From NCBI RefSeq assembly GCF_900636475.1, contig NZ_LR134283.1, positions 806,001-870,000 on the forward strand: a stretch of DNA of 64,000 nt, in the 5' to 3' direction. Positions 1-64,000 of the stretch are shown piece after piece; position 1 is the stretch's first letter; each line of letters begins with the position of its first letter. Below the pieces are notes generated by a model that saw only the letters and a program-made list of their open reading frames with translations, did not search any database and was not told the DNA's origin. This stretch comes from Streptococcus anginosus (GTDB taxonomy: Bacteria; Bacillota; Bacilli; Lactobacillales; Streptococcaceae). The position numbers and the translations under genes were made by a program.

Positions 1-633
1 AATATAAAGCACTCCTTCTCGCATATCTTCCAAAATTGCTCTTATTGTCAGCCTACCAGTTGATTTCATTTCTGGTTCTTTGTTAGGTAGGAAATAAACC
101 AAAATAAAGGCGAGGAAAAAACTCAGTGCATCTAAAAGCAAAGTAATCCGCAGATTGGCATAGTTCATGACTAAGAAAGAGAGGACAGGAGCTGACACAC
201 TGATTAACTGCAAAACCACCTCCAAATGAGAATTGTAAGCTACGATTTCCTCTTTATTTACAATCTCGGTGATATAGGATTTGTTTGCTGGTCGTGAGAA
301 AGAAAAAGCAATAGCTTGCACCACATTGGCGAAAATGAGAGCTCCAATCATCAACTGTTTATGAGTAATAAAGGAAATTCCTAAACACAGGAGAGAACAA
401 ATCAAGTCAGTTGTCATTAAGACTTTTCGTTTAGAAAAACGATCGGTGATAACACCGCCGAAAGGATTGAATAAAATAGCTGTTATTAAATCGGACAATT
501 GGTAAATTCCTAAAACGGTCTGACCTATAACTCCTAACGACGCTAGCCAAATACTGTTTCCATAATCATAGAGCATATTGCCAATCTTGTTGATAGCTCC
601 GCGTGCAATGAGTTGTACCGCTTGTTTGTTCAT
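1..633 (-). CDS. MFS transporter, C-terminus cut by window edge
   Basis: An open frame starts at an ATG at 633-631 and runs off the left edge, giving about 211 residues. A GGAGG-like site lies just upstream. The N-terminal part is hydrophobic with several membrane segments and has the MFS motif A after the second segment (GGVITDRFSKRKV, about residues 59-71), so this is a major facilitator exporter at the cytoplasmic membrane. The substrate cannot be told. It lies downstream of the Rgg-type regulator gene on the same strand, separated by a terminator hairpin, so it may be that regulator's target. The right half of the protein is outside the window. Confidence 0.85.
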   Translation of the reverse strand, partial: MNKQAVQLIARGAINKIGNMLYDYGNSIWLASLGVIGQTVLGIYQLSDLITAILFNPFGGVITDRFSKRKVLMTTDLICSLLCLGISFITHKQLMIGALIFANVVQAIAFSFSRPANKSYITEIVNKEEIVAYNSHLEVVLQLISVSAPVLSFLVMNYANLRITLLLDALSFFLAFILVYFLPNKEPEMKSTGRLTIRAILEDMREGVLYI

Positions 634-672
634 AAAGAAACCTCCAAATTCTTTTTTTATATTTTAACAAAT

Positions 673-714
673 AAAAAAAGAAAGGCACTATTTTTCCCGT
701 ATTTGGGAAAAGTG
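673..714 (-). terminator. rho-independent terminator after the rgg-like gene
   Basis: On the minus strand CACTTTTCCC pairs with GGGAAAAATAGTG (686-714) and is followed by a T-rich run (673-683). It sits between the regulator stop and the MFS start, so read-through into the MFS gene would be limited. Confidence 0.75.
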
Positions 715-723
715 TCTCTCTTT

Positions 724-1593
724 TTATATTTTTTGTGTAATAAATTTCTGGTAATGTTCTTGATAATAATCAACTTGTTCGGGTAATTCTAAGGTCTCAA
801 AAATCTGAATAGCTTCTTTCATTTTTGCAATACCTTGCTCCTGCTGACCTTTTTGATATGCTTCAAAGCCCTTGACATAGAGAAAAATTGTCCGCTCGTA
901 AAGCTTAATTTCTTTATCTAAAATTTTAGCAACTGCGTTCTTGAAATACGTTGCTTTCTCAAAATCCTTTCCCTCTAAGCAATGCAGGTAAAAATTCAGA
1001 GCCAAAATCAAAACCAACCGACGATGCTTGTTGATATTTTCATAAAAATATTCACGCTCTAAAACTTCCTTACCCATCCGATAAACATAGTCCACCTCAT
1101 AGAACGAATAAAGATTTCCGATTAAAATCAGCTCATACATTCCCCAATTTTCTCTCTGAAAAAGGTAATCCGCCACACGCTCTAGGTCAGTCGGTTTCAT
1201 CTCATAACGATTATCTCGCTGACAAATTAGTCCTTGTACCAAGATAATATTGAGCTCATGAATGAGGCTATCCTGTCGCTGTCTAGCTTTTTCTCTCTCC
1301 TGATGCTGCAACTTCTGAAAACCTTCAATATCTTTAGCATAATAGAGCGGGACAATGTGGGACATAAATTCAACAATTTCAGCTCGTTGATAGTTTCTAG
1401 CTGCATCCATAAAATTTTCCACACTGACCTGAATATTATCCAGAACCGCTAAGAACTTATCCACTGTCAACTCAGACTCTCCTCGCTCAAAACGGGACAG
1501 CTGAGAAGTTGATACTTGATCCCCCGCTGCCTGAGCAAGAGAATAATTACCATTTAAGCGAAAATCACGAAACACCTTGCCTAAAGCTTCCAT
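724..1593 (-). CDS. Rgg/GadR/MutR-family transcriptional regulator
   Basis: The protein has an N-terminal XRE-type helix-turn-helix (STSQLSRFERGES, about residues 28-40) followed by a long helical TPR-like C-terminal domain. That is the layout of the streptococcal Rgg family, cytoplasmic regulators that often bind short peptides. Length (about 289 aa from MEALGKVF) fits the family. The frame is open to a GTG at 1617, but the ATG at 1593 fits family N-termini better; neither start has an ideally spaced ribosome site, so the start is uncertain. I found no convincing SHP-like pheromone ORF next to it. The downstream MFS gene may be a target; that is inference. Confidence 0.88.
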   Translation of the reverse strand: MEALGKVFRDFRLNGNYSLAQAAGDQVSTSQLSRFERGESELTVDKFLAVLDNIQVSVENFMDAARNYQRAEIVEFMSHIVPLYYAKDIEGFQKLQHQEREKARQRQDSLIHELNIILVQGLICQRDNRYEMKPTDLERVADYLFQRENWGMYELILIGNLYSFYEVDYVYRMGKEVLEREYFYENINKHRRLVLILALNFYLHCLEGKDFEKATYFKNAVAKILDKEIKLYERTIFLYVKGFEAYQKGQQEQGIAKMKEAIQIFETLELPEQVDYYQEHYQKFITQKI

Positions 1594-1617
1594 TACTTCA
1601 CCATTAACTCCTTTCAC

Positions 1618-1897
1618 AATTTTTAGTCTTTTCAGATATTACATTAAAGCTGTACTACTTCAAATCTAGTATTTGAACCTCTAGGTCAACAGGCATTTCA
1701 TCTGCTCTTCTACAAAGATTGCTACTTCCATATATCGCCCTCAAAAGACTGGGGACTACTGATAAAGCAAGTAAATGGAACACTTCCCCTGACTTTCCCC
1801 GTCAATCAAATTCTTTCTTCGCCCTAAAAGTTCCTTCATTCAAACGGGCGAGCAAAATAACCTTACTAGAAAAAATGGGATATGGGTAATTCCGTCT
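1618..1897. other. gene-free interval upstream of the regulator
   Basis: No open frame with a plausible start and ribosome site was found on either strand. The rgg-type gene promoter must lie here, but I see no strong -35/-10 pair. Nothing else recognisable. Confidence 0.5.
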
Positions 1898-2105
1898 CAA
1901 ATGTTCGGATTTTACTTTCGGACACGTCTTTTTTTGTCAAAATCTTCTTGTCCGAAAATCGGCCGACATTATTTTTTCAAAAAAGCTTTGTCCGAAACAA
2001 GAATGTTCGGAATTTGTTCCAAAAACTTCCTTCCGAAAACTGGACAAAGCTATTTTCCTCTAAAACTTCTCGTCCGCATATGGAAAATGGCAAATTACTT
2101 AAAAG
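1898..2105. repeat. degenerate ~40-bp tandem repeat array
   Basis: About five imperfect units of 40-43 bases follow one another. Most begin CTTC/CTTT, carry TCCGAAAA or a variant near the start, a TCGG/TTCGG-like element in the middle and an A-rich end (AAAAAG). Units start near 1944, 1986, 2026 and 2066, with a more diverged copy before. The 40-base period is not a multiple of three, so it is unlikely to be coding. A weaker copy may sit at about 2199-2235. Origin unknown. Confidence 0.4.
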
Positions 2106-2108
2106 TTG

Positions 2109-2138
2109 CCTCATCCTTCATGAAGGATGAGGTTTTTT
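2109..2138 (+). terminator. strong hairpin with T-run, plus strand
   Basis: A perfect palindrome (CCTCATCCTTCA then TGAAGGATGAGG, 2109-2132) is followed by six Ts on the plus strand. No plus-strand gene lies upstream. It could back up termination of the minus-strand ABC-F gene, but the T-run is on the wrong side for that. Confidence 0.7.
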
Positions 2139-2238
2139 GCTCAAAAAACTCTCATCCCCTTTTGAAACGTTCGGGATTTGGTCTCAGGGAAGAATTTCTT
2201 CGCTTCGGATGAAATTTCTTGACTTAAAAATAGCTCGC

Positions 2239-4137
2239 TCACACCTGTTCTGCCACTTCTTCCCACTCTGTCATGGCTGCTTCCTGCTGTTCAGTCAGCT
2301 GGTCTAGCTTTTGCTGAAGCTCCATGAGTTCGCTTGCGTCATTGGTTTCCTGCATAGCTGTAGTCAACTCGGTCGTTTGCATCTCCAGCTCTTCAATTTC
2401 AGCTTCCAGCTGCTCCAAACGGCGAGCTAATTTTCGAGCTTCTTTCTGTGTTTCTTTCTGGAGTTGATAGTTGGTGACTAGCTGAGACTGAGCGGGCTCT
2501 GCCGCAGTAGCTTTCTCCTCTCTCAAAGCTTCCAGCTCTGCTTTTTTCTCCAGATAATAGTCATAATCGCCCAGATAAAGAGTAGATCCAGTATCAGAAA
2601 GCTCGATAATCTGCGTGGCAACCCGGTTGATAAAGTAGCGATCATGGCTGACAAAGAGCAAAGTACCGTCAAAGTCAATCAAGGCATTCTCCAGCACCTC
2701 TTTGCTATCAATATCTAGGTGGTTGGTTGGCTCGTCCAGCACCAGAAAATTCTTGTTTTCCATAGACAACTTAGCCAGTAAAAGCCGCGCTCGTTCCCCA
2801 CCTGACAGCATACTGACAGACTTTTTGACATCATCACCTGAAAAGAGGAAAGCACCCAGACGATTGCGGATTTCCACTTCTTGTGTTAGTTTAAAATCAT
2901 TCCAAAGCTCGTCCAAGACTGAATTGCTCGGTGTCAATCGGCTTTGGGTCTGGTCATAGTAGCCCAGCTCCACATTTGCTCCCAGATGCTCCTGACCACG
3001 GATAAAAGGAATTTGTCCTACAAGCGACTTGATAAGAGTTGTTTTGCCAATACCATTTGGTCCGACAATGGCTACTGCGTTAAATTTACGAATATCCAGA
3101 TTGATAGGCTCGGACAACACTTGGTTATCATAACCGATAGCCGCATCTTCCAGCGTTAGGACGACATTTCCAGAAGGTTTAGCTGAGCGAAAGGTCATAT
3201 TAGCAGAACGACTGCCTCTGTCTGGCTTGTCAAGACGCTCCATTTTTTCCAGCTGTTTGCGTCTGGATTGAGCGCGTTTGGTTGTAGATGCCCGAACCAG
3301 ATTGCGATTGACAAAATCCTCCAAAGCAGCAATTTCCTTCTGCTGCTTTTCATAATTCTTGGCCTCTGTCAAGAGCTTCTGCTCCTTTTGCTGAACAAAG
3401 CTAGAATAATTTCCCACATAGCAATCCAACGAGTGCTGGGTCAAATCCAGCGTCACAGTGGCTACCTTGTCTAGGAAATAACGGTCGTGACTGACGATGA
3501 TGAGAGCTCCGCTATAGTTGCTCAAATAGTTCTCCAGCCAAGCAATCGTCTCTATATCTAAATGGTTGGTAGGCTCATCCAGTACCAATAAATCTGGCTT
3601 TTCCAACAGCATTTTCGCTAAAGCCAATCGAGTATTCTGCCCGCCCGAAAGCTCTTCTATCTTCATCTGCCACATAGACTCATCAAACTTAAAACCATTG
3701 AGAATTGCACGAATATCTGCCTCATAGGTAAAGCCACCTGCCTGACGGAAATTCTCTGACAGCTGATCGTACTGAGTCATGAGAGCAGTCAGCTCTTCTC
3801 CTGCCAATTCTCCCATTTGCAGCTCCATCTGTCGTAATCGCTGCTCCTGCCGACGTAAATCATCAAAAACATGCAGCATCTCGTCATAGATGGTATTCTC
3901 CGACTCAAAGCGGCTGTCCTGAGCCAGATAAGACAGGGAAAGATCTCGTTTTTTATTGATTTGACCAGAAGTAGGCTCTTCCTCACCCACTAAAATCTTG
4001 AGCAGGGTTGACTTCCCAGCTCCATTTTTACCGACTAAGGCAATTCTATCTCGTTCATCCACTTGCAGGTTGATATTATCAAAAAGAACCTCCCCTGCAA
4101 AAGAGCGTTCAATCTTATTTGCTTGTAAAATAATCAT
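2239..4137 (-). CDS. ABC-F family ATPase
   Basis: The protein has two ABC domains on one chain and no membrane segments: Walker A GKNGAGKST near residues 36-44, signature LSGGQ, Walker B LLVLDEPTNHLD, then a second set with GPNGIGKTT, LSGGERARL and LVLDEPTNHLD. A charged C-terminal coiled coil (about the last 80 residues) resembles Uup/YdiF-type members. ABC-F proteins act on the ribosome. Whether this one is housekeeping or gives antibiotic protection cannot be told. The frame is open to 4185, but MIILQANKIERSF at 4137 matches family N-termini. TATAAT lies only 6 bases before this ATG, so the mRNA may be leaderless (see findings). Confidence 0.93.
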   Translation of the reverse strand: MIILQANKIERSFAGEVLFDNINLQVDERDRIALVGKNGAGKSTLLKILVGEEEPTSGQINKKRDLSLSYLAQDSRFESENTIYDEMLHVFDDLRRQEQRLRQMELQMGELAGEELTALMTQYDQLSENFRQAGGFTYEADIRAILNGFKFDESMWQMKIEELSGGQNTRLALAKMLLEKPDLLVLDEPTNHLDIETIAWLENYLSNYSGALIIVSHDRYFLDKVATVTLDLTQHSLDCYVGNYSSFVQQKEQKLLTEAKNYEKQQKEIAALEDFVNRNLVRASTTKRAQSRRKQLEKMERLDKPDRGSRSANMTFRSAKPSGNVVLTLEDAAIGYDNQVLSEPINLDIRKFNAVAIVGPNGIGKTTLIKSLVGQIPFIRGQEHLGANVELGYYDQTQSRLTPSNSVLDELWNDFKLTQEVEIRNRLGAFLFSGDDVKKSVSMLSGGERARLLLAKLSMENKNFLVLDEPTNHLDIDSKEVLENALIDFDGTLLFVSHDRYFINRVATQIIELSDTGSTLYLGDYDYYLEKKAELEALREEKATAAEPAQSQLVTNYQLQKETQKEARKLARRLEQLEAEIEELEMQTTELTTAMQETNDASELMELQQKLDQLTEQQEAAMTEWEEVAEQV

Positions 4138-4143
4138 AAACCT

Positions 4144-4152
4144 ATTATAGCA
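4144..4152 (-). promoter_or_regulatory. extended -10 box directly before the ABC-F start codon
   Basis: TGCTATAAT on the minus strand is an extended -10 element. Only six bases (AGGTTT) separate TATAAT from the ATG at 4137, so initiation at the usual distance would begin at the start codon. Confidence 0.6.
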
Positions 4153-4184
4153 GATTCCTATCCTAACTGCTATCTTAGAAAACA

Positions 4185-4212
4185 AAAATGCGGTTCATTT
4201 TGACCGCATTTT
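4185..4212 (-). terminator. terminator after the small membrane protein gene
   Basis: AAAATGCGGT pairs perfectly with ACCGCATTTT around an 8-base loop. Flanking A/T runs make it potentially bidirectional. It ends the matrixin/small membrane protein pair and precedes the ABC-F gene. Confidence 0.8.
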
Positions 4213-4577
4213 CATTTAAAACTACTTAAAATTTCTTGATTTTGCATCACAAGGTAAACACCTAATAGAATAATCAAAGCAAAAAGCCCTAATTTGATGA
4301 TTCCTTTTACAAAACGAATCACCCAAAGGATCATCATCGAACCAATCAACCACATCACGGCTGAATGATTGAAAAAGCCTTGAACAGCTTGACTGCTTTG
4401 ACCAAAGAAATTCTGAATGGGTGCCGGAACATGTTCTTGCCATGCAGCTGTCACACCGATACGATCGGCAATATCAGAACCACTTTGCCAAAGCCAGGCA
4501 AAAATGCTGGAATTAAAGACAAACAAGAAAACTTGCTCTGGGAAACATCTGATGATTTTAAAGATATTTCTTATCAT
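4212..4577 (-). CDS. small membrane protein, unknown function
   Basis: The product is 121 aa with a hydrophobic N-terminal segment, a polar middle (about residues 35-65) and two further hydrophobic segments toward the C-terminus (IGSMMILWVIRFV; LGLFALIILLGVYLVM). It starts one base after the stop of the matrixin-like protease gene, so translation is probably coupled and the two may act together at the membrane. I do not recognise the family. A terminator overlaps the stop codon. Confidence 0.75.
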   Translation of the reverse strand: MIRNIFKIIRCFPEQVFLFVFNSSIFAWLWQSGSDIADRIGVTAAWQEHVPAPIQNFFGQSSQAVQGFFNHSAVMWLIGSMMILWVIRFVKGIIKLGLFALIILLGVYLVMQNQEILSSFK

Positions 4578-4578
4578 T

Positions 4579-5283
4579 TTATGCTTGATACAACTCCTTT
4601 ACTGCTTGAACATCTACTGCTTGAATCCCGTAAAACGAGCCAGCGGATTGCATAACAGATTTTTCTTCATTGTGTTCCAATCCAATCGCATGTCCCAGTT
4701 CATGCTCTGCTGTGTTTACGATTCGCTCATAAGAGTAGCTATATTGACTGTTTAATAGATAATAACGATTTAGTCGAACAGTTACATTTGTAAAACGCTT
4801 GGTCAGCAAATTGGTTTTGGATTCTGCTTCGCCTGCCGCACTGACAGTGCTATTATTCATCTCTGTAGCTACAATATTGGCTTGATTTTTATCATTTACA
4901 ATCTGGAAAGTAAAGGCACCCGTTTGATTCCAGGCACGAATAGCTTCCTGATAAGCTGAGCGAAATGTCTCGTCTTGTGTATCTATATAAACCGTAGCAC
5001 TCGCTGTGTCCCATCGGACACCAGACGCTTGGTGACCATGATTGTCCGATAGCTGTTTGGTCAGGTCTTTCACATTTTGCCCGACACCTAGCTGACTATC
5101 CTGTCCACTTACATATCGATAAATTTGACTGACATCTTGCTGAAGTGTTGTCGAAAAATTGCTTTTAGAAGGACTAATGACATACAAGATTCCCACTAAA
5201 AAGAGTGCTGTTAATGCAAGGCTATAAACTAAACGCCATATCAAGCGCAACAGCGCCGAAAATATTCGAAATATAAACCTCAT
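4579..5283 (-). CDS. matrixin-like zinc metalloprotease, membrane anchored
   Basis: This 234-aa protein starts with a basic segment followed by one hydrophobic stretch (about residues 15-35), a signal anchor that would place the rest outside the cell. Near the C-terminus it carries HELGHAIGLEH (about 194-204) followed by SVM, which match the HExxHxxGxxH zinc site and Met-turn of matrixin-type metzincins. It is therefore likely an active surface peptidase; the substrate is unknown. The gene has a good GGAGG ribosome site and is followed after one base by a small membrane protein gene. No propeptide cysteine switch is evident. Confidence 0.85.
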   Translation of the reverse strand: MRFIFRIFSALLRLIWRLVYSLALTALFLVGILYVISPSKSNFSTTLQQDVSQIYRYVSGQDSQLGVGQNVKDLTKQLSDNHGHQASGVRWDTASATVYIDTQDETFRSAYQEAIRAWNQTGAFTFQIVNDKNQANIVATEMNNSTVSAAGEAESKTNLLTKRFTNVTVRLNRYYLLNSQYSYSYERIVNTAEHELGHAIGLEHNEEKSVMQSAGSFYGIQAVDVQAVKELYQA

Positions 5284-5377
5284 ACTTCCCTCCTAATCTC
5301 AAATGTAAAGAGTAAGTATAATGAGATTCGCTTAAAAATTTCTTAACATAGAGAACTGTAAAAGAAAGAATAAAATA

Positions 5378-5405
5378 TTGACAAAAAAATGTAAATTTCT
5401 GTCAA
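5378..5405. repeat. TTGACA/TGTCAA inverted repeat upstream of the matrixin gene
   Basis: TTGACA and TGTCAA are separated by 16 A/T-rich bases. Each arm looks like a -35 box but no good -10 follows at 17 bases on either strand. It may be an operator or chance in AT-rich DNA. Confidence 0.3.
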
Positions 5406-5427
5406 AAAGGGCATCTCTCAAGCAACT

Positions 5428-6219
5428 TTAGGATAAGCGCTCTTCTACTTCAAAATCAATCGGCAGCCATTTCAGAAATTCCTCTAATTGTTTTTCCCAA
5501 TAATACCACTCGTGCTTTCCCGAATTATGATGATAGGTGATATCTAAGCCACATTCGCGCAATTGTTTAACAGCTACTTCATTTGCTTGATAAAGAAAAT
5601 CTTGCTCCCCACACCAAGCATAAAATTTAGTCTTTTTATCTGACTTCTTTGCCATTGTTGTTAAAAAATGCTGCTTGACATCAGCTGCTTTCAAATCACC
5701 AAACACACCTTGCCAATAGTTGAGCGTACCGCCAGGAAGTTCTTCTATGTCCACATCATCCAAACCGAGCCCAATAGCGCCTGAAAATGACCCTGCATAG
5801 GAGAATCGATCTGTCGTCAAGGCTATTTTATAAGCCCCATAACCTCCCATTGACAGACCTACAATAAAGGTTTTCTCTCGTTTCCGACTCATATTAGGAA
5901 AGAAACGATGCATAACCTCAGGCAATTCTTTTGCTATGGCATCATAATACTTCAATCCATAAGCAGTATTGGTGTACCAAGCAAGATCTGTTGACGGCAT
6001 AATGACAATTAAATTTGTATGGCGCAGTAAACGCTCAATATTCGTCCGTTTTCGCCACGAATTTTCATTGCCGCCCATGCCGTGCAAAAGGTAAAGAACG
6101 GGAATATCCGTATCTGCTATCTGACTGGGAGCTACTGCATCCGCATCAGGATAGATGACATTGACACGACGCTCCATTTCCAACACTGCTGAATGATACT
6201 CTATTTCAAAAAATGCCAT
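5428..6219 (-). CDS. estA: tributyrin-type esterase (alpha/beta hydrolase)
   Basis: The 263-aa protein belongs to the esterase D-like alpha/beta hydrolases. It shows the HGMGG oxyanion region (about residues 46-50), the nucleophile elbow GLSMGG with Ser near 123, and a C-terminal His region (GKHEWYYW). No signal peptide is seen, so it is cytoplasmic. Family members of streptococci and lactococci (EstA) hydrolyse short-chain esters. It lies just downstream of the RNase J2 gene, the same neighbourhood as in S. pneumoniae. A GGAG site precedes the ATG, and a hairpin separates it from rnjB, so it may have its own promoter or depend on read-through. Confidence 0.88.
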
Positions 6220-6249
6220 TTTTTCTCCTTTTCATATAAATGTAAGAAA

Positions 6250-6275
6250 GGGGTTGGAACAAACGTCCTGACCCC
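6250..6275 (-). terminator. GGGGT/ACCCC hairpin between rnjB and estA
   Basis: On the minus strand GGGGTCAGGA pairs with TCCAACCCC-type sequence and is followed by TTTCTT. The T-run is short, so termination may be partial and estA could be expressed by read-through. Confidence 0.55.
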
Positions 6276-6321
6276 ACTATTTTTGTTACTATAGGTTAAA
6301 TGTACTTACTTATTTATTTTC

Positions 6322-7983
6322 TTAACGCACTTCCATTACAACAGGTAAAATTGCTGGACGACGTTTGGTTTGCTCAAAGAGATATTTCGCAAGATTATCA
6401 CGCACAGCTCCCTTCAGTTCACCCCAGTCAAAATTATCTTTTGCAAGATAATCTTCAACTGTCTTATTGATTAAGTCAGCACTTTCACGCAGAATGTCAC
6501 GACTTTTCTTGACATAAACAAATCCACGCGTATGAACCTTGGCTTTGGAAATAATCTTCTTGTCACGACGGTTCACCGTAATAGCTACGATAAAGATACC
6601 GTCTTCAGACAGAACTTTGCGGTCACGAAGAACGATATTTCCGACATCACCAATCGCATTTCCATCAATCATGACATCACCAGAAGATACCGCACCAGAA
6701 GGTACAAAATCACCCTTTTCATATTCCATAATGCTACCACGTTTTGGAATAAAAATGTTCTCTGGCAACATACCAATTGCCATGGCAGCTTTAGCATGTG
6801 CTGCCAATTCGCGATATTCTCCTTGAATTGGGAACAAGAATTTCGGCTGCAAGAGGTTTAACATCAATTGCAAATCGCGCTCATTTCCATGTCCAGATAC
6901 TCGTAAATCTTGCGTAATTAGTTTGACAACACCACCTGCTTGGTAAATCATGTTTTCTACACGTGCCACCAAGGCTTCTTTTGCGATAGACGGTGTTGTA
7001 ACAATATAAACCAAATCGCCTTCTTTGATTTCTACATAACGGTGACGTCCGATAGACATCTTGCGCAAGCCATTGATTGGCTCACCCATACGCCCAGTTT
7101 CCAAAATAATCAACTCATGATCTTCAAACTTGGACATTTCTTTTGGCTTGATTAGCAAACGTTCGTCCACGAGTGATAATTTCTTCAAGCGAATAGCAGT
7201 ACGAACGATATTTTCAATGTCAAATCCAGTCAATACAACACGACGACCTGTCCTAGCGGCAGCTTCAAAAACTTGTTGAATACGAGAAAGATTGCTTGCA
7301 ACCGCTGCAACTATGACGCGTCCATTCCAATCACCAATCGTATCGGTGATTTCTTTGCCGACTTCACTTTCACTCGCCACTTGAATACTACTATCTGCAT
7401 TTGCAGAATCACTAAGAAGAGCTAGAACACCTTCACGACCAATTTCCGCCAAGCGAGCAAAATCTGTTGCATAAGACTGACTAGCTGTCTGGTCAAACTT
7501 GAAATCACCTGTGTAAACAATATTTCCCTCAGACGTTTTCAAAACAATCCCTAAACTCTCCGGAATGGAATGCGTTGTTTTAAAGAAAGATACAACTGTA
7601 CCTCCAAAATCAATCTCTGTGTCTTCATCAATCACATGAAAATCATTGAACTTTTTGACCGTATCATTTCCTTTGACAAATAACTTAGCCAACTCAATCG
7701 TCAATTCTGAGCCAAACACAGGAACTTTCGTTTCAGCAAGTAAATAAGGCAAGGCACCAATTGCATCTGCATGCCCGTGTGTCAAAAAGACCCCTGCAAT
7801 ACGGTCCTTATTTTCAAACAAATAGTCCATATTTGGAATAACAAAATCCACACCAAGCTGTTCATTTTCTGGATATTTTAATCCGACATCCAGGACGAAA
7901 ATAGATTCATCCACTTCAGCGATGTAAAGATTTTTTCCATTCTCACGTACGCCACCTAAAGCAATCAATTTAATATTGCTCAT
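6322..7983 (-). CDS. rnjB: ribonuclease J2
   Basis: This 553-aa protein has the RNase J layout: metallo-beta-lactamase core, beta-CASP domain, and C-terminal domain. It resembles J2 rather than J1. The metal motif reads THGHADAIGALPY (about residues 68-80), so the usual HxHxDH has lost its last His (Ala at 74); LSDSANAD and the length also match J2. J2 is known as the weakly active partner that pairs with J1 in mRNA decay and rRNA maturation. The gene follows its own promoter (TTGAAA, 17 bases, TATAAT) and precedes estA, as in S. pneumoniae. No rnjA is present in the window. Confidence 0.88.
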   Translation of the reverse strand: MSNIKLIALGGVRENGKNLYIAEVDESIFVLDVGLKYPENEQLGVDFVIPNMDYLFENKDRIAGVFLTHGHADAIGALPYLLAETKVPVFGSELTIELAKLFVKGNDTVKKFNDFHVIDEDTEIDFGGTVVSFFKTTHSIPESLGIVLKTSEGNIVYTGDFKFDQTASQSYATDFARLAEIGREGVLALLSDSANADSSIQVASESEVGKEITDTIGDWNGRVIVAAVASNLSRIQQVFEAAARTGRRVVLTGFDIENIVRTAIRLKKLSLVDERLLIKPKEMSKFEDHELIILETGRMGEPINGLRKMSIGRHRYVEIKEGDLVYIVTTPSIAKEALVARVENMIYQAGGVVKLITQDLRVSGHGNERDLQLMLNLLQPKFLFPIQGEYRELAAHAKAAMAIGMLPENIFIPKRGSIMEYEKGDFVPSGAVSSGDVMIDGNAIGDVGNIVLRDRKVLSEDGIFIVAITVNRRDKKIISKAKVHTRGFVYVKKSRDILRESADLINKTVEDYLAKDNFDWGELKGAVRDNLAKYLFEQTKRRPAILPVVMEVR

Positions 7984-8070
7984 TGATTCTCCTTTTCAAA
8001 TTTTTTTACTAACGGTCCTTGGAATCCCAAGTCGAATTACAGTTTTGCAAATCTTTTGTATATCCAATTT

Positions 8071-8099
8071 ATTATACTACTTTTCATGATTTTTTTCAA
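8071..8099 (-). promoter_or_regulatory. promoter of rnjB
   Basis: On the minus strand TTGAAA (8099-8094) and TATAAT (8076-8071) are separated by exactly 17 bases, about 90 bases upstream of the rnjB ATG. Confidence 0.75.
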
Positions 8100-8113
8100 A
8101 GAACAGAGCATAC

Positions 8114-8154
8114 AAAAAACTCCTAGTTACTGTATACCTACAGAAAGCTAGGAG
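8114..8154 (-). terminator. terminator of the candidate non-coding RNA
   Basis: On the minus strand CTCCTAG pairs with CTAGGAG, with an inner TCTGT/ACAGT pairing, followed by six Ts (8119-8114). It ends transcription arriving from the gene-free stretch and separates that unit from the rnjB promoter. Confidence 0.85.
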
Positions 8155-8560
8155 CCGTCTCTATTTGCTAATAAGTGATAGATAGACTTTCAGAAAGTAA
8201 TTATCTGAAAAGAGATTCTTATGATGATTCCATCGTTATTTTATTAAAGAATGATTTTCTTGTCCACAATATATCAAAAACAAGTTTTTTCATCTAAAAC
8301 AATAGCGGTTTTATACCAAAGCGTGAAAATCATTAAAAAGCTTCTACCGACTGCATCAAATAACATTCTTATTTATTCTTACTTTGCGTTCTTTATACGC
8401 GATGCAATTCTACAAACCACTACATGACATCTTCAGAAATATTTATCAAATACCTCCAATTAAGAAAAACAATTAGCAAATAGAAACTAATACATCATAA
8501 ACGATTTAAAATATGAACGTTCCGACACCCATTGGAATCAGCCCTTTCTTATCTTTCTTT
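8114..8560 (-). ncRNA. candidate structured non-coding RNA with cre-controlled promoter
   Basis: A transcription unit of about 447 bases with no sizeable ORF is bounded by a consensus promoter (TTGCTT, 17 bases, TACAAT) and a strong terminator. Thirteen bases at 8160-8172 are the perfect reverse complement of 8472-8484, so the RNA could close into one large domain. Inside it TGCATC pairs with GATGCA around a GCGT/ACGC hairpin, and CTTTTCAGA pairs with TCTGAAAG. A nine-codon frame (MGVGTFIF) after an AGAAAGGG-like site is the only ORF with a plausible ribosome site. It lacks the hallmarks of RNase P RNA or tmRNA. Function unknown. Confidence 0.6.
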
Positions 8561-8561
8561 A

Positions 8562-8604
8562 ATTATATTGTACACCTTCTTTTTTAAAAAAGCAAGCGTT
8601 TACA
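8562..8604 (-). promoter_or_regulatory. promoter with overlapping cre (CcpA) site
   Basis: The -35 TTGCTT is at 8595-8590 and the -10 TACAAT at 8572-8567, with 17-base spacing and an overlapping alternative TATAAT at 8567-8562. TGTAAACGCTTGCT (8604-8591) matches the consensus cre TGWAARCGYTWNCW at every position and covers the -35, which predicts CcpA repression. Confidence 0.72.
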
Positions 8605-8680
8605 TTCATTTTTTTTAAATATTTTTTACAAATGAAAAGAGGCAGAATTAACCATTCAAACCTCTTCTCAATGTAGATTT

Positions 8681-9967
8681 TTATGCCCGTACTGTGACAC
8701 TTGTGCCGTCTTCTTTATAAAGATTTATCAAACCTTCTTTACGACTACGTACCATATCACCTGGATAAACTGGATGTGGCAAGGAAATCGTCAACAGTTC
8801 CATCGGATTAGGAGCCCGATCAATTTTATTTCCATCTGAATCGTGTAAATCTGTAATGACTGCATCAAAATGACGGAAACCAGGACCATAAAATTCAACT
8901 GGGTCGCCCTCATTAATGACATTTCGTTGCCGAATAGTCGCTGTTTGCGTATCAGGGTCATAAGCCACCACTTCTGCCACAAATTTATATTGCGGAATTT
9001 TGCGGCGTGCTCCAAAAAGCTGCTCATTTTCAGTCGGTGTATGATAATAAAATCCTGTCGCCAACTCACGTTGCGCAACTTTCCACATTTCATCTACTAA
9101 ATCTTGCTTGATTGCTTCAAACTTTTCAGGACTTTCAAGATAAGCATCTACTGCCGCCTTGTAACAATTTGAAACAGTAGATACATAGTGAATAGACTTC
9201 ATGCGCCCTTCAATTTTCAAGCTGTCCACCCCATTTTCAATCATATCTGGAATGTGATCAATCATGGACATATCCACAGCCGACATAGAAAATTCTTCTG
9301 GAATTTCGCCTTTTAAGCTCTTGCGCTCTTGTCCAAAAGGCATATCGTAGAGATCATATTTCCAACGACAAGATTGAGAGCAGCCCCCACGATTGGCATC
9401 CCGCATGCTCATATGATTGGACAAAGTACAACGTCCTGAGTAGGAAATACACATAGCGCCGTGAACAAAGGCTTCAATCTCAACATCGGTATGTTTGCGG
9501 ATTTCTGCCAATTCTTCCATGGAAACTTCGCGCGCCAAAACGACACGTGTCAACCCCAAATCTTTCCAAAATTCCAATGTTTCATAGTTTGTCGCGCTAG
9601 CTTGTGTTGACAAGTGTACTTCCAAACCTGGCGCTTCTGTACAAGCAATGGCAATCAAAGCTGGGTCAGATACGATAACAGCAGAAATACCAATATCCCG
9701 CAAAGTGCGGAACCATTCTCCAGCTCCTTCTTCATTGCCTTCGTGGGTCACCATATTTGCAGCCACATAGACTTTAGCGCCGTGTTCACGAGCAAATTGA
9801 ACGCCCTCTTCCATTTCTTCAAATGTAAAATTTCCAGCACGACTGCGCAAACCATAGGCTTGTCCACCAATATAAACAGCATCCGCTCCATAGCGAATGG
9901 CGACTTTTAATTTTTCCAACGTTCCAGCAGGCGCCAGAACCTCTGGCCTTTTCAAAGTTTTTGTCAT
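8681..9967 (-). CDS. trhP2: U32 family tRNA hydroxylation protein (TrhP2/YrrO type)
   Basis: The 428-aa protein belongs to peptidase family U32, whose members YrrO (B. subtilis) and TrhP (E. coli) are now known to help form 5-hydroxyuridine at tRNA position 34 using prephenate. It starts with the barrel-type RPEVLAPAGTLEKLK and carries the cysteine cluster typical of this group (CISYSGRC, then GGCSQSC, about residues 173-202), which is expected to bind an iron-sulfur cluster. The second U32 gene lies just upstream on the same strand (about 130 bases), so both probably form one complex, as YrrN/YrrO do. Older annotations call it a collagenase-like protease. Confidence 0.88.
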   Translation of the reverse strand: MTKTLKRPEVLAPAGTLEKLKVAIRYGADAVYIGGQAYGLRSRAGNFTFEEMEEGVQFAREHGAKVYVAANMVTHEGNEEGAGEWFRTLRDIGISAVIVSDPALIAIACTEAPGLEVHLSTQASATNYETLEFWKDLGLTRVVLAREVSMEELAEIRKHTDVEIEAFVHGAMCISYSGRCTLSNHMSMRDANRGGCSQSCRWKYDLYDMPFGQERKSLKGEIPEEFSMSAVDMSMIDHIPDMIENGVDSLKIEGRMKSIHYVSTVSNCYKAAVDAYLESPEKFEAIKQDLVDEMWKVAQRELATGFYYHTPTENEQLFGARRKIPQYKFVAEVVAYDPDTQTATIRQRNVINEGDPVEFYGPGFRHFDAVITDLHDSDGNKIDRAPNPMELLTISLPHPVYPGDMVRSRKEGLINLYKEDGTSVTVRA

Positions 9968-10097
9968 ATTCTCGCTCTTTTCTAAATTCTAATACTTAGC
10001 CTTTTTATTTTATAGCAAAAAGGGCTTGAAAGCAAACTAAAGATAGCAGATTGTGAATGTTAAACAAGCAGTCACAACTCGCGACCATCTGTATTCC

Positions 10098-11027
10098 TTA
10101 TTTCACCTGGTCTGGATCATATTCATAAAATCCAGTATCCAAGAAACGATTTTTGGGATGCAATTGATGAATCTGCTCATCCAAAAGGAAAGCCTGATCA
10201 TGTGTAAATTGATTGGTCTCAATCAGCTCACGCGCTTGCACAAAGAGTTTGGCAATTTCAACAAAATTGTGTCCTGGCGTGTAAATGCCTTCTAATTTCC
10301 AATGTGTAAAGCCATGTTCTACCAACTCTCCAAGTTTCGTCATCATATCCAAATCATTATTTGCAAAAATATGCGTCCCATGATTGTCCTCAAAAATAGA
10401 ATAATGGCTATCTGGGTCACTCGGCTCTGCAAGGAATAAATCACGCTCACGGCTCTTTTCGTCATCAATATGAGTAAAATTATAATAGTTTTGCAAAAGC
10501 GGACGCTTAGAGTGATGAATGACGCTAGCACCATAAACTAAAATCTCAACAGGAATTTCTAACACTTCCTGCATTTTAAACAATTCTGCCGATGGAATTT
10601 CCCGTGCTAAAACAGCCTCAGAAGCGCCAGCTTTTTGCCCCCAGAAGTTCACTTGACGACTGCTAGCAACCATAGTCGAGGCATCATAAATCGTCTTAAA
10701 CGGATAACCATCGCGTTTTAACACATAAAAGACACCGGCATCTCCCACAGTAATATAATCCGCCTGAATATCCACTAAAAAATCAAGAAATGGCTTGATT
10801 TTATTCATCATTTCCTGATGCATCAAAGCATTGACAGCAACTGTCAACTTTTTGTCCGCCTCATGTACAAGGGCTGCAATCTGCCGCAATTCATCATAAG
10901 AAAAAGTATGGGGTAACCGAAGACCATACTCCTTTTCACCTACATAAATGCGATCTACGCCTGCTTCTAAAAGCTCTTTTACTTGTTCAACGCTCTCAGC
11001 TGTCGCTGTAATGATAATCTTTTTCAT
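10098..11027 (-). CDS. trhP1: U32 family protein (TrhP1/YrrN type)
   Basis: This 309-aa protein is the shorter U32 paralogue. It has the conserved start (KIIITATAESVEQVKELLEAGVD region) and the LAREIPSAELF segment of the family, but not the cysteine cluster of its longer neighbour. In B. subtilis the equivalent YrrN is paired with YrrO in tRNA uridine-34 hydroxylation; the same pairing here supports that role. Cytoplasmic; no signal peptide. The region upstream (to 11160) is AT-rich and shared with the divergent DUF3270 gene, so promoters of both are likely there. Confidence 0.82.
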   Translation of the reverse strand: MKKIIITATAESVEQVKELLEAGVDRIYVGEKEYGLRLPHTFSYDELRQIAALVHEADKKLTVAVNALMHQEMMNKIKPFLDFLVDIQADYITVGDAGVFYVLKRDGYPFKTIYDASTMVASSRQVNFWGQKAGASEAVLAREIPSAELFKMQEVLEIPVEILVYGASVIHHSKRPLLQNYYNFTHIDDEKSRERDLFLAEPSDPDSHYSIFEDNHGTHIFANNDLDMMTKLGELVEHGFTHWKLEGIYTPGHNFVEIAKLFVQARELIETNQFTHDQAFLLDEQIHQLHPKNRFLDTGFYEYDPDQVK

Positions 11028-11165
11028 AGCAAAATTATAACATATTTTTGATTTCTCTTCTATTTTTTAATTTGAAAAGCATTTTTAGCCTTTTTGTAAC
11101 CGTTATGTAATATTTATCTAATTAAAATCATGATAAAATAAGAGAGTACTGTAAGGAGAGAGAAC

Positions 11166-11459
11166 ATGACTGCAAGAAAATATCAGCCCTATCAAGAGGA
11201 CTACACCTATCCAGAATTAGAACAAGAACAATATCCCCTTTATCAAGATTACATTCCTGAAGCAAAAACGAATCCAAATCTGAAAGAATTACTATTTTTC
11301 GTGAATATTGCTACATTTTGTATCTTGACAGCTTTGTTTAGCTTTTTATTCTTGTCTATTAAAATAAACACTTTCTTAGCTTTTGCTTTAGCAATTGGTG
11401 TTAGTTTAGTTTGCATTAAAATGCAGCAAGCATTTATTCGTCAGAAAAGAAATAAATAG
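11166..11459 (+). CDS. DUF3270-like small membrane protein
   Basis: The 97-aa product begins with a polar, Tyr/Gln/Glu-rich segment of about 40 residues, then has two adjacent hydrophobic helices (about 42-64 and 68-86) and a basic tail (RQKRNK). This matches the DUF3270 proteins of streptococci as I remember them; function unknown. AAGGAGAG stands seven bases before the ATG. It is the lone plus-strand gene here, divergent from the U32 pair, with a weak hairpin after it. Confidence 0.72.
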   Translation: MTARKYQPYQEDYTYPELEQEQYPLYQDYIPEAKTNPNLKELLFFVNIATFCILTALFSFLFLSIKINTFLAFALAIGVSLVCIKMQQAFIRQKRNK

Positions 11460-11474
11460 TTTTGAAATTAAAGC

Positions 11475-11497
11475 GCCTTGCAAACAGGCACTATTTT
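11475..11497 (+). terminator. weak terminator after the DUF3270-like gene
   Basis: GCCT pairs with AGGC across a short loop and is followed by TATTTTT. The stem is short. Confidence 0.45.
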
Positions 11498-11548
11498 TGT
11501 CGTGAATTGTTGTGATTCGTTGTGATGTAAAATCGATGTTAAAAAGTT

Positions 11549-11580
11549 AAAAAAATTGAGGTGCTAGTCCTCAATTTTTT
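11549..11580. terminator. bidirectional terminator between convergent genes
   Basis: AAATTGAGG pairs with CCTCAATTT around a short loop and has A and T runs on both sides. It overlaps the stop codon of the YtxH-like gene and serves both strands. Confidence 0.85.
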
Positions 11581-12034
11581 TGTCTTCATTTTCCGATTCT
11601 TGGTTTTCTTCTGTCAAATCAATGACAATATCCTCCGATGTGGTTTCTTTATCAACTGGTTCTTGCTCAGTTTTTTTGAAATCTTCTGGAGAGATACCTT
11701 CTGGTGTCATTTTTTCTTTCCATTCTTGCATTTTCTCTTGTGAGAAGTCAACTACTTGTTTCGTTGCTTCTTTCACAGAGTCAAGAATTGTTTCACCTGT
11801 AATTTCTCCGCTCTCAACCTTTTCTTTGGCTTGGTTGACTGCTTCTGCAGCTTGATTAGAGAAATGATTGGCTTTTTGTACTACTTGATCTTTAAAATCA
11901 TCTGGATTTTCTTTGACCTCATTCATGAAATCAGAAACCTTAGCTGTCACTTCTTTTCCTTTTTTACTTGTGAGAAATACCGCTGCAGCCGCACCAGAGA
12001 TTGTTCCTAAAAGGATAGATGAAAATTTACCCAT
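11564..12034 (-). CDS. YtxH-like membrane-anchored protein
   Basis: The 156-aa protein has one N-terminal membrane segment with GTISGAAAAVFLTSKKGKE (about residues 9-27), the glycine/alanine helix plus KKGKE characteristic of YtxH proteins. A long charged helical region and an acidic C-terminus (EENQESENEDKKIED) follow. YtxH members are general-stress or envelope-associated proteins of unknown mechanism. It follows the DUF948 gene by 15 bases, and the pairing DUF948-YtxH is common in Firmicutes, so they probably work together at the membrane. Confidence 0.8.
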   Translation of the reverse strand: MGKFSSILLGTISGAAAAVFLTSKKGKEVTAKVSDFMNEVKENPDDFKDQVVQKANHFSNQAAEAVNQAKEKVESGEITGETILDSVKEATKQVVDFSQEKMQEWKEKMTPEGISPEDFKKTEQEPVDKETTSEDIVIDLTEENQESENEDKKIED

Positions 12035-12049
12035 AATAAACCTTCTTTC

Positions 12050-12433
12050 TTATTTTTTAAATAGTTTAGTAACCATACGTAAAGCCGATAAAGTTGCACC
12101 AGCTTTGACACTATTTTTTCCTGCTGCAGCAGCTTTTTTGCTCAAATGACGAGCAGAATCATTCAAATCCGAAACGGACTCAGATAAATCTGCAACTGCA
12201 GTGAAAAGCGGGGCAATGGTTGTCATTTTTCCATTAATATCATCTGCTAAAACATTCACTTTCGTTAACAATTCATTGGTTTGATAAAGTGTCACATTGA
12301 CATCTGTCGTCAACACCTGAATTGTTTTTTCTGTTTCATCAACGACATTTGAGATTTTCCTAACCAAAAAAATCGTATAAACAATCAAAGCAATCAAAGC
12401 GAGGGCAACTAGACTATAAGCAATTTCAAGCAT
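12050..12433 (-). CDS. DUF948 family membrane protein
   Basis: The 127-aa product has one N-terminal membrane segment (about residues 4-24) followed by a helical domain with heptad-like spacing, the DUF948 layout, and a basic end (TKLFKK). Function unknown. It lies 18 bases after lgt and before the YtxH-like gene, forming hprK-lgt-DUF948-ytxH, an order also found in other streptococci. It probably shares the hprK promoter. Confidence 0.82.
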   Translation of the reverse strand: MLEIAYSLVALALIALIVYTIFLVRKISNVVDETEKTIQVLTTDVNVTLYQTNELLTKVNVLADDINGKMTTIAPLFTAVADLSESVSDLNDSARHLSKKAAAAGKNSVKAGATLSALRMVTKLFKK

Positions 12434-12451
12434 TTTTCTTCTCCTAACTTT

Positions 12452-13225
12452 TTAATAATAAGGGGTATCTTTTTTTCTGCGTTGGTAAATGACGAGAATG
12501 ATTCCTGCAACCACTAGAACAGCAGACAACCATTGTGACACACGCAAGCCCGCAAACATGAGACTATCTGTTCGCATACCTTCAATCACCATGCGACCTA
12601 TTCCATACCAAATAAGATAAAATCCAGTCATTTCCCCACGTTTGAGAAAATTTTTCTTTCTTCTCGCAACCATCACTAAAGCAAATCCTAACAAATTCCA
12701 AACCGACTCATAAAGAAAAGTTGGTTGTCGGTAATGACCATCAATGTACATTTGGTTGCGCATAAAACTTGGTAAGTAATTTAGACTTTTAACAACCGCT
12801 CCGTAAGCCTCTTGATTGAAGAAATTTCCCCAGCGTCCAAGACTTTGGGCAATCATCACTCCTGGAACCGCAATATCTAAAAAGTCTAGCGTATTGATAA
12901 GCTTTCTTTGTGAGAAAAAATACAAGACAATCGCTCCGGTGATTAAACCGCCATAGATAGCAATTCCTCCGTGCCAAATGGCAAAAATCTCAGCAGGATT
13001 TTTAGCATAATAGCCCCAATCAAAAATGACATAATAAATGCGAGCTCCAACGATTGCTAAGGGAAACGCAATGAGGATAAAATCAAGAATGTCATCTGGA
13101 ATGATTTTCTTTCGCGGCGCTTCACGCATAGCCAGATAAACAGCTAAAACTAAACCTGTTACAATACAAATCGCATACCAGCGAATACTTAGAGGTCCTA
13201 TTTTAAATGCAATTGGATTAATCAT
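12452..13225 (-). CDS. lgt: prolipoprotein diacylglyceryl transferase
   Basis: Lgt transfers diacylglycerol from phosphatidylglycerol to the lipobox Cys of prelipoproteins, in the cytoplasmic membrane. The 257-aa sequence has seven or so membrane segments, the N-terminal [17 protein letters not shown], and the Lgt signature around [13 protein letters not shown] (about residues 130-142). The frame is open to 13243, but GAGGTG seven bases before the ATG at 13225 decides the start. This start overlaps the end of hprK by 8 bases, so the two are translationally coupled. Confidence 0.95.
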
Positions 13226-14150
13226 GAGACACCTCATTCTCACTAATGAGATTGGTCAAGCGTTCCTCAAAAGTCTTCGTGGCATCAAAGCCCATCTCTT
13301 TAGCACGGTAATTCATCGCTGCTGCTTCAATCACCACCGAAATGTTGCGACCCGTTTTCACAGGAATACGAATCCTTGGAATGGACACACCTGATACTTC
13401 AAACTCTTCACCATTATTTCCCAAACGGTCAAATGTTTTATTGACATCATAATTTTCCAGATAAACAGCCAATTGAACCTGTGATGAATCCTTGACAGCA
13501 CTAGCTCCATAAAGGCTCATGACATCAATAATCCCAACACCGCGTATTTCAAGTAAATGGCGCAAAATTTCCGCTGGCTCGCCCCAGAGAGTCATTTCAT
13601 CTTTTGCGTAGATATCTACGCGGTCATCCGCAACTAAACGATGTCCCCGTTTCACCAGTTCTAAACCAGTTTCGCTTTTTCCGATTCCACTATCTCCTTG
13701 AATCAAGACACCCATTCCGTAAATATCCATTAAAACCCCATGAATACTGGTTCGCTCAGCCAAACGTGAATCTAGATAGCTAGAAATTTCACCGGATAAA
13801 CGACTCGTTGGGGTGCGGCTGCTGAGAACAACAATTTTATTTTCCTTTGCAGCCTTCAACATCTCATCAGGTACTTTCAGATCACGCGCCACAATCATAA
13901 CAGTGTCTCGTTCAAACATTTTCCGTAAAACCTGATAGCGATTGTGAGAGGTCATCTTCATCAAGTAAGACCATTCTTTCATTCCCATTAGCTGGATACG
14001 TTCTGGTGTGTAATAGTCAAAATAACCTGTCATTTCAAGTCCTGGGCGGGAAATATCAGAGGTCGTAATTTCTCTTTCCAACATTTTCTCATCGCCATAA
14101 ACCACATTTAATCTGACTTTTTTTAATAGATCTTTGATCTTTACAGTCAT
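13218..14150 (-). CDS. hprK: HPr kinase/phosphorylase
   Basis: HprK phosphorylates and dephosphorylates Ser46 of HPr, the signal that makes HPr a corepressor for CcpA. The 310-aa protein shows the P-loop GDSGIGKSE (residues 152-160) and the C-terminal signature [11 protein letters not shown] (about 201-211). Length is normal. Its partner ccpA lies 23 kb away in this window, so both arms of catabolite control are visible. TATAAT lies upstream, with GGGGAAG before the ATG. It is the first gene of hprK-lgt-DUF948-ytxH. Confidence 0.96.
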
Positions 14151-14267
14151 ATTCTTCCCCTTTGATAGTTTCTTTTTCTATTATAGCAAATTTTGAGATT
14201 AAAGGAGAGTTTCATCCTTGATTTTGCAAAGAAAATGGATGCAACCATATATAATATATAGCATTTA

Positions 14268-14759
14268 CTACTTCTCTGACTGGAGCATTTTTTCTACAAT
14301 TTGTTTTTGATTTTGAAATAAAGGATAACGATTCATAAAATAACGGAGTTCACTAGGTTTCAGCCAGATGTGGCTATCCGTTTCACCTTCTTGATATTTC
14401 ACGTCTTTCTCTGTGACGATTGCCTCATAAAAATCAAAATGGCAGTGATCTTTAGGTGAAGTCGTCTGCTCAATCAGTTGTATTTTTCTAGGAATCAGCC
14501 CAGTTTCTTCCTGCAATTCACGATAGGCTGCGGTCATGCTATCTTCACCAGCCAACACACTCCCTCCTGCACCAAACTCATAATAATTAGGATGAATTTC
14601 TTTTTTTGGACTGCGGTGCATCAGGAGAAATTCCCCATCTATATGACGAACGAAGACATTGACACAGAGGTGATACTGCCCTTCCGCAATTGGTTGACCT
14701 CTCTTTAGAAACTTTCCTTGTCGCTCTCTTTGCTCATTATAAGCATCCCAATATTCCAT
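14268..14759 (-). CDS. Nudix hydrolase
   Basis: The 163-aa protein carries a full Nudix box (from GGSVLAGEDS to RELQEETGL, about residues 64-86), so it should cleave a nucleoside diphosphate linked to another moiety. The N-terminal part (EYWDAYNEQRERQGKFLKRG) resembles YfcD/IPP-isomerase-like Nudix proteins; substrate not predictable. The frame is open to an upstream ATG at 14789, but GGGAGGAGGAG stands directly before the ATG at 14759 and decides the shorter start. It stands alone between hprK and the PspC gene. Confidence 0.85.
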   Translation of the reverse strand: MEYWDAYNEQRERQGKFLKRGQPIAEGQYHLCVNVFVRHIDGEFLLMHRSPKKEIHPNYYEFGAGGSVLAGEDSMTAAYRELQEETGLIPRKIQLIEQTTSPKDHCHFDFYEAIVTEKDVKYQEGETDSHIWLKPSELRYFMNRYPLFQNQKQIVEKMLQSEK

Positions 14760-14839
14760 TTCTCCTCCTCCCAAAATAAAGGAGTCCATTGTCCGAACTC
14801 CTTTCTAGCATATATAACCAAACGCTTTTTCCAACACAC

Positions 14840-15118
14840 TCACCAAAACCAGCCGTCATCTTCTTTGATTGCTTCTGCTTCTTTGCGCTTACGAGGTCCT
14901 GTTCCATACATTTCTTCTTCTACGTCTTCCTTGTAAGGCATCACAGATGATAAAATGATGTAGATGATAATCCCTAAGCCCAAATTAGAAATGGTAAATA
15001 AAACGAATAAAAAGCGAACAAGCCCTACATCTAAACCAAATTTGTCCGACAAACCAGCCAAGACTCCTGATACAGCGCTATTTCGGCGTAATTTATAAAA
15101 TTTTGTTTTCATAATCAT
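14840..15118 (-). CDS. PspC domain protein
   Basis: This 92-aa protein has the PspC fold signature: an N-terminal KFYKLRRNSAVSGVLAGLSD segment, one strong membrane segment (about residues 38-60, LFTISNLGLGIIIYIIL), and a charged acidic C-terminal tail. Such proteins are linked to envelope stress; direct function in streptococci is not known to me. A GAAAGAGG site precedes the ATG; a second ATG two codons on is equally possible. Monocistronic as far as can be seen. Confidence 0.82.
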   Translation of the reverse strand: MIMKTKFYKLRRNSAVSGVLAGLSDKFGLDVGLVRFLFVLFTISNLGLGIIIYIILSSVMPYKEDVEEEMYGTGPRKRKEAEAIKEDDGWFW

Positions 15119-15216
15119 TTAGCCTCTTTCATTGATACTAAATCTAGTGTAGCACATTTCAGTCATCATGCCATCCGTCCCTAGGCGGATTTCTGATTGT
15201 TTCGCGAAAATAGTCA

Positions 15217-15666
15217 TTAAGACTGCAACTGTCTGATAAAAATGAGTTTCCCTTGACAATGTCCGCAGCAATACCGCTCAGTATTGATTCGTCTTTTTCT
15301 ATGATATTGTGCACGACAATGCAAGCATTGATAAACAAGCATTTTTGCAGATGATTGGCTTGATAAAGTAGGCGCATAGCGCAAACCGTCCACGGATTTC
15401 AATAATTGCTTGAAATCTCGATCCTTATGTCGATAACCTTTCTTTTCAAAGTAAAGATGATAATGGCACAACTCATGCCGCACAATTTTTCGGAAAGTTT
15501 CCAAACCAAACTGTTCATAGATTTTAGGATTAAAATCGAGATGACCATCCTTTGGAAAAAAGCGTCCACCTGTTGAGCGAAGACGCTTATTCCAAGAAGC
15601 CGTATGTCGAAATTCTTTGCCAAAATCTTCCAAAGAGACTTGTCTGACATAGTTAGTTAGATTCAC
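15217..15666 (-). CDS. SprT-like zinc metalloprotein
   Basis: The 149-aa protein has HELCH (residues 64-68) inside a SprT-like domain ([14 protein letters not shown], then [20 protein letters not shown]) and a C-terminal zinc ribbon with paired cysteines (CLHC, CCGHC). In Firmicutes these are annotated as the SprT/YpmB-like family; function unproven. The start is a GTG at 15666, 14 bases inside the end of tex, so the two genes overlap and are probably co-transcribed. A role in nucleic-acid metabolism would fit the link to tex but is inference. Confidence 0.82.
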
Positions 15667-17782
15667 GCGGTGCCACCAAGGAAAGATTGACCTTTTCTCT
15701 TTCTATATCCAATTTGTCTACCCAAACGGTTACCAAATCACCAACAGAAACAACTTGACTCGGATGTTTGACATAGCTGTTGCTGAGCTTAGAAATGTGA
15801 ATCAAGCCATCTTCGTGAATGCCAATATCGACAAAAGCACCAAAATCAACAACATTGCGGACAACGCCTTCTAACTTTTGCCCAATTTGTAAGTCCTTTA
15901 TATCAAGGACATCTTGACGCAGAACTGGTGCATCAAATGAATCACGCATATCACGTCCTGGCTTGAGCAAGTCTGCAATGATATCCTTGAGGGTAACTTC
16001 TCCCAAGTTCAAATCTGCAGCAACTTTTTTGACATCTAAAGACTGCAATTTTTCTTGAGCGGCTTGATCTAAGTCCGTAATTGCAAGCGTTTGGAACAAT
16101 TTCTCAACAGCTGGATAACTCTCTGGGTGAACACCTGTATTATCCAAAACATTATCACTTTCGGGAATCCGTAAGAACCCTGCCGCCTGTTCAAATGCTT
16201 TAGCACCTAGACGAGGAACTTTTTTAATCTCCTCACGCGAGCGAATCACGCCTTCTTCTTCACGATATTTGACAATATTTTCAGAAATCGTTTTGTTTAA
16301 CCCTGCCACATGCGATAGAAGAGATGGGCTTGCGGTATTGATATTAACGCCGACTTGGTTAACAACGGTATCTACGACAAAATCCAAGCTTTCAGATAAT
16401 TTCTTCTGGCTCACATCATGTTGGTATTGACCGACACCGATTGATTTTGGGTCAATTTTAACTAGCTCTGCAAGAGGGTCTTGCAGTCGACGTGCGATAG
16501 AGATAGCCGAACGTTTCTCAACGGTCAAATCAGGGAACTCATGCCGCGCCAATTCGCTAGCAGAATAAACAGACGCACCGCTTTCATTGACAATAACATA
16601 GCTGACGTTTGGATGAGTTTTCAATACTTCAGCGACAAATGCTTCACTTTCACGACTAGCTGTTCCATTCCCAATAGCAATGATTTCAACACCAAATTGG
16701 TCAATCAAGTCTGACAAATCTTGCTTAGAAGCTTCAATTTGCGCTGCTTTTGCCGGTGGAACAGGATAGATAACCTGAGTTGTCAGCATTTTTCCAGTTG
16801 CATCTACGACTGCTAATTTTGCTCCTGTCCGAAAAGCTGGGTCAAATCCTAGTACCACGCGTCCTTTGAGTGGCGCAATCAAGAGCAGATTTCGCAGATT
16901 ATCTGAAAAAAGCTGAATCGCTCCGTCTTCTGCAGTTTCGGTCAATTCTGCCCTAATCCGACGTTCCATAGCTGGAATGATTTTCTTTTTCACAGCTTGC
17001 TGGATTGCTTCATGAATGTAGTCATTTTTGACCTTAAAGCGCACTTCAAAGAAGCGGATAATCTTATCTACATTATTCTCAAAACTAACTTTGAGAACAC
17101 CTAGCTTTTCACCACGATTCAGTGCTAAGGTGCGATACCCCTGCATATCTGCGATTTTTTCGGAAAAGTCATAATAGATTTGAAACACTTGCTTTTCGTC
17201 CAAATCTTGATCTTTTAAAGTTGAAACAATGCTTGAATTTGTCAGCATTTCATGATAAGTCCAAGCACGCAGTTGTACATCTTCTGAAATGGCTTCCACT
17301 AAAATATCTACAGCTCCAGCTAGAGCTGCTTCTGTCGTCGGAAATGTTTCGTTAGTTAAGGCAGTTGCTTCCTCTTGAAGAGTGGCAGCATTTTGTAATA
17401 TGAGTCGTGCCAAAGGAAAAAGTCCTGCTTCACGTGCAATCGTAGCTTTTGTCCGACGTTTTTCTTTGTAAGGAAGATAAAGTTCTTCCACATCAGCCAA
17501 CTTTTCAGCTGCTTCAATGGCCGCACGCAATTTGTCCGTCAGCTTTCCTTGTTCCTCAATCTTTGCCAGCACCGTTGCCTTACGCTCTCTGAGGTTCGTC
17601 AGACTTTTATCCAAATCAAGAATAGCCTTAATCTCTACCTCATCCAAATTACCTGTCATTTCTTTCCGATAACGAGCGATAAACGGAATCGTGTTGCCCT
17701 CTGCTGTCAGTTCCAATACTTTTTCAATTTGCTTCTGACTAATCTTTAAACTTTGCGATAGTTCGATAATATTTATTTCCAT
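15653..17782 (-). CDS. tex: Tex family RNA-binding transcription accessory protein
   Basis: The 709-aa protein has the Tex order: N-terminal helical Tex domain, YqgF/RNase H-like domain ([18 protein letters not shown]), helix-hairpin-helix repeats, and a C-terminal S1 domain ([20 protein letters not shown], about 630-649). Tex proteins bind nucleic acid and influence transcription and decay. The frame is open to a GTG at 17818, but [12 protein letters not shown] at 17782 gives the usual family start and length. An extended -10 (TGGTATAAT) lies only 7 bases before this ATG and no ribosome site fits, so the mRNA may be leaderless. It overlaps the SprT-like gene at its 3' end. Confidence 0.94.
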
Positions 17783-17789
17783 AAAGAAC

Positions 17790-17798
17790 ATTATACCA
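17790..17798 (-). promoter_or_regulatory. extended -10 box directly before the tex start codon
   Basis: TGGTATAAT on the minus strand; seven bases (GTTCTTT) separate TATAAT from the ATG at 17782. Confidence 0.6.
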
Positions 17799-17902
17799 CA
17801 TTCATCTCCTTCTTTCACAAGCTAATTACTATTCTGCTGACTTTATTTCACCATAATTTTCAAAATGATAGTATAATAGTTAAAAAGGAAAAGGAGGCTG
17901 TT

Positions 17903-18043
17903 ATGGCTATTAAATTTACGCGTTCAGATGATTTGGACAAAATGTTTGAAGAATTTGCAACGTTACCTAAAATCGAAAAGGTAGAATTTCCTGATGAAAA
18001 AGAAAAAAAGACCAAGAAAGAGCAAAAGGCTAAAAAGTCATGA
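17903..18043 (+). CDS. small conserved acidic/lysine-rich protein (SPJ_0845-like)
   Basis: A 46-aa frame begins at an ATG with AAGGAGG seven bases upstream and a TATAAT box about 30 bases before it. The peptide starts MAIKFTRSDDLDKMFEEF and ends in a run of lysines and glutamates. Its stop overlaps the start of the permease gene by four bases (ATGA), so translation is coupled. It resembles a small streptococcal family annotated SPJ_0845; function unknown. No membrane segment. Confidence 0.75.
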   Translation: MAIKFTRSDDLDKMFEEFATLPKIEKVEFPDEKEKKTKKEQKAKKS

Positions 18044-18945
18044 GCTTTTTTAATCAACTGCCACCTAGTGTGCTACAAGCTGGTGCGATTTTCCTCTCCA
18101 TTATTATCGAAGCACTACCTTTTGTGCTAATTGGGAGTATTATTTCAGGTTTTATAGAGGTTTATATTACACCAAACAAAGTTTATCGCTATCTGCCTAA
18201 GAATAAATGGGGTCGGATTTTCTTTGGTACTTTTATTGGCTTTATTTTCCCTTCTTGCGAGTGCGGAATTGTCCCTATTATCAATCGCTTTTTGGAAAAG
18301 AAAGTACCAAGTTACACAGCTGTTCCTTTTATGGTGACAGCACCTGTTATCAATCCTATCGTTCTTTTTGCGACCTATTCTGCCTTCGGGAATTCATTTA
18401 AAATGGCTTTACTCAGAGCCCTTGGCTCTATTGTTGTTGCAATCATCTTAGGAATTTTCTTTGGCTTTCTCAACACGGCAACTATTCAAAAAGAGAATCG
18501 AGTTATTCAGCATGAACACGACTTCTCTCATTTAAGTCAGCCAAAGAAAGTATTTCAAGTGTTTGTGCAGTCTATTGACGAATTTTTTGATACAGGTCGT
18601 TACTTAGTCTTTGGTTGTCTCTTTGCCAGTCTAGTGCAAGTCTACGTGCCTACACGCATTCTGACTTCCATTAGTGCAACACCGCTTATGGCTATTTTGC
18701 TATTGATGCTGCTTGCATTTCTTCTCTCACTTTGCAGTGAAGCAGATGCCTTTATCGGCAGTTCGCTCATTTCTAGCTTTGGTTTAGCGCCAGTTCTGGC
18801 TTTTCTCGTCATTGGACCAATGCTAGATGTGAAAAATATCCTCATGATGAAAAATTACCTCAAAGTACGATTCATCTGGCAATTCATTGGAATTGTTAGT
18901 TTAGTTGTTGTCATTTACTCTTGGCTTGTGGGGGTGGTGCTATGA
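18040..18945 (+). CDS. UPF0718/YraQ-type permease
   Basis: The 301-aa protein has about eight membrane segments and the conserved SCECGIVPI motif near residues 72-80 of the YraQ/YcgR (DUF318) permease family, distantly similar to arsenite permeases. Substrate unproven. A long cytoplasmic loop with HEHDFSH (about 165-171) could bind metal. It overlaps the small gene before it and the DUF1980 gene after it by four bases each. In B. subtilis the equivalent pair is YcgR-YcgQ, so the two products likely form one membrane system. Confidence 0.85.
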   Translation: MSFFNQLPPSVLQAGAIFLSIIIEALPFVLIGSIISGFIEVYITPNKVYRYLPKNKWGRIFFGTFIGFIFPSCECGIVPIINRFLEKKVPSYTAVPFMVTAPVINPIVLFATYSAFGNSFKMALLRALGSIVVAIILGIFFGFLNTATIQKENRVIQHEHDFSHLSQPKKVFQVFVQSIDEFFDTGRYLVFGCLFASLVQVYVPTRILTSISATPLMAILLLMLLAFLLSLCSEADAFIGSSLISSFGLAPVLAFLVIGPMLDVKNILMMKNYLKVRFIWQFIGIVSLVVVIYSWLVGVVL

Positions 18946-19757
18946 TTCGTTTTCTAATTTTAGCTGGTTACTTTGAAATCACCATGTATTTGCAACTTTC
19001 TGGCAAGCTCAATCAATACATCAACATGCATTTTTCTTATTTGGCATATATTTCCATGATACTTTCTTTTGTGCTAGCTATTGTGCAGCTCATCGTCTGG
19101 ATGAAAAAAATGAAAGTACACAGCCATTTGACGAGCCGCTCAGCAAAATTTGCTAGCATTGCTTTTCTTGTTGTACCACTTATCGTTGCTCTCTTCTTTC
19201 CAACGGTCAATTTGGACTCTACAACCGTTTCTGCTAAGGGCTACCATTTTCCACTAGCTGATGGTAGTTCAAAGAGCATTCAGGCTGATGAAGGCACTAC
19301 TAATCAATACCTGAAACCTGATACCAGTACCTATTTTACTAAAAGTGCTTACGAGAAGGAAATGCGGGCAGCTGCAAAAAAATATCTGAAAAAAGATGTC
19401 ATCTCCGTTACGACGGAAAATTATATGGAAGTCATGGAAGTCCTCTATGATTATCCAGATGAATTTGCAGGGAAACGCTTGGAATTTACTGGCTTTGTCT
19501 ACAACGACCCAAGCGATAAAAACAGCCAGTTTCTTTTCCGTTTCGGTATTATCCACTGTATCGCAGATTCGGGAGTTTATGGACTTCTGACAACTGGTAA
19601 TACAGAGCATTTTGACAATAATACTTGGATAAGAGCGAGTGGAAAAATCACTATTCGCTACCATAAGCAACTAGGACAAAGCTTGCCAACGCTTGAAGTA
19701 GATAGTTTCAAGAAAGTTGAAAAACCTAGCAATCCGTATGTTTACCGCGTATTTTAA
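18942..19757 (+). CDS. TIGR03943/DUF1980 family protein (YcgQ-like)
   Basis: The 271-aa protein has three N-terminal hydrophobic segments, then an extracellular-type C-terminal domain with FTGFVYND and FRFGIIHCIADSG, the conserved block of TIGR03943 proteins. Many relatives have a double Cys in this block; here only one Cys is seen. Function unknown but always paired with the permease upstream. The frame is open from 18921, but the ATG at 18942, after GGGGGTGG, forms the ATGA overlap with the permease stop and is the better start. A hairpin follows the stop. Confidence 0.82.
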   Translation: MIRFLILAGYFEITMYLQLSGKLNQYINMHFSYLAYISMILSFVLAIVQLIVWMKKMKVHSHLTSRSAKFASIAFLVVPLIVALFFPTVNLDSTTVSAKGYHFPLADGSSKSIQADEGTTNQYLKPDTSTYFTKSAYEKEMRAAAKKYLKKDVISVTTENYMEVMEVLYDYPDEFAGKRLEFTGFVYNDPSDKNSQFLFRFGIIHCIADSGVYGLLTTGNTEHFDNNTWIRASGKITIRYHKQLGQSLPTLEVDSFKKVEKPSNPYVYRVF

Positions 19758-19779
19758 ACAACATTAAATAAGCAAAAGA

Positions 19780-19806
19780 AGACCTGAGAAGTATTTCTCT
19801 AGGTCT
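19780..19806 (+). terminator. hairpin after the permease/DUF1980 pair
   Basis: AGACCTGAGAA pairs with TTCTCTAGGTCT around GTAT. The downstream T-run is poor, so it could terminate weakly. Confidence 0.5.
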
Positions 19807-19871
19807 CCTATTATGCTCTTTTATAAGTAATTATGATAAAATAAGAGAAATTTATATTTTTAGGAGGTATT

Positions 19872-21236
19872 ATGTCACATCAAAACCAACCCGTTTCAAG
19901 GAAAAACTTGCTCTCTATTCTCGCTACAGCACTCATTGCTTTTGCTGGAATTCTGTCTGAAACCAGTATGAATGTCACCTTTCCGCACCTTATGAAAGTT
20001 TTTCATACAGACCTTGGCACATTGCAATGGATTACAACAGGTTACCTGCTCGCTGTCTCCATTACAATTACACTAGGAGCCACACTAGCACACAACTGGT
20101 CTGAACGTAGAATTCTCTTTACCAGCCTAGCTATTTTTACAGTAGGAAACGGTGTAGCGATGCTTGCGCCAAATTTCGCCCTACTCATGCTAGGCCGCAT
20201 TTTACAAGGTTCTGCAACTGGAATTGCCACGCCACTTATGTTTAATCTTATCGTAGAACGTATTCCGCGCAATCAAATCGGGTTTTACATGGGACTGTCT
20301 GGACTCGTTATAAGCCTAGCTCCTGCGATTGGTCCCACTTATGGCGGCTTTATGATTAGTTTGTTTGATTGGCATATGATTTACACATTCATCATGCCGA
20401 TTCCGATCATCTCTTTCATTTTAGGATTTTTCTTTTTAGAAAATACTCCCAATAGAAAGAAACGCCCTTTTGAATGGATTTCTTTCTTACTCCTTACCCT
20501 CTCGCTTACTTTTTCTATTATGACCATTTCTAGCTTAGAAGAAGGTAGCTTTAATTGGACTTTTGTCATCATCTTTTTATTATCACTTGTCCTTTTCGTT
20601 TGGCGAAGTTTAACGGTAGAGCATCCTTTTTTAGATATTCGTATTTTGAAAAATCCAGTTATTTTACTAGGAATTATTCCTTTCTTTCTCTACCAATTTT
20701 CAAATTTATCAGCCAATTTTCTGATTCCTAATTTCTTAGTTTTAGTAAAACACGAGGCTACTTCTGCCGCTGGTTTTGCACTGCTTCCTGGAACAATGTT
20801 AGGAGCTTTTTCGGCACCTTTCTTTGGAAAATTGTATGATACCAAGGGACCCAAACTTTCTCTATATGGTGGGAATCTCCTCTTTTTCTTAGCTGTTTCT
20901 ATTTTTGCATTCTTTACAAAAGCCTTAACATTACCACTCATCATCCTTTTTTATATTTTCTTCACGATTGGGCGCAATATGGCGTTCAATAACACGATGG
21001 CTTTGTCTGTTTCACAAATTGGTCGTGAGAAGTCGCCAGATGCCACTGCTCTCTTTCAAATGGCTCAAACATTTGCTGGAGCTTTAGGAACGGCGATTGC
21101 TGCTATCATGGTCAATCAAGCTCCTAATACTACAACAGGTGTGCATCTTGTCTTTCTACTTCTTTTCTTCCTTGTTATCCTTATTTTTTATCTCTTTTAC
21201 TCTTTATTTCGAGTTATCAAAAATCAGAAATTTTAA
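19872..21236 (+). CDS. MFS drug exporter, DHA2 (EmrB/QacA) type
   Basis: The 454-aa protein has about 13-14 membrane segments and the DHA2 hallmarks: ETSMNVTFPHLMK near residue 30, WITTGYLL, and the antiporter motif C (SLAPAIGPTYGG, about 147-158). It resembles LmrB/EmrB exporters that use the proton gradient to expel drugs or other amphipaths; the substrate is not predictable. TATAAT-like sequence and TAGGAGG precede the ATG. It is a single gene between the permease pair and zwf. Confidence 0.88.
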   Translation: MSHQNQPVSRKNLLSILATALIAFAGILSETSMNVTFPHLMKVFHTDLGTLQWITTGYLLAVSITITLGATLAHNWSERRILFTSLAIFTVGNGVAMLAPNFALLMLGRILQGSATGIATPLMFNLIVERIPRNQIGFYMGLSGLVISLAPAIGPTYGGFMISLFDWHMIYTFIMPIPIISFILGFFFLENTPNRKKRPFEWISFLLLTLSLTFSIMTISSLEEGSFNWTFVIIFLLSLVLFVWRSLTVEHPFLDIRILKNPVILLGIIPFFLYQFSNLSANFLIPNFLVLVKHEATSAAGFALLPGTMLGAFSAPFFGKLYDTKGPKLSLYGGNLLFFLAVSIFAFFTKALTLPLIILFYIFFTIGRNMAFNNTMALSVSQIGREKSPDATALFQMAQTFAGALGTAIAAIMVNQAPNTTTGVHLVFLLLFFLVILIFYLFYSLFRVIKNQKF

Positions 21237-21283
21237 TCAATTTATGGTAAAATAAATAAAATATTAGAAAATGGGTGTTCAAA

Positions 21284-22771
21284 ATGTCTTCAAAAGTGAT
21301 TATTACAATTTTTGGTGCCAGTGGAGATTTGGCAAAAAGAAAACTCTATCCTTCTCTTTTTAGATTGTATAAATCTGGCAATCTGTCTAAGCATTTTGCC
21401 GTTATCGGTACAGCTCGCAGGCCTTGGAGCAAGGAATATTTTGAATCTGTCGTGGTCGAGTCTATCACAGATCTCGCTGATAGCCCTGAGCAAGCGCAAG
21501 AATTTGCTAGCCATTTCTATTATCAAAGTCATGACGTCCAAGATACTGAACATTATATCGAATTAAGGAAGCTACAAAACAGCCTTGATGAGCAATATCA
21601 AGCAGAACATAACAAACTGTTCTTCCTGTCTATGGCTCCTCAGTTTTTTGGTACGATTGCTAAACACCTCAAATCCGAGCAAATTGTAGACGGGAAAGGG
21701 TTCGAACGCTTAATTGTAGAAAAACCTTTCGGCACAGACCTTGCCTCTGCTAGCAAACTGAACGACGATTTGTTGGCAACATTTGACGAAGAACAGATTT
21801 TCCGGATTGACCATTATCTCGGCAAAGAAATGATTCAAAGTATTTTTGCCATTCGCTTTGCCAATCTTCTTTTTGAAAATGTCTGGAATCGTGATTATAT
21901 TGACAATGTACAGATTACCTTTGCTGAAAAGTTAGGTGTGGAAGAACGTGGTGGTTATTACGACCATTCAGGTGCACTGCGCGATATGGTGCAAAATCAC
22001 ACACTTCAACTCCTGTCTTTGCTTGCTATGGACAAACCCAAAACTTTTACCAAAGATGATATTCGTGCTGAAAAGATTAAGGTTTTCAAACACTTACACA
22101 AGCCGACCGATAATGATTTGAAAAAGCTCTTCATTCGTGGTCAATACACTTCTGGCAAAGTGGACGGGAAAAAGTACATTTCCTATCGTAGTGAACCAAA
22201 TGTTGCCCCAGAATCTACCACAGAAACCTTTGCTTCTGGTGCATTCTTTGTAGATAGTGACCGATTTCGCGGGGTGCCATTTTTCTTCCGTACTGGAAAA
22301 CGTCTCACTGCCAAGGGAACCCATGTCAACATTGTCTTCAAGCAAATGGAATCCATTTTCGGCTCCTCGCTTCAACCAAATGTGCTGACGATTTACATTC
22401 AGCCAACTGAAGGATTTTCTCTTAGCATGAACGGCAAAGAGGTGGGCGAGCAATTTAACTTAGCTCCATTGACACTTGATTATCGTACAGATGCAACAGC
22501 TTCTGGTGCGTCACCAGAACCTTATGAGAAGCTCATCTACGATGTGCTAAACAATGACTCAACCAATTTTAGCCACTGGGACGAAGTTCGCTCTAGTTGG
22601 GAATTGATTGACCGTATTGAAGCCTTATGGGCAAATAAAGAAGTTCCACTTCATCATTACAAATCAGGTACTATGGGACCCGAAGCCAGCTTTGAGCTCC
22701 TTAACCAATTTGAAGCTGATTGGAATTGGCGTCCAGACGAAGCCTATCGCAAAGAAGGACGATTGGGGTAA
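21284..22771 (+). CDS. zwf: glucose-6-phosphate 1-dehydrogenase
   Basis: Zwf oxidises glucose-6-phosphate to 6-phosphogluconolactone with NADP, the first step of the oxidative pentose phosphate route. The sequence has the nucleotide-binding FGASGDLAKRK (about residues 9-19) and the active-site RIDHYLGKE (about 173-181). The 495-aa length is normal. The frame is open from a GTG at 21275; MSSKVIITIFGASGD at 21284 fits family starts. The ribosome site is weak (AAATGGG). It converges on ftsY with a shared terminator. Confidence 0.96.
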   Translation: MSSKVIITIFGASGDLAKRKLYPSLFRLYKSGNLSKHFAVIGTARRPWSKEYFESVVVESITDLADSPEQAQEFASHFYYQSHDVQDTEHYIELRKLQNSLDEQYQAEHNKLFFLSMAPQFFGTIAKHLKSEQIVDGKGFERLIVEKPFGTDLASASKLNDDLLATFDEEQIFRIDHYLGKEMIQSIFAIRFANLLFENVWNRDYIDNVQITFAEKLGVEERGGYYDHSGALRDMVQNHTLQLLSLLAMDKPKTFTKDDIRAEKIKVFKHLHKPTDNDLKKLFIRGQYTSGKVDGKKYISYRSEPNVAPESTTETFASGAFFVDSDRFRGVPFFFRTGKRLTAKGTHVNIVFKQMESIFGSSLQPNVLTIYIQPTEGFSLSMNGKEVGEQFNLAPLTLDYRTDATASGASPEPYEKLIYDVLNNDSTNFSHWDEVRSSWELIDRIEALWANKEVPLHHYKSGTMGPEASFELLNQFEADWNWRPDEAYRKEGRLG

Positions 22772-22784
22772 AGTAAATATATAC

Positions 22785-22822
22785 AAAAGACTTGCAAAAT
22801 GAATGAATTGCAAGTCTTTTTT
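22785..22822. terminator. bidirectional terminator between zwf and ftsY
   Basis: AAAAGACTTGCAA pairs perfectly with TTGCAAGTCTTTT around a ten-base loop, with T-runs on both strands. It serves both convergent genes. Confidence 0.92.
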
Positions 22823-22823
22823 C

Positions 22824-24317
22824 TTATACCAAGCCCTCTAAGAGCCCTTTCATAAAGTTTTCAGAGTTAAATACTCCAATATCGTCAATTTTTTCTCCGA
22901 ATCCAATCAGTTTAACTGGAATATCCAGCTCTTGACGGATTGCAAGAACGACACCACCACGCGCAGTTCCGTCGATTTTTGTTAAGACAATTCCTGTTAC
23001 TGGCGTAATTTTTGAAAATTCCTTAGCTTGAACAAGGGCGTTTTGGCCAGTTGATGCATCCAGTGCCAAGAAAGTTTCATGTGGTGCAGCAGGATCTACC
23101 CGTTTGATAATCCGTCCAATTTTTTCTAATTCTGCCATTAGATTATCTTTGTTTTGCAAGCGCCCGGCTGTATCAATCATGAGAATATCCACATTTTCAG
23201 CCTTTGCACGCTCCATACCGTCATAAACAACGCTAGCTGGATCACTCTTTTCTGGACCTGTCACAACCGGAACATCTACTCGACGTCCCCATTCCACCAA
23301 CTGAGCAACAGCTCCTGCACGGAAAGTATCAGCCGCAACTAACATGACTTTCTTGCCAGCCAGCTTATATTTATAAGCCAATTTCCCAATCGAAGTGGTT
23401 TTCCCAACTCCGTTTACACCCACAAAAAGCATGACTGTCAAACCGTCTTGTAAATTAATTTTTTCGTTAAATTGACCATCTTTCTCATAGATGTCTACTA
23501 ACTTTTCAATGATGACCCGACGAAGAGCCTCTGGCTTTTTGGCATTTTCAAGGCGAGCTTCTTGACGTAAGGCTTCTGTCAGACTAGAAGCGACTTGCAC
23601 TCCCACGTCACTCGTAATCAAGAGTTCTTCTAACTCTTCAAAAAACTCCTCATCTACCGAACGAAAATTAGCAAAGAAAGCATTAAGCCGCGCTCCAAAA
23701 CCTGTCCGTGTCTTTTTAAGACTACGGTCATACTTTTCCTGAACCGTTTCTTTTTGAATAGATGAACTTGCTTCAATTGATTCGCTAATAGTCTTCTCTA
23801 CCGTAGTTGACTCTGCTGAGCTTGACCATGCGTTCGCTTCGTCCAGCTGCCTCATATTTTCTTGTTCTGCCTGCTGTCTTCTAGCTTCTGCTAGACGTTC
23901 CTGTAAATCTGTAGCAGCACCTGCTTGGTGAGTTGGATTTGGTGAAAGAACTTTTTCATCAGCTTGCGGAACAGCTACAGCTTCATTTGGTAATATATGA
24001 TTTTCTGGAGCTTGCGAATCATTTTCAGCTGACTCTGCATCTGCTACTATATCAGCCAACTTTGGCTCCATTTCTTCTACTTTTTCTTGAATGGTTTCAA
24101 GACGTGCTTCATCCTCAGCAAGGCGTTCTTTCAGCTCTGTTTGGAATGTTTGTTTATCTAGATTCTCTGATTGCGCATTCTCTATAGGAGCTGCCTCTGC
24201 TGTTTCTAGCTTCTCTCCTTGATGATCCTCTGATGCTGTTTCTACAGCTCCTTCAGGAATATTTTCAACTGGTTTTTCTTCTTTTTGGCGACCAAAAAGG
24301 CGATCAAATAACCCCAT
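22824..24317 (-). CDS. ftsY: signal recognition particle receptor FtsY
   Basis: FtsY is the membrane-associated GTPase that receives ribosome-SRP complexes for co-translational insertion. The 497-aa protein has a long acidic N-terminal A domain (about residues 1-190, rich in Glu/Gln/Ala), then the NG domain with GVNGVGKTTS (about 304-313), DTFRAGA, DTAGR and TKIDGTARGG. The A domain is longer than in many Firmicutes. It is the last gene of the rnc-smc-HAD-HAD-ftsY run, and AAAGGAGG precedes the ATG. Confidence 0.96.
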   Translation of the reverse strand: MGLFDRLFGRQKEEKPVENIPEGAVETASEDHQGEKLETAEAAPIENAQSENLDKQTFQTELKERLAEDEARLETIQEKVEEMEPKLADIVADAESAENDSQAPENHILPNEAVAVPQADEKVLSPNPTHQAGAATDLQERLAEARRQQAEQENMRQLDEANAWSSSAESTTVEKTISESIEASSSIQKETVQEKYDRSLKKTRTGFGARLNAFFANFRSVDEEFFEELEELLITSDVGVQVASSLTEALRQEARLENAKKPEALRRVIIEKLVDIYEKDGQFNEKINLQDGLTVMLFVGVNGVGKTTSIGKLAYKYKLAGKKVMLVAADTFRAGAVAQLVEWGRRVDVPVVTGPEKSDPASVVYDGMERAKAENVDILMIDTAGRLQNKDNLMAELEKIGRIIKRVDPAAPHETFLALDASTGQNALVQAKEFSKITPVTGIVLTKIDGTARGGVVLAIRQELDIPVKLIGFGEKIDDIGVFNSENFMKGLLEGLV

Positions 24318-24329
24318 TAAATCCCTCCT

Positions 24330-25142
24330 TTATTTCAGTGCATATTTTTCTATAGCCCAAGCAACAGCATCTTCATCATTGGTCATCGGCGTCACCACAT
24401 TGGCAACTTCTTTGACTGCTGCTACTGCATTTTGCATAGCTACACCAAGTCCTGCCCATTTTATCATAGATAGGTCATTTGCTTCATCTCCGCAAGTCAT
24501 GACTTGACTTTGTTCAATTCCTAAATGAGCGATCAATTTTTCTAAGCCATTTGCTTTATGGACATTCTTCGGAGACCATTCTAACAGCATATCGCGCGAC
24601 TTAAAAATTTCATATTTGTCAAATAAATCGGACGAAAGTTGAGCAATACCACGATCAAGCGGAGCTGGTGCATAAGCTGTCACACATTTATTATACGTTT
24701 GTTGGCTAGATAAATCTGCAAATGAAACTGACTCAAATATTAAAGCAGGATTGCAAGTTTGATAAAGCGATTCATGATCTGACTGGATTTGGTAGACAGT
24801 TCCTTCACAAATCGCATCCAACGGCAAACCTAACTTTTCTGTTTCCTCAAAAATACGAGCCACATCGTCATAAGCAAAAACTGTTTTATCAAGAATTTCC
24901 CCTGTGTTGCGTTGCACCAAACCACCATTAAAAGTAATGGTGTATTCATCCTCTTGATTAGCAACGCCTAATTCGTTTAAGAAAAGCTCCATTGCTTTTA
25001 GAGGGCGACCGGTCGTCAAAACAATCTTCATTCCCTGCTCTTGAGCCATCTTAAGAGCTGCCAAATTTCGCTCTGAAATTTTTTTCTCAGAAGTTAGTAA
25101 AGTCCCATCTAAATCTAGGGCAATCAATTTTATATCTGCCAT
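24330..25142 (-). CDS. Cof-type HAD-IIB phosphatase
   Basis: The 270-aa protein starts with the HAD motif I DLDGTLLTS (about residues 10-18), has TTGRP (motif II), and ends with the GDEANDLSMI motif IV of Cof-type IIB phosphatases, which act on sugar phosphates, nucleotides or cofactors; the substrate is not predictable. Cytoplasmic. It overlaps the stop of the next upstream gene by one base and is followed 12 bases later by ftsY, so it is inside the smc-ftsY operon. Confidence 0.88.
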   Translation of the reverse strand: MADIKLIALDLDGTLLTSEKKISERNLAALKMAQEQGMKIVLTTGRPLKAMELFLNELGVANQEDEYTITFNGGLVQRNTGEILDKTVFAYDDVARIFEETEKLGLPLDAICEGTVYQIQSDHESLYQTCNPALIFESVSFADLSSQQTYNKCVTAYAPAPLDRGIAQLSSDLFDKYEIFKSRDMLLEWSPKNVHKANGLEKLIAHLGIEQSQVMTCGDEANDLSMIKWAGLGVAMQNAVAAVKEVANVVTPMTNDEDAVAWAIEKYALK

Positions 25143-25936
25143 TATAAGCCCTCCATATACGTCATAACTGAATGCGCCGCATGATGCCCAATGACCTCTT
25201 TGGCTACTTCCAAAATCTCTGGACGAGCATTTTCAGGGGCAATGGGATAACCTGCTACTTGCATCATGTGTAGATCATTCAAATTGTCACCAAATGTCAT
25301 GACCTGATCCATTTCAAGATTTAATTTCTTCGCCAATTCGACAATGGCAACGCCCTTGTCCACATAGTCTAGGACAATATCAATTGACTTATAACCTGTC
25401 GTCATGGCTTTGACACCAGGAACGTGTTCATTGACCCAGGCCTCACCAGCAGCTACTGTTTCTTCAGAAAAATTGGTTGTAAATTTGAAAATTTCATCTG
25501 TAATATCCTCCAAGCGAGCTACTTTTTGGATGTTTTCATTATAGTGCGCACTAAAAGCTAAATAAGCTGGATCAACCGTTTCCAAGACATAACAGCCTTT
25601 TTTACCTGTTAGAAGCAATTCACTGGTATTGATGAAAGGAGATGTCTTCAATTTCTCAAAAGCTGACAGATAAAAATCTTTGGACATAGTTGCTTCATAA
25701 AGATCTTCTCCGTGAAATTCTACCAGACTGCCATTTTCAGCAATAAAAATTATCTCATCTCGCACATCCTCAAATAGCTTTTCTAATGACAGCAAACCGC
25801 GTCCACTGGCGACTGCAAAATAGATGCCTTTTTCTTTAAAACGGAGCAACAACTGCTTCAGTCGAACAATGTCAAACTGACCTTTGTCATCTAAAAAGGT
25901 GCCGTCCATATCTGTCGCAACTAATTTTATATTCAT
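25142..25936 (-). CDS. Cof-type HAD-IIB phosphatase (second copy)
   Basis: The 264-aa protein is a second HAD-IIB phosphatase: motif I DMDGTFLDD (residues 8-16), motif II ASGRG, motif IV GDNLNDLHMM (about 217-226). It is clearly related to its downstream neighbour but well diverged, so the pair is an old duplication. Substrate unknown. It lies one base after the smc stop and overlaps the next gene by one base, so it is tightly co-translated. Confidence 0.88.
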   Translation of the reverse strand: MNIKLVATDMDGTFLDDKGQFDIVRLKQLLLRFKEKGIYFAVASGRGLLSLEKLFEDVRDEIIFIAENGSLVEFHGEDLYEATMSKDFYLSAFEKLKTSPFINTSELLLTGKKGCYVLETVDPAYLAFSAHYNENIQKVARLEDITDEIFKFTTNFSEETVAAGEAWVNEHVPGVKAMTTGYKSIDIVLDYVDKGVAIVELAKKLNLEMDQVMTFGDNLNDLHMMQVAGYPIAPENARPEILEVAKEVIGHHAAHSVMTYMEGL

Positions 25937-25937
25937 T

Positions 25938-28900
25938 TTACATACTTTCTAAATCTTTTAATTTAACGGAAACAATCTTTGACACACCAGATTCTTGCAT
26001 GGTCACTCCATAGATAGAATCCGCTGCAGACATTGTTCCCTTACGATGGGTCACCACAATAAACTGGCTGTCCTTATCAAAACGATTGAGATAGTCTCCG
26101 AAACGTTTGACATTGGCTTCGTCAAGTGCAGCTTCCACCTCATCCAAAATGACAAATGGAATCGTTTTGACACGGATAATGGAGAAGAGTAATGCCAAAG
26201 CTGACAGAGCTTTTTCTCCTCCGCTCATCAGATTGAGCGACTGAATTTTCTTACCAGGTGGTTGTACTGAGATTTCTACCCCAGCGGTCAGAAGATCACC
26301 TTCGGTCAAAATCAAATCAGCTGAACCGCCGCCAAACATCTGTCTGAAAGTCACTTTGAAGCTCTCACGAATCGCTTCAAAGGTTGATTTGAAGCGTTCT
26401 TTTACTTCATCATTCATTTCTTCGATAGTTTCCAAAAGCAAATTTTTCGCAGAGAGTACGTCATCTCTTTGAGTATTGAGGAAATGCAGTCGTTGACTGA
26501 CTTCTTCAAATTGCTCTACCGCATCAAGATTGACTGGGCCCAGTGCCCGAATAGCTTTTTCTAAATCCTTGACCTTAGTTTCAGAAACCGCAAGATTTTC
26601 TAGTGGACGAGCCTGTTTACTAGCTTCATCAACAGACATTTGATAATCATCTGTTAAATTCGTCAGAAGACGACGAAGAACATCTGCAATCTTATCTTTT
26701 TCAGCTTCTGCTTTTGCCTGTTTGCGAATCAGATCCTCATTTTGCTGGCGGGCTTGTTCCAGATGACTGGTAAGATCTTCTGCTTGCCCTTCCAAATCGT
26801 CCAGTTCAAACTGACACCGAATATTGGCTTGGTTCAAAGCTGTCTTTTCCTGCTCTGCCTGTGTTAATTGCTCTTCTAAAACAGCAATATCCACTTTTGA
26901 AGCGGTCTCTTCCTTTTGCTCCATTAAAAATTGCAAAGTTGAAATCTCTTTGTCCAATTCAGATTTTTCATTGGACAAACGCGTGAGATCCGTCTGAACG
27001 TAACGCTGATGCCCCGTCAGCTCGGTACGAGCCAAACGAAGCTCAGATAAGCGGGCTGTTAGCTTGTCTAAACGTGCTTGAACAGCATCTTTATCCGACT
27101 TAATCTGCTCAATCTCAGCTTCTGTTTCGGATTTCTCTTGCTCAATTTCTGCAAGGCGATTGACTAACTTTTCTTTTTGCTCCGCCATATCAGGAAGAAC
27201 TTCACGAGATAACTCTCTTTCTTGCAGCACTAAGAGCTCAGATAAGTCTTCAACCTGTTTGTGCGTTTGCTCATAAGCCATTTGAGCCTTTTGCTCTGCT
27301 AATCGTGCTTCCTCACCACTTACTTTTATTTCTTCTAACAGATTGTTGGCTTGGCTTAGCTGTGTGTGCAAATCCTCCACTTGCCTTTCTTGTTCGGCTA
27401 ATGTAACATTCTTCTCAGAAAGTTCCTTTTGTAAAGCGTCCAGATCCGGCTTGATGAAAATCGTATTGTTATTTCGATTAGCGCCACCTGCATAAGAACC
27501 GCCTGTCCGCAATTCTGTTCCATCCAGCGTGACAATTCGTACTTGATACCGAACTTTGCGAGCAGCTGCTCGCGCATTTTCTACCGTATCAAAAATGGCT
27601 GTTGTACCTAGCAAATTTTGGAAAATATGCTCTAAACTCTTATCATAGCGCACCAAAGACGAAGCTAGACCAAGAAAACCAGTGCTTTTTTCAATGCTTG
27701 CTCGATGATGATCTGGTAAATGCCGCGCTTTAATCGTTGTCAGTGGCAGAAAAGTTGCCCGTCCTGTTCGATTGCGTTTCAGAAATTCAATTGCTCGTGT
27801 CGCAGCTTGTTCGTCTTCTACGATAATATGCTGGCTACTTGCTCCAAGTGCAATTTCAAGTGCTGTCTGGTAATGCGAATCAAAGCTCAATTTTTCACTA
27901 ACAGCACCGATAATACCGCCCAGGCGCTCTGCTTCTTGAAGAACGCTTTTCACCCCAGCATAGAAATGACTGTGATTTTTCAGAATAGCTTCTAAACTAC
28001 CAACACGCGCCTTCTTATTTTTTACATCATCCATTAAATCAAACATTGCCGTTTGGTTCTGCTGATAATTCGTTTTTACAGTTTGAACTTGCTTTAGCTG
28101 TGCCTGATAATCTGCCAGTAACTGCTGAACCGACTGCCGAGCTGTTTCTAAATCTTCCAGTTGACTTTGCTCGTTGATTTGAAGATTCTTTAAATTTTCT
28201 TTTAACTTAGCAAATTCTGCTTGTTTGCTTTCAGATAATTGTAATTCGTTGGCTAAGCGACTTTCTAAAGCAGTTAAGTCATTGGACAAGTCCGCTTCTT
28301 CCTGCATCAATTGGACAAATTCAGCACGTAATTTTTCAATCATCTGGTCAGGATCATCCGAAAATGCCTCAATTTCAGCTTCTAATTTATGAATCGCTTG
28401 TTGATTTTGTTCCAATTTTACAGCAAAATCAGTCAACTGCTCGTCTTTTCCCTGCCATTCTGTTTGAACCGCCTCTAATTTTTCTGTCAATCCTTTCAGG
28501 CGTTCCTCATTTTCCTTCCGACTGCTGGCAGCTTGACTAGATTCTAATTTGGAAACTTCGATTTGGCGTTCTAAGTCACTGATGAGGCGTGTTAGTTCAA
28601 GCAAACTCGCTTGGTCATCTGCCATTTGTTTTTGCAAATCATGACGTTTTTCTTTCAGAAGAGCATTTTCTTGCTCTAGCTGGTCACGTTTGCTGTAATA
28701 AGCAGACAAAGATTGCTGAATCCCCACAAGCCGTTCTTCAGTATCATTCAGCTGTGTTTTATTTCCCTTTATTTGAGCAATCAATACATCCAAATAAAGA
28801 GCACGGCGTTCCTCATCCAATTTCAAAAACTGCTTAGCTGTCGTAGCTTGCTTTTCAAGAGGCTTCACTTGACTATCGAGCTCATAAATAATGTCTTCCA

Positions 28901-29471
28901 GCCGATCTAGATTATCTTGTGTTTGGCTGAGCTTGCTTTCAGTCTCCTTGCGCCGCGTCTTGTATTTCAGTACGCCAGCCGCTTCTTCAAAAATGGCACG
29001 GCGCTCCTCTGGCTTGCTATTGAAAATTTCTTCCACCTTTCCTTGGGAAATAATGGAAAAACTATCTCGTCCGAGCCCTGTATCCATAAACAAATCATGA
29101 ATATCTCGTAAACGTACCTTTTTACCGTCTATTTTATACTCGCTATCCCCACTGCGATAAATATGACGCTCCACACGAATCTCATCTGCAGCTTGCTGGA
29201 TAAAACGGTCTTTATTGTCCAAAACGACAACAACAGAAGCATAATTCAGTGGTTTGCGAGTTTCAGTCCCCGCAAAAATGACATCTGGCATTTTCCCGCC
29301 ACGAAGACTTTTAACACTGGACTCTCCCAGTGCCCAACGCAGGCTTTCAGTAATGTTACTCTTTCCTGAGCCATTTGGTCCAACGACTGCTGTCACTCCC
29401 TGATCAAATATTACCTTGGTCTTATCTGCAAAAGATTTGAAACCTTGAATTTCAATTTCTTTTAAATACAT
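25938..29471 (-). CDS. smc: chromosome segregation ATPase SMC
   Basis: SMC forms the ring ATPase that organises and segregates the chromosome with ScpA/ScpB. The 1177-aa protein has Walker [10 protein letters not shown] (residues 32-40), long coiled coils, a hinge near the middle (about 500-650, with [20 protein letters not shown] and [13 protein letters not shown]), and the C-terminal signature [16 protein letters not shown] with a [11 protein letters not shown]alker B. Length is normal. Its start overlaps the end of rnc by 10 bases, the usual streptococcal order. Confidence 0.97.
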
Positions 29472-30160
29472 GAATGACTTTCCTTTTCAAATGCATTTTT
29501 AGCAGCTTCCTGCTCTGCTAATTTTTTCGAGCGTCCTTGACCTTGTCCAACCGTTCTGCCATCAACAGATACCGCTACAGCAAATTCTTTGGCATGAGCT
29601 GGACCGGACTCAGAGATGACTTGATAGACAATCTCGACATCACCATTGACTTGGAGCAGTTCTTGTAGCTTGGTCTTGTAATCAACCACCTGCTCAAAGT
29701 CTCCAACTTCTACCTTTGGAATCATGACTTGATACAGGAAGTTTTTGACCGCTTCCACTCCCTTATCTAGCAACAAAGCTCCTAAAAAGGCTTCAAATAA
29801 ATCCCCAAGAATGGTATCCCGATTACGCCCACCTGACTTTTCTTCGCCACGACCTAATTTGATAAATTGATCAAACTGGCAATCTCGACTAAAACCAGCC
29901 AAACTCTCTTCACGTACAATGGTTGAGCGAAGTTTTGACAAGTCCCCTTCTGGTTTTTTCGGATATTTTTTATACAGATATTCTGAAATCAATAATTGCA
30001 GAACAGCGTCTCCTAAAAATTCCAAGCGCTCATTGTGTGAAATGTTTAAGAGGCGGTGCTCATTGGCATAGCTAGTGTGTGTAAAAGCTGTCTCCAGCAA
30101 CTTTTCATCTTGGAAGACAATTCCAAATTGCTGACTCAAAACTTTATATAAATCTCTCAT
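29462..30160 (-). CDS. rnc: ribonuclease III
   Basis: RNase III cleaves double-stranded RNA, including rRNA precursors. The 232-aa protein has the signature [15 protein letters not shown] (about residues 41-55) and a C-terminal double-stranded RNA-binding domain ending in [18 protein letters not shown]. The frame is open to 30175, but AAAGGAG eight bases before the ATG at 30160 decides the start. It overlaps smc by 10 bases. A BOX-like repeat lies directly upstream and may carry or influence its promoter. Confidence 0.95.
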
Positions 30161-30190
30161 TTTTTCTCCTTTCAAGAAGAACTTTTTCTT

Positions 30191-30452
30191 TTAATACTTA
30201 ATGAACATCAAAAATTTAACAATCACCTCCAGCTCAGCTGTCTCCCAGACAATTGGAACTAGAAAGCAAATGCGTGTGAGGCAAAAACTCTACTTGAGCT
30301 TTTGAAGTTGCTGGTGCAATCAACGAAATCAGCAACAAAGAATACAGCAAGGTTGACAAAAGCTTCGCTTTCCTTCTCTGCCACCTCTCACAGTCACCCA
30401 GACTGTGACTGTGAAATCCGACGAAGTTTGAAGAGATCTTCGCAGAATATAA
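30191..30452 (-). repeat. BOX-like intergenic repeat
   Basis: Read on the minus strand, the stretch begins with a boxA-like segment (TATTCTGCGAAGATCTCTTC near 30452-30430) and ends with a boxC-like segment (TGATGTTCATTAAGTATTAA, 30210-30191). These resemble the ends of pneumococcal BOX elements (recalled consensus TACTCTTCGAAAATCTCTTC and TTTTCATTGAGTATTA). A perfect 9-bp stem (CACAGTCAC/GTGACTGTG, 30389-30413) and a GTTGCTG/CAGCAAC pairing lie inside. It fills the interval between the broken DUF454 gene and rnc. No gene is present here. Confidence 0.6.
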
Positions 30453-30552
30453 AATGAAAACAAATTCTCTACTATTATATCAAAAAAATCCTTGATACTC
30501 CAACGATACCAAGAATTTGATAGGAAAAGTTCACCAGAGATGAAATGAATTT

Positions 30553-30910
30553 TCATTCTTTATCTGGAATGACTTTGAATAAATAATACGTCATAAAAAG
30601 AGTTAAGGCAGCTAAAGCAAACTTCACCTAGATAAGAGGTGCAAAGAAGATAGAAATTCCCATTAGAATATAAATGGAAATAAGAATTTTTCTTTTACGC
30701 TCCCGAGCAATAGCACCTGTTTCGCAAAAGCCCGCCACATAGATTTGATACAACTTAGTATGGTATAGCCATTTTTCAAATCGTTTGGAAGAGCGTGAAA
30801 AGCATGCAATCGCCAACAGCAAAAAGGGGGGGCGGTAATAGCGGTAAAGCAACTCCCAAAAGGGCTAATCCTACTGAAATAAAACCAATCATTAAGTAAA
30901 AAATTCGCAT
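30553..30910 (-). pseudogene. DUF454 (YbaN-like) membrane protein, frameshifted and with an in-frame stop
   Basis: Reading from the ATG at 30910 gives MRIFYLMIGFISVGLALLG and LPLLP, the start of a DUF454 inner-membrane protein. At a run of seven G (plus strand, 30826-30832) the frame shifts: the rest of the family pattern (FLLLAIACFSRSSKRFEKWL) continues in another frame. That frame meets an amber codon at 30628-30630, where Trp would be expected, and then continues VKFALAALTLFMTYYLFKVI to a TGA at 30553. Both lesions together indicate a dead gene. It follows vicX by 8 bases, so it was the last gene of the vic operon. Confidence 0.82.
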
Positions 30911-30918
30911 TCTTTCTC

Positions 30919-31722
30919 CTAAATATTTGTTAAAGGTGTCGCCGTATCCGGCGATGTATCACAAATATGAAAATCATGCTCAACCGCCAAATCAGCCTGT
31001 GCTAATTGATTGATCATTGTGATATGAGCCAATTCTTTGGTATTGTTTTCTTTGCTAAGATGACCTAGATAGATTTTCTTAGTGCGATAACCCAACGTAC
31101 GAATCATGGTTTCTGCCCCGTCATCATTCGACAAATGTCCTTGGTCAGATAAAATCCGTTGCTTCAGACTCCAAGGATAAGCTCCGCTACGAAGGATTTC
31201 AATATCATGGTTAGACTCAATCAAATACCCGTCCGCATTTTCAATAATCCCTGCCATACGATCGCTAACATAGCCAGTATCCGTCAGTAGAACAAAACTC
31301 TTATCATCCTTCATCAATCGGTAAAATTGCGGCGCAACCGCATCATGACTAACACCAAAACTTTCAATGTCAATATCGCCAAATGTCTTGGTTTTTCCCA
31401 TTTCAAAAATATGCTTCTGACTGACATCAATCTTCCCAAGCGCTACTTCCATAGCATTCCATGTTTCTTGGTTCGCATAGATGTCTAAATGATATTTCCG
31501 TGCCAAAACGCCCACACCGTGGATATGATCCTTATGCTCGTGCGTCACCAAAATAGCATCCAAATCCTCTGGCTTGCGGTCAATCTCACTCAATAAGCTG
31601 GTAATTTTCTTCCCAGACAAGCCCGCATCAATCAACAACCTCTTCTTTGGAGTTTCTAAATAAAAACAGTTACCGGTAGAACCCGATGCCAAAATACTAT
31701 ACTTAAATCCTTTCTCGCTCAT
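30919..31722 (-). CDS. vicX: VicX/WalJ metallo-beta-lactamase fold protein
   Basis: The 267-aa protein is a cytoplasmic metallo-beta-lactamase-fold protein (YycJ/VicX). The metal motif THEHKDHIHG (residues 60-69) is intact, as are the LASGSTGNCFYL start and the DTGYVSD block. It is co-transcribed with the VicRK system in streptococci and affects stress tolerance and DNA replication; the nuclease substrate is not settled. It starts one base after the vicK stop. The broken DUF454 gene follows. Confidence 0.93.
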   Translation of the reverse strand: MSEKGFKYSILASGSTGNCFYLETPKKRLLIDAGLSGKKITSLLSEIDRKPEDLDAILVTHEHKDHIHGVGVLARKYHLDIYANQETWNAMEVALGKIDVSQKHIFEMGKTKTFGDIDIESFGVSHDAVAPQFYRLMKDDKSFVLLTDTGYVSDRMAGIIENADGYLIESNHDIEILRSGAYPWSLKQRILSDQGHLSNDDGAETMIRTLGYRTKKIYLGHLSKENNTKELAHITMINQLAQADLAVEHDFHICDTSPDTATPLTNI

Positions 31723-31723
31723 G

Positions 31724-33076
31724 CTATCCTTCTAATTCATCTTCTTCCCAATCATCATCTTTGACAGCTTCTTTGTCATATGGCAGAACGATTGTAAACG
31801 TCGAGCCTTTGCCGTACTCGCTCTTTGCCCAGATAAATCCGTTATGCTGCTTGATAATCTCTTTGGCAATGGCTAAGCCCAGTCCGGATCCACCTTGTGC
31901 GCGACTTCTTGCTTTGTCTACACGATAAAATCTATCAAAAATTTTCGGCAAATCTTTTTTAGGAATTCCTAAGCCTTCATCTGAAATCGACAAAATCATT
32001 TGGGTATCCGTCGTTTTCATACTGACCGTAATTTTACCACCGTCAGGAGAATATTTAATGGCATTGTTGATAATATTATCAATCACCTGTGTCATCTTAT
32101 CTGTATCAATTTCGACCCAAATAGAGTTAATCGGATAATCTCGGATAATTTCGTACTTTTTATCATCATTCTGGCTTCTGATTTTATCAAAACGGTTCAA
32201 AATAAAGGTGATAAAAGCTGTAAAATTCGTCAATTCAATATCCAAATGACTGGTTGCATTGTCAATACGTGACAAACTCAGCAAGTCCGAAACCATGCGC
32301 ATCATCCGATTGGTCTCGTCTAATGAAACCTTGATGAAATCCGGTGCGACTGGTTCTGATAAGGCACCTTCATCTAGTGCTTCCAGATAAGACTTGACAC
32401 TGGTCAAGGGAGTACGTAATTCGTGACTGACATTCGAAACAAACAGTCTTCGCTCACGCTCCTCTTTTTCCTGCTCCGTTGTATCGTGCAGCACCGCAAC
32501 CAGCCCTGAAATAAAGCCAGATTCTCGACGAATCAAGGCAAATCGGACACGTAAACTTAAAAACTCTCCATTTTCATCCTGCGAATCAATGGTCAACTCT
32601 GGAACTTTCGTAATCAAGTCTCGTAAGTCATATTCGTCTTCGATATCTAGCAGTTTTAAGATATTCATCTTTCGTGCTTCGGATTCTTTGACCCCCAACT
32701 GCTTGGTCGCCATATCATTGATCATGATAATCTGCCCACGACGATTGGTCGCAAGAACACCGTCCGTCATATAGGATAAAATACTCGACAGGCGCTTAGT
32801 TTCTTGCTCTAAATTTTCATGCGTTAGACGGATTACCTCAGATAAATCATTGATACTATTGGTAATATCCGTAATTTCTGGACCACCTTGTACATCTAAA
32901 ATTTCTGAGTAATTGCCTGCAATTAAATCTTTTACTTTTTGATTCAATTGGCGAATACGAATATTGTCTCGCCTATTTTCCAAGGAAAGCAAGGTAATCA
33001 CCAAGATGAACCCTAAAATAAGTAAAACAAATACAAAGTCTTTTGATACAATAAATTGTCTAATATTATCAATCAT
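31724..33076 (-). CDS. vicK: sensor histidine kinase VicK (WalK)
   Basis: VicK is the kinase of the essential VicRK (WalRK) system that controls cell-wall hydrolases. The 450-aa protein has the streptococcal form: a single membrane segment (about residues 13-31) with almost no extracellular part, then HAMP, PAS (about 95-200), HisKA with [15 protein letters not shown] (phospho-acceptor His218), and a HATPase domain with [15 protein letters not shown] and GSGLGLAI. It overlaps vicR by 8 bases and is followed by vicX, an intact vicRKX order. Confidence 0.96.
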
Positions 33077-33770
33077 TGTTTCTCATGTAATATCCAACGC
33101 CGCGCCGCGTTAAAATGTACTCTGGTCGGCTAGGAATATCCTCTATCTTTTCTCTCAAACGACGAATTGTCACATCAACAGTCCGCACATCTCCAAAATA
33201 ATCATAACCCCACACCGTTTCTAGCAGATGTTCACGCGTCATCACTTGTCCGATATGCGTTGCCAAATGGTGCAGCAATTCAAACTCACGGTGTGTTAAA
33301 TCCAATTCTTCGCCATGCTTTTTCACGACAAAAGCATCGGTCAAAATCTGCAAATCTCCAATCACAATTTCTGTCGGAGCAGCTTCTGCTTCTTGATTTT
33401 CAATTGTCAAATCTGTGCGACGCAAAATAGCTTTGACACGCGCCTGCAACTCACGATTAGAGAAAGGCTTTGTCATATAGTCATCTGCACCAATCTCAAG
33501 ACCAATAACTTTGTCAAACTCACTGTCTTTGGCAGAAAGAACGATGATTGGCACATTGCTCGTTTTCCGAATCGTTCGCGCCACCTCTAAGCCGTCCATT
33601 TCAGGCAACATTAAGTCCAAAATCAAAATATCTGGACGTTCTGCTTCAAACATTTCTAACGCTTCGCGACCGTCGAAGGCAGTCACTACTTCATAACCTT
33701 CTTTTACCATGTTAAACTTTATAATATCTGAGATTGGTTTCTCATCATCTACAACTAATATTTTTTTCAT
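33069..33770 (-). CDS. vicR: response regulator VicR (WalR)
   Basis: VicR is the OmpR-type regulator partnered with VicK. The 233-aa protein has the receiver domain with acidic pocket (VVDDE), phospho-acceptor Asp52 ([14 protein letters not shown]), Lys in TKPFSN, and a C-terminal winged helix ([11 protein letters not shown]). The frame is open from a GTG at 33779, but AAAGGTG six bases before the ATG at 33770 decides the start. The extended -10 TGGTATAAT lies about 30 bases upstream. No gene lies in the roughly 290 bases upstream to 34064. Confidence 0.97.
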
Positions 33771-33924
33771 TCTATTCACCTTTTTCTATCTTTTTATTAT
33801 ACCAAAATTTCCTTAAAATTTACTAATTTAACCTATAAAACATCATTTCTTTACTTTACAACTTTAGAACAAATATGTTCAAAATATAACACATTCTCTT
33901 CGTGAAGATAGGCTTTTGAATATC

Positions 33925-33953
33925 AAAAAAGGTCAAGACAAAAATCTTAGACC
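33925..33953 (-). terminator. terminator upstream of the vic operon
   Basis: On the minus strand GGTCTAAGA pairs with TCTTGACC (one bulged T) and six Ts follow. It ends transcripts from the glycolipid genes before the vicR promoter. Confidence 0.82.
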
Positions 33954-34063
33954 ATCCATTAAATTTTTAGTTGAAAATTACAAGACACACTTGAATTGTC
34001 TTCACTTTCCACTGTTACTGTAGTAACTTTCTAAAGAAGCAAATGCTCTGAACTGCTTGATGT

Positions 34064-34405
34064 TTATTTACTTGTCTTTCTCCAGCGAAATATCCCATAA
34101 CCTAACAGCGTCCCCAACAATAAACAGATAAAATAGGCTACATGATACAGTAAAATCCATTCACCAAAGATCATAATCGTCACAAAGAACATAAGCGTTG
34201 CCAAAAGCAAAAAATGGTAAGAAAAACCATATAGCCCAGCATAGACAGTTGCCACAAGGAATGTTGCCAGCGGTGAATATATCAAAACATTATTCACCAC
34301 CAATCCCTTTCGTAACAATTCGTCCATCGGTATCACGTAAACAATTCCATAAAATAACAAATAGAAAAAGAGTAGTACGGCTAAAAAAGGAATATCGCGT
34401 TTCAT
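34064..34405 (-). CDS. small integral membrane protein, unknown
   Basis: The 113-aa product has about four hydrophobic segments (near residues 6-25, 40-60, 64-84 and 86-105) with a short basic C-terminus (RWRKTSK). I do not recognise a family. GAGGTGGG precedes the ATG. It is downstream of the two glycolipid glycosyltransferase genes on the same strand, about 27 bases after the stop, and its stop is followed by a terminator about 110 bases on, so it is probably the third gene of that operon. Confidence 0.78.
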   Translation of the reverse strand: MKRDIPFLAVLLFFYLLFYGIVYVIPMDELLRKGLVVNNVLIYSPLATFLVATVYAGLYGFSYHFLLLATLMFFVTIMIFGEWILLYHVAYFICLLLGTLLGYGIFRWRKTSK

Positions 34406-34431
34406 TTTCCCACCTCGCTAGTTTTGGAATT

Positions 34432-35745
34432 TTATTCCAGGTATTTCTGTATATTTTTGATTTGTCGTTTAGATGCTTTAAACATTCGCGCTGATCCATT
34501 TACAGGAAGGGCAATCGCTTTTTTGGGTAGATAAATGACAGATTTCGCTAATCGCTTACTAACAGACTCCTCCGGATATAAATCATTGTTGAAATCTTTT
34601 GAAATGGTTAAATCCAAATAAAATTCATAGACACGACGTCCAAAGTTTTCAGCAGAGATTTCGTATAATTTTGTAGCAAGACTCTTTTCATCCAAGTCTG
34701 GTGTTGCAATAACAGCTTCTAAAATGGCTCCCGCCAAATCACGTTCTTCATAATAAAGCGTTCCAAACATTTTATCATTGATAACATTGTCTAGATAAGG
34801 ATTCCCATGCGCAATAATCGGAGTGCCACTAGCTAGGCTTTCTAAATACGTCAAGCCCTGCGTCTCACTCGTTGAAGCGGAAATAAAGAAATCCGCTGCT
34901 TTATAATACAAGGCTGTCTCACTGGGTGCAATCATTCCTGTGAAAATCACTGCATCCGTAATATTCAACCGTTTGGCTTGCGCTTTTAAGTCAGACAAAT
35001 AGGGTCCATCTCCTGCCACCACCAATTTCACATCTGGATTTTCTTCCAAAACAGCCGGTAGAGCAGCTAAAACTGCCTGAATATTTTTTTCATACGAAAC
35101 ACGTGACAAACTAAGCAACATAGTTTCTTGATTTGAAATGCCTAATTTTTCCCGTAAATCAGCAATATTCTCACTAGTAATTTCTGGACGTTCAAATTTA
35201 GCCAACTCAATTCCAGTCGGAATAACACGTTTTTCTACTTTTACTTTGTATTTCATGAGCAAGTCATAAACAATCTCGCTCGGACAAATCACACCGTCTA
35301 AATCACTCATAAAACCGCGAACGATGTATTTGACCATGCTAGGACGAATGACCATGCCTTTAGCAATATAACGTACATAATCTTCATACTGTGTATGATA
35401 GGTATGAACAACTGGAATCCGCAGTTCTTTCGCAATCCAAACACCCAACAGACCCAAAGAAAATTCAGTCTGGGTGTGGATAATATCCAATTGATATTGG
35501 CGAGCAATCTCTAAAGCCGTTGAAAAACCGCGATAAGCAATTCGCCGATCTTTAAAGGCAAAAAACGGCACGCTGGGAATTCGAATAATCTGCCAATCCT
35601 CATAACGATTGACATCCTTATCTGTCGTTGTAAAAATAAAAACAGTATGTCCAAGCTTTTCTAATTCTGTTTTTAAAGTGCGAATACTAGTTGCCACCCC
35701 TGAAACCTGAGGGAAATACGTATCCGTAAAAAGACCAATTCGCAT
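34432..35745 (-). CDS. 1,2-diacylglycerol 3-glucosyltransferase (GT4)
   Basis: The 437-aa GT-B protein begins MRIGLFTDTYFPQVSGVATS, the start of the alpha-monoglucosyldiacylglycerol synthases of streptococci (pneumococcal SP_1075, group B IagA). It would transfer glucose from UDP-glucose to diacylglycerol at the membrane, giving the glycolipid that anchors lipoteichoic acid. The C-terminal half shows SASTSETQGLTYLESLASGT-type GT4 residues (E near 320). The frame is open to 35802, but GGAGATG before the ATG at 35745 decides the start, one base after the stop of the cpoA-like gene. Confidence 0.9.
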   Translation of the reverse strand: MRIGLFTDTYFPQVSGVATSIRTLKTELEKLGHTVFIFTTTDKDVNRYEDWQIIRIPSVPFFAFKDRRIAYRGFSTALEIARQYQLDIIHTQTEFSLGLLGVWIAKELRIPVVHTYHTQYEDYVRYIAKGMVIRPSMVKYIVRGFMSDLDGVICPSEIVYDLLMKYKVKVEKRVIPTGIELAKFERPEITSENIADLREKLGISNQETMLLSLSRVSYEKNIQAVLAALPAVLEENPDVKLVVAGDGPYLSDLKAQAKRLNITDAVIFTGMIAPSETALYYKAADFFISASTSETQGLTYLESLASGTPIIAHGNPYLDNVINDKMFGTLYYEERDLAGAILEAVIATPDLDEKSLATKLYEISAENFGRRVYEFYLDLTISKDFNNDLYPEESVSKRLAKSVIYLPKKAIALPVNGSARMFKASKRQIKNIQKYLE

Positions 35746-35746
35746 G

Positions 35747-36745
35747 CTACATCTCCAATACTTCTTGATAAGCATCCACAAGTTTATAAGCCACATCATC
35801 AATTGAACGACTCTGCGCCACCTTATAGCCAGCTTCTCGCTTATCTACTTTACCATCCAAAATCTTTTGGATAGAGTCTACAAATTCATCTACATTATGC
35901 CCCAATTCAGCTGATTGCTCATCAATCCAGCCCTCATATACAGGAATATCCCGTAAAACGACATGTTGATGACTAGCCAACGCCTCTAGCACTACAATCC
36001 CTTCTGTCTCCTCATAACTTGGGAAAAAGAAAAGACTGCTACCACTCATAGCTCCCTCAAAAACGGCACCTTTAAAATAACCCGGGAATTCAACATTTTT
36101 AGGATGATCAAAAAGTACAAGATTTCTGATTTTCCGAGGAATGATCCACTTGTTAATACTACCCAGCCAAATAAAGCGAACATCTGGCATTCTGCGTGCT
36201 ACCTCTACAAAGTCTTCTATTCCCTTGCGTCTGAAATAAAGTCCCGCACAGACAACCACCTTATCTCCTTCTTGGATATGAAAATGTTTTCTAAACACTT
36301 CTTCTTTATGTGGATCTTTTTGATATTTATGAAGGTCAATCCCATTAGAAACCGCCACAATTGGTGTTGTCACGCCATAGCCCTGAATCAACTTTTTGGA
36401 ATACTCAGACGGTGTAATGATAAAATCCGCCATTTGGTACATGTGAGCTAAATATTTTCCAAAGGTTGCCGCAAAAAAGTTTGACCCGATAAAGGAATTG
36501 CGAAAATCTTCTTTAGTCGAATGCCCATGCATAATCACTTTTTTCCCTTGTTTTTTTGCTTTGTGCAAAAGTCGCAAACTTCTAGGCCCATAAGTATTGA
36601 TATGAACCACATCATAATCTCCTGAAGGATCGGTCGTGTAGGGAATCCCAGCCAAATCTAGGGCTTTCATCTGATGTTGCAAAGCTCGTCCAATGCCTGA
36701 TTTTTCCAAAACCGCTTTACCTTCTAAATACAGTAATACTTTCAT
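35747..36745 (-). CDS. cpoA: CpoA-like glycolipid glycosyltransferase (GT4)
   Basis: The 332-aa GT-B protein starts MKVLLYLEGKAVLEKSGIG, characteristic of pneumococcal CpoA, which adds a second sugar (galactose) to glucosyldiacylglycerol. The donor site region FFPSYEETEGIVVLEALA (about 252-269) is conserved. With the monoglucosyl synthase downstream it forms the two-step glycolipid pathway. The frame is open to 36841, but residues before 36745 are not family-like. TATAAT lies 7 bases before this ATG with no ribosome site, so the mRNA may be leaderless. Confidence 0.88.
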   Translation of the reverse strand: MKVLLYLEGKAVLEKSGIGRALQHQMKALDLAGIPYTTDPSGDYDVVHINTYGPRSLRLLHKAKKQGKKVIMHGHSTKEDFRNSFIGSNFFAATFGKYLAHMYQMADFIITPSEYSKKLIQGYGVTTPIVAVSNGIDLHKYQKDPHKEEVFRKHFHIQEGDKVVVCAGLYFRRKGIEDFVEVARRMPDVRFIWLGSINKWIIPRKIRNLVLFDHPKNVEFPGYFKGAVFEGAMSGSSLFFFPSYEETEGIVVLEALASHQHVVLRDIPVYEGWIDEQSAELGHNVDEFVDSIQKILDGKVDKREAGYKVAQSRSIDDVAYKLVDAYQEVLEM

Positions 36746-36752
36746 GTCTTCT

Positions 36753-36758
36753 ATTATA
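36753..36758 (-). promoter_or_regulatory. -10 box directly before the cpoA-like start codon
   Basis: TATAAT on the minus strand is separated from the ATG at 36745 by only AGAAGAC. Confidence 0.58.
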
Positions 36759-36810
36759 CCCAAAAGATAGAAAAAATAAAACCACAAAGGTATAGAGCCT
36801 TTTGAAAACA

Positions 36811-36839
36811 AAAAAGTCCGAGACACTAGTATCTCAGAC
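36811..36839 (-). terminator. terminator after ccpA
   Basis: On the minus strand GTCTGAGA pairs with TCTCGGAC and is followed by six Ts. It separates ccpA from the glycolipid operon. Confidence 0.85.
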
Positions 36840-36924
36840 ATAAACTACTCTCATAATAAACGAGTAGCAAAATGATTGGACAACAAACTTAAAATTGAAA
36901 ATTTCAAGTTCTGTCTAACTCTAC

Positions 36925-37929
36925 TTACTTTCTTGTTGAACGGCGCTCAATAAGACCATGAGCTAATACTACTTCGCGTTCTTCCAGCTCTTCCTTGTGC
37001 ATAATCTTAGTCAGCATGCGCATACTAATTGCACCAAGGTCATACAAAGGTTGACCAATAGTTGTCAAATTTGGACGAGTGAAGCGTGCTACCTGCGAAT
37101 CATCGCTAGTGATGATTTCAAAATCTTCTGGTACATTTACACCCTTGTCTGATAAACCATTTAACAGCCCAGCCGCCAGCTCATCACCAGTCACAAAAGC
37201 TGCTGTAGCTTTAGAAGCAATGACCCGTTCTGCTAATTGATAACCATCATCATAGCTATATTTTGACTCAAAAACCAATCCTTCACTATAAGTAAGTTTA
37301 GCTTTCTTCAAAGCTTCTTTGTAGCCTGCTAAACGAATCTTACCATTGATATCATCCACCAAAGGTCCGCTTACAAAAGCAATTTTTTGATTATTTTTCG
37401 TAAGGCGTTCAACTGCATCTATAGTTGCTTGTTTGTAATCAATATTCACACTTGGCAATTGATGCTCGACATCAACTGTACCTGCAAGCACAACTGGCGT
37501 CCGCGAACGAGAAAACTCGGAGCGAATCTTTTCTGTCAAATGATAGCCCATAAAAATGATACCATCTACTTGTTTTGAGAACAGAGTATTGACAACAGAA
37601 ACTTCCTTGTTATCATCTTCATCACTATTTGCTAAAACAATATTGTATTTATACATCTCTGCAATGTCGTCAATCCCTTTTGCAAGCGTTGCAAAATAAC
37701 TGCTTGTGATATTTGGAATGACAACTCCAACAGTCGTCGTCTTTTTGCTAGCAAGACCACGCGCTACCGCATTTGGTCGGTAATCCAAGCGGTCAATCAC
37801 TTCCAAGACTTTTTTTCTTGTATTTTCCTTTACATTTTTATTTCCATTTACCACACGGCTAACGGTTGCCATTGAAACTCCCGCTTCACGCGCGACATCA
37901 TAAATGGTTACTGTATCGTCTGTGTTCAT
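36925..37929 (-). CDS. ccpA: catabolite control protein A
   Basis: CcpA is the LacI-family regulator that, with Ser46-phosphorylated HPr, binds cre sites for carbon catabolite control. The 334-aa protein has the N-terminal helix-turn-helix TIYDVAREAGVSMATVSRVV (about residues 8-27), the hinge YRPNAVARGLASKK, and a periplasmic-binding-type core. AGGAAGAAG precedes the ATG. It is divergent from pepQ. Two cre-like palindromes in its promoter region (37948-37964, 37995-38008) suggest it regulates itself. Confidence 0.97.
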   Translation of the reverse strand: MNTDDTVTIYDVAREAGVSMATVSRVVNGNKNVKENTRKKVLEVIDRLDYRPNAVARGLASKKTTTVGVVIPNITSSYFATLAKGIDDIAEMYKYNIVLANSDEDDNKEVSVVNTLFSKQVDGIIFMGYHLTEKIRSEFSRSRTPVVLAGTVDVEHQLPSVNIDYKQATIDAVERLTKNNQKIAFVSGPLVDDINGKIRLAGYKEALKKAKLTYSEGLVFESKYSYDDGYQLAERVIASKATAAFVTGDELAAGLLNGLSDKGVNVPEDFEIITSDDSQVARFTRPNLTTIGQPLYDLGAISMRMLTKIMHKEELEEREVVLAHGLIERRSTRK

Positions 37930-37947
37930 GCTTCTTCCTTTCTATAT

Positions 37948-37964
37948 TGAAAATATCGTTTTCA
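37948..37964. promoter_or_regulatory. cre-like palindrome in the ccpA leader
   Basis: TGAAAATATCGTTTTCA is nearly perfectly palindromic, 19 bases upstream of the ccpA ATG, between the promoter and the coding region. It is a relaxed cre match. Confidence 0.45.
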
Positions 37965-37980
37965 CATTCCTACCAAACTC

Positions 37981-38009
37981 ATTTTATCACTTATTGGAAA
38001 CACTTTCAA
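37981..38009 (-). promoter_or_regulatory. ccpA promoter with overlapping cre-like site
   Basis: On the minus strand TTGAAA (38009-38004) and TAAAAT (37986-37981) are 17 bases apart. TGAAAGTGTTTCCA (38008-37995) overlaps the -35 and differs from cre only at the central C of CG. Confidence 0.62.
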
Positions 38010-38192
38010 GCATTTTGATAACTTTTTGAAAAATCTTGTTTTTTAGGCAAATTTTTAGCAATTTTACCAATGATTTTACAAGAAAAATGTACCCAATCTG
38101 TAAAATTTCTGAAGTGAAAAAAAGTTCTTACTGTCCTCTTGATTTTTACCTATTTTTTTGCAAAAATAGAGGGGTAGAAAGAAGGTACTAGA

Positions 38193-39275
38193 ATGACCAA
38201 AATAAATCAAATTATTTCTTATCTGGAAACAGAAAAAGCAGATGTTGCCGTAGTTTCTGATCCTGTCACGATTAATTATTTAACAGGATTTTATAGCGAC
38301 CCTCATGAACGTCAGATGTTTCTTTTTATTTTCACAAATCATGAACCACTACTCTTTGTTCCTGCTCTTGAAGTAGAACGTGCTAGTGCGATTGTTGATT
38401 TTAAGGTTGTGGGCTATATTGACTCTGAAAATCCTTGGGAAAAAATCAAAGCAGCCTTGCCAGCGGACAGCGCCCGCAAAATTGCTGTTGAATTTGATAA
38501 CTTGATTTTGACAAAATACAATGGATTGCGTACTGTTTTTGAACAAGCTGAATTTACAAACTTAACACCTTGTATCAATCGTATGCGTCTCATCAAATCA
38601 TCCGATGAAATTAAGAAAATGTTTGTTGCTGGAGAATATGCAGATAAGGCTGTTAAGATTGGTTTTGATACTATTTCTCTCGATAAAACAGAAACAGATA
38701 TTATTGCTCAAATTGACTTTGGTATCAAACAACTCGGCTATGAGATGAGCTTTGAGACTATGGTTTTGACAGGTGATAATGCTGCTAATCCGCATGGCAT
38801 TCCGGGTGCAAACAAAGTCGAAAACAATGCCCTGCTTCTATTTGACCTTGGCTGTATGGTCAATGGTTATGCCAGCGATATGACACGGACAGTTGCTGTT
38901 GGAAAACCAGATCAGTTTAAAAAAGACATTTACAATCTAACGCTTGAAGCTCAACGGGCAGCTCTTGACTTCATCAAGCCCGGAGTAACAGCTCATGAAG
39001 TAGACCGCGCAGCACGCGAAGTCATCGAAAAAGCCGGTTATGGTGATTATTTCAATCATCGTCTGGGACATGGTATCGGTATGAGCGTACATGAATTTCC
39101 ATCTATCATGGAAGGAAACGATATGGTTATCGAAGAAGGTATGTGCTTCTCTGTTGAGCCTGGAATTTATATTCCAGGAAAAGTTGGCGTTCGTATCGAA
39201 GACTGCGGTCATGTCACCAAAAATGGCTTTGAAGTCTTTACAAGTACAAGCAAAGATTTACTCTATTTTGATTAA
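38193..39275 (+). CDS. pepQ: Xaa-Pro dipeptidase
   Basis: PepQ cleaves Xaa-Pro dipeptides in the cytoplasm, recycling proline peptides from milk or host proteins. The 360-aa protein has a creatinase-like N-terminal domain and a pita-bread M24 domain with the metal ligands in LLLFDLGCMVNGYASDMTR (Asp pair), GHGIGMSVHE, and EEGMCFSVEPG. GAAGG precedes the ATG. It is divergent from ccpA, the arrangement found in lactic streptococci and lactobacilli, with a shared 260-base regulatory region. Confidence 0.95.
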   Translation: MTKINQIISYLETEKADVAVVSDPVTINYLTGFYSDPHERQMFLFIFTNHEPLLFVPALEVERASAIVDFKVVGYIDSENPWEKIKAALPADSARKIAVEFDNLILTKYNGLRTVFEQAEFTNLTPCINRMRLIKSSDEIKKMFVAGEYADKAVKIGFDTISLDKTETDIIAQIDFGIKQLGYEMSFETMVLTGDNAANPHGIPGANKVENNALLLFDLGCMVNGYASDMTRTVAVGKPDQFKKDIYNLTLEAQRAALDFIKPGVTAHEVDRAAREVIEKAGYGDYFNHRLGHGIGMSVHEFPSIMEGNDMVIEEGMCFSVEPGIYIPGKVGVRIEDCGHVTKNGFEVFTSTSKDLLYFD

Positions 39276-39581
39276 AATACTGAAAAAGAAGCTAAAATAG
39301 TTGATTTAAGGACTGAAGCCTGTATTGGTTTTGGTTCTTTTTATTTTGAACTCTAACTTTGTTGTAATCATCGAATTAACTAATTAACTCGTTTAGTAAT
39401 TAAATCTGTTTTTAAATCTATAAAGCATCTTAACTTTTAACATACCAAAGAAAATTTTATTGTTCTTGATGCCAATTTCTTTTCATGTCATAAAAAAATG
39501 AAGAATTCTTTTCGACAAAAAGTAATGACAGAATCAATTTTACATATTGTTATATTCTATTCATAACTCATTTCATAAGAA
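39276..39581. other. gene-free interval after pepQ
   Basis: AT-rich DNA between convergent pepQ and the GacH-like gene. No frame with a start and ribosome site was found; no clear pepQ terminator, only a weak GAAGCC/GGTTC pairing near 39316-39342 followed by Ts. Confidence 0.45.
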
Positions 39582-39617
39582 AAAACTCCATAGTTGAATT
39601 TTTAGCAAACTATAGAG
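39582..39617 (-). terminator. terminator of the rhamnan operon
   Basis: On the minus strand CTCTATAGTT pairs with AACTATGGAG across a 12-base loop and is followed by six Ts. It ends the rgpA-to-gacH operon. Confidence 0.85.
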
Positions 39618-39644
39618 ATTTGTAGAGCTACTTATTACAGCTTT

Positions 39645-42104
39645 TTATTCACTATGTACTTTAAAAAAATCTTTTGACAAATAGCCTTTACCTGCCACCA
39701 TATCATACTGAATCAACTTCAGGTCTTCTGCAATTTGCTGCCCTTCTGCATCCAAATCTTTTTTATCAACACTTGCCTTATGCAAAACTTCTGTTAATAA
39801 AGCATAATAAGGTGATACTTTTGAATTGGTTTGTTCTAACAATAGAGCTGTGAAGTCACTTGAATTTACAATCGGATAGTCCAATTTAGGTGTTTCATAA
39901 TTACTCCACACAAAATAGTCTGTTAAATATTGACTCTCTGGATTATTTTTGAAAGCTGACTGTGGATAAAGCCCTGGTAAATGATCTCCATAAAAAACAA
40001 CTGTAATTTTTTTATTTATTTTTGAAAGTTGATCAAGAAAATCCTTTGTGGCTACATCTGTGTGGTATAATAAACGAGTATAGTTAGTTAATTGATCGTT
40101 TACATCACTAGAGAAACTATCGTTGCTTGCCTTTAATTCACTCGGTTCTTGTTCAGCCCATGGCGAATGATTTTGCATTGAAATAACAGAAAAGAATTGG
40201 CCGTTATCATTCATATTATCTAAAACAAATTGATAAGTTGAGGCATCACTAGGATGATAACCTTCATTTTCATATTTAATGTTTTTGGTATCTTGTGTAA
40301 TAAAATATTTAAAACCTAATTTTTCATAAATAACATTACGTGCATAATTTGTTGAGCTTTCTAAATGGATAGCAATTTTATTACTTTTATTATATTGATC
40401 ACTAATCGAAGGAAATTTATTCATTTTTGGAACAACTTCAGTATAGATTACAGATACACTTTGAGAGAGATTATAAAAAGGCAAACCTGTTAAGGTCTGA
40501 AACTCCATATTTGCTGTTCCACCACCATAGCCATCCGATTTCATGAGACCACTAGTTACGTTATTTTTAATTCCTTCAGTATTTGGAATCGGATTTTCAC
40601 TAACAGATACACCATCTATGCGCCTAGGGTCGGCAAAACTTTCACTTAAAACATAAATTACTGTTTGCTTTTCAATAACCTCACTACGAGATTGATTCAT
40701 GATATTAGTCAAAGACTTGTATTTTTTTTCAATACTTTTAATTTTTTCTTGATTATATCCTTTGGGATATTGCATATTTTGGGTTGTAAGCTGATTAAGC
40801 CAAACAAAACTTAGAGATTTAAAATGAGCATGAGTCGTATTTCCCATCCATGTAATATCTTGATTATTATTAATTTTAGATAAAATTGGAATACCATTTA
40901 CAATTTTATTATCTTTTTTATTTGAGAATATTAAATGAACAAACAAGCATGCTAAAATAATCATAGTCAATGATGTTATTTGATATCTTTTTGATGAAAA
41001 AATATTTTGTTTAAAAAGAAATTTTCTCAAGCCAATATAAAGACTTGCTCCTACTAATAATACAATTACAAGATATTTTATGTTATTTGTGCTAACAAAA
41101 GATAAAAGCACTTTAGGCGATAACAACCAAGCTAAATCACTCGGTAAAATTGGTTCGCTTCGCATACTAAATTTCAAAAAATTAGCATAAGTAAAAATTG
41201 AAAGTATAGTAACTAATAATATGCTAGCTAGTAAAAATCTATTGAGTACAAAATAAATAAATAAAGATAGTAATGCTATTGTTATAATTTGAAAACTAGT
41301 CGAACCCGGCAACGTATAAAGTCCCCAATAATCACCAACACCCAATCCCATACTCATTTGTATAAGTACATTAAAAAACAAGCCAAAGAAAATACTAACC
41401 ACAATTGATGAATAAACTGTCCCTCTATTGTTTACAATATCTTCAATACCACGAATACTCAAATATATGATAAAAAGAACAAAAACCATAGCTAACGATG
41501 TTTCAAAAAAATAAGAAACCGTTCCAAACTGATTAAAGATTCCATCATTTGAAATAACCCAAGTTATTTTACTATCATTAATACAAAATAAAAGGAAAAA
41601 TTGAGAAAGGAAAAAATTCTCATAGAGTGAATTAGTAGAAAATAAAAATGTAAGTTTATCAACATCAATTATTTTCTTGCCTCTCTTCCCTGGACTTATC
41701 ATCCTATAAATAAATGTACTTAAAATAGAAATACTTAAAATTAAAAGAACTGGAAGCAAAGCTTTATATTGCAGTAAATGATTTTTGTTAAAGCTCCAAA
41801 TATTAAAGTTTGGATTATTAATATTCATTGATATGGTAACAAGATAAGAGAATATACAATAGATAATATGAATAAGTACTAATTTGAAATAAAATTTTTT
41901 ACGAAATTTACAAAAGAATACACAAAGACCCAATATCAAAATGGAAAAATAGTATAAACTTTCAAGTAATATTCCAGAAAAAAATTCTACTTTTCGAGTA
42001 ATTAAACTTCCTTGATCACTTCTTATCAAACTATAATTTTCTAAAATATAAAAAAGAAAAAATATAACTGCCAAATAGATATAATCAATTTTAATTTTTT
42101 TCAT
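39645..42104 (-). CDS. gacH: GacH-like LtaS-family glycerol phosphate transferase
   Basis: The 819-aa protein has about twelve membrane segments in its first 420 residues, then an extracellular sulfatase/LtaS-type domain. Catalytic features are visible: SESFADPRR, GGGTANMEFQTLTG with the expected nucleophile Thr, and FYGDHLPGLYP. It closely fits GacH/SccH, which adds glycerol phosphate to side-chain sugars of rhamnose polysaccharides in S. pyogenes and S. mutans. It is last in the rgp operon, as gacH follows gacG. The gene is visibly more AT-rich than rgpA-rgpD. A role in another phosphoglycerol modification cannot be excluded. Confidence 0.85.
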   Translation of the reverse strand: MKKIKIDYIYLAVIFFLFYILENYSLIRSDQGSLITRKVEFFSGILLESLYYFSILILGLCVFFCKFRKKFYFKLVLIHIIYCIFSYLVTISMNINNPNFNIWSFNKNHLLQYKALLPVLLILSISILSTFIYRMISPGKRGKKIIDVDKLTFLFSTNSLYENFFLSQFFLLFCINDSKITWVISNDGIFNQFGTVSYFFETSLAMVFVLFIIYLSIRGIEDIVNNRGTVYSSIVVSIFFGLFFNVLIQMSMGLGVGDYWGLYTLPGSTSFQIITIALLSLFIYFVLNRFLLASILLVTILSIFTYANFLKFSMRSEPILPSDLAWLLSPKVLLSFVSTNNIKYLVIVLLVGASLYIGLRKFLFKQNIFSSKRYQITSLTMIILACLFVHLIFSNKKDNKIVNGIPILSKINNNQDITWMGNTTHAHFKSLSFVWLNQLTTQNMQYPKGYNQEKIKSIEKKYKSLTNIMNQSRSEVIEKQTVIYVLSESFADPRRIDGVSVSENPIPNTEGIKNNVTSGLMKSDGYGGGTANMEFQTLTGLPFYNLSQSVSVIYTEVVPKMNKFPSISDQYNKSNKIAIHLESSTNYARNVIYEKLGFKYFITQDTKNIKYENEGYHPSDASTYQFVLDNMNDNGQFFSVISMQNHSPWAEQEPSELKASNDSFSSDVNDQLTNYTRLLYHTDVATKDFLDQLSKINKKITVVFYGDHLPGLYPQSAFKNNPESQYLTDYFVWSNYETPKLDYPIVNSSDFTALLLEQTNSKVSPYYALLTEVLHKASVDKKDLDAEGQQIAEDLKLIQYDMVAGKGYLSKDFFKVHSE

Positions 42105-42111
42105 AGCACTC

Positions 42112-43875
42112 TCAATTCTTTTTATTTAGAATTCTTTTAATAATATATTTAATCGCTCTGGCTGGTCCAATAAAGATATATTTGAAGGCTCCTTTTATGC
42201 CACCCATGTATGTAAAATCCACATAAGTGTGTGGTACGCTATCGCCACGTTCATTGTATAATTTATTATCGACAAAAGGTGTTATTTCAATTTTATTTTT
42301 AGAAATTCTAAAATCATAATGTTCATTCCATGCAACATAAACTATTAATCTTTCGATAGCATGTAAAATTGAATTTTGAGGTAATGGTTCAATAGGAACA
42401 TCTTTATCTGTCAAATCTAAATCAAATAATGGTTTCAATGCATCATACTTAAACCAAATAAAAGTTCCATAACTCATAACAAAAGTATGAAAAGTATTAA
42501 AATCAATTGGCTTAGTCATCTTCATTTTGTACCATAAATCATTCATTTCAGGAGCGATTAAGTGTTCATTCCATGCGTCTACAATTTTATTATACCTGAA
42601 AAAGGTTGGAATATCTGAAATAACAAGGCCTAGCTTATCATTTTCAAAATTAGCAAGGATATTATCAGCAGGTTTGATTAACATATCAATTAATTCGTTA
42701 CGCCAAGATTCGCCTGCCCAGAAATCAGCTTCCTTAGATTTCTTTGTATGAAAATGTCCAATATAATCATAAGTTGACAGATATTTTTTCAATTTCAACA
42801 TTGGTAAAACATCACGACCAATGTTACCTGTCACAAAAATATGAGCATTTTTATGATTCTGATTTAAAATTGCTTCAATTTCTAATTTCTTAGTATCATT
42901 ATCAGTCGTAATGAATAAATCATAAGCAAAATGGAAGTTTTCAAATGCTTTTAGGAAATCTTCTAACAAATCAACATAAAAGACATGCAGATGCACTCCA
43001 ATTTTCTTGTTTGACAAAGAAGTAGGGGCCGTTGTCTGAATATATTTGCGTGCTAAAAGGTACTTAAAATCAGGGAAATTAATTTCAGACATATGTGAAA
43101 CAATCAAATCCACTGGATAATCTGACTTTTTAGCAATTTCTTCCAAGAGATAGGGGGCTATGTGCTGATTATTATCAATCGCTTTAACCTTTATGAAAGG
43201 AACCTTGTGATTTAAAATAGCCGTTGGATTATAGTAAGAAAAGTCAGGATGAAGCATGCCTGTTGTATCTTCATTAACTGTATCAAAGACCGTCTGGTAG
43301 CGGAAACCAGCAGCCAAAAAGGTCGTTGTTACCTTGGTTTCATAATCATTGATAACTTCTTGGACATCTGTATGATTTTTCACATTTTCCCAAAAATTTC
43401 TAAAAACCGAAGATGCAATAACTGGTTTTTTAAAAGTGATAAAGTAACTTTGGATATGCTCAGGAAAGCCCTGCGTCTGACGAGATTTTTTTGTCCTACG
43501 ATTATTGGTCAAGCCCCAGAAATCAACTTGGTCGTTGGCTTCATAATTGAGATAATAATCTTTGATATCCCAAAGAGGACCAAAACAAGTATCATTCATG
43601 ATAGTAACAACATCATAGGTTGTAATATCATCAAAGCCGACATGAGTCATGCCATCACGCCAAGCTGCAAAATCAAAACCGACATTTTCACGTTGAATAA
43701 AATTATCTATCAAATGCAAATCAACTAAATTCTGATAATCACGCTCGCTAACTTGGCTATTTGAGATAAAAACAACCTTTGAAAACAGTGGTTGCATTTG
43801 TTTCAGTTGATAATAAACATGCGAACTCACACGATTATATTTATTAAAATGCACGTATAAAAGCAGACGCTTCAT
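42112..43875 (-). CDS. rgpF: rhamnan synthesis protein RgpF
   Basis: The 587-aa protein matches RgpF: an N-terminal domain starting MKRLLLYVHFNKYNRVSSHV, a GT-A-like block (GFDFAAWRDG, DTCFGPLWD), and a second similar half with GNIGRDVLPML and GHFHTKKS. The family makes rhamnan backbone linkages at the cytoplasmic face. Its internal repeat-like design suggests two transferase sites. It overlaps rgpE by 4 bases and is followed by the gacH-like gene after 7. Confidence 0.92.
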   Translation of the reverse strand: MKRLLLYVHFNKYNRVSSHVYYQLKQMQPLFSKVVFISNSQVSERDYQNLVDLHLIDNFIQRENVGFDFAAWRDGMTHVGFDDITTYDVVTIMNDTCFGPLWDIKDYYLNYEANDQVDFWGLTNNRRTKKSRQTQGFPEHIQSYFITFKKPVIASSVFRNFWENVKNHTDVQEVINDYETKVTTTFLAAGFRYQTVFDTVNEDTTGMLHPDFSYYNPTAILNHKVPFIKVKAIDNNQHIAPYLLEEIAKKSDYPVDLIVSHMSEINFPDFKYLLARKYIQTTAPTSLSNKKIGVHLHVFYVDLLEDFLKAFENFHFAYDLFITTDNDTKKLEIEAILNQNHKNAHIFVTGNIGRDVLPMLKLKKYLSTYDYIGHFHTKKSKEADFWAGESWRNELIDMLIKPADNILANFENDKLGLVISDIPTFFRYNKIVDAWNEHLIAPEMNDLWYKMKMTKPIDFNTFHTFVMSYGTFIWFKYDALKPLFDLDLTDKDVPIEPLPQNSILHAIERLIVYVAWNEHYDFRISKNKIEITPFVDNKLYNERGDSVPHTYVDFTYMGGIKGAFKYIFIGPARAIKYIIKRILNKKN

Positions 43876-45269
43876 TTTCTTCTCCTAAAAAAGTTGATAA
43901 TTTTTGTTGGAATCATCCAACGACGTGAATGGGTAACCGAATCGTAGCGAACAACCATTTCTTCCAGAGCTCGCTTGTAGTGCAGACGCTCTTGGTTAAC
44001 TATTTCAAACTGAATTTTATAAGAACTAAGTTCTTTTAGTTCTTGTGATACTTTAAAAAGATCATTAGCCAGAAGTTTTGCCACAAAGTCATTTGAAGTA
44101 ATATTATCTACATTAAACATTGAATAGTTTAATGTAAAATCTTTCTTTCTAATTTTCGAAATATCATAAATCAATTGTGGATCAGGTTGATTGAAAAAGA
44201 CATAGTCACCAACTAACTTGCCATTAGTTAAACTTGGAAGGATTTCTGTTTGATAATCATTAGCAACCAAGGAAACACGTTTATAAAAGCTTTCAATTTC
44301 AGAAAGGTCAATTCGCAACCGCACTGTATCTTCTGGCAAATCAAATGAAAAACTATCCTGATACTTCATAGGGATTTCCAGCACTCGCTCTTGGCTAAAC
44401 TCTTCATCATCACCTGAAAAATAAATCGTCACATACTGCTTATCAACCTGTGATACCAGATTACTTTTCTGAGACAGAGCAATTTCAAAACGATTATCTT
44501 GTTTAAGTAATAGCTCAAGCGCACGCTGGTAGTCGCAAGGATATTTTTCTAAATATTCCAACTGTGTTTGTAATAAACGCTCAAAACGCCGTTGAAGCTT
44601 GGCATCATCCTGAGTACGTGAATCCGACTCTGGATCCATTCGATAGACCGTAGTCGAATCTGGCAAAAAACTCAATGTCGTTCGTCGAAATAATTCTAGT
44701 TGGATGTTAAAAGTATCGTCCGCAGTGTTAACATCAATGAGGTCATTAACTTCTCGCATCAGATCAGTGTCAACCAGCCAAGTTGAAGCCATGGTCATTC
44801 CCTTCAAGACAAGCATCTCTTCGTAAGAAGTCAATAGTGGAATAACTTGGTTTTTAAAGACATCTGCCTGTGTTGTTCTACCAAAGGAATCCACTATATC
44901 AAACTCTGTATTAGACCATTTAGAATTTGGTGTAGTTTCCAACAAGTCAACCTGTTTTTGTAACTTCTCATCGTCTATCCAGTAATCATCCCCATCACAA
45001 CGGGCAATATACTGACCGCGAGCTTCCTTACAAATAGCAACCCAAGTTTTGGCAATCCCTTGATTTTCAGAATTGAAAAAAGTACGAATTTTATCAGGAT
45101 AGCGCTGTCCATAATTGCGGATAATATCAACTGACTCATCTGTAGAACAATCGTCAACCAGAATAATTTCAAATTCAAAATTGGTTTTTTGGCGCAAAAA
45201 ACTATCAATAGCATCTGCTATCCACTTTCCCTTATTGTAATTTGTACAAATAACAGATACTTTTGGCAT
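43872..45269 (-). CDS. rgpE: RgpE-type rhamnan glycosyltransferase (GT2)
   Basis: The 465-aa protein has an N-terminal GT-A domain of family 2 (VSVICTNYNKGKWI at residues 4-17, VDDCST, CDGDDYWID near 92-100), then a longer C-terminal region with beta-rich and coiled segments. It fits RgpE/GacF-position proteins of the rhamnose polysaccharide loci. Exact linkage made is not deducible. It follows rgpD by 17 bases and overlaps rgpF by 4. Confidence 0.88.
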   Translation of the reverse strand: MPKVSVICTNYNKGKWIADAIDSFLRQKTNFEFEIILVDDCSTDESVDIIRNYGQRYPDKIRTFFNSENQGIAKTWVAICKEARGQYIARCDGDDYWIDDEKLQKQVDLLETTPNSKWSNTEFDIVDSFGRTTQADVFKNQVIPLLTSYEEMLVLKGMTMASTWLVDTDLMREVNDLIDVNTADDTFNIQLELFRRTTLSFLPDSTTVYRMDPESDSRTQDDAKLQRRFERLLQTQLEYLEKYPCDYQRALELLLKQDNRFEIALSQKSNLVSQVDKQYVTIYFSGDDEEFSQERVLEIPMKYQDSFSFDLPEDTVRLRIDLSEIESFYKRVSLVANDYQTEILPSLTNGKLVGDYVFFNQPDPQLIYDISKIRKKDFTLNYSMFNVDNITSNDFVAKLLANDLFKVSQELKELSSYKIQFEIVNQERLHYKRALEEMVVRYDSVTHSRRWMIPTKIINFFRRRK

Positions 45270-45286
45270 GCTTATATCCTCAACTT

Positions 45287-46501
45287 TTAATCATTAAAGA
45301 TCCAATTTCCATTTCGCTGAATTAAACCACTAGCAGAATCCAAGGCAGATTTGTCATCTGGCGCAATATCATCACGGTTAATCCAAATAATCGGTGTCTG
45401 TATACTATCAGCAAAACCAAGCATTTGTCCTGCTTTATCACGCACAGTAACCTCTAATTTCATTTTCAAATCGTTAACATTTGGCAACAAACACTCATAA
45501 GTTACCTGCTTGTGCCCTGCTCCAGATGTTGGAAAATTCATTGAATTATCATTATAAATCCAAATATTGCGGTCAATGTCAGTTAAAGACAGAGCAATGT
45601 AGGTTTGAACGTCTTCAAGAACATCATAAGAAACGGTGAAAGATACTTTCTCTTTTGGTGTCATACGAGTTGGAGAGTGAAGCTCAACATTAACATTTTC
45701 AACTTGAACCGCCTTTTCTTCCATCTTATCATCAGTTTCAGAGTCTTCAATGACTTGTTCAGTATTGTCGTAACTGTATTGATTGGCAACATTAAAGGGT
45801 TCCCCGTAGGCTTTAACTAAACCGTCTTCAATAAGCACCGCACGGTTACAATACTTCTTAACTGCACCCATATCATGAGTGACCAGAATGGTCGTCTTGC
45901 CTGATTTTTTACGTTCCATGAAGTAATCATTACACTTGCGTTGGAAAGCTTCATCACCTACTGCCAATACCTCATCCAAAATCAGGACATCACCTTGTGC
46001 CTTGATAGCAACAGAAAAAGCTAAGCGGACCTGCATACCGCTGGAGTAGTTTTTTAATTTTTGGTTCATGAATTCTTCGAGTTCTGCAAATTCAACAATA
46101 CCGTCATACATATTATCAATTTCATTAGTACTAAAACCAAGAAGTGCACCATTCATATAAACATTTTCACGTCCAGTTAATTCTGGGTTAAAGCCGACAC
46201 CAAGTTCAATAAAGGAAACCATTTTCCCGTTTACCGTGACTTTGCCCTTTTCAGGAACATAAATCTGAGAAATAATTTTCAAAAGTGTTGATTTCCCAGA
46301 ACCGTTACGACCAACAATCCCAAAGAAGTCACCTTCTTCAACTTCAAAGTTGATATCTTTTAAAACATGCTGCTCTTTATACCCCTTAATGCCCCTGAAG
46401 CGATTCACTAAGGTTGTACGAAGACTATTGGTTGCTTCTGTAGGTAGTTTAAAATATTTGCTAACATGATCAACTTTTACTGCAATTTTTTTATCTGACA
46501 T
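45287..46501 (-). CDS. rgpD: rhamnan ABC exporter ATP-binding protein
   Basis: The 404-aa protein joins an ABC ATPase (GRNGSGKST near residues 63-71, YSSGMQVRLAFS signature, VLILDEVLAVGD Walker B) to a C-terminal beta-sandwich domain (from about 265) of the Wzt type. That domain in Wzt proteins recognises the finished glycan. With RgpC it exports the undecaprenyl-linked rhamnan. It overlaps rgpC by one base. Confidence 0.94.
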   Translation of the reverse strand: MSDKKIAVKVDHVSKYFKLPTEATNSLRTTLVNRFRGIKGYKEQHVLKDINFEVEEGDFFGIVGRNGSGKSTLLKIISQIYVPEKGKVTVNGKMVSFIELGVGFNPELTGRENVYMNGALLGFSTNEIDNMYDGIVEFAELEEFMNQKLKNYSSGMQVRLAFSVAIKAQGDVLILDEVLAVGDEAFQRKCNDYFMERKKSGKTTILVTHDMGAVKKYCNRAVLIEDGLVKAYGEPFNVANQYSYDNTEQVIEDSETDDKMEEKAVQVENVNVELHSPTRMTPKEKVSFTVSYDVLEDVQTYIALSLTDIDRNIWIYNDNSMNFPTSGAGHKQVTYECLLPNVNDLKMKLEVTVRDKAGQMLGFADSIQTPIIWINRDDIAPDDKSALDSASGLIQRNGNWIFND

Positions 46502-47307
46502 TATAAAATCTCCGCAAATTTTTTAGCATTTTTATTAAATATCAAAAAGCCAACTATAAAGATAAGAAATGGCAATAAATATGGAATAGCTACAATAAAC
46601 TTATTATTTATCATTTGCCAAATAGGAGTATTTGCCTTATCAATCAGAAAATAGCGCATATCCTGAATAATTTGAGCTAATGGATTCATCATGACAAGCT
46701 TTGCAGCCGTAGGATTTTTATCTGCAATAAAACTAATTGGATAAATAATGGGGGTTGCATATAATCCAGCTTGTAACATGACTTCCCAAATTTGAGATAA
46801 ATCACGAAAACGAACAAAAAGAGTCGCTAAGATAAAGGCTAAACCACTTGCAATGAGAAATAATTCTACAAATAACGGAAGAAGCCATAAAGCAGAAATG
46901 GTAAAGCGAACCCCGTTAGCAAGCGCAAAAATCAAAACAACTATAAGGTTAATTGAAAAATTGATGGCTGCCCCTGCTACTGCTGAAATGACAACAATAT
47001 GTTTAGAAAAGTTCAGCTTACGAAGTAAATCTCCACGGGTAACAATTGAAACCATGCCCATTGAAGTCGCTTCTGAAAAAAAAGACCAGATAACATTAGC
47101 TAAAAGAAGAGCTACTGCAAAATGAGGTACATTCCCACCTAAACGAAGAAATCTAATAAAAACAAAATACATAATTGTAAACATTAGAAGGGGCTTTAAA
47201 ATTGACCAAAGATAGCCAATCAAGCTCCCTTGATACCGTAATTTAAAATCTGTTTTAATCATCTCGCGTAAGAGAATCATATTTTTTCGACTAAATAAGT
47301 CCATCAT
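46501..47307 (-). CDS. rgpC: rhamnan ABC exporter permease
   Basis: The 268-aa protein is an ABC-2 type (Wzm-like) permease with six hydrophobic segments and the conserved N-terminal LREMIKTDFKLRYQGSLIGY and WSILKPLLMF. It forms the membrane channel paired with the RgpD ATPase. One-base overlaps with rgpB and rgpD indicate tight co-translation. Confidence 0.94.
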   Translation of the reverse strand: MMDLFSRKNMILLREMIKTDFKLRYQGSLIGYLWSILKPLLMFTIMYFVFIRFLRLGGNVPHFAVALLLANVIWSFFSEATSMGMVSIVTRGDLLRKLNFSKHIVVISAVAGAAINFSINLIVVLIFALANGVRFTISALWLLPLFVELFLIASGLAFILATLFVRFRDLSQIWEVMLQAGLYATPIIYPISFIADKNPTAAKLVMMNPLAQIIQDMRYFLIDKANTPIWQMINNKFIVAIPYLLPFLIFIVGFLIFNKNAKKFAEIL

Positions 47308-48242
47308 TACTCCTTATAAGCAAATTTTGTAAGAATGAGTGTTGTAAAGACAAAAGTGTGGAAGGCACGATTCTTTCGATAACCATATTTTTGAAGACGA
47401 CGCAAGCGTTCCATAAACGGGACTTCCATGATTGTCACAAAATTTTCAATCAGTTCTTTATTTTGAGTAGCCAAAGGCAAAGCTAATAAATTCCTTGCTT
47501 GTTCTTGGCTATCTTGAATCAATTTCCAATATTTTGCGAAGAGAATATGCGGGCGAATCCAATTCTGCATTCTTTTTCTGAGGGTTCTTGCACCTAAAAC
47601 ATTATTGGAATGTTGCCGATATAATTCACTTGGTTGGTCTATATAGACTAAATGACCAAAAGCTGCTGCCAACAAAGCCAAATACCAGTCATGCATGAGA
47701 AGATCATGAGCTTCTTGGCCTGTCCATAAGTCAGCCAGAGCTTGGTTAATCATCGAAACGCCGCCTGTAACAGTATTTTCTGTTAATTCTTGGAGCAGTT
47801 CCGTGTTTGCATGGTCAGACTGTGTACGAATCATACTTTCATGTACGACATTTAACTCTTGATCTACAACTTTTAAATCCGTATACACCAGTAAAGGCTG
47901 ACTGTCATCATGCTTAATCGCTTCTTTTAGCTGCATTTCTACTTTCTCAGGTAGCCAGACATCATCTTGATCGCTAAAAAAGTAAATATCTGACTCTTGA
48001 TATTTCAAAAGATAAAAGAAACTTTTGATAACACCAAGATTTTCAACGCTATCAGGATTCACAAAATGAATGCGATTATCTTTTTGACAAAAATCTTGAA
48101 TAATCTCACGCGTCCTGTCTTTAGAACCATCATCTCGGATTAACAGCTGCCAGTCTGTATGGGTCTGCTGCCGAATACTTTCAATTTGTTCTGCTAAAAA
48201 CCGTTCACCATTGTAGGTGGACATGAGAATAGTCACTTTCAT
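47307..48242 (-). CDS. rgpB: rhamnosyltransferase RgpB (GT2)
   Basis: The 311-aa GT-A protein has VTILMSTYNGERFLAEQI at the start, DDGSKDRT, and the DQDDVW motif (about residues 92-97) typical of RgpB/GacC rhamnosyltransferases, which add the second rhamnose to the lipid-linked primer from dTDP-rhamnose. Cytoplasmic or membrane-peripheral. It overlaps rgpA by 4 bases. Confidence 0.92.
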   Translation of the reverse strand: MKVTILMSTYNGERFLAEQIESIRQQTHTDWQLLIRDDGSKDRTREIIQDFCQKDNRIHFVNPDSVENLGVIKSFFYLLKYQESDIYFFSDQDDVWLPEKVEMQLKEAIKHDDSQPLLVYTDLKVVDQELNVVHESMIRTQSDHANTELLQELTENTVTGGVSMINQALADLWTGQEAHDLLMHDWYLALLAAAFGHLVYIDQPSELYRQHSNNVLGARTLRKRMQNWIRPHILFAKYWKLIQDSQEQARNLLALPLATQNKELIENFVTIMEVPFMERLRRLQKYGYRKNRAFHTFVFTTLILTKFAYKE

Positions 48243-49387
48243 GATAAAAATAATCCCTCGTATTCACCCACAATTTTTTCCCAAGTGTAGTGTTCTTTCA
48301 TGTTTTCTTTCGCAGCTTGACCTAGGTCTGAAAAGTCGGACTGTTTATCTACCTGATGAAGGAGATCAACTAGGCTGCCTTCTTTCTTATCCCAATAGAG
48401 GGCTGTCTCTCTCGCCACCTGTTTGTTGAAGTCAACACCCAAGACCAAATTCAAATCTGTCTGAGCTAGTGCCTCTAGCAGTCCAGGATTGGTGCCGCCG
48501 ACCTCATGACCATGGATATAAGCAAACGCTTGATTGCGAATATACTTCAATAAATCTTGATCATAAACAGTACCGACAAACTTAATCCGCTCATCTTGGT
48601 CAAAATTTGTTTTTTGTCGTAGTTCTTCAAAATAAGCATTACCTTGATGATTGCAGACAATCAGCAAGTCTCGCTGCGTCTGTGACTTCATAAACTCGTG
48701 AATGATGATTTCATAGTTATTTTCTGGAACAAAACGCCCAACAATCAAATAATAATCTTTTTCCTTACTTGCCCACGTGTCAAAAAAGTGTCGAACTTTT
48801 TCATCCTGAGCAGTTAAAGATGACAAGCGCAAATCGGTCCCATAGGCAATAAAGGTGGTTTTAGCCCACGGATAAGCTTTCTGGATATAGCTTTCAATTC
48901 CTTGATTGTCCGAAATCACCAAATCTGCATGCTTAGCCATCACTTTCTCAGAATATTTGAGGTACTTTTGAACGGGCTTAGACCACTTAGCACGTTTCCA
49001 CTCAAGTCCATCAGGATTGATATAAAAGATACCACCAGCATGGTGAATTTTTCGAGCAAAAGGTGCGATAAAAGCGCCGATTGTATTTCCTAGAATATAG
49101 AAAATCGGTTGAGCAATTTTGTGATTGTTCACTAACTTCAAAGAATAGTTAATTGCCATCATATCATAAGCAATAACACGAGCTGGACCAAGTTTTGGTG
49201 CTTTAATCGTAAAACAATCTACGCCTTTGTAATCAAAATGATGATAGGCTTCATCATCTGATAAACAAGCTACATGGTATTGGATTTGAGGAGATATACG
49301 GTTCTCCACTAATTTCTCAACAAAGGTTTCAAACCCACCATATTTAGCAGGAAGGCCACGACTTCCGATGATGAATACATGTTTCAT
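48239..49387 (-). CDS. rgpA: RgpA/GacB-type rhamnosyltransferase (DUF1972)
   Basis: The 382-aa GT-B protein starts MKHVFIIGSRGLPAKYGGFE, the DUF1972 start of GacB/RgpA, which place the first beta-1,4-rhamnose on GlcNAc-diphosphoundecaprenol. The C-terminal half has VGGTNPGLLEAL (GT4 acidic site). The frame is open to 49414, but GAGGGAAA before the ATG at 49387 decides the start. TATAAT at 49428-49423 and the terminator after rmlD make it the first gene of the rhamnan operon. Confidence 0.93.
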   Translation of the reverse strand: MKHVFIIGSRGLPAKYGGFETFVEKLVENRISPQIQYHVACLSDDEAYHHFDYKGVDCFTIKAPKLGPARVIAYDMMAINYSLKLVNNHKIAQPIFYILGNTIGAFIAPFARKIHHAGGIFYINPDGLEWKRAKWSKPVQKYLKYSEKVMAKHADLVISDNQGIESYIQKAYPWAKTTFIAYGTDLRLSSLTAQDEKVRHFFDTWASKEKDYYLIVGRFVPENNYEIIIHEFMKSQTQRDLLIVCNHQGNAYFEELRQKTNFDQDERIKFVGTVYDQDLLKYIRNQAFAYIHGHEVGGTNPGLLEALAQTDLNLVLGVDFNKQVARETALYWDKKEGSLVDLLHQVDKQSDFSDLGQAAKENMKEHYTWEKIVGEYEGLFLS

Positions 49388-49461
49388 GATTTCCCTCAAT
49401 TCAAGATTTTGCAATCTAATCTATTATATCACTTTATAAATCGTTTGTGTAACATAAAATA

Positions 49462-49483
49462 GAAAAGCAACCTTTCGGCTGCT
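49462..49483 (-). terminator. terminator after rmlD
   Basis: On the minus strand AGCAGCC pairs with GGTTGCT around GAAA (a stable tetraloop), followed by TTTTC. It separates rmlD from rgpA. Confidence 0.85.
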
Positions 49484-49489
49484 TCTACC

Positions 49490-50341
49490 TTATTTCTTTC
49501 CTTGTTTATAAAATTCCTTGAGGGCATCTTGCCAAGTTGGAATGACAAAGCCGGTTTCCTTAGCTTTAGCTAGGCTCATGGTAGAATTGAGTGGTCGCTT
49601 CGCTTTCGCTGGAAACTTACTAGAGTCTACTGGCAAAACTTCGACATCTGTATCTTTTAAGATTTCCACTGCAAAATCATACCAAGTCGTATCTTCTGTA
49701 GCATCATTTGACAAATGATAATAGCCAAATTCCTTTTGATTTTCTGCTAAGTACGTCATAAATTCAGCCAACGTACGCGTCCAAGTTGGACGACCATGCT
49801 GATCATTAACAACTGTTAGGGTTTTATGTGTTTTGGCTAAATTCTGCATGGTAAAAACGAAGTTCTTTCCATAATTTCCAAAGACCCAAGCGGTGCGAAT
49901 AATATAGAAACGACTAGAATATTTCTCAACAAGTTCTTCTCCCATACGCTTCGTACGACCATATTCTGTCTGAGGGTTTGGTTGATCATCTACCTCCCAC
50001 TCCTGACCAACTGGCTTATCTCCAGCAAAAACATAGTCAGTAGATATATAAACAAGTGTTGCACCATGCTTTTCTGCTGCTTTAGCAACATTCTCAGTTC
50101 CTGTAACATTGATTGCATAGTCCAATTCTTTTCCTTCATCTTCCGCCGCATCAACTGCTGTATAGGCAGCACAGTGATAGACTAGACTTGGCTTCACTTC
50201 GGAAAAGACCTTCTCAACCATTTCGGCATTGGTAATATCCATTTCTGCCACGTCAACTGCCACATACTCTTCGTTGCGTTCATCTAAAAGATAACGAAGT
50301 TCTGTCCCAAGCTGTCCGTTAGCTCCTGTAATTAAAATCAT
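49490..50341 (-). CDS. rmlD: dTDP-4-dehydrorhamnose reductase
   Basis: RmlD (GacA) catalyses the last step of dTDP-L-rhamnose synthesis. The 283-aa SDR protein has GANGQLGTEL (residues 5-14), the catalytic YGRTKRMGE (Tyr near 127), and YHLSND. It lies about 8 kb from rmlA-C-B, next to the rhamnan genes, as gacA does in S. pyogenes. AAAGGAA precedes the ATG and GATATAATG upstream gives a promoter after the previous terminator, so it appears monocistronic. Confidence 0.95.
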   Translation of the reverse strand: MILITGANGQLGTELRYLLDERNEEYVAVDVAEMDITNAEMVEKVFSEVKPSLVYHCAAYTAVDAAEDEGKELDYAINVTGTENVAKAAEKHGATLVYISTDYVFAGDKPVGQEWEVDDQPNPQTEYGRTKRMGEELVEKYSSRFYIIRTAWVFGNYGKNFVFTMQNLAKTHKTLTVVNDQHGRPTWTRTLAEFMTYLAENQKEFGYYHLSNDATEDTTWYDFAVEILKDTDVEVLPVDSSKFPAKAKRPLNSTMSLAKAKETGFVIPTWQDALKEFYKQGKK

Positions 50342-50390
50342 TTGAAATTCCTTTCTGAATAATAAACATTCAATAAATTCATTATATCAA

Positions 50391-50413
50391 AAAAAGCAGA
50401 AAAAATCTGCTTT
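50391..50413 (-). terminator. terminator after the GtrB-like gene
   Basis: AAAGCAGA pairs with TCTGCTTT around a five-base loop; a run of seven Ts follows on the minus strand. It overlaps the end of the GtrB-like gene. Confidence 0.88.
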
Positions 50414-51340
50414 CTACTCGCTCTTCTCTTTAATCACGTAAATTGGTCTTTTTTTGGTTTCCATGAAAATTTTCCCAATGTATTTACCAAGAATGCCAAT
50501 TGTCAACAACTGAAAACCACCTAGAAAAAGAATAATCGACACCATAGAAGGCCAGCCAGATGTTGGATCGCCAAAAATCAACGTACGAACAATGACAATC
50601 ATGATAAGGAAGAATGCCAATAAACAGGCAGCAACACCTCCCAAAAAAGCTATTGTCAAAGGGGCATCTGAAAAGTTGATAATCCCTTCTAAAGAATAAT
50701 TCAATAATTGCCAGAAACTCCAACTGGTTTTTCCTGCAACTCGTTCTACATTCTTATATTCCAAATATTCCGTTCTAAATCCAACCCATGCAAATATTCC
50801 CTTGGAAAAACGATTGTACTCAGAAACTTCTAAAATGGCATCTACCATTTGTCGGCGCATGAGACGGAAATCCCGCGCACCGTTCACCATTTCAACTTGA
50901 CTAATTTTATTGATCAATTTATAAAACATCTTAGCAAAAAAGCTACGAATTGGAGGTTCTCCATCACGCGTTGTCCGTCGTGTCCCCACACAATCCAAAT
51001 CTGGATTCTTCTCCAGCATGGATTTCATTGTAAGTAAAAGTTCCGGAGGATCTTGCAAATCCGCATCCATGACAGTCACTAAATCACCAGTTGCATGTTT
51101 GAGACCCGCATACAGAGCTGCTTCTTTTCCAAAATTTCTCGAAAAAGAAAGATAACGAACACTATTATTTTTCTGATTGAGTTCTCGTAAAATAGCTAAG
51201 GTTCTATCTTTTGAGCCGTCATTGACAAAGATGTATTCAAAATGATCATTTAGCTGAAATTTAATTTTTTCCATTTCCGCATAAAACAACGGAAGCGACT
51301 CTTCCTCGTTAAAACAAGGAACGATGATTGAAATTGTCAT
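50414..51340 (-). CDS. GtrB-like undecaprenyl-phosphate glycosyltransferase (GT2)
   Basis: The 308-aa protein has a dolichol-phosphate-mannose-synthase-like GT-A domain (SIIVPCFNEEESLP, VNDGSKDRT, VMDADLQDPPE) and two C-terminal membrane segments (about 228-255 and 265-290), the GtrB/SccN layout. It should load a sugar, often glucose, onto undecaprenyl phosphate for side-chain addition outside the cell. Terminators on both sides make it a separate unit. It is distinct from the shorter GacI-like enzyme 4 kb upstream, so two lipid-linked donors are predicted. Specific sugar unknown. Confidence 0.88.
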   Translation of the reverse strand: MTISIIVPCFNEEESLPLFYAEMEKIKFQLNDHFEYIFVNDGSKDRTLAILRELNQKNNSVRYLSFSRNFGKEAALYAGLKHATGDLVTVMDADLQDPPELLLTMKSMLEKNPDLDCVGTRRTTRDGEPPIRSFFAKMFYKLINKISQVEMVNGARDFRLMRRQMVDAILEVSEYNRFSKGIFAWVGFRTEYLEYKNVERVAGKTSWSFWQLLNYSLEGIINFSDAPLTIAFLGGVAACLLAFFLIMIVIVRTLIFGDPTSGWPSMVSIILFLGGFQLLTIGILGKYIGKIFMETKKRPIYVIKEKSE

Positions 51341-51382
51341 TTTAGCCTCCTTATGTCGTTAAATATATTCTAACATAAAAAT

Positions 51383-51409
51383 AAAAAGTTAGGAATAAAG
51401 CCTAACTTT
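51383..51409 (-). terminator. terminator after the DUF2142 gene
   Basis: On the minus strand AAAGTTAGG pairs with CCTAACTTT around a seven-base loop, followed by TTATTTTT. It ends the side-chain block. Confidence 0.88.
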
Positions 51410-51496
51410 AAATAGTTTTGTACATTTTAATAATCAAAGCTAAAGAAAATCCAAAATAAGAATTCATATAATGGTAATTAAAAAATAGTTGTCTTA

Positions 51497-52921
51497 TTAA
51501 TTCAATAATTGAAAGATAAAAATTGCACTATAATAAATTAAGGGAGAGGCTGAAATAATCACTAAACCAGTCATAAATCGTGCATTATATTCCAAAGTTC
51601 TGTTTGTAAACGGAAGTAATAACAGTAAGAACGGTAAAAAGTATCTTGGCTGCAGCCCTACTACCGTATCTGAACCTACTTCTGAGTTCTGCAGATAAAA
51701 AATGATAAATATTAATAAAATAGCCCCCACAAACAATAATCTAGAAACATAATTGTAAAGCATTGCTAGCTGATTGTCAGTAAAGTTAAGTTCATCATCC
51801 TTATCCTTTATAAAAATACTAAGAACCAAACCAGCAAAAGGAAGTAACGTCAAACCTGCTGGAACAGACATTGTTTTTGTATAATCTGAATACCCTAATT
51901 GCATACTATTATATGGGTAGCTCAAAATATTATCAGCAAAAATTCTCAGTGTTCTCAAAGGATGTGAAAGCATAAATTTAATTTGTCTTACTTGGTCAAC
52001 ATTTTCACGGCCATAGTATTCTACATTTCCATTCATATTTCTTACAATCATATACCAACCTATAGTGATGATAGCGCAAATGCATAAGACTACAGACAAG
52101 GTAATTAGGCCTTTTTTATTAATCGCTTTCGTTTTAAATCCTGCATATAAAATTGGTAAATATAATCCTAAAATTAAAAACGCTGGTATTTTAGTCAGAA
52201 CAACACAAAACGAAAGTATAATAAATAAACAAATATCTTTAACACTCAATTTTTTATTTTTAATTATATCTAAATAAAGAGAAAGAGCATAAGATATAAA
52301 CAAAAAACTAAATCCATAACTTAATTCATCTGCCGAAATAGCAGCAAAAGAAATAACAACTGGTGGTAAGCTTCCTATAATTGCTAAAGTTAGTTTTCCA
52401 AAAGGTATCTTCTTAATCGCTAATATAAACATTGTAAATACCAGCAAAAAACCTGATAATCTCATTAAAAGAAATGTTGTTACCACATTTAAATGTAGGG
52501 TTTTTCCAATCCATGCTGCAACAATGTAAGGAGTATACACAAACGGAGTATAAATAGCAGCTGCTGTTGCATCTTTGGTAGAAATTCTTTCTTGATGTTT
52601 ACCTAATCCATCAAATTCCTTTTGCCAATCAGAGCTAATAATTTCAGTCGTAGGTTGTCCTAATGATTGAGCAATTTTTTTCATTGGCTTTTGGATAAAA
52701 GTTTGTTCATCCTTTGTAACTTTTCCTCTAGTAATAGACAAAGGATTGTCTGCATAAGTCATTACCCTAGCATAATGCACTTGTTCGTCAAACCACGACA
52801 TTGGATAACGGAAAAAAACCGATGACAAGCCTATAATAAATGAAGCTGACAATAAAACAACAACTGCTACAGCATACTTATTGCTAGATATATTTAAAAA
52901 TCTTTTTATTCTTTTCATCAA
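51497..52921 (-). CDS. DUF2142 polytopic membrane protein (GT-C-like)
   Basis: The 474-aa protein has about eleven membrane segments and a large first outer loop after residue 35 (PMSWFDEQVHYARV, an acidic pair typical of GT-C enzymes), matching DUF2142. Such proteins transfer sugars from undecaprenyl-phosphate donors to polymers outside the cell. It takes the position of GacL, the GT-C transferase of group A carbohydrate, but I cannot show homology. The gene is strikingly AT-rich. It ends a co-directional run with the flippase and GT2 and is followed by a terminator. Confidence 0.8.
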   Translation of the reverse strand: MMKRIKRFLNISSNKYAVAVVVLLSASFIIGLSSVFFRYPMSWFDEQVHYARVMTYADNPLSITRGKVTKDEQTFIQKPMKKIAQSLGQPTTEIISSDWQKEFDGLGKHQERISTKDATAAAIYTPFVYTPYIVAAWIGKTLHLNVVTTFLLMRLSGFLLVFTMFILAIKKIPFGKLTLAIIGSLPPVVISFAAISADELSYGFSFLFISYALSLYLDIIKNKKLSVKDICLFIILSFCVVLTKIPAFLILGLYLPILYAGFKTKAINKKGLITLSVVLCICAIITIGWYMIVRNMNGNVEYYGRENVDQVRQIKFMLSHPLRTLRIFADNILSYPYNSMQLGYSDYTKTMSVPAGLTLLPFAGLVLSIFIKDKDDELNFTDNQLAMLYNYVSRLLFVGAILLIFIIFYLQNSEVGSDTVVGLQPRYFLPFLLLLLPFTNRTLEYNARFMTGLVIISASPLIYYSAIFIFQLLN

Positions 52922-52966
52922 CTTTCTCTCCTATATTCTTACTAACATAATCATAATTGTGCTTTT

Positions 52967-53755
52967 CTAAGAAACATTAGTATTTTGACTTTTAACATAA
53001 AATCTCATAATCAACTTAGCAATCCAATTAGGCCAAAATAATTTTAATGTCTCTAAATCTTCGTTAGTTCGAGTGTTATCTGCAATTGTTTTTGAAGTTT
53101 CTGATTCACTGTGAATACGATGACACATCAGTTTTTCATTTACAAAGATGAAATGTCCTTTCATTTGAGCGATTTGATACCAAGCAATCCAATCGAGATT
53201 TCCTCTTAAAGTCTCATCAAAACGAAAATCAGTTAATCTATCTAAATTATAAGTGACAGCCGGACAACAAATAGCATTTCCAAATGAAAGAACTCTTCTT
53301 CTCCAAAATACAGATTTAGGAAACAAATTCATTATAGTCAGCATAGCAGTTTTAATTTTTAAATTAGTTGTTGTTGCAACCTTCTGCCTATCCTTCTCTT
53401 CAAAATAATCAGAATAAATAATTAGTGTATCTTCTTTTTTTAGAGCTTTTTCCAAAACTAACTTTATATATTCTGGATTATAATAATCATCTTGATGAGC
53501 AATAGTTGCATATTTTGTATCAACAAATGACAGAGCATTATTCCAATCTTTACCAATTGAACCGCCTTGTTTATGATAATAAGGGAGGTTATACTTTTGA
53601 CAAAGATTTTGAATAGTCTGATTTGGTGTAGATGTATACAAAATCACCTTTGTACGAAGTGACTGATTTAGTAACGACTGAATACAGTCTTCTAAATAAG
53701 AACTTTCTCCATAAGCACATATTACAAATGTATGGTTATCATAGCTATTTGTCAT
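52967..53755 (-). CDS. family 2 glycosyltransferase
   Basis: The 262-aa protein has a GT-A domain with FVICAYGESSYLEDCI (about residues 9-24) and AHQDDYY (DxD-like site). No membrane segment, so it should act at the cytoplasmic face on a lipid-linked sugar. AAGGAAA precedes the ATG at 53755, which overlaps the flippase stop by one base (TAATG); the frame is open further to 53779. AT-rich like its neighbours. No equivalent exists at this point in the group A gac locus, so it may give strain-specific side chains. Confidence 0.82.
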   Translation of the reverse strand: MTNSYDNHTFVICAYGESSYLEDCIQSLLNQSLRTKVILYTSTPNQTIQNLCQKYNLPYYHKQGGSIGKDWNNALSFVDTKYATIAHQDDYYNPEYIKLVLEKALKKEDTLIIYSDYFEEKDRQKVATTTNLKIKTAMLTIMNLFPKSVFWRRRVLSFGNAICCPAVTYNLDRLTDFRFDETLRGNLDWIAWYQIAQMKGHFIFVNEKLMCHRIHSESETSKTIADNTRTNEDLETLKLFWPNWIAKLIMRFYVKSQNTNVS

Positions 53756-55020
53756 TATATTTTCCTTTTTCTTATCCAAATAAATATTCCAAAACTACCT
53801 AACATATAAATAAACATGACTATCATAAAACTTATCGCTGCTCCTAATATTCCATTCGTTTCAACTTGAAATTTTGTAATACATTTAGAAACAATGAACA
53901 TCAAAATATATACAACTATTAAATAAGAATGTTTTCTAAATATTGTTAAAATATTTTCAAACACTAAAGCAACAGAATAGAGTATACCAGAGAAAACAAG
54001 AATAGTTAATGCTAAAGTATTATCAGACAAATTAATACCAAATATTAAACTTAAAATGGGCACACCAATGAAAAAAGCTGCAGTTGTCACAATTATTCCA
54101 AGTCCTAATAACATAATTAACAGTTTCTTCACTATACTATCAAATTTTTGTAAATTCTTTTCATACCAACATTTCGATAATTCGGTAATAAGAGGACGTA
54201 TCACCAATACACACAAACTCATAAAAAAAACGGGCATAAATAAAATATTGTAATCTCTTTGAAGGCCACTTTTTAAAAGACCTTTTTGAAGTTCTAATGC
54301 AATGACCAAACGTGGTTCGTTAAAGATTTGATTCAATACAAATCCATAAAAAAACAAAGGAAAACATATTTTTATTATTTGAAAACAATTTTTTAAATTA
54401 TCTAATACAAATAATGAACTAAGGTTTATTTTTACAAAATTTTTTGAAAATTGATAGTCATATATTATAATAAAGAAAATATTGAATAACCCCAATATTA
54501 ATAATGAAAAAATCAATGACTTAGAAAATAAAAGACCAACAAACAAGATAATAATACTTAAACTGTATCTATAAACCATTGATTTCCCAGCAATATCTAG
54601 TCTTTCCTCTTGCTGAAAAAGCCCTTGAAATAAATCTGAGAATGCATCACTGATTCTATATAAAAGTAGTAATAGCATAATTAACAAAGAGGGACAAGAC
54701 ATATCATAATGAACTAAACGCAAATACGGAATAATTGTCAAAATCATTATAAGTATTGTCAACATACGCGTTAAGAAATAACTATCAAAAGAATGATGTT
54801 TTTTCACATCCGTTCCTTGATAATTTCTAACTTGAAATAGTCCAATAATAACCCATAAATTACCAATTGACATTGCTAAACTATACTGATCAGCAATTTT
54901 TGCTGATTGCAATCTAGTTACGATTAAAAGGTAAATAACTGATACTGCCGCTGCCGCTAAATTCCCCAGTAAATTCCAAAAATAAATCTCTTTAGCAGAA
55001 GGATTAGTTTTTATTTTCAT
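53755..55020 (-). CDS. Wzx-type flippase (GacK-like)
   Basis: The 421-aa protein has about twelve membrane segments and the polysaccharide-flippase pattern (KEIYFWNLLGNLAAAAVSVIY at the start, NYQGTD after segment two). Such MATE-fold proteins move lipid-linked sugars across the membrane. It follows the DUF2304 gene with a 17-base overlap, as gacK follows gacJ. It would flip the undecaprenyl-linked sugar made by the GacI/J-like pair. Very AT-rich. Confidence 0.85.
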   Translation of the reverse strand: MKIKTNPSAKEIYFWNLLGNLAAAAVSVIYLLIVTRLQSAKIADQYSLAMSIGNLWVIIGLFQVRNYQGTDVKKHHSFDSYFLTRMLTILIMILTIIPYLRLVHYDMSCPSLLIMLLLLLYRISDAFSDLFQGLFQQEERLDIAGKSMVYRYSLSIIILFVGLLFSKSLIFSLLILGLFNIFFIIIYDYQFSKNFVKINLSSLFVLDNLKNCFQIIKICFPLFFYGFVLNQIFNEPRLVIALELQKGLLKSGLQRDYNILFMPVFFMSLCVLVIRPLITELSKCWYEKNLQKFDSIVKKLLIMLLGLGIIVTTAAFFIGVPILSLIFGINLSDNTLALTILVFSGILYSVALVFENILTIFRKHSYLIVVYILMFIVSKCITKFQVETNGILGAAISFMIVMFIYMLGSFGIFIWIRKRKI

Positions 55021-55345
55021 CTTTCTCCCTCAGTGCGATTGTTTGAACTAAATTTTTAAATTTCGTATCTAATTTAGATAATCTAAGAGTGAGTTGGAAT
55101 TGATTGATGAGCAATAAGAAAATGACAAATAAAAAGATAAAATTGACTGCTGATACAATTCCTAATGCACTTGCAATAGTTTCTGCTAGACCTGGGAAAA
55201 TGCTAAATACTAATAAAATTAAAGAGAAAAATACCCAAAATATAGCATCGTTGATTTGAACTTGTGATTTTCGAATGCTACGTAAAATAAAGGCACAAGT
55301 CATAATAGAGACAAAAATCAATACAATTTGAAACCAAATAGTCAT
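55004..55345 (-). CDS. DUF2304 membrane protein (GacJ-like)
   Basis: The 113-aa protein has three membrane segments (about residues 2-20, 33-52, 64-84) and a charged C-terminal tail, the DUF2304 layout, and the same length as GacJ. In S. pyogenes GacJ binds GacI and raises its activity. It starts 7 bases after the stop of the GacI-like gene, which supports the same partnership here. Confidence 0.85.
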   Translation of the reverse strand: MTIWFQIVLIFVSIMTCAFILRSIRKSQVQINDAIFWVFFSLILLVFSIFPGLAETIASALGIVSAVNFIFLFVIFLLLINQFQLTLRLSKLDTKFKNLVQTIALREKDENKN

Positions 55346-55352
55346 TTAATGT

Positions 55353-56048
55353 CTACCCTCTCTTTCTGAAATTCTGAATAATCAAGATAGATACAAACAT
55401 GTGCGTCATATATTGAATAGAGCGAGAAAGTGTCAGATAACTCTCACCAGCTTGTCTCTCTTCCATTCGCACTTGGGCTTCTGCTACTTTCACACCATGA
55501 CGAATTAAATATGAGACGGTATCTGGCTCAGGTCCATAATTGATATTGAGAGCAAATTCTTTGATAAGTCCTTCAGAAAACATCCGCATACCAGAGGTTG
55601 GATCGTTGATTGTCTTTCCTGTGGTTAATTTAATGGCTGCACTAATGAGAATATTCCCCATCATCCGCAAAGACGTTTCGCGCTTTTCTGTCACAAAACG
55701 AGATCCGATAACCATTTCATAGCCTTCGTTCATTTTTGCTTCTAAAACTGAGATATACTCAGGCAAATGTTGACCATCTGCGTCAAACTGCACTGCCTTT
55801 TTATAGCCTTGCTCATAAGCATATCTAAGTCCTGTTTGAAATGCGCCTGCCAATCCTAAATTGACCGGCAAATCCACAATATTATAACTGTTTGCATGGC
55901 AAATGGCTGATGTTCTATCTTTTGAACCGTCATTGATAATCACATAATCATATTGTGAATAATTCCTGATGATATTGTTGACAACATTCTCAATAGAGCC
56001 TTCTTCATTGTAGGCAGGTATAATAATCAATAAATCCGAAGATTTCAC
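55353..56048 (-). CDS. GacI-like undecaprenyl-phosphate sugar synthase (GT2)
   Basis: The 231-aa protein is a short dolichol-phosphate-mannose-synthase-like GT2 (LLIIIPAYNEEGSIENVV at residues 6-23, INDGSKDRT, QFDADGQHLPEYI). Size and the adjoining DUF2304 gene match GacI, which makes GlcNAc-phosphoundecaprenol for the group A side chain; the sugar here is not proven. Promoter TAGTATAATG lies about 40 bases upstream, after the methyltransferase terminator, so it starts the side-chain operon. Confidence 0.86.
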   Translation of the reverse strand: MKSSDLLIIIPAYNEEGSIENVVNNIIRNYSQYDYVIINDGSKDRTSAICHANSYNIVDLPVNLGLAGAFQTGLRYAYEQGYKKAVQFDADGQHLPEYISVLEAKMNEGYEMVIGSRFVTEKRETSLRMMGNILISAAIKLTTGKTINDPTSGMRMFSEGLIKEFALNINYGPEPDTVSYLIRHGVKVAEAQVRMEERQAGESYLTLSRSIQYMTHMFVSILIIQNFRKRG

Positions 56049-56156
56049 TTAATCTCATTCTCCTTAAAAATTATATAACCCCATTATACTATATCCACGC
56101 GGCATTTTCTACTATTTCCATAAAAGAATCAAGAAATTTACTATAAAGACAAACTA

Positions 56157-56186
56157 AAATCACTCATCATGCAAACGAGTGATTTT
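56157..56186. terminator. terminator after the methyltransferase gene
   Basis: AAAATCACTC pairs perfectly with GAGTGATTTT around a ten-base loop; it overlaps the stop codon and has T-runs both ways. Confidence 0.85.
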
Positions 56187-56757
56187 GTGCTAGTGTCAAG
56201 AAAAGCTCCGCATAATTTCCTAAAAAAAGTTTATCTGCACTATAAATAATCTGAGATTGGACTGATGAGAAACCGCTTTGAGACAGTTTTCCTTCCAAAT
56301 CAGCAAGATGAAAACCATGATGATTTGTATCTGTTTTGACAAAATCAGCAATAAAAAGTTGTCCGTCATCAGCAAGATGATTTCTAAACACATTCAAAGT
56401 TTCTTCAATATTTGACATATGATGAAGAACACGACTGACTAAAATGATGTCAAACAATTGATTTAATGGAGTTGACAGTAAATCCTGCTGCAATAAATGA
56501 ACGTTATTAATGGCTTGCTTCTTTACTTTTAGATGAGCCTGCTCAAGCATTTTGTCAGAAATATCAACAAGCATGACTGACTTGGATTGAGTTGCCAATG
56601 GCAGGCTCACCAATCCGGTACCACCGCCAAAATCTAAAATATGCTTGTCAGAAAAATCTACAACTTGCTTTTCCAACTCTTGACGAATGAGATCGGCAAT
56701 AAATCTATTTTGGGGAGAATCGAATGATTCTGCCTTATGATTAAAATGATGTTCCAT
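56167..56757 (-). CDS. class I SAM-dependent methyltransferase
   Basis: The 196-aa protein has motif I HILDFGGGTGLVSL (about residues 39-52), motif II (VMLVDISDKMLEQA) and VSRVLHHM, the Rossmann-fold methyltransferase pattern of the UbiE/YrrT type. Substrate unknown. It sits among polysaccharide genes but is isolated by a terminator and a 320-base gap, so a link to the polysaccharide is not shown. Confidence 0.85.
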   Translation of the reverse strand: MEHHFNHKAESFDSPQNRFIADLIRQELEKQVVDFSDKHILDFGGGTGLVSLPLATQSKSVMLVDISDKMLEQAHLKVKKQAINNVHLLQQDLLSTPLNQLFDIILVSRVLHHMSNIEETLNVFRNHLADDGQLFIADFVKTDTNHHGFHLADLEGKLSQSGFSSVQSQIIYSADKLFLGNYAELFLTLAQNHSFA

Positions 56758-57020
56758 ATTTTTAGTTTAACACAAAGAACATTATTCCACCAGAAAAATG
56801 CTTAACTGGTTTTCTATTTTTTTAGTAAACTTACTTCCAAATCCTACATCACGCAAAAACATCAGAACAGCGAATTTCAGTCAACTTCCATAAGGTTGAT
56901 TAGGTACTTCTTACGAGTGTGACTAGGAAACAAAATTAACCTTACCTCGCAAGCATTATTCGCAACTTCAACGCAATGTTTTGAACAATCAACTACTAAT
57001 CGTCAGACTTATTTCTATTT
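56758..57020. other. gene-free interval before galE 3' end
   Basis: About 260 bases with no supported ORF. It should hold the methyltransferase promoter. Short imperfect inverted pairs (GTCAACTTCC/AGGTTGAT near 56880-56900) are present but not a recognisable element. Confidence 0.4.
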
Positions 57021-57056
57021 AAAAAGCGAGGCTAAGAAACTACCATCCCAGCCTCG
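57021..57056 (-). terminator. terminator after galE
   Basis: On the minus strand CGAGGCT pairs with AGCCTCG, followed by TTTTTAAA. It ends rmlA-rmlC-rmlB-galE. Confidence 0.82.
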
Positions 57057-57080
57057 TCTACTATTTGACATATTTTTTAT

Positions 57081-58100
57081 TTAGTCATCAAATCCATTTG
57101 GATGTTTGCTTTGCCAATGCCAAGCATCTTGGCACATACGCGTAATATCAAATTGTGCTTCCCAACTAAGCTCTTCTTTTGCTTTTGTAGAGTCAGCATA
57201 ACAAGTGGCAATATCACCAGGGCGGCGGTCAACAATCTTGTAAGGAATTGGTTTGCCGACTGCTTTTTCCATATTTTGGATAATTTCTAAAACAGAGTAT
57301 CCTTTACCGGTACCAAGGTTATAGATATTTAGACCAGCAGTTCCTTCAATTTTTTGCAGAGCAGCCACATGTCCTTTTGCCAAATCTACCACGTGAATAT
57401 AGTCACGAACACCAGTACCGTCAACTGTAGGATAGTCATTGCCAAATACTTGCACTTCTTTTAATTTTCCAACTGCAACTTGTGTCACATATGGCAAGAG
57501 ATTATTTGGAATACCATTTGGATTTTCACCCAAATCACCACTTTCATGAGCACCAATTGGATTAAAATACCGAAGCAAGACAACATTCCAGCTTGAATCA
57601 GCTTTGTAAATATCCGTCAGCATTTCTTCAATCATTAGTTTTGTACGTCCGTAAGGATTGGTGACTGACAGAGGGAAGTCTTCTAAAATCGGAACGGTAT
57701 GAGGGTCTCCATAGACAGTTGCAGAAGAGCTGAAAATGATATTTTTGCAATTGACTTCTTCCATAACACGTAGCAATGTCAAGGTTCCTGTAATGTTGTT
57801 TTCGTAATAAGTCAGTGGAATTTGTGTAGATTCACCAACTGCTTTCAAGGCTGCAAAATGAATAACGCCTGTCGGTTGTTCGTCTTTAAAAATTTCCAAC
57901 AAGGCTTTCTTATCACGAATGTCCACTTGATAAAATGGAACTTTCTGACCAACAATTCGTTCTACAACTTCTACACTTTTTTTGCTGCTGTTCACTAAAT
58001 TATCAACAATAACAACTTCGTGTCCAGCATTGACTAACTCAATAACGGTATGCGTTCCGATAAATCCGGCTCCACCTGTTACTAAAATTTTATGTTTCAT
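57081..58100 (-). CDS. galE: UDP-glucose 4-epimerase
   Basis: GalE interconverts UDP-glucose and UDP-galactose (some also the GlcNAc pair). The 339-aa SDR protein has [10 protein letters not shown] (about residues 7-16), the catalytic Ser in SSSATVYG and YGRTK, and YFNPIGAH. The frame is open to 58127, but AAAGGAG before the ATG at 58100 decides the start. It follows rmlB by 37 bases, suggesting galactose or GalNAc in a surface glycan. Confidence 0.95.
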   Translation of the reverse strand: MKHKILVTGGAGFIGTHTVIELVNAGHEVVIVDNLVNSSKKSVEVVERIVGQKVPFYQVDIRDKKALLEIFKDEQPTGVIHFAALKAVGESTQIPLTYYENNITGTLTLLRVMEEVNCKNIIFSSSATVYGDPHTVPILEDFPLSVTNPYGRTKLMIEEMLTDIYKADSSWNVVLLRYFNPIGAHESGDLGENPNGIPNNLLPYVTQVAVGKLKEVQVFGNDYPTVDGTGVRDYIHVVDLAKGHVAALQKIEGTAGLNIYNLGTGKGYSVLEIIQNMEKAVGKPIPYKIVDRRPGDIATCYADSTKAKEELSWEAQFDITRMCQDAWHWQSKHPNGFDD

Positions 58101-58137
58101 GATTCTCCTTTTAAGACAAAACTTCAATAGTTACTTT

Positions 58138-59205
<1,068 letters not shown>

Positions 59206-59214
59206 CTAAGGGTA

Positions 59215-59808
59215 TTATAACATATCTTTGGTCAAAGGTTTAACATCCTTAAGCATTGGATGATTCTTATCTGCTTCAGATACTTCTGCTTGGTCAAGAT
59301 TTTCCCATTCAATCTCAAGAGCGGGGTCAGCATAGTTGACAAAGGCATACTTAGGTTTCAATTCTAATGCCCAGTAATCATTGACCAAATAGCTATAAGA
59401 AACTGTATCTGACAATACTTGAAAGCCATTTGCTACACCGCGAGGAACGAAAATCCCTTTGCTGGCATCAATGACCGTTTGGTAGGTATTTCCGAATGTT
59501 TCCCCTTCACGCAAATCAACCCAAGAACCGAGAACTTTTCCGCCATCTGCGACAGAAATGTACTTATCCCAAGGTTCTGCATGAAGACCACGGAGCACAT
59601 TTTTGCGGGAAAAGCTGACATTGTTTTGAAGCTTACCTTCAGCAAAAAAGCTTTCTGGAAAACCAAGGGGTACCATTTTTTCTTTTTGAAAGTTTTCCTT
59701 GAACCAGCCACGATTGTCCCCATGAACTGGAATATCAAATTCCAGCATGCCAGGAATGGCTTCAATCTTACGAACTGCTAATTTTTTTTCAAAAAATTGT
59801 TCAGACAT
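59215..59808 (-). CDS. rmlC: dTDP-4-dehydrorhamnose 3,5-epimerase
   Basis: RmlC epimerises the keto sugar at C3 and C5. The 197-aa cupin has the HGDNRGWFKE motif, NVLRGLHAEPWDKYI (about residues 70-84) and PRGVANGFQVL. It has the longer streptococcal form. It starts three bases after the rmlA stop. Confidence 0.96.
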   Translation of the reverse strand: MSEQFFEKKLAVRKIEAIPGMLEFDIPVHGDNRGWFKENFQKEKMVPLGFPESFFAEGKLQNNVSFSRKNVLRGLHAEPWDKYISVADGGKVLGSWVDLREGETFGNTYQTVIDASKGIFVPRGVANGFQVLSDTVSYSYLVNDYWALELKPKYAFVNYADPALEIEWENLDQAEVSEADKNHPMLKDVKPLTKDML

Positions 59809-59811
59809 GTC

Positions 59812-60681
59812 TTATTCTTCTCCAATCAAACGTAATAAGTAGTGACCGTATTCGTTCTTTTTAAGTGATTGTGCCAAATCATGCACTTGTTCTTTGGTAA
59901 TATAACCCATACGGTAAGCAATTTCCTCTAAGTTTGCTACTTGAACATTTTGCATACGTTGGACGGTTTCTATGTATTGAGCAGCTTCTAATAAGCTCTC
60001 GTGTGTACCGGTGTCCAACCAAGCAAAACCACGTCCCATCAGCTCAACAGACAAATCACCGCGGTCTAAGTAAGCCTTATTGACATCAGTGATTTCCAGC
60101 TCTCCACGTGGACTAGGCTTGATATTTTTAGCAATTTCTACTACGTCATTGTCATAGAAATAAAGTCCTGTAACTGCATAGTTAGAACGTGGCTGTTCTG
60201 GTTTTTCTTCGATAGAAATGGCATTCATATTGTCATCAAATTCAACCACACCGAAACGCTCTGGGTCTTTTACTTGATAACCAAAGACAGTCGCTCCATT
60301 TTCCTTTGAAGCAGCTTTTTGCAGCATTTTACTAAGACCTGGGCCATGATAAATATTATCACCTAAAATCAAAGCCACATGGTCATCGCCGATAAAGTCA
60401 GCACCGATAATAAAGGCTTGAGCCAAGCCATCTGGACTTGGTTGCTCAGCGTAAGAAAGTTTGATGCCAAACTCCGAGCCATCACCCAACAAATCCTCAA
60501 AGCGAGGGAGATCTGTCGGGGTTGAGATAATCAAGATGTCCTTGATACCAGCCAGCATGAGGGTTGATAGCGGATAATAAATCATGGGTTTGTCATAAAC
60601 CGGCATGAGTTGTTTAGATGCAGCTCTAGTCAAAGGATATAAACGTGTACCAGAACCACCTGCAAGGATAATACCTTTCAT
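59812..60681 (-). CDS. rmlA: glucose-1-phosphate thymidylyltransferase
   Basis: RmlA makes dTDP-glucose from glucose-1-phosphate and dTTP, the entry to dTDP-rhamnose. The 289-aa protein starts with the nucleotide-binding [18 protein letters not shown] and has [12 protein letters not shown] and LGDNIYHG. First gene of rmlA-rmlC-rmlB-galE; GAGGAAA precedes the ATG. Confidence 0.97.
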
Positions 60682-60778
60682 AATGAGTTTCCTCTCTTAA
60701 TGTATTCTCTTTATTTTACCATTTTTGAAGGCGGATGTCATCCCTCAAGAAAGAGAGTGCTTTCATTTAAAGTCTCTC

Positions 60779-60799
60779 ATACTTAATGAAAATCCAAAA
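60779..60799. repeat. short boxC-like motif
   Basis: ATACTTAATGAAAATCCAAA here resembles the end of the BOX-like element at 30191-30213 (AATACTTAATGAACATCAAA). It may be a remnant of the same repeat family. Confidence 0.35.
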
Positions 60800-60805
60800 C
60801 GAAAC

Positions 60806-60850
60806 AAAAAATCAGCCAAAGTAGAACTGCTGTTATCTAAATAGGCTGAT
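60806..60850 (-). terminator. terminator after the ZIP transporter gene
   Basis: ATCAGCC pairs with GGCTGAT; on the minus strand it is followed by six Ts. Confidence 0.78.
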
Positions 60851-60882
60851 AAAATATACGATTGGTCTCGAAAAAGTATCTG

Positions 60883-61710
60883 CTATCCTAAAGCCACATC
60901 CAATACCATCATCAACACAAAGCCTACCATGAGACCTAAAGTCGCAACATCTGTATTGCCATTAGTTTGAGAGTCTGGTATCAGCTCCTCCACGACGACG
61001 AAAATCATAGCTCCCGCCGCAAAAGACAGGGCATAGGGTAGAATAGCCGTCATTGCCATAACCGCATAAGCACCAAGGACAGCTCCGATAGGCTCAACAA
61101 TAGCCGACATTGAACCCCAGTAAAAAGCTTTAAGACGCGATTCCCCGTCTGTCCGTATAGGAATGGATAAGGCTGCCCCTTCCGGCACATTTTGGAGACC
61201 AATTCCCAGAGCCAGACCTACAGCTCCGATAAAAACTTCCGGACTGGAATTGCTGGATAAGGCACCAAAGGCTACTCCTACTGCCAAACCTTCTGGAAAA
61301 TTGTGTATGGTAATAGCCAGAAAAAGCAGAGCCGTTTTGGACAATTTATTCCGGCTGTGCTCCGGCAGGCTTTCTGCCTCAGATACATCCTTCTTGCTAA
61401 GGTGTAAATGGGGTACTACCGCATCAATAAAGCGCAAGAAGAAACCACCCAACAGAAAACCAAGGGCGGCTGGCATCCAAGACCACACTCCATAGTTACC
61501 TTTTGCATACTCAATTGAAGGCTGCAAGAGCGACCAAAATGAAGCTGCAATCATGACACCAGCTGCAAATCCCATCATAATATCCAGCAGCTTACGACTG
61601 ACTGTTTTAAAGAAAAAGACAACCGCAGAGCCTACAATGGTACAGCCCCATGTAAAGAGTCCCGCCAAAAAAGCCTGCAGCACCACAGGCTGCTCCTGCA
61701 ACCAGTTCAT
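60883..61710 (-). CDS. ZIP family metal transporter
   Basis: The 275-aa protein has about eight membrane segments and the ZIP metal motifs HNFPEGLAVG (about residues 136-145) and NVPEGAALS, with a short His-containing loop (PHLHLSKKD) between segments. It should import divalent metal, often zinc. Transcribed after the Nudix gene with a 19-base gap. Confidence 0.9.
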   Translation of the reverse strand: MNWLQEQPVVLQAFLAGLFTWGCTIVGSAVVFFFKTVSRKLLDIMMGFAAGVMIAASFWSLLQPSIEYAKGNYGVWSWMPAALGFLLGGFFLRFIDAVVPHLHLSKKDVSEAESLPEHSRNKLSKTALLFLAITIHNFPEGLAVGVAFGALSSNSSPEVFIGAVGLALGIGLQNVPEGAALSIPIRTDGESRLKAFYWGSMSAIVEPIGAVLGAYAVMAMTAILPYALSFAAGAMIFVVVEELIPDSQTNGNTDVATLGLMVGFVLMMVLDVALG

Positions 61711-61728
61711 AACAACTTCATCTCCTCA

Positions 61729-62205
61729 TTATCTTTCATCATACAATATCGTCTTGGTTTCTTTGATGCAATGGTTCTCTTCATCCCAATAGTGAATCCG
61801 CTCAAAGGAGCCTTTTCGCCAGTACAAAGGAATTCTGCCTCTGATGTCATCCTGCATGGGTAGTGAATCCAACTCATCAATTGACCACCATTTGGGCTGA
61901 CCTTCCCGTGATTCCGTTAGTAGTTCCCCTTCAAAATCCTCGCAGAGAAAATCATAAAAGACATAACGCTCTGCTTTTGTTGGATTGGTAAAACCGGAAA
62001 TGCCTTTAAGCTGTAAATTCAAAGCTATCAGTCCTGTTTCTTCTTTCAACTCACGAGCCGCTGCTTCAAAAAAAGATTCTGGAAACTCAACTTTCCCACC
62101 TGGCTGAATCCAGCCTTTAAAATCATCATGCTGGCGGTTAAGCAAAAGAACTTTGTCCCCTTTTTTCACACAAATATTAACCCAATTTAAAATTTTTTCT
62201 GTCAT
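61729..62205 (-). CDS. MutT-like Nudix hydrolase
   Basis: The 158-aa protein has the full Nudix box (GGKVEFPES to RELKEETGL, about residues 36-60), so it hydrolyses a nucleoside diphosphate derivative, of the 8-oxo-dGTPase group by overall form. Its stop is 18 bases before the ZIP start, and its own start directly follows the FAD oxidoreductase stop, so the three are co-transcribed. Confidence 0.88.
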   Translation of the reverse strand: MTEKILNWVNICVKKGDKVLLLNRQHDDFKGWIQPGGKVEFPESFFEAAARELKEETGLIALNLQLKGISGFTNPTKAERYVFYDFLCEDFEGELLTESREGQPKWWSIDELDSLPMQDDIRGRIPLYWRKGSFERIHYWDEENHCIKETKTILYDER

Positions 62206-63303
62206 CTATTTCTCTGTCTTAATGTATCTTTCAATAGGATAATCCGCTGGATTTAAACTGCCACTTTTTCCCTGAACCATATGAGCTAAATGATATCCGA
62301 TAAGAGGACCAGTCGTCAAGCCGGAAGACCCTAAGCCACCGGCTGCAAGTACCTGCGGAAGATTTGGCACCTGACCAAAGAAAGGAGAAAAGTCACTAGT
62401 ATAGGCTCGAATTCCGACCCGTTCGCTCACCACTTTTGCCTGAGATAAGCTAGGAAAATAGTAAAGTGCCTCCTGCTCCATTTCATCCAGCATAGCCTGA
62501 TTTACTTTGAGGTCATAGCCCATTTCATTTTCGTGAGTAGCTCCCATACTGATTTTGCCATTTTGAAAAGGAATAATATCTAGCTCTCCCTCTGGCATGA
62601 CAACTGGATAATCATCTGTCACCAGAGCAGTCTGATAATCTCGCAGCTGACCCTTTTGTGGGCGAATATCCACCTGATAACCTAATGGTTTCAGAAGCTC
62701 AGGCAACCAAGCTCCTATTGCCAATATAACTTGGTCAAAACAAGAACGATTAACCCAGAAAGCCCCATCTCGAATGTCCAAACTTACTTTCTTTTGAATT
62801 ACTTCTGCACCGCTAGCCGCAAGCAAAGCCTGAGTCAATAATGAGCCTTCCACGCGTGCTCCTCCAGAAGCATAGAGTAGCCGGTCAAACCCTTGAAGCC
62901 TCGGAAAATACTCTGCCGCTGCCGCCCGTGAAAGCAGCCGCAAGTCTCCAATGAGCGGTGACTCTTTTCGCCGTTGGTCTGCCAAGTCATAGAGTGCCTC
63001 CAAGCTCTCCTCTTTTTTCTTCAGCAAAAAGACGCCGGTCTGTTGGTAAAACTCCGTTGCAAAACCGTCCTTCTGTAAATCAGCTATCAAATCCAGATAA
63101 AAATCTGCTCCCAGTCGCGCCATGCGATACCATTCTTTATTGCGCCGCTTAGAAAACCACGGACTAATAATACCAGCCGCTGCCTTGGTTGCCTGACCTA
63201 TTCCATGGTCAAAAACTGTTACCTGATAAGCAGGATTTTTTGATAGATAATAGGCAGCAGTTGATCCGACAATCCCTGCTCCAATAATTGCTACTTTTTT
63301 CAT
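62206..63303 (-). CDS. DadA-like FAD-dependent oxidoreductase
   Basis: The 365-aa protein has the N-terminal FAD-binding GAGIVGSTAAYYL (residues 8-20) and the C-terminal GGLGSSGLTTGPLIG region of the glycine oxidase/D-amino acid dehydrogenase (DAO) family. The substrate is not predictable. Streptococci often carry this next to the NIF3 gene, as here with a 12-base gap. Confidence 0.88.
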   Translation of the reverse strand: MKKVAIIGAGIVGSTAAYYLSKNPAYQVTVFDHGIGQATKAAAGIISPWFSKRRNKEWYRMARLGADFYLDLIADLQKDGFATEFYQQTGVFLLKKKEESLEALYDLADQRRKESPLIGDLRLLSRAAAAEYFPRLQGFDRLLYASGGARVEGSLLTQALLAASGAEVIQKKVSLDIRDGAFWVNRSCFDQVILAIGAWLPELLKPLGYQVDIRPQKGQLRDYQTALVTDDYPVVMPEGELDIIPFQNGKISMGATHENEMGYDLKVNQAMLDEMEQEALYYFPSLSQAKVVSERVGIRAYTSDFSPFFGQVPNLPQVLAAGGLGSSGLTTGPLIGYHLAHMVQGKSGSLNPADYPIERYIKTEK

Positions 63304-63315
63304 ACAGTCCCCTAC

Positions 63316-64000
63316 TTAGATATATTTAAAAGGATTTGTAGAAACCTGACTAGCTAAAAATTCAACTTCCCAACCCTCTTCTACTTTCCAGTCTTGAAAC
63401 TTTTTAACCAATTTTTTTACAAAGAGCACTTCTATATGGTGACCCGGATCCAAAGCTAGAAGCCCCTCGCTCAGCATATCCTGAGCGGTATGATAGTAAA
63501 TATCACCTGTAATATAAAGCTGAGCACCCTTTGCTAAAGCCTCCTTGTAAAAGGACTGACCACTGCCACCACAGATCGCCACTTTCTCAATCATTTGCTC
63601 CAAATCCACATCCGAATAAGTCACCAAACGCAAACTATCCAGACCAAAAGTTTCCTTAACCTTGCCTGCAAAGTCTCCAAAAGTCTGAGGTGCAATCTTG
63701 CCAATACGACCAATGCCGTGTCCAGGAGCCGTTTCGCTAAGATAATCCGTATCAGTGATTCCCAGTAGATCACAGAACCAGTCATTGAGACCGTCATCTA
63801 CAATATCAATATTGGTATGGCTGACATAAACTGCAATATCGTGCTTAATCAGATCGATGTAAATCTGATTCTGAGGTCGGTCTACCACTAAATCCTTAAT
63901 AGGCCGAAAGATCGGTGCGTGCTTAACCAAAATCAAATCTACATCTTTTTCAATCGCCTCTGCAACTGTCTGCTCGCGAATATCCAAAGCTACCAGTACT
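63316..64000 (-). CDS. NIF3-like protein (GTP cyclohydrolase I type 2 family), N-terminus cut
   Basis: The frame runs off the right edge: codons upstream of 63987 continue in frame ([12 protein letters not shown]), so the real start lies beyond the window. The visible 228 residues match NIF3/YqfO proteins, with metal-binding [16 protein letters not shown] and CGGSGQSF, and YITGDIYYH. These bind metals and are widely conserved with unsettled function. First visible gene of the NIF3-FAD-Nudix-ZIP run. Confidence 0.9.

Follow-up and report, generated by a model that had tools for sequence, protein, structure and literature searches.

Between a gene that we take to encode a U32-type peptidase and rnjB in Streptococcus anginosus lies a stretch of DNA that carries the signals of a transcription unit and no evident gene. 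What might such a unit encode? We examined it within a 64,000-nt stretch of the S. anginosus genome (hereafter, the window) and across related sequences in Streptococcus. We lean towards the reading that it belongs to a stand-alone, CcpA-repressed and stably folded Streptococcus RNA family, acting in trans as a carbon-starvation riboregulator with its 5′ stretch as the preferred contact.

A candidate RNA gene with a cre-bearing promoter

The gene names used below, rnjB (RNase J2) and those of the neighbors (U32 peptidase, alcohol dehydrogenase, pheS, csbD and ABC-ATPase), are presumptive assignments by protein family. The layout of the unit and its flanks in the window is as follows:

8681-9967, U32-peptidase-like gene on the other flank of the RNA gene
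8605-8114, minus strand, predicted RNA gene unit, comprising a promoter with a cre over its −35, the body and a strong terminator
8589..8605, minus strand, cre (putative CcpA site) ATGTAAACGCTTGCTTT, overlapping the −35, by match to WTGNAANCGNWNNCWWW
8567..8595, minus strand, promoter read from the sequence, with −35 TTGCTT at 8595-8590, a 17-bp spacer and −10 TACAAT at 8572-8567
8120..8560, minus strand, predicted transcript body of about 440-450 nt, its start placed from the −10
8506..8532, minus strand, possible 8-codon ORF MGVGTFIF after an SD-like AAAGGG, a candidate from sequence
8114..8154, minus strand, intrinsic terminator by sequence and fold, with a stem of 8154-8148 and 8126-8120 followed by six T
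8099-8071, minus strand, promoter-like site of rnjB, TTGAAA-17-TATAAT, found by scan directly after the RNA terminator
6322-7983, minus strand, rnjB (ORF), the next gene downstream of the RNA

The first-pass annotation had described a consensus-type promoter, a cre over its −35 and a strong terminator, and all three can be read on the minus strand, with the promoter coordinates holding on rechecking. Taken alone, the cre is weak evidence: the consensus used for the scan, WTGNAANCGNWNNCWWW, occurs once in 64 kb against 0.73 occurrences expected. A simple promoter and terminator scan of the window omits both the RNA promoter, whose −35 agrees with TTGACA at 3 of 6 positions, and the RNA terminator, the latter, we take it, because its long loop lies beyond the limit of the scan. 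The transcribed strand contains no ORF above 30 aa, in agreement with the earlier view that the unit holds no real gene. The 451-nt strand from 8560 to 8110 folds at −106 kcal/mol, compared with −90.0 ± 4.4 kcal/mol in shuffled sequences (z −3.65, with 0/100 as low), a feature that does stand out by itself. The 13-base inverted repeat reported previously (8160-8172 with 8472-8484) is exact, and no other perfect inverted repeat in the unit is as long; 13 bases were reached by 4/150 dinucleotide shuffles, making the repeat alone mildly unusual.

Comparison with relatives is what lifts the unit above chance, because the promoter/cre layout, the helices and the terminator recur in 52 distinct related sequences. 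This set counts distinct sequences, not one per genome, and was collected by patterns requiring a partial cre core and the terminator. Absent from it for reasons of pattern are G017, which has a one-base cre variant, and the incomplete loci L099 and L101; G074, G076 and G183 are not included by way of the model-hit loci, and L136 and L137 share one sequence. The core GNAAWCGCTTGC is invariant in 52/52 sequences, and the −35 inside it always stands 17 bp from TATAAT, TATACT, TACAAT or TACACT (again 52/52). Much of the spacer between −35 and −10 varies freely while the cre and −35 remain invariant, which points to selection on the cre/−35. A terminator is present at the equivalent position in the other sequence types too.

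A recount that did not demand a cre gave a similar picture: CGCTTGC occurs at most 420 bases upstream in 138 of 140 fetched loci holding the P4/pseudoknot core (see below), many of which share genomes, and the two loci lacking it, L099 and L101, have just 99 and 158 upstream bases present. We infer that the unit is transcribed and, since the cre core stands upstream in 138/140 loci and inside the −35 in the 52 sequences, that its promoter is repressed by CcpA.

Relatives in Streptococcus and a covarying fold

A DNA search of 284 genomes of the genus returned matches in 26, including near-identical full-length copies (94-100%) in four genomes besides the window's own. In S. gordonii DD07 (G097), it gave two shorter neighboring matches to the window RNA, and with the copy from this genome as query, the 3′ part resembled loci in many further genomes. 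A core-pattern search found 18 Streptococcus loci, distributed over S. sanguinis (8), S. cristatus (6), S. sinensis, S. gordonii DD07, Streptococcus sp. Marseille-P6264 and a Streptococcus MAG, along with one match in Mesonia (L104) that we take to be chance. S. sanguinis SK1 (NCTC 7863, L096) carries a family member.

Twelve promoter-type matches (L003, L005, L015, L016, L018, L025, L032, L033, L048, L052, L054 and L067) were rejected as unrelated because their sequences run into protein genes or other promoters. Among the other short matches, some, such as L019 and L020, proved to be family members.

Two covariance models extended the search. R1, for which 11 sequences of the sanguinis, cristatus, sinensis and MAG types were used, matched 52/284 genomes at E ≤ 0.1 and brought in types F and G, neither of which had gone into it. 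R2 drew on types C to G, leaving out the anginosus and gordonii types; scanned at E ≤ 0.05, it matched 51/284. Of these genomes, two matched by R1 (G168 and G208) were set aside as chance upon inspection of the sequence and one matched by R2 (G166) on length and score only, as was a further R2 hit, G385 (74-75 nt for these two R2 hits). With these removed, the two models agree on the same 50 genomes; adding five of the window's type places homologs in 55/284 Streptococcus genomes, in seven sequence types. When R2 was run on 246 genomes drawn from the order, it matched 11 genomes of Streptococcus and gave one weak 74-nt match elsewhere. From these sequences, the family looks confined to Streptococcus, although copies as far diverged as that of the window would escape R2 in a scan of this kind. 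No match to the RNA appeared in plasmid or phage collections, which may omit near records.

The elements of the proposed fold, in window coordinates, are:

8472..8487, minus strand, P1 5′ arm (closing helix), by comparative pairing
8157..8172, minus strand, P1 3′ arm, by comparative pairing
8414..8423, minus strand, P2 5′ arm, by alignment and R2 placement
8302..8311, minus strand, P2 3′ arm, by alignment and R2 placement
8400..8408, minus strand, P3 5′ arm (the GCATC helix of the first-pass annotation), by comparative fold
8350..8358, minus strand, P3 3′ arm, by comparative fold
8318..8344, minus strand, P4 hairpin, pairing 8344-8340 with 8322-8318, with the pseudoknot 5′ strand 8333-8325 in its loop, by covariation
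8251..8259, minus strand, pseudoknot 3′ strand GAAAATCAT, partner of 8333-8325, by compensatory changes across sequence types
8187..8212, minus strand, P5 hairpin CTTTTCAGA/TCTGAAAG, pairing 8212-8204 with 8194-8187, by sequence and MFE fold only

Of the two nested helices proposed earlier, TGCATC/GATGCA corresponds to P3 of this fold, and CTTTTCAGA/TCTGAAAG instead forms a local hairpin, P5, before the P1 3′ arm. The pseudoknot is a feature beyond that earlier reading; it joins the P4 loop (ATGATTTTC in the window) to the downstream GAAAATCAT.

In a search of 45 sources (155 kb), R2 hits the window at 8422-8238 on the minus strand over the full model length, with 24.2 bits and E 0.023; the next-best match in the window scores 16.4 bits. 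The same search also recovered three sister copies and the G097 copy, at E 0.003-0.014. The R2 alignment puts the P2 arms, P4 and the pseudoknot strands of the window into the correct columns, and the P1, P2, P4 and pseudoknot pairs are all present in the window RNA. In the stricter genome-wide scans of the 284 genomes, neither R1 nor R2 reported the window type. The G097 copy forms a bridge, with DNA similarity to the window type and weak R1 and R2 similarity to the rest (E 0.013 and 0.041). By its R2 match and its predicted pairs, the window RNA qualifies as a member of the streptococcal family, though R2 recovers it weakly.

The closing helix is maintained across the family. Both P1 arms were found in 51/52 sequences (L140 was dropped, its arm lying outside the pattern), and 81/81 cells are paired over 9 distinct arm pairs, a value equaled by 3/2000 shuffles; the arms are the best-pairing pattern matches, a choice that favors pairing. 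The arms of the 9-bp core read TTTGCTAAT/ATTAGCAAA in the window, TTTACTGAT/ATCAGTAAA in G097, TTTGTTGGT/ACCAGCGAA in the sanguinis type and TTCGCTGAC/GTCAGTGAA in type F. The covariation test suggested earlier for the 13-bp helix thus comes out in its favor, in that the letters have changed in six other sequence types and the 9-bp core remains fully paired.

The inner elements (P2, P3, P4 and the pseudoknot) were scored in two alignments. In A3, with 15 sequences, 98.2% of cells are paired and 12 pairs have changed on both sides; covariation is 0.392, compared with 0.268 ± 0.016 in shuffles (0/500 as high) and at most 0.137 when the partners are slid by 1-3 columns. In A4, with 32 distinct rows that include the window type, 97.9% of cells are paired, 15 pairs are two-sided, and covariation is 0.343 compared with 0.224 ± 0.009 in shuffles (0/500 as high), counts that lean towards the R2 structure because the alignment was fitted to it. 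One of five covariation measures, that of further pair types, did not rise above shuffles (245/500 in A3 and 52/500 in A4).

The individual elements contribute unevenly. P3 accounts for 17 unpaired cells in A4, where it goes unscored for the window type, whose enlarged P3 loop places P3 in alignment gaps. P4 is invariant in A3, hence uninformative there; its first pair is G-C, G-U or A-U in A4. For the pseudoknot in A4, the outer counted pair is U-A in 23/32 rows and A-U in 9/32, the third pair is G-C, G-U or A-U, and the remaining six pairs never vary. Judged from these alignments, the closing helix, the inner helices and the pseudoknot are maintained by compensatory changes.

In keeping with the earlier remark that the RNA matches no known family, Rfam 15 yielded no match in the window, nor in 7990-8680 at E up to 10. 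For seven homolog loci searched at E up to 1, nothing was found in the RNA body; L034 gave a T-box match and a weak sau-5971 match, both below the gathering score and outside the body. These loci probably specify a real RNA that is absent from the main RNA catalog.

A possible role in carbon starvation

In the mechanism that we favor, the RNA gene would be silenced by CcpA sitting on the cre in the −35 while glucose-type sugars are plentiful, and the release of CcpA when sugars are exhausted would switch the gene on. The transcript would form one closed domain, with P1 joining its ends, P2 and P3 inside, and the P4 loop in a pseudoknot with the downstream strand, and would end at its own terminator. 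It would then act in trans as a carbon-starvation riboregulator. For the last step we can offer a guess by analogy with RosA and RsaI, in which the G-containing 5′ stretch would pair with C-rich RNAs; the folded body may confer long life on the RNA or hold a protein. This purine-rich stretch lies outside the closed domain, has runs of GG to GGGG, and can be read in all seven sequence types. In the window it is predicted to form a hairpin of its own (−14.2 kcal/mol, z −3.04, with 1/200 shuffles as low) and may therefore not be free to pair, which lowers our confidence in action by pairing.

Known RNAs offer precedents for parts of this logic. RsaI (RsaOG) of S. aureus is CcpA-repressed during glucose abundance and acts by pairing (PMC9266662). 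Like the RNA described here, it stands alone under CcpA repression (predicted in our case), a likeness in logic. RsaI is 111 nt long, whereas the streptococcal RNA is ~450 nt, has a long helix closing it, and turned up in Streptococcus alone. RosA of B. subtilis is a CcpA-repressed sponge, and both RosA and RsaI are said to have G-rich regions that bind C-rich sRNAs (PMC8216469). RosA, too, is a stand-alone RNA comparable in logic, with the same proviso on CcpA control; the CcpA site predicted for it spans −1 to +12, whereas the cre here lies over the −35 (PMC8216469). A 2020 study of CcpA in group A Streptococcus states that direct evidence for an action of sRNAs on metabolic pathways is lacking in that organism, and points to the CcpA-regulated sRNAs of S. 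aureus (PMC8359418).

Several streptococcal RNAs also invite comparison. Putative intergenic RNAs of S. mutans that respond to CcpA or to sugar, such as PredSmallRNA-204 and -205, resemble it by description (PMC3610829). The CiaR-dependent csRNAs, six of which occur in S. sanguinis SK36, are likewise free-standing; they measure 89-100 nt, some 200 nt, and are under CiaRH, in contrast to the ~450 nt and the cre of the present RNA (PMC8186281). The YjbJ motif WRC-39-1 is another structured RNA restricted to Streptococcus and tied to a csbD-family gene, but consists of two hairpins ~30 nt upstream of the yjbJ SD and start codon (PMC11109978); our RNA is ~450 nt long with its own promoter, and in some loci has a csbD-like gene upstream of it. 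The sanguinis-hairpin, another Streptococcus RNA candidate, is tabulated without an Rfam number and may or may not overlap part of the RNA here (PMC2864571).

We did not find the RNA in the literature searched, which included excerpts of PMC12323649, PMC7160235 and PMC8632094. A family member may already figure as a transcript among the 87 putative sRNAs of S. parasanguinis FW213 (PMC3329508) or the 243 predicted sRNA regions of S. mutans (PMC3610829).

The main rival to the favored pairing mechanism is a structured RNA that acts by its shape under sugar shortage, as an RNA-protein particle, a protein decoy or a catalytic or ligand-binding RNA, since the conserved pseudoknotted body exceeds the needs of most pairing RNAs. 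The architecture of closing helix, P2, P3 and pseudoknotted P4 is kept while the helix sequences drift, and five sequence types show hardly any variation in the P3 loop CUGCUUA or in the P4/pseudoknot core. The predicted folding of the 5′ stretch in the window, the alternative contact, also fits such a role. Against it, neither a protein partner nor a ligand-linked gene suggests itself, and the CUGCUUA loop is absent from the anginosus-type sequences, the window's included, and from G097; as two types lack it, we do not count this loop as family-defining. We regard action by shape as possible rather than probable.

Gene order around the RNA and rnjB

The RNA was noted at the outset for lying beside the gene for RNase J2, as we take rnjB to be. 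The adjacency is real in the window, and the link itself probably reflects inherited gene order. We compared the positions of RNA and rnjB in 24 chosen genomes of the 55 that bear the RNA. The distance is within about 1.1 kb in 15, 2-3 kb in 3, 8-9 kb in 2, 23 kb in 2 and 78 kb in 1, with the two on separate contigs in the remaining genome. They share a strand in 23/23 comparable genomes, and the RNA is upstream in 22/23; the exception is G097, where rnjB is 78 kb off on the RNA's other side. In G215 (L178), an ABC-ATPase gene, the RNA and rnjB are consecutive. Among 70 chosen genomes without a model hit, 40 fetched regions upstream of rnjB contained no RNA by core pattern or R2, a negative limited by the poor sensitivity of R2 to copies diverged as far as the window's; a similar ABC-ATPase gene stands directly before rnjB in 12 of these 40 RNA-less regions, and BLAST revealed no similar RNA in the gap of about 640 nt in L190. 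The simplest history would be that the RNA was gained between the ABC-ATPase gene and rnjB, followed by insertions and moves.

Such an arrangement could also be expected of a cis-acting leader, in which an aptamer or attenuator ending in a terminator controls read-through into the downstream gene, rnjB in the window. Promoter, structured RNA, terminator and rnjB stand in series on one strand there; the shared strand, the upstream position and the short distance in most of the compared genomes would follow equally from a cis role, as would the placement of the next ORF on the RNA's strand in 21/23 loci that show one. However, rnjB is equipped with a promoter-like site and a leader of its own, and lies far off on the wrong side in G097. 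Just 6/24 loci have rnjB as the first ORF of at least 90 aa behind the RNA; this ORF is alcohol-dehydrogenase-like in 5, of MGLSYAQ type in 5, pheS-like in 1 and another same-strand ORF in 4, while 2 loci have an opposite-strand ORF (convergent in the MAG type, and possibly spurious in L109) and 1 has none. A leader of rnjB would have the same gene downstream in all homologs, which these do not. The differing genes speak against a leader and fit a role in trans, and we consider cis control improbable. Nor does rnjB stand out as a pairing partner of the RNA, ranking 11th of the 51 window ORFs of at least 150 aa.

Finally, we give very little weight to the proposal of a short-peptide messenger or dual-function RNA, in which SD-like purines and GATNCCAATG followed by a 7-9 codon ORF (MPYRVKI-, MPYRFIH- or MGVGTFIF-type; 30/52 sequences) would yield the product and the structured RNA a stabilizing 3′ part, since the peptide sequence changes freely and the ORF is missing, with the structure kept, in the other 22, which are all of the sanguinis, cristatus/sinensis and MAG types. 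The ORF may be real, yet it is unlikely to be the main purpose of a fold that persists in types without it.

The neighborhood offered further observations. The rnjB leader, at 8010-8048 on the minus strand, carries UUCGACUUG...CAAGGACCGUUA. The first of these occurs in 97/229 fetched loci (many overlapping, and not all with a leader), including rnjB upstream regions in RNA-less streptococci, and is possibly a conserved rnjB control site; a short hairpin in this leader folds no better than shuffles. In loci of types F and G (L160, L165, L168, L179 and L184), the interval from the RNA to rnjB contains a small gene that starts with MGLSYAQEYSCRDHFRQRAFERFGVDD or similar.

Contig C1 of G227 contains two nearly identical RNA copies of sanguinis type, at 21869-22041 and 2354489-2354661 (L078 and L064), each with the same csbD-like gene upstream; on a circular contig, ~26 kb would separate them, and they represent either a duplication or an assembly overlap. 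In S. gordonii DD07 (L034/L035), ~85 extra bases separate the promoter from the conserved 5′ end, and the copy is followed by the sub-threshold T-box match and a pheS-like gene.

The favored reading remains that of a trans-acting riboregulator. More tentatively, and at less than even likelihood, the family could form a new class of bacterial RNA, large and pseudoknotted, that acts through its three-dimensional body when de-repressed from CcpA, was gained between an ABC-transporter gene and rnjB, and perhaps ties sugar state to RNA decay. Mouth streptococci, S. sanguinis SK1 among them, carry an RNA family with a cre-bearing promoter and a strongly supported fold. Action via that fold, if true, would make it a large bacterial RNA of a new kind.
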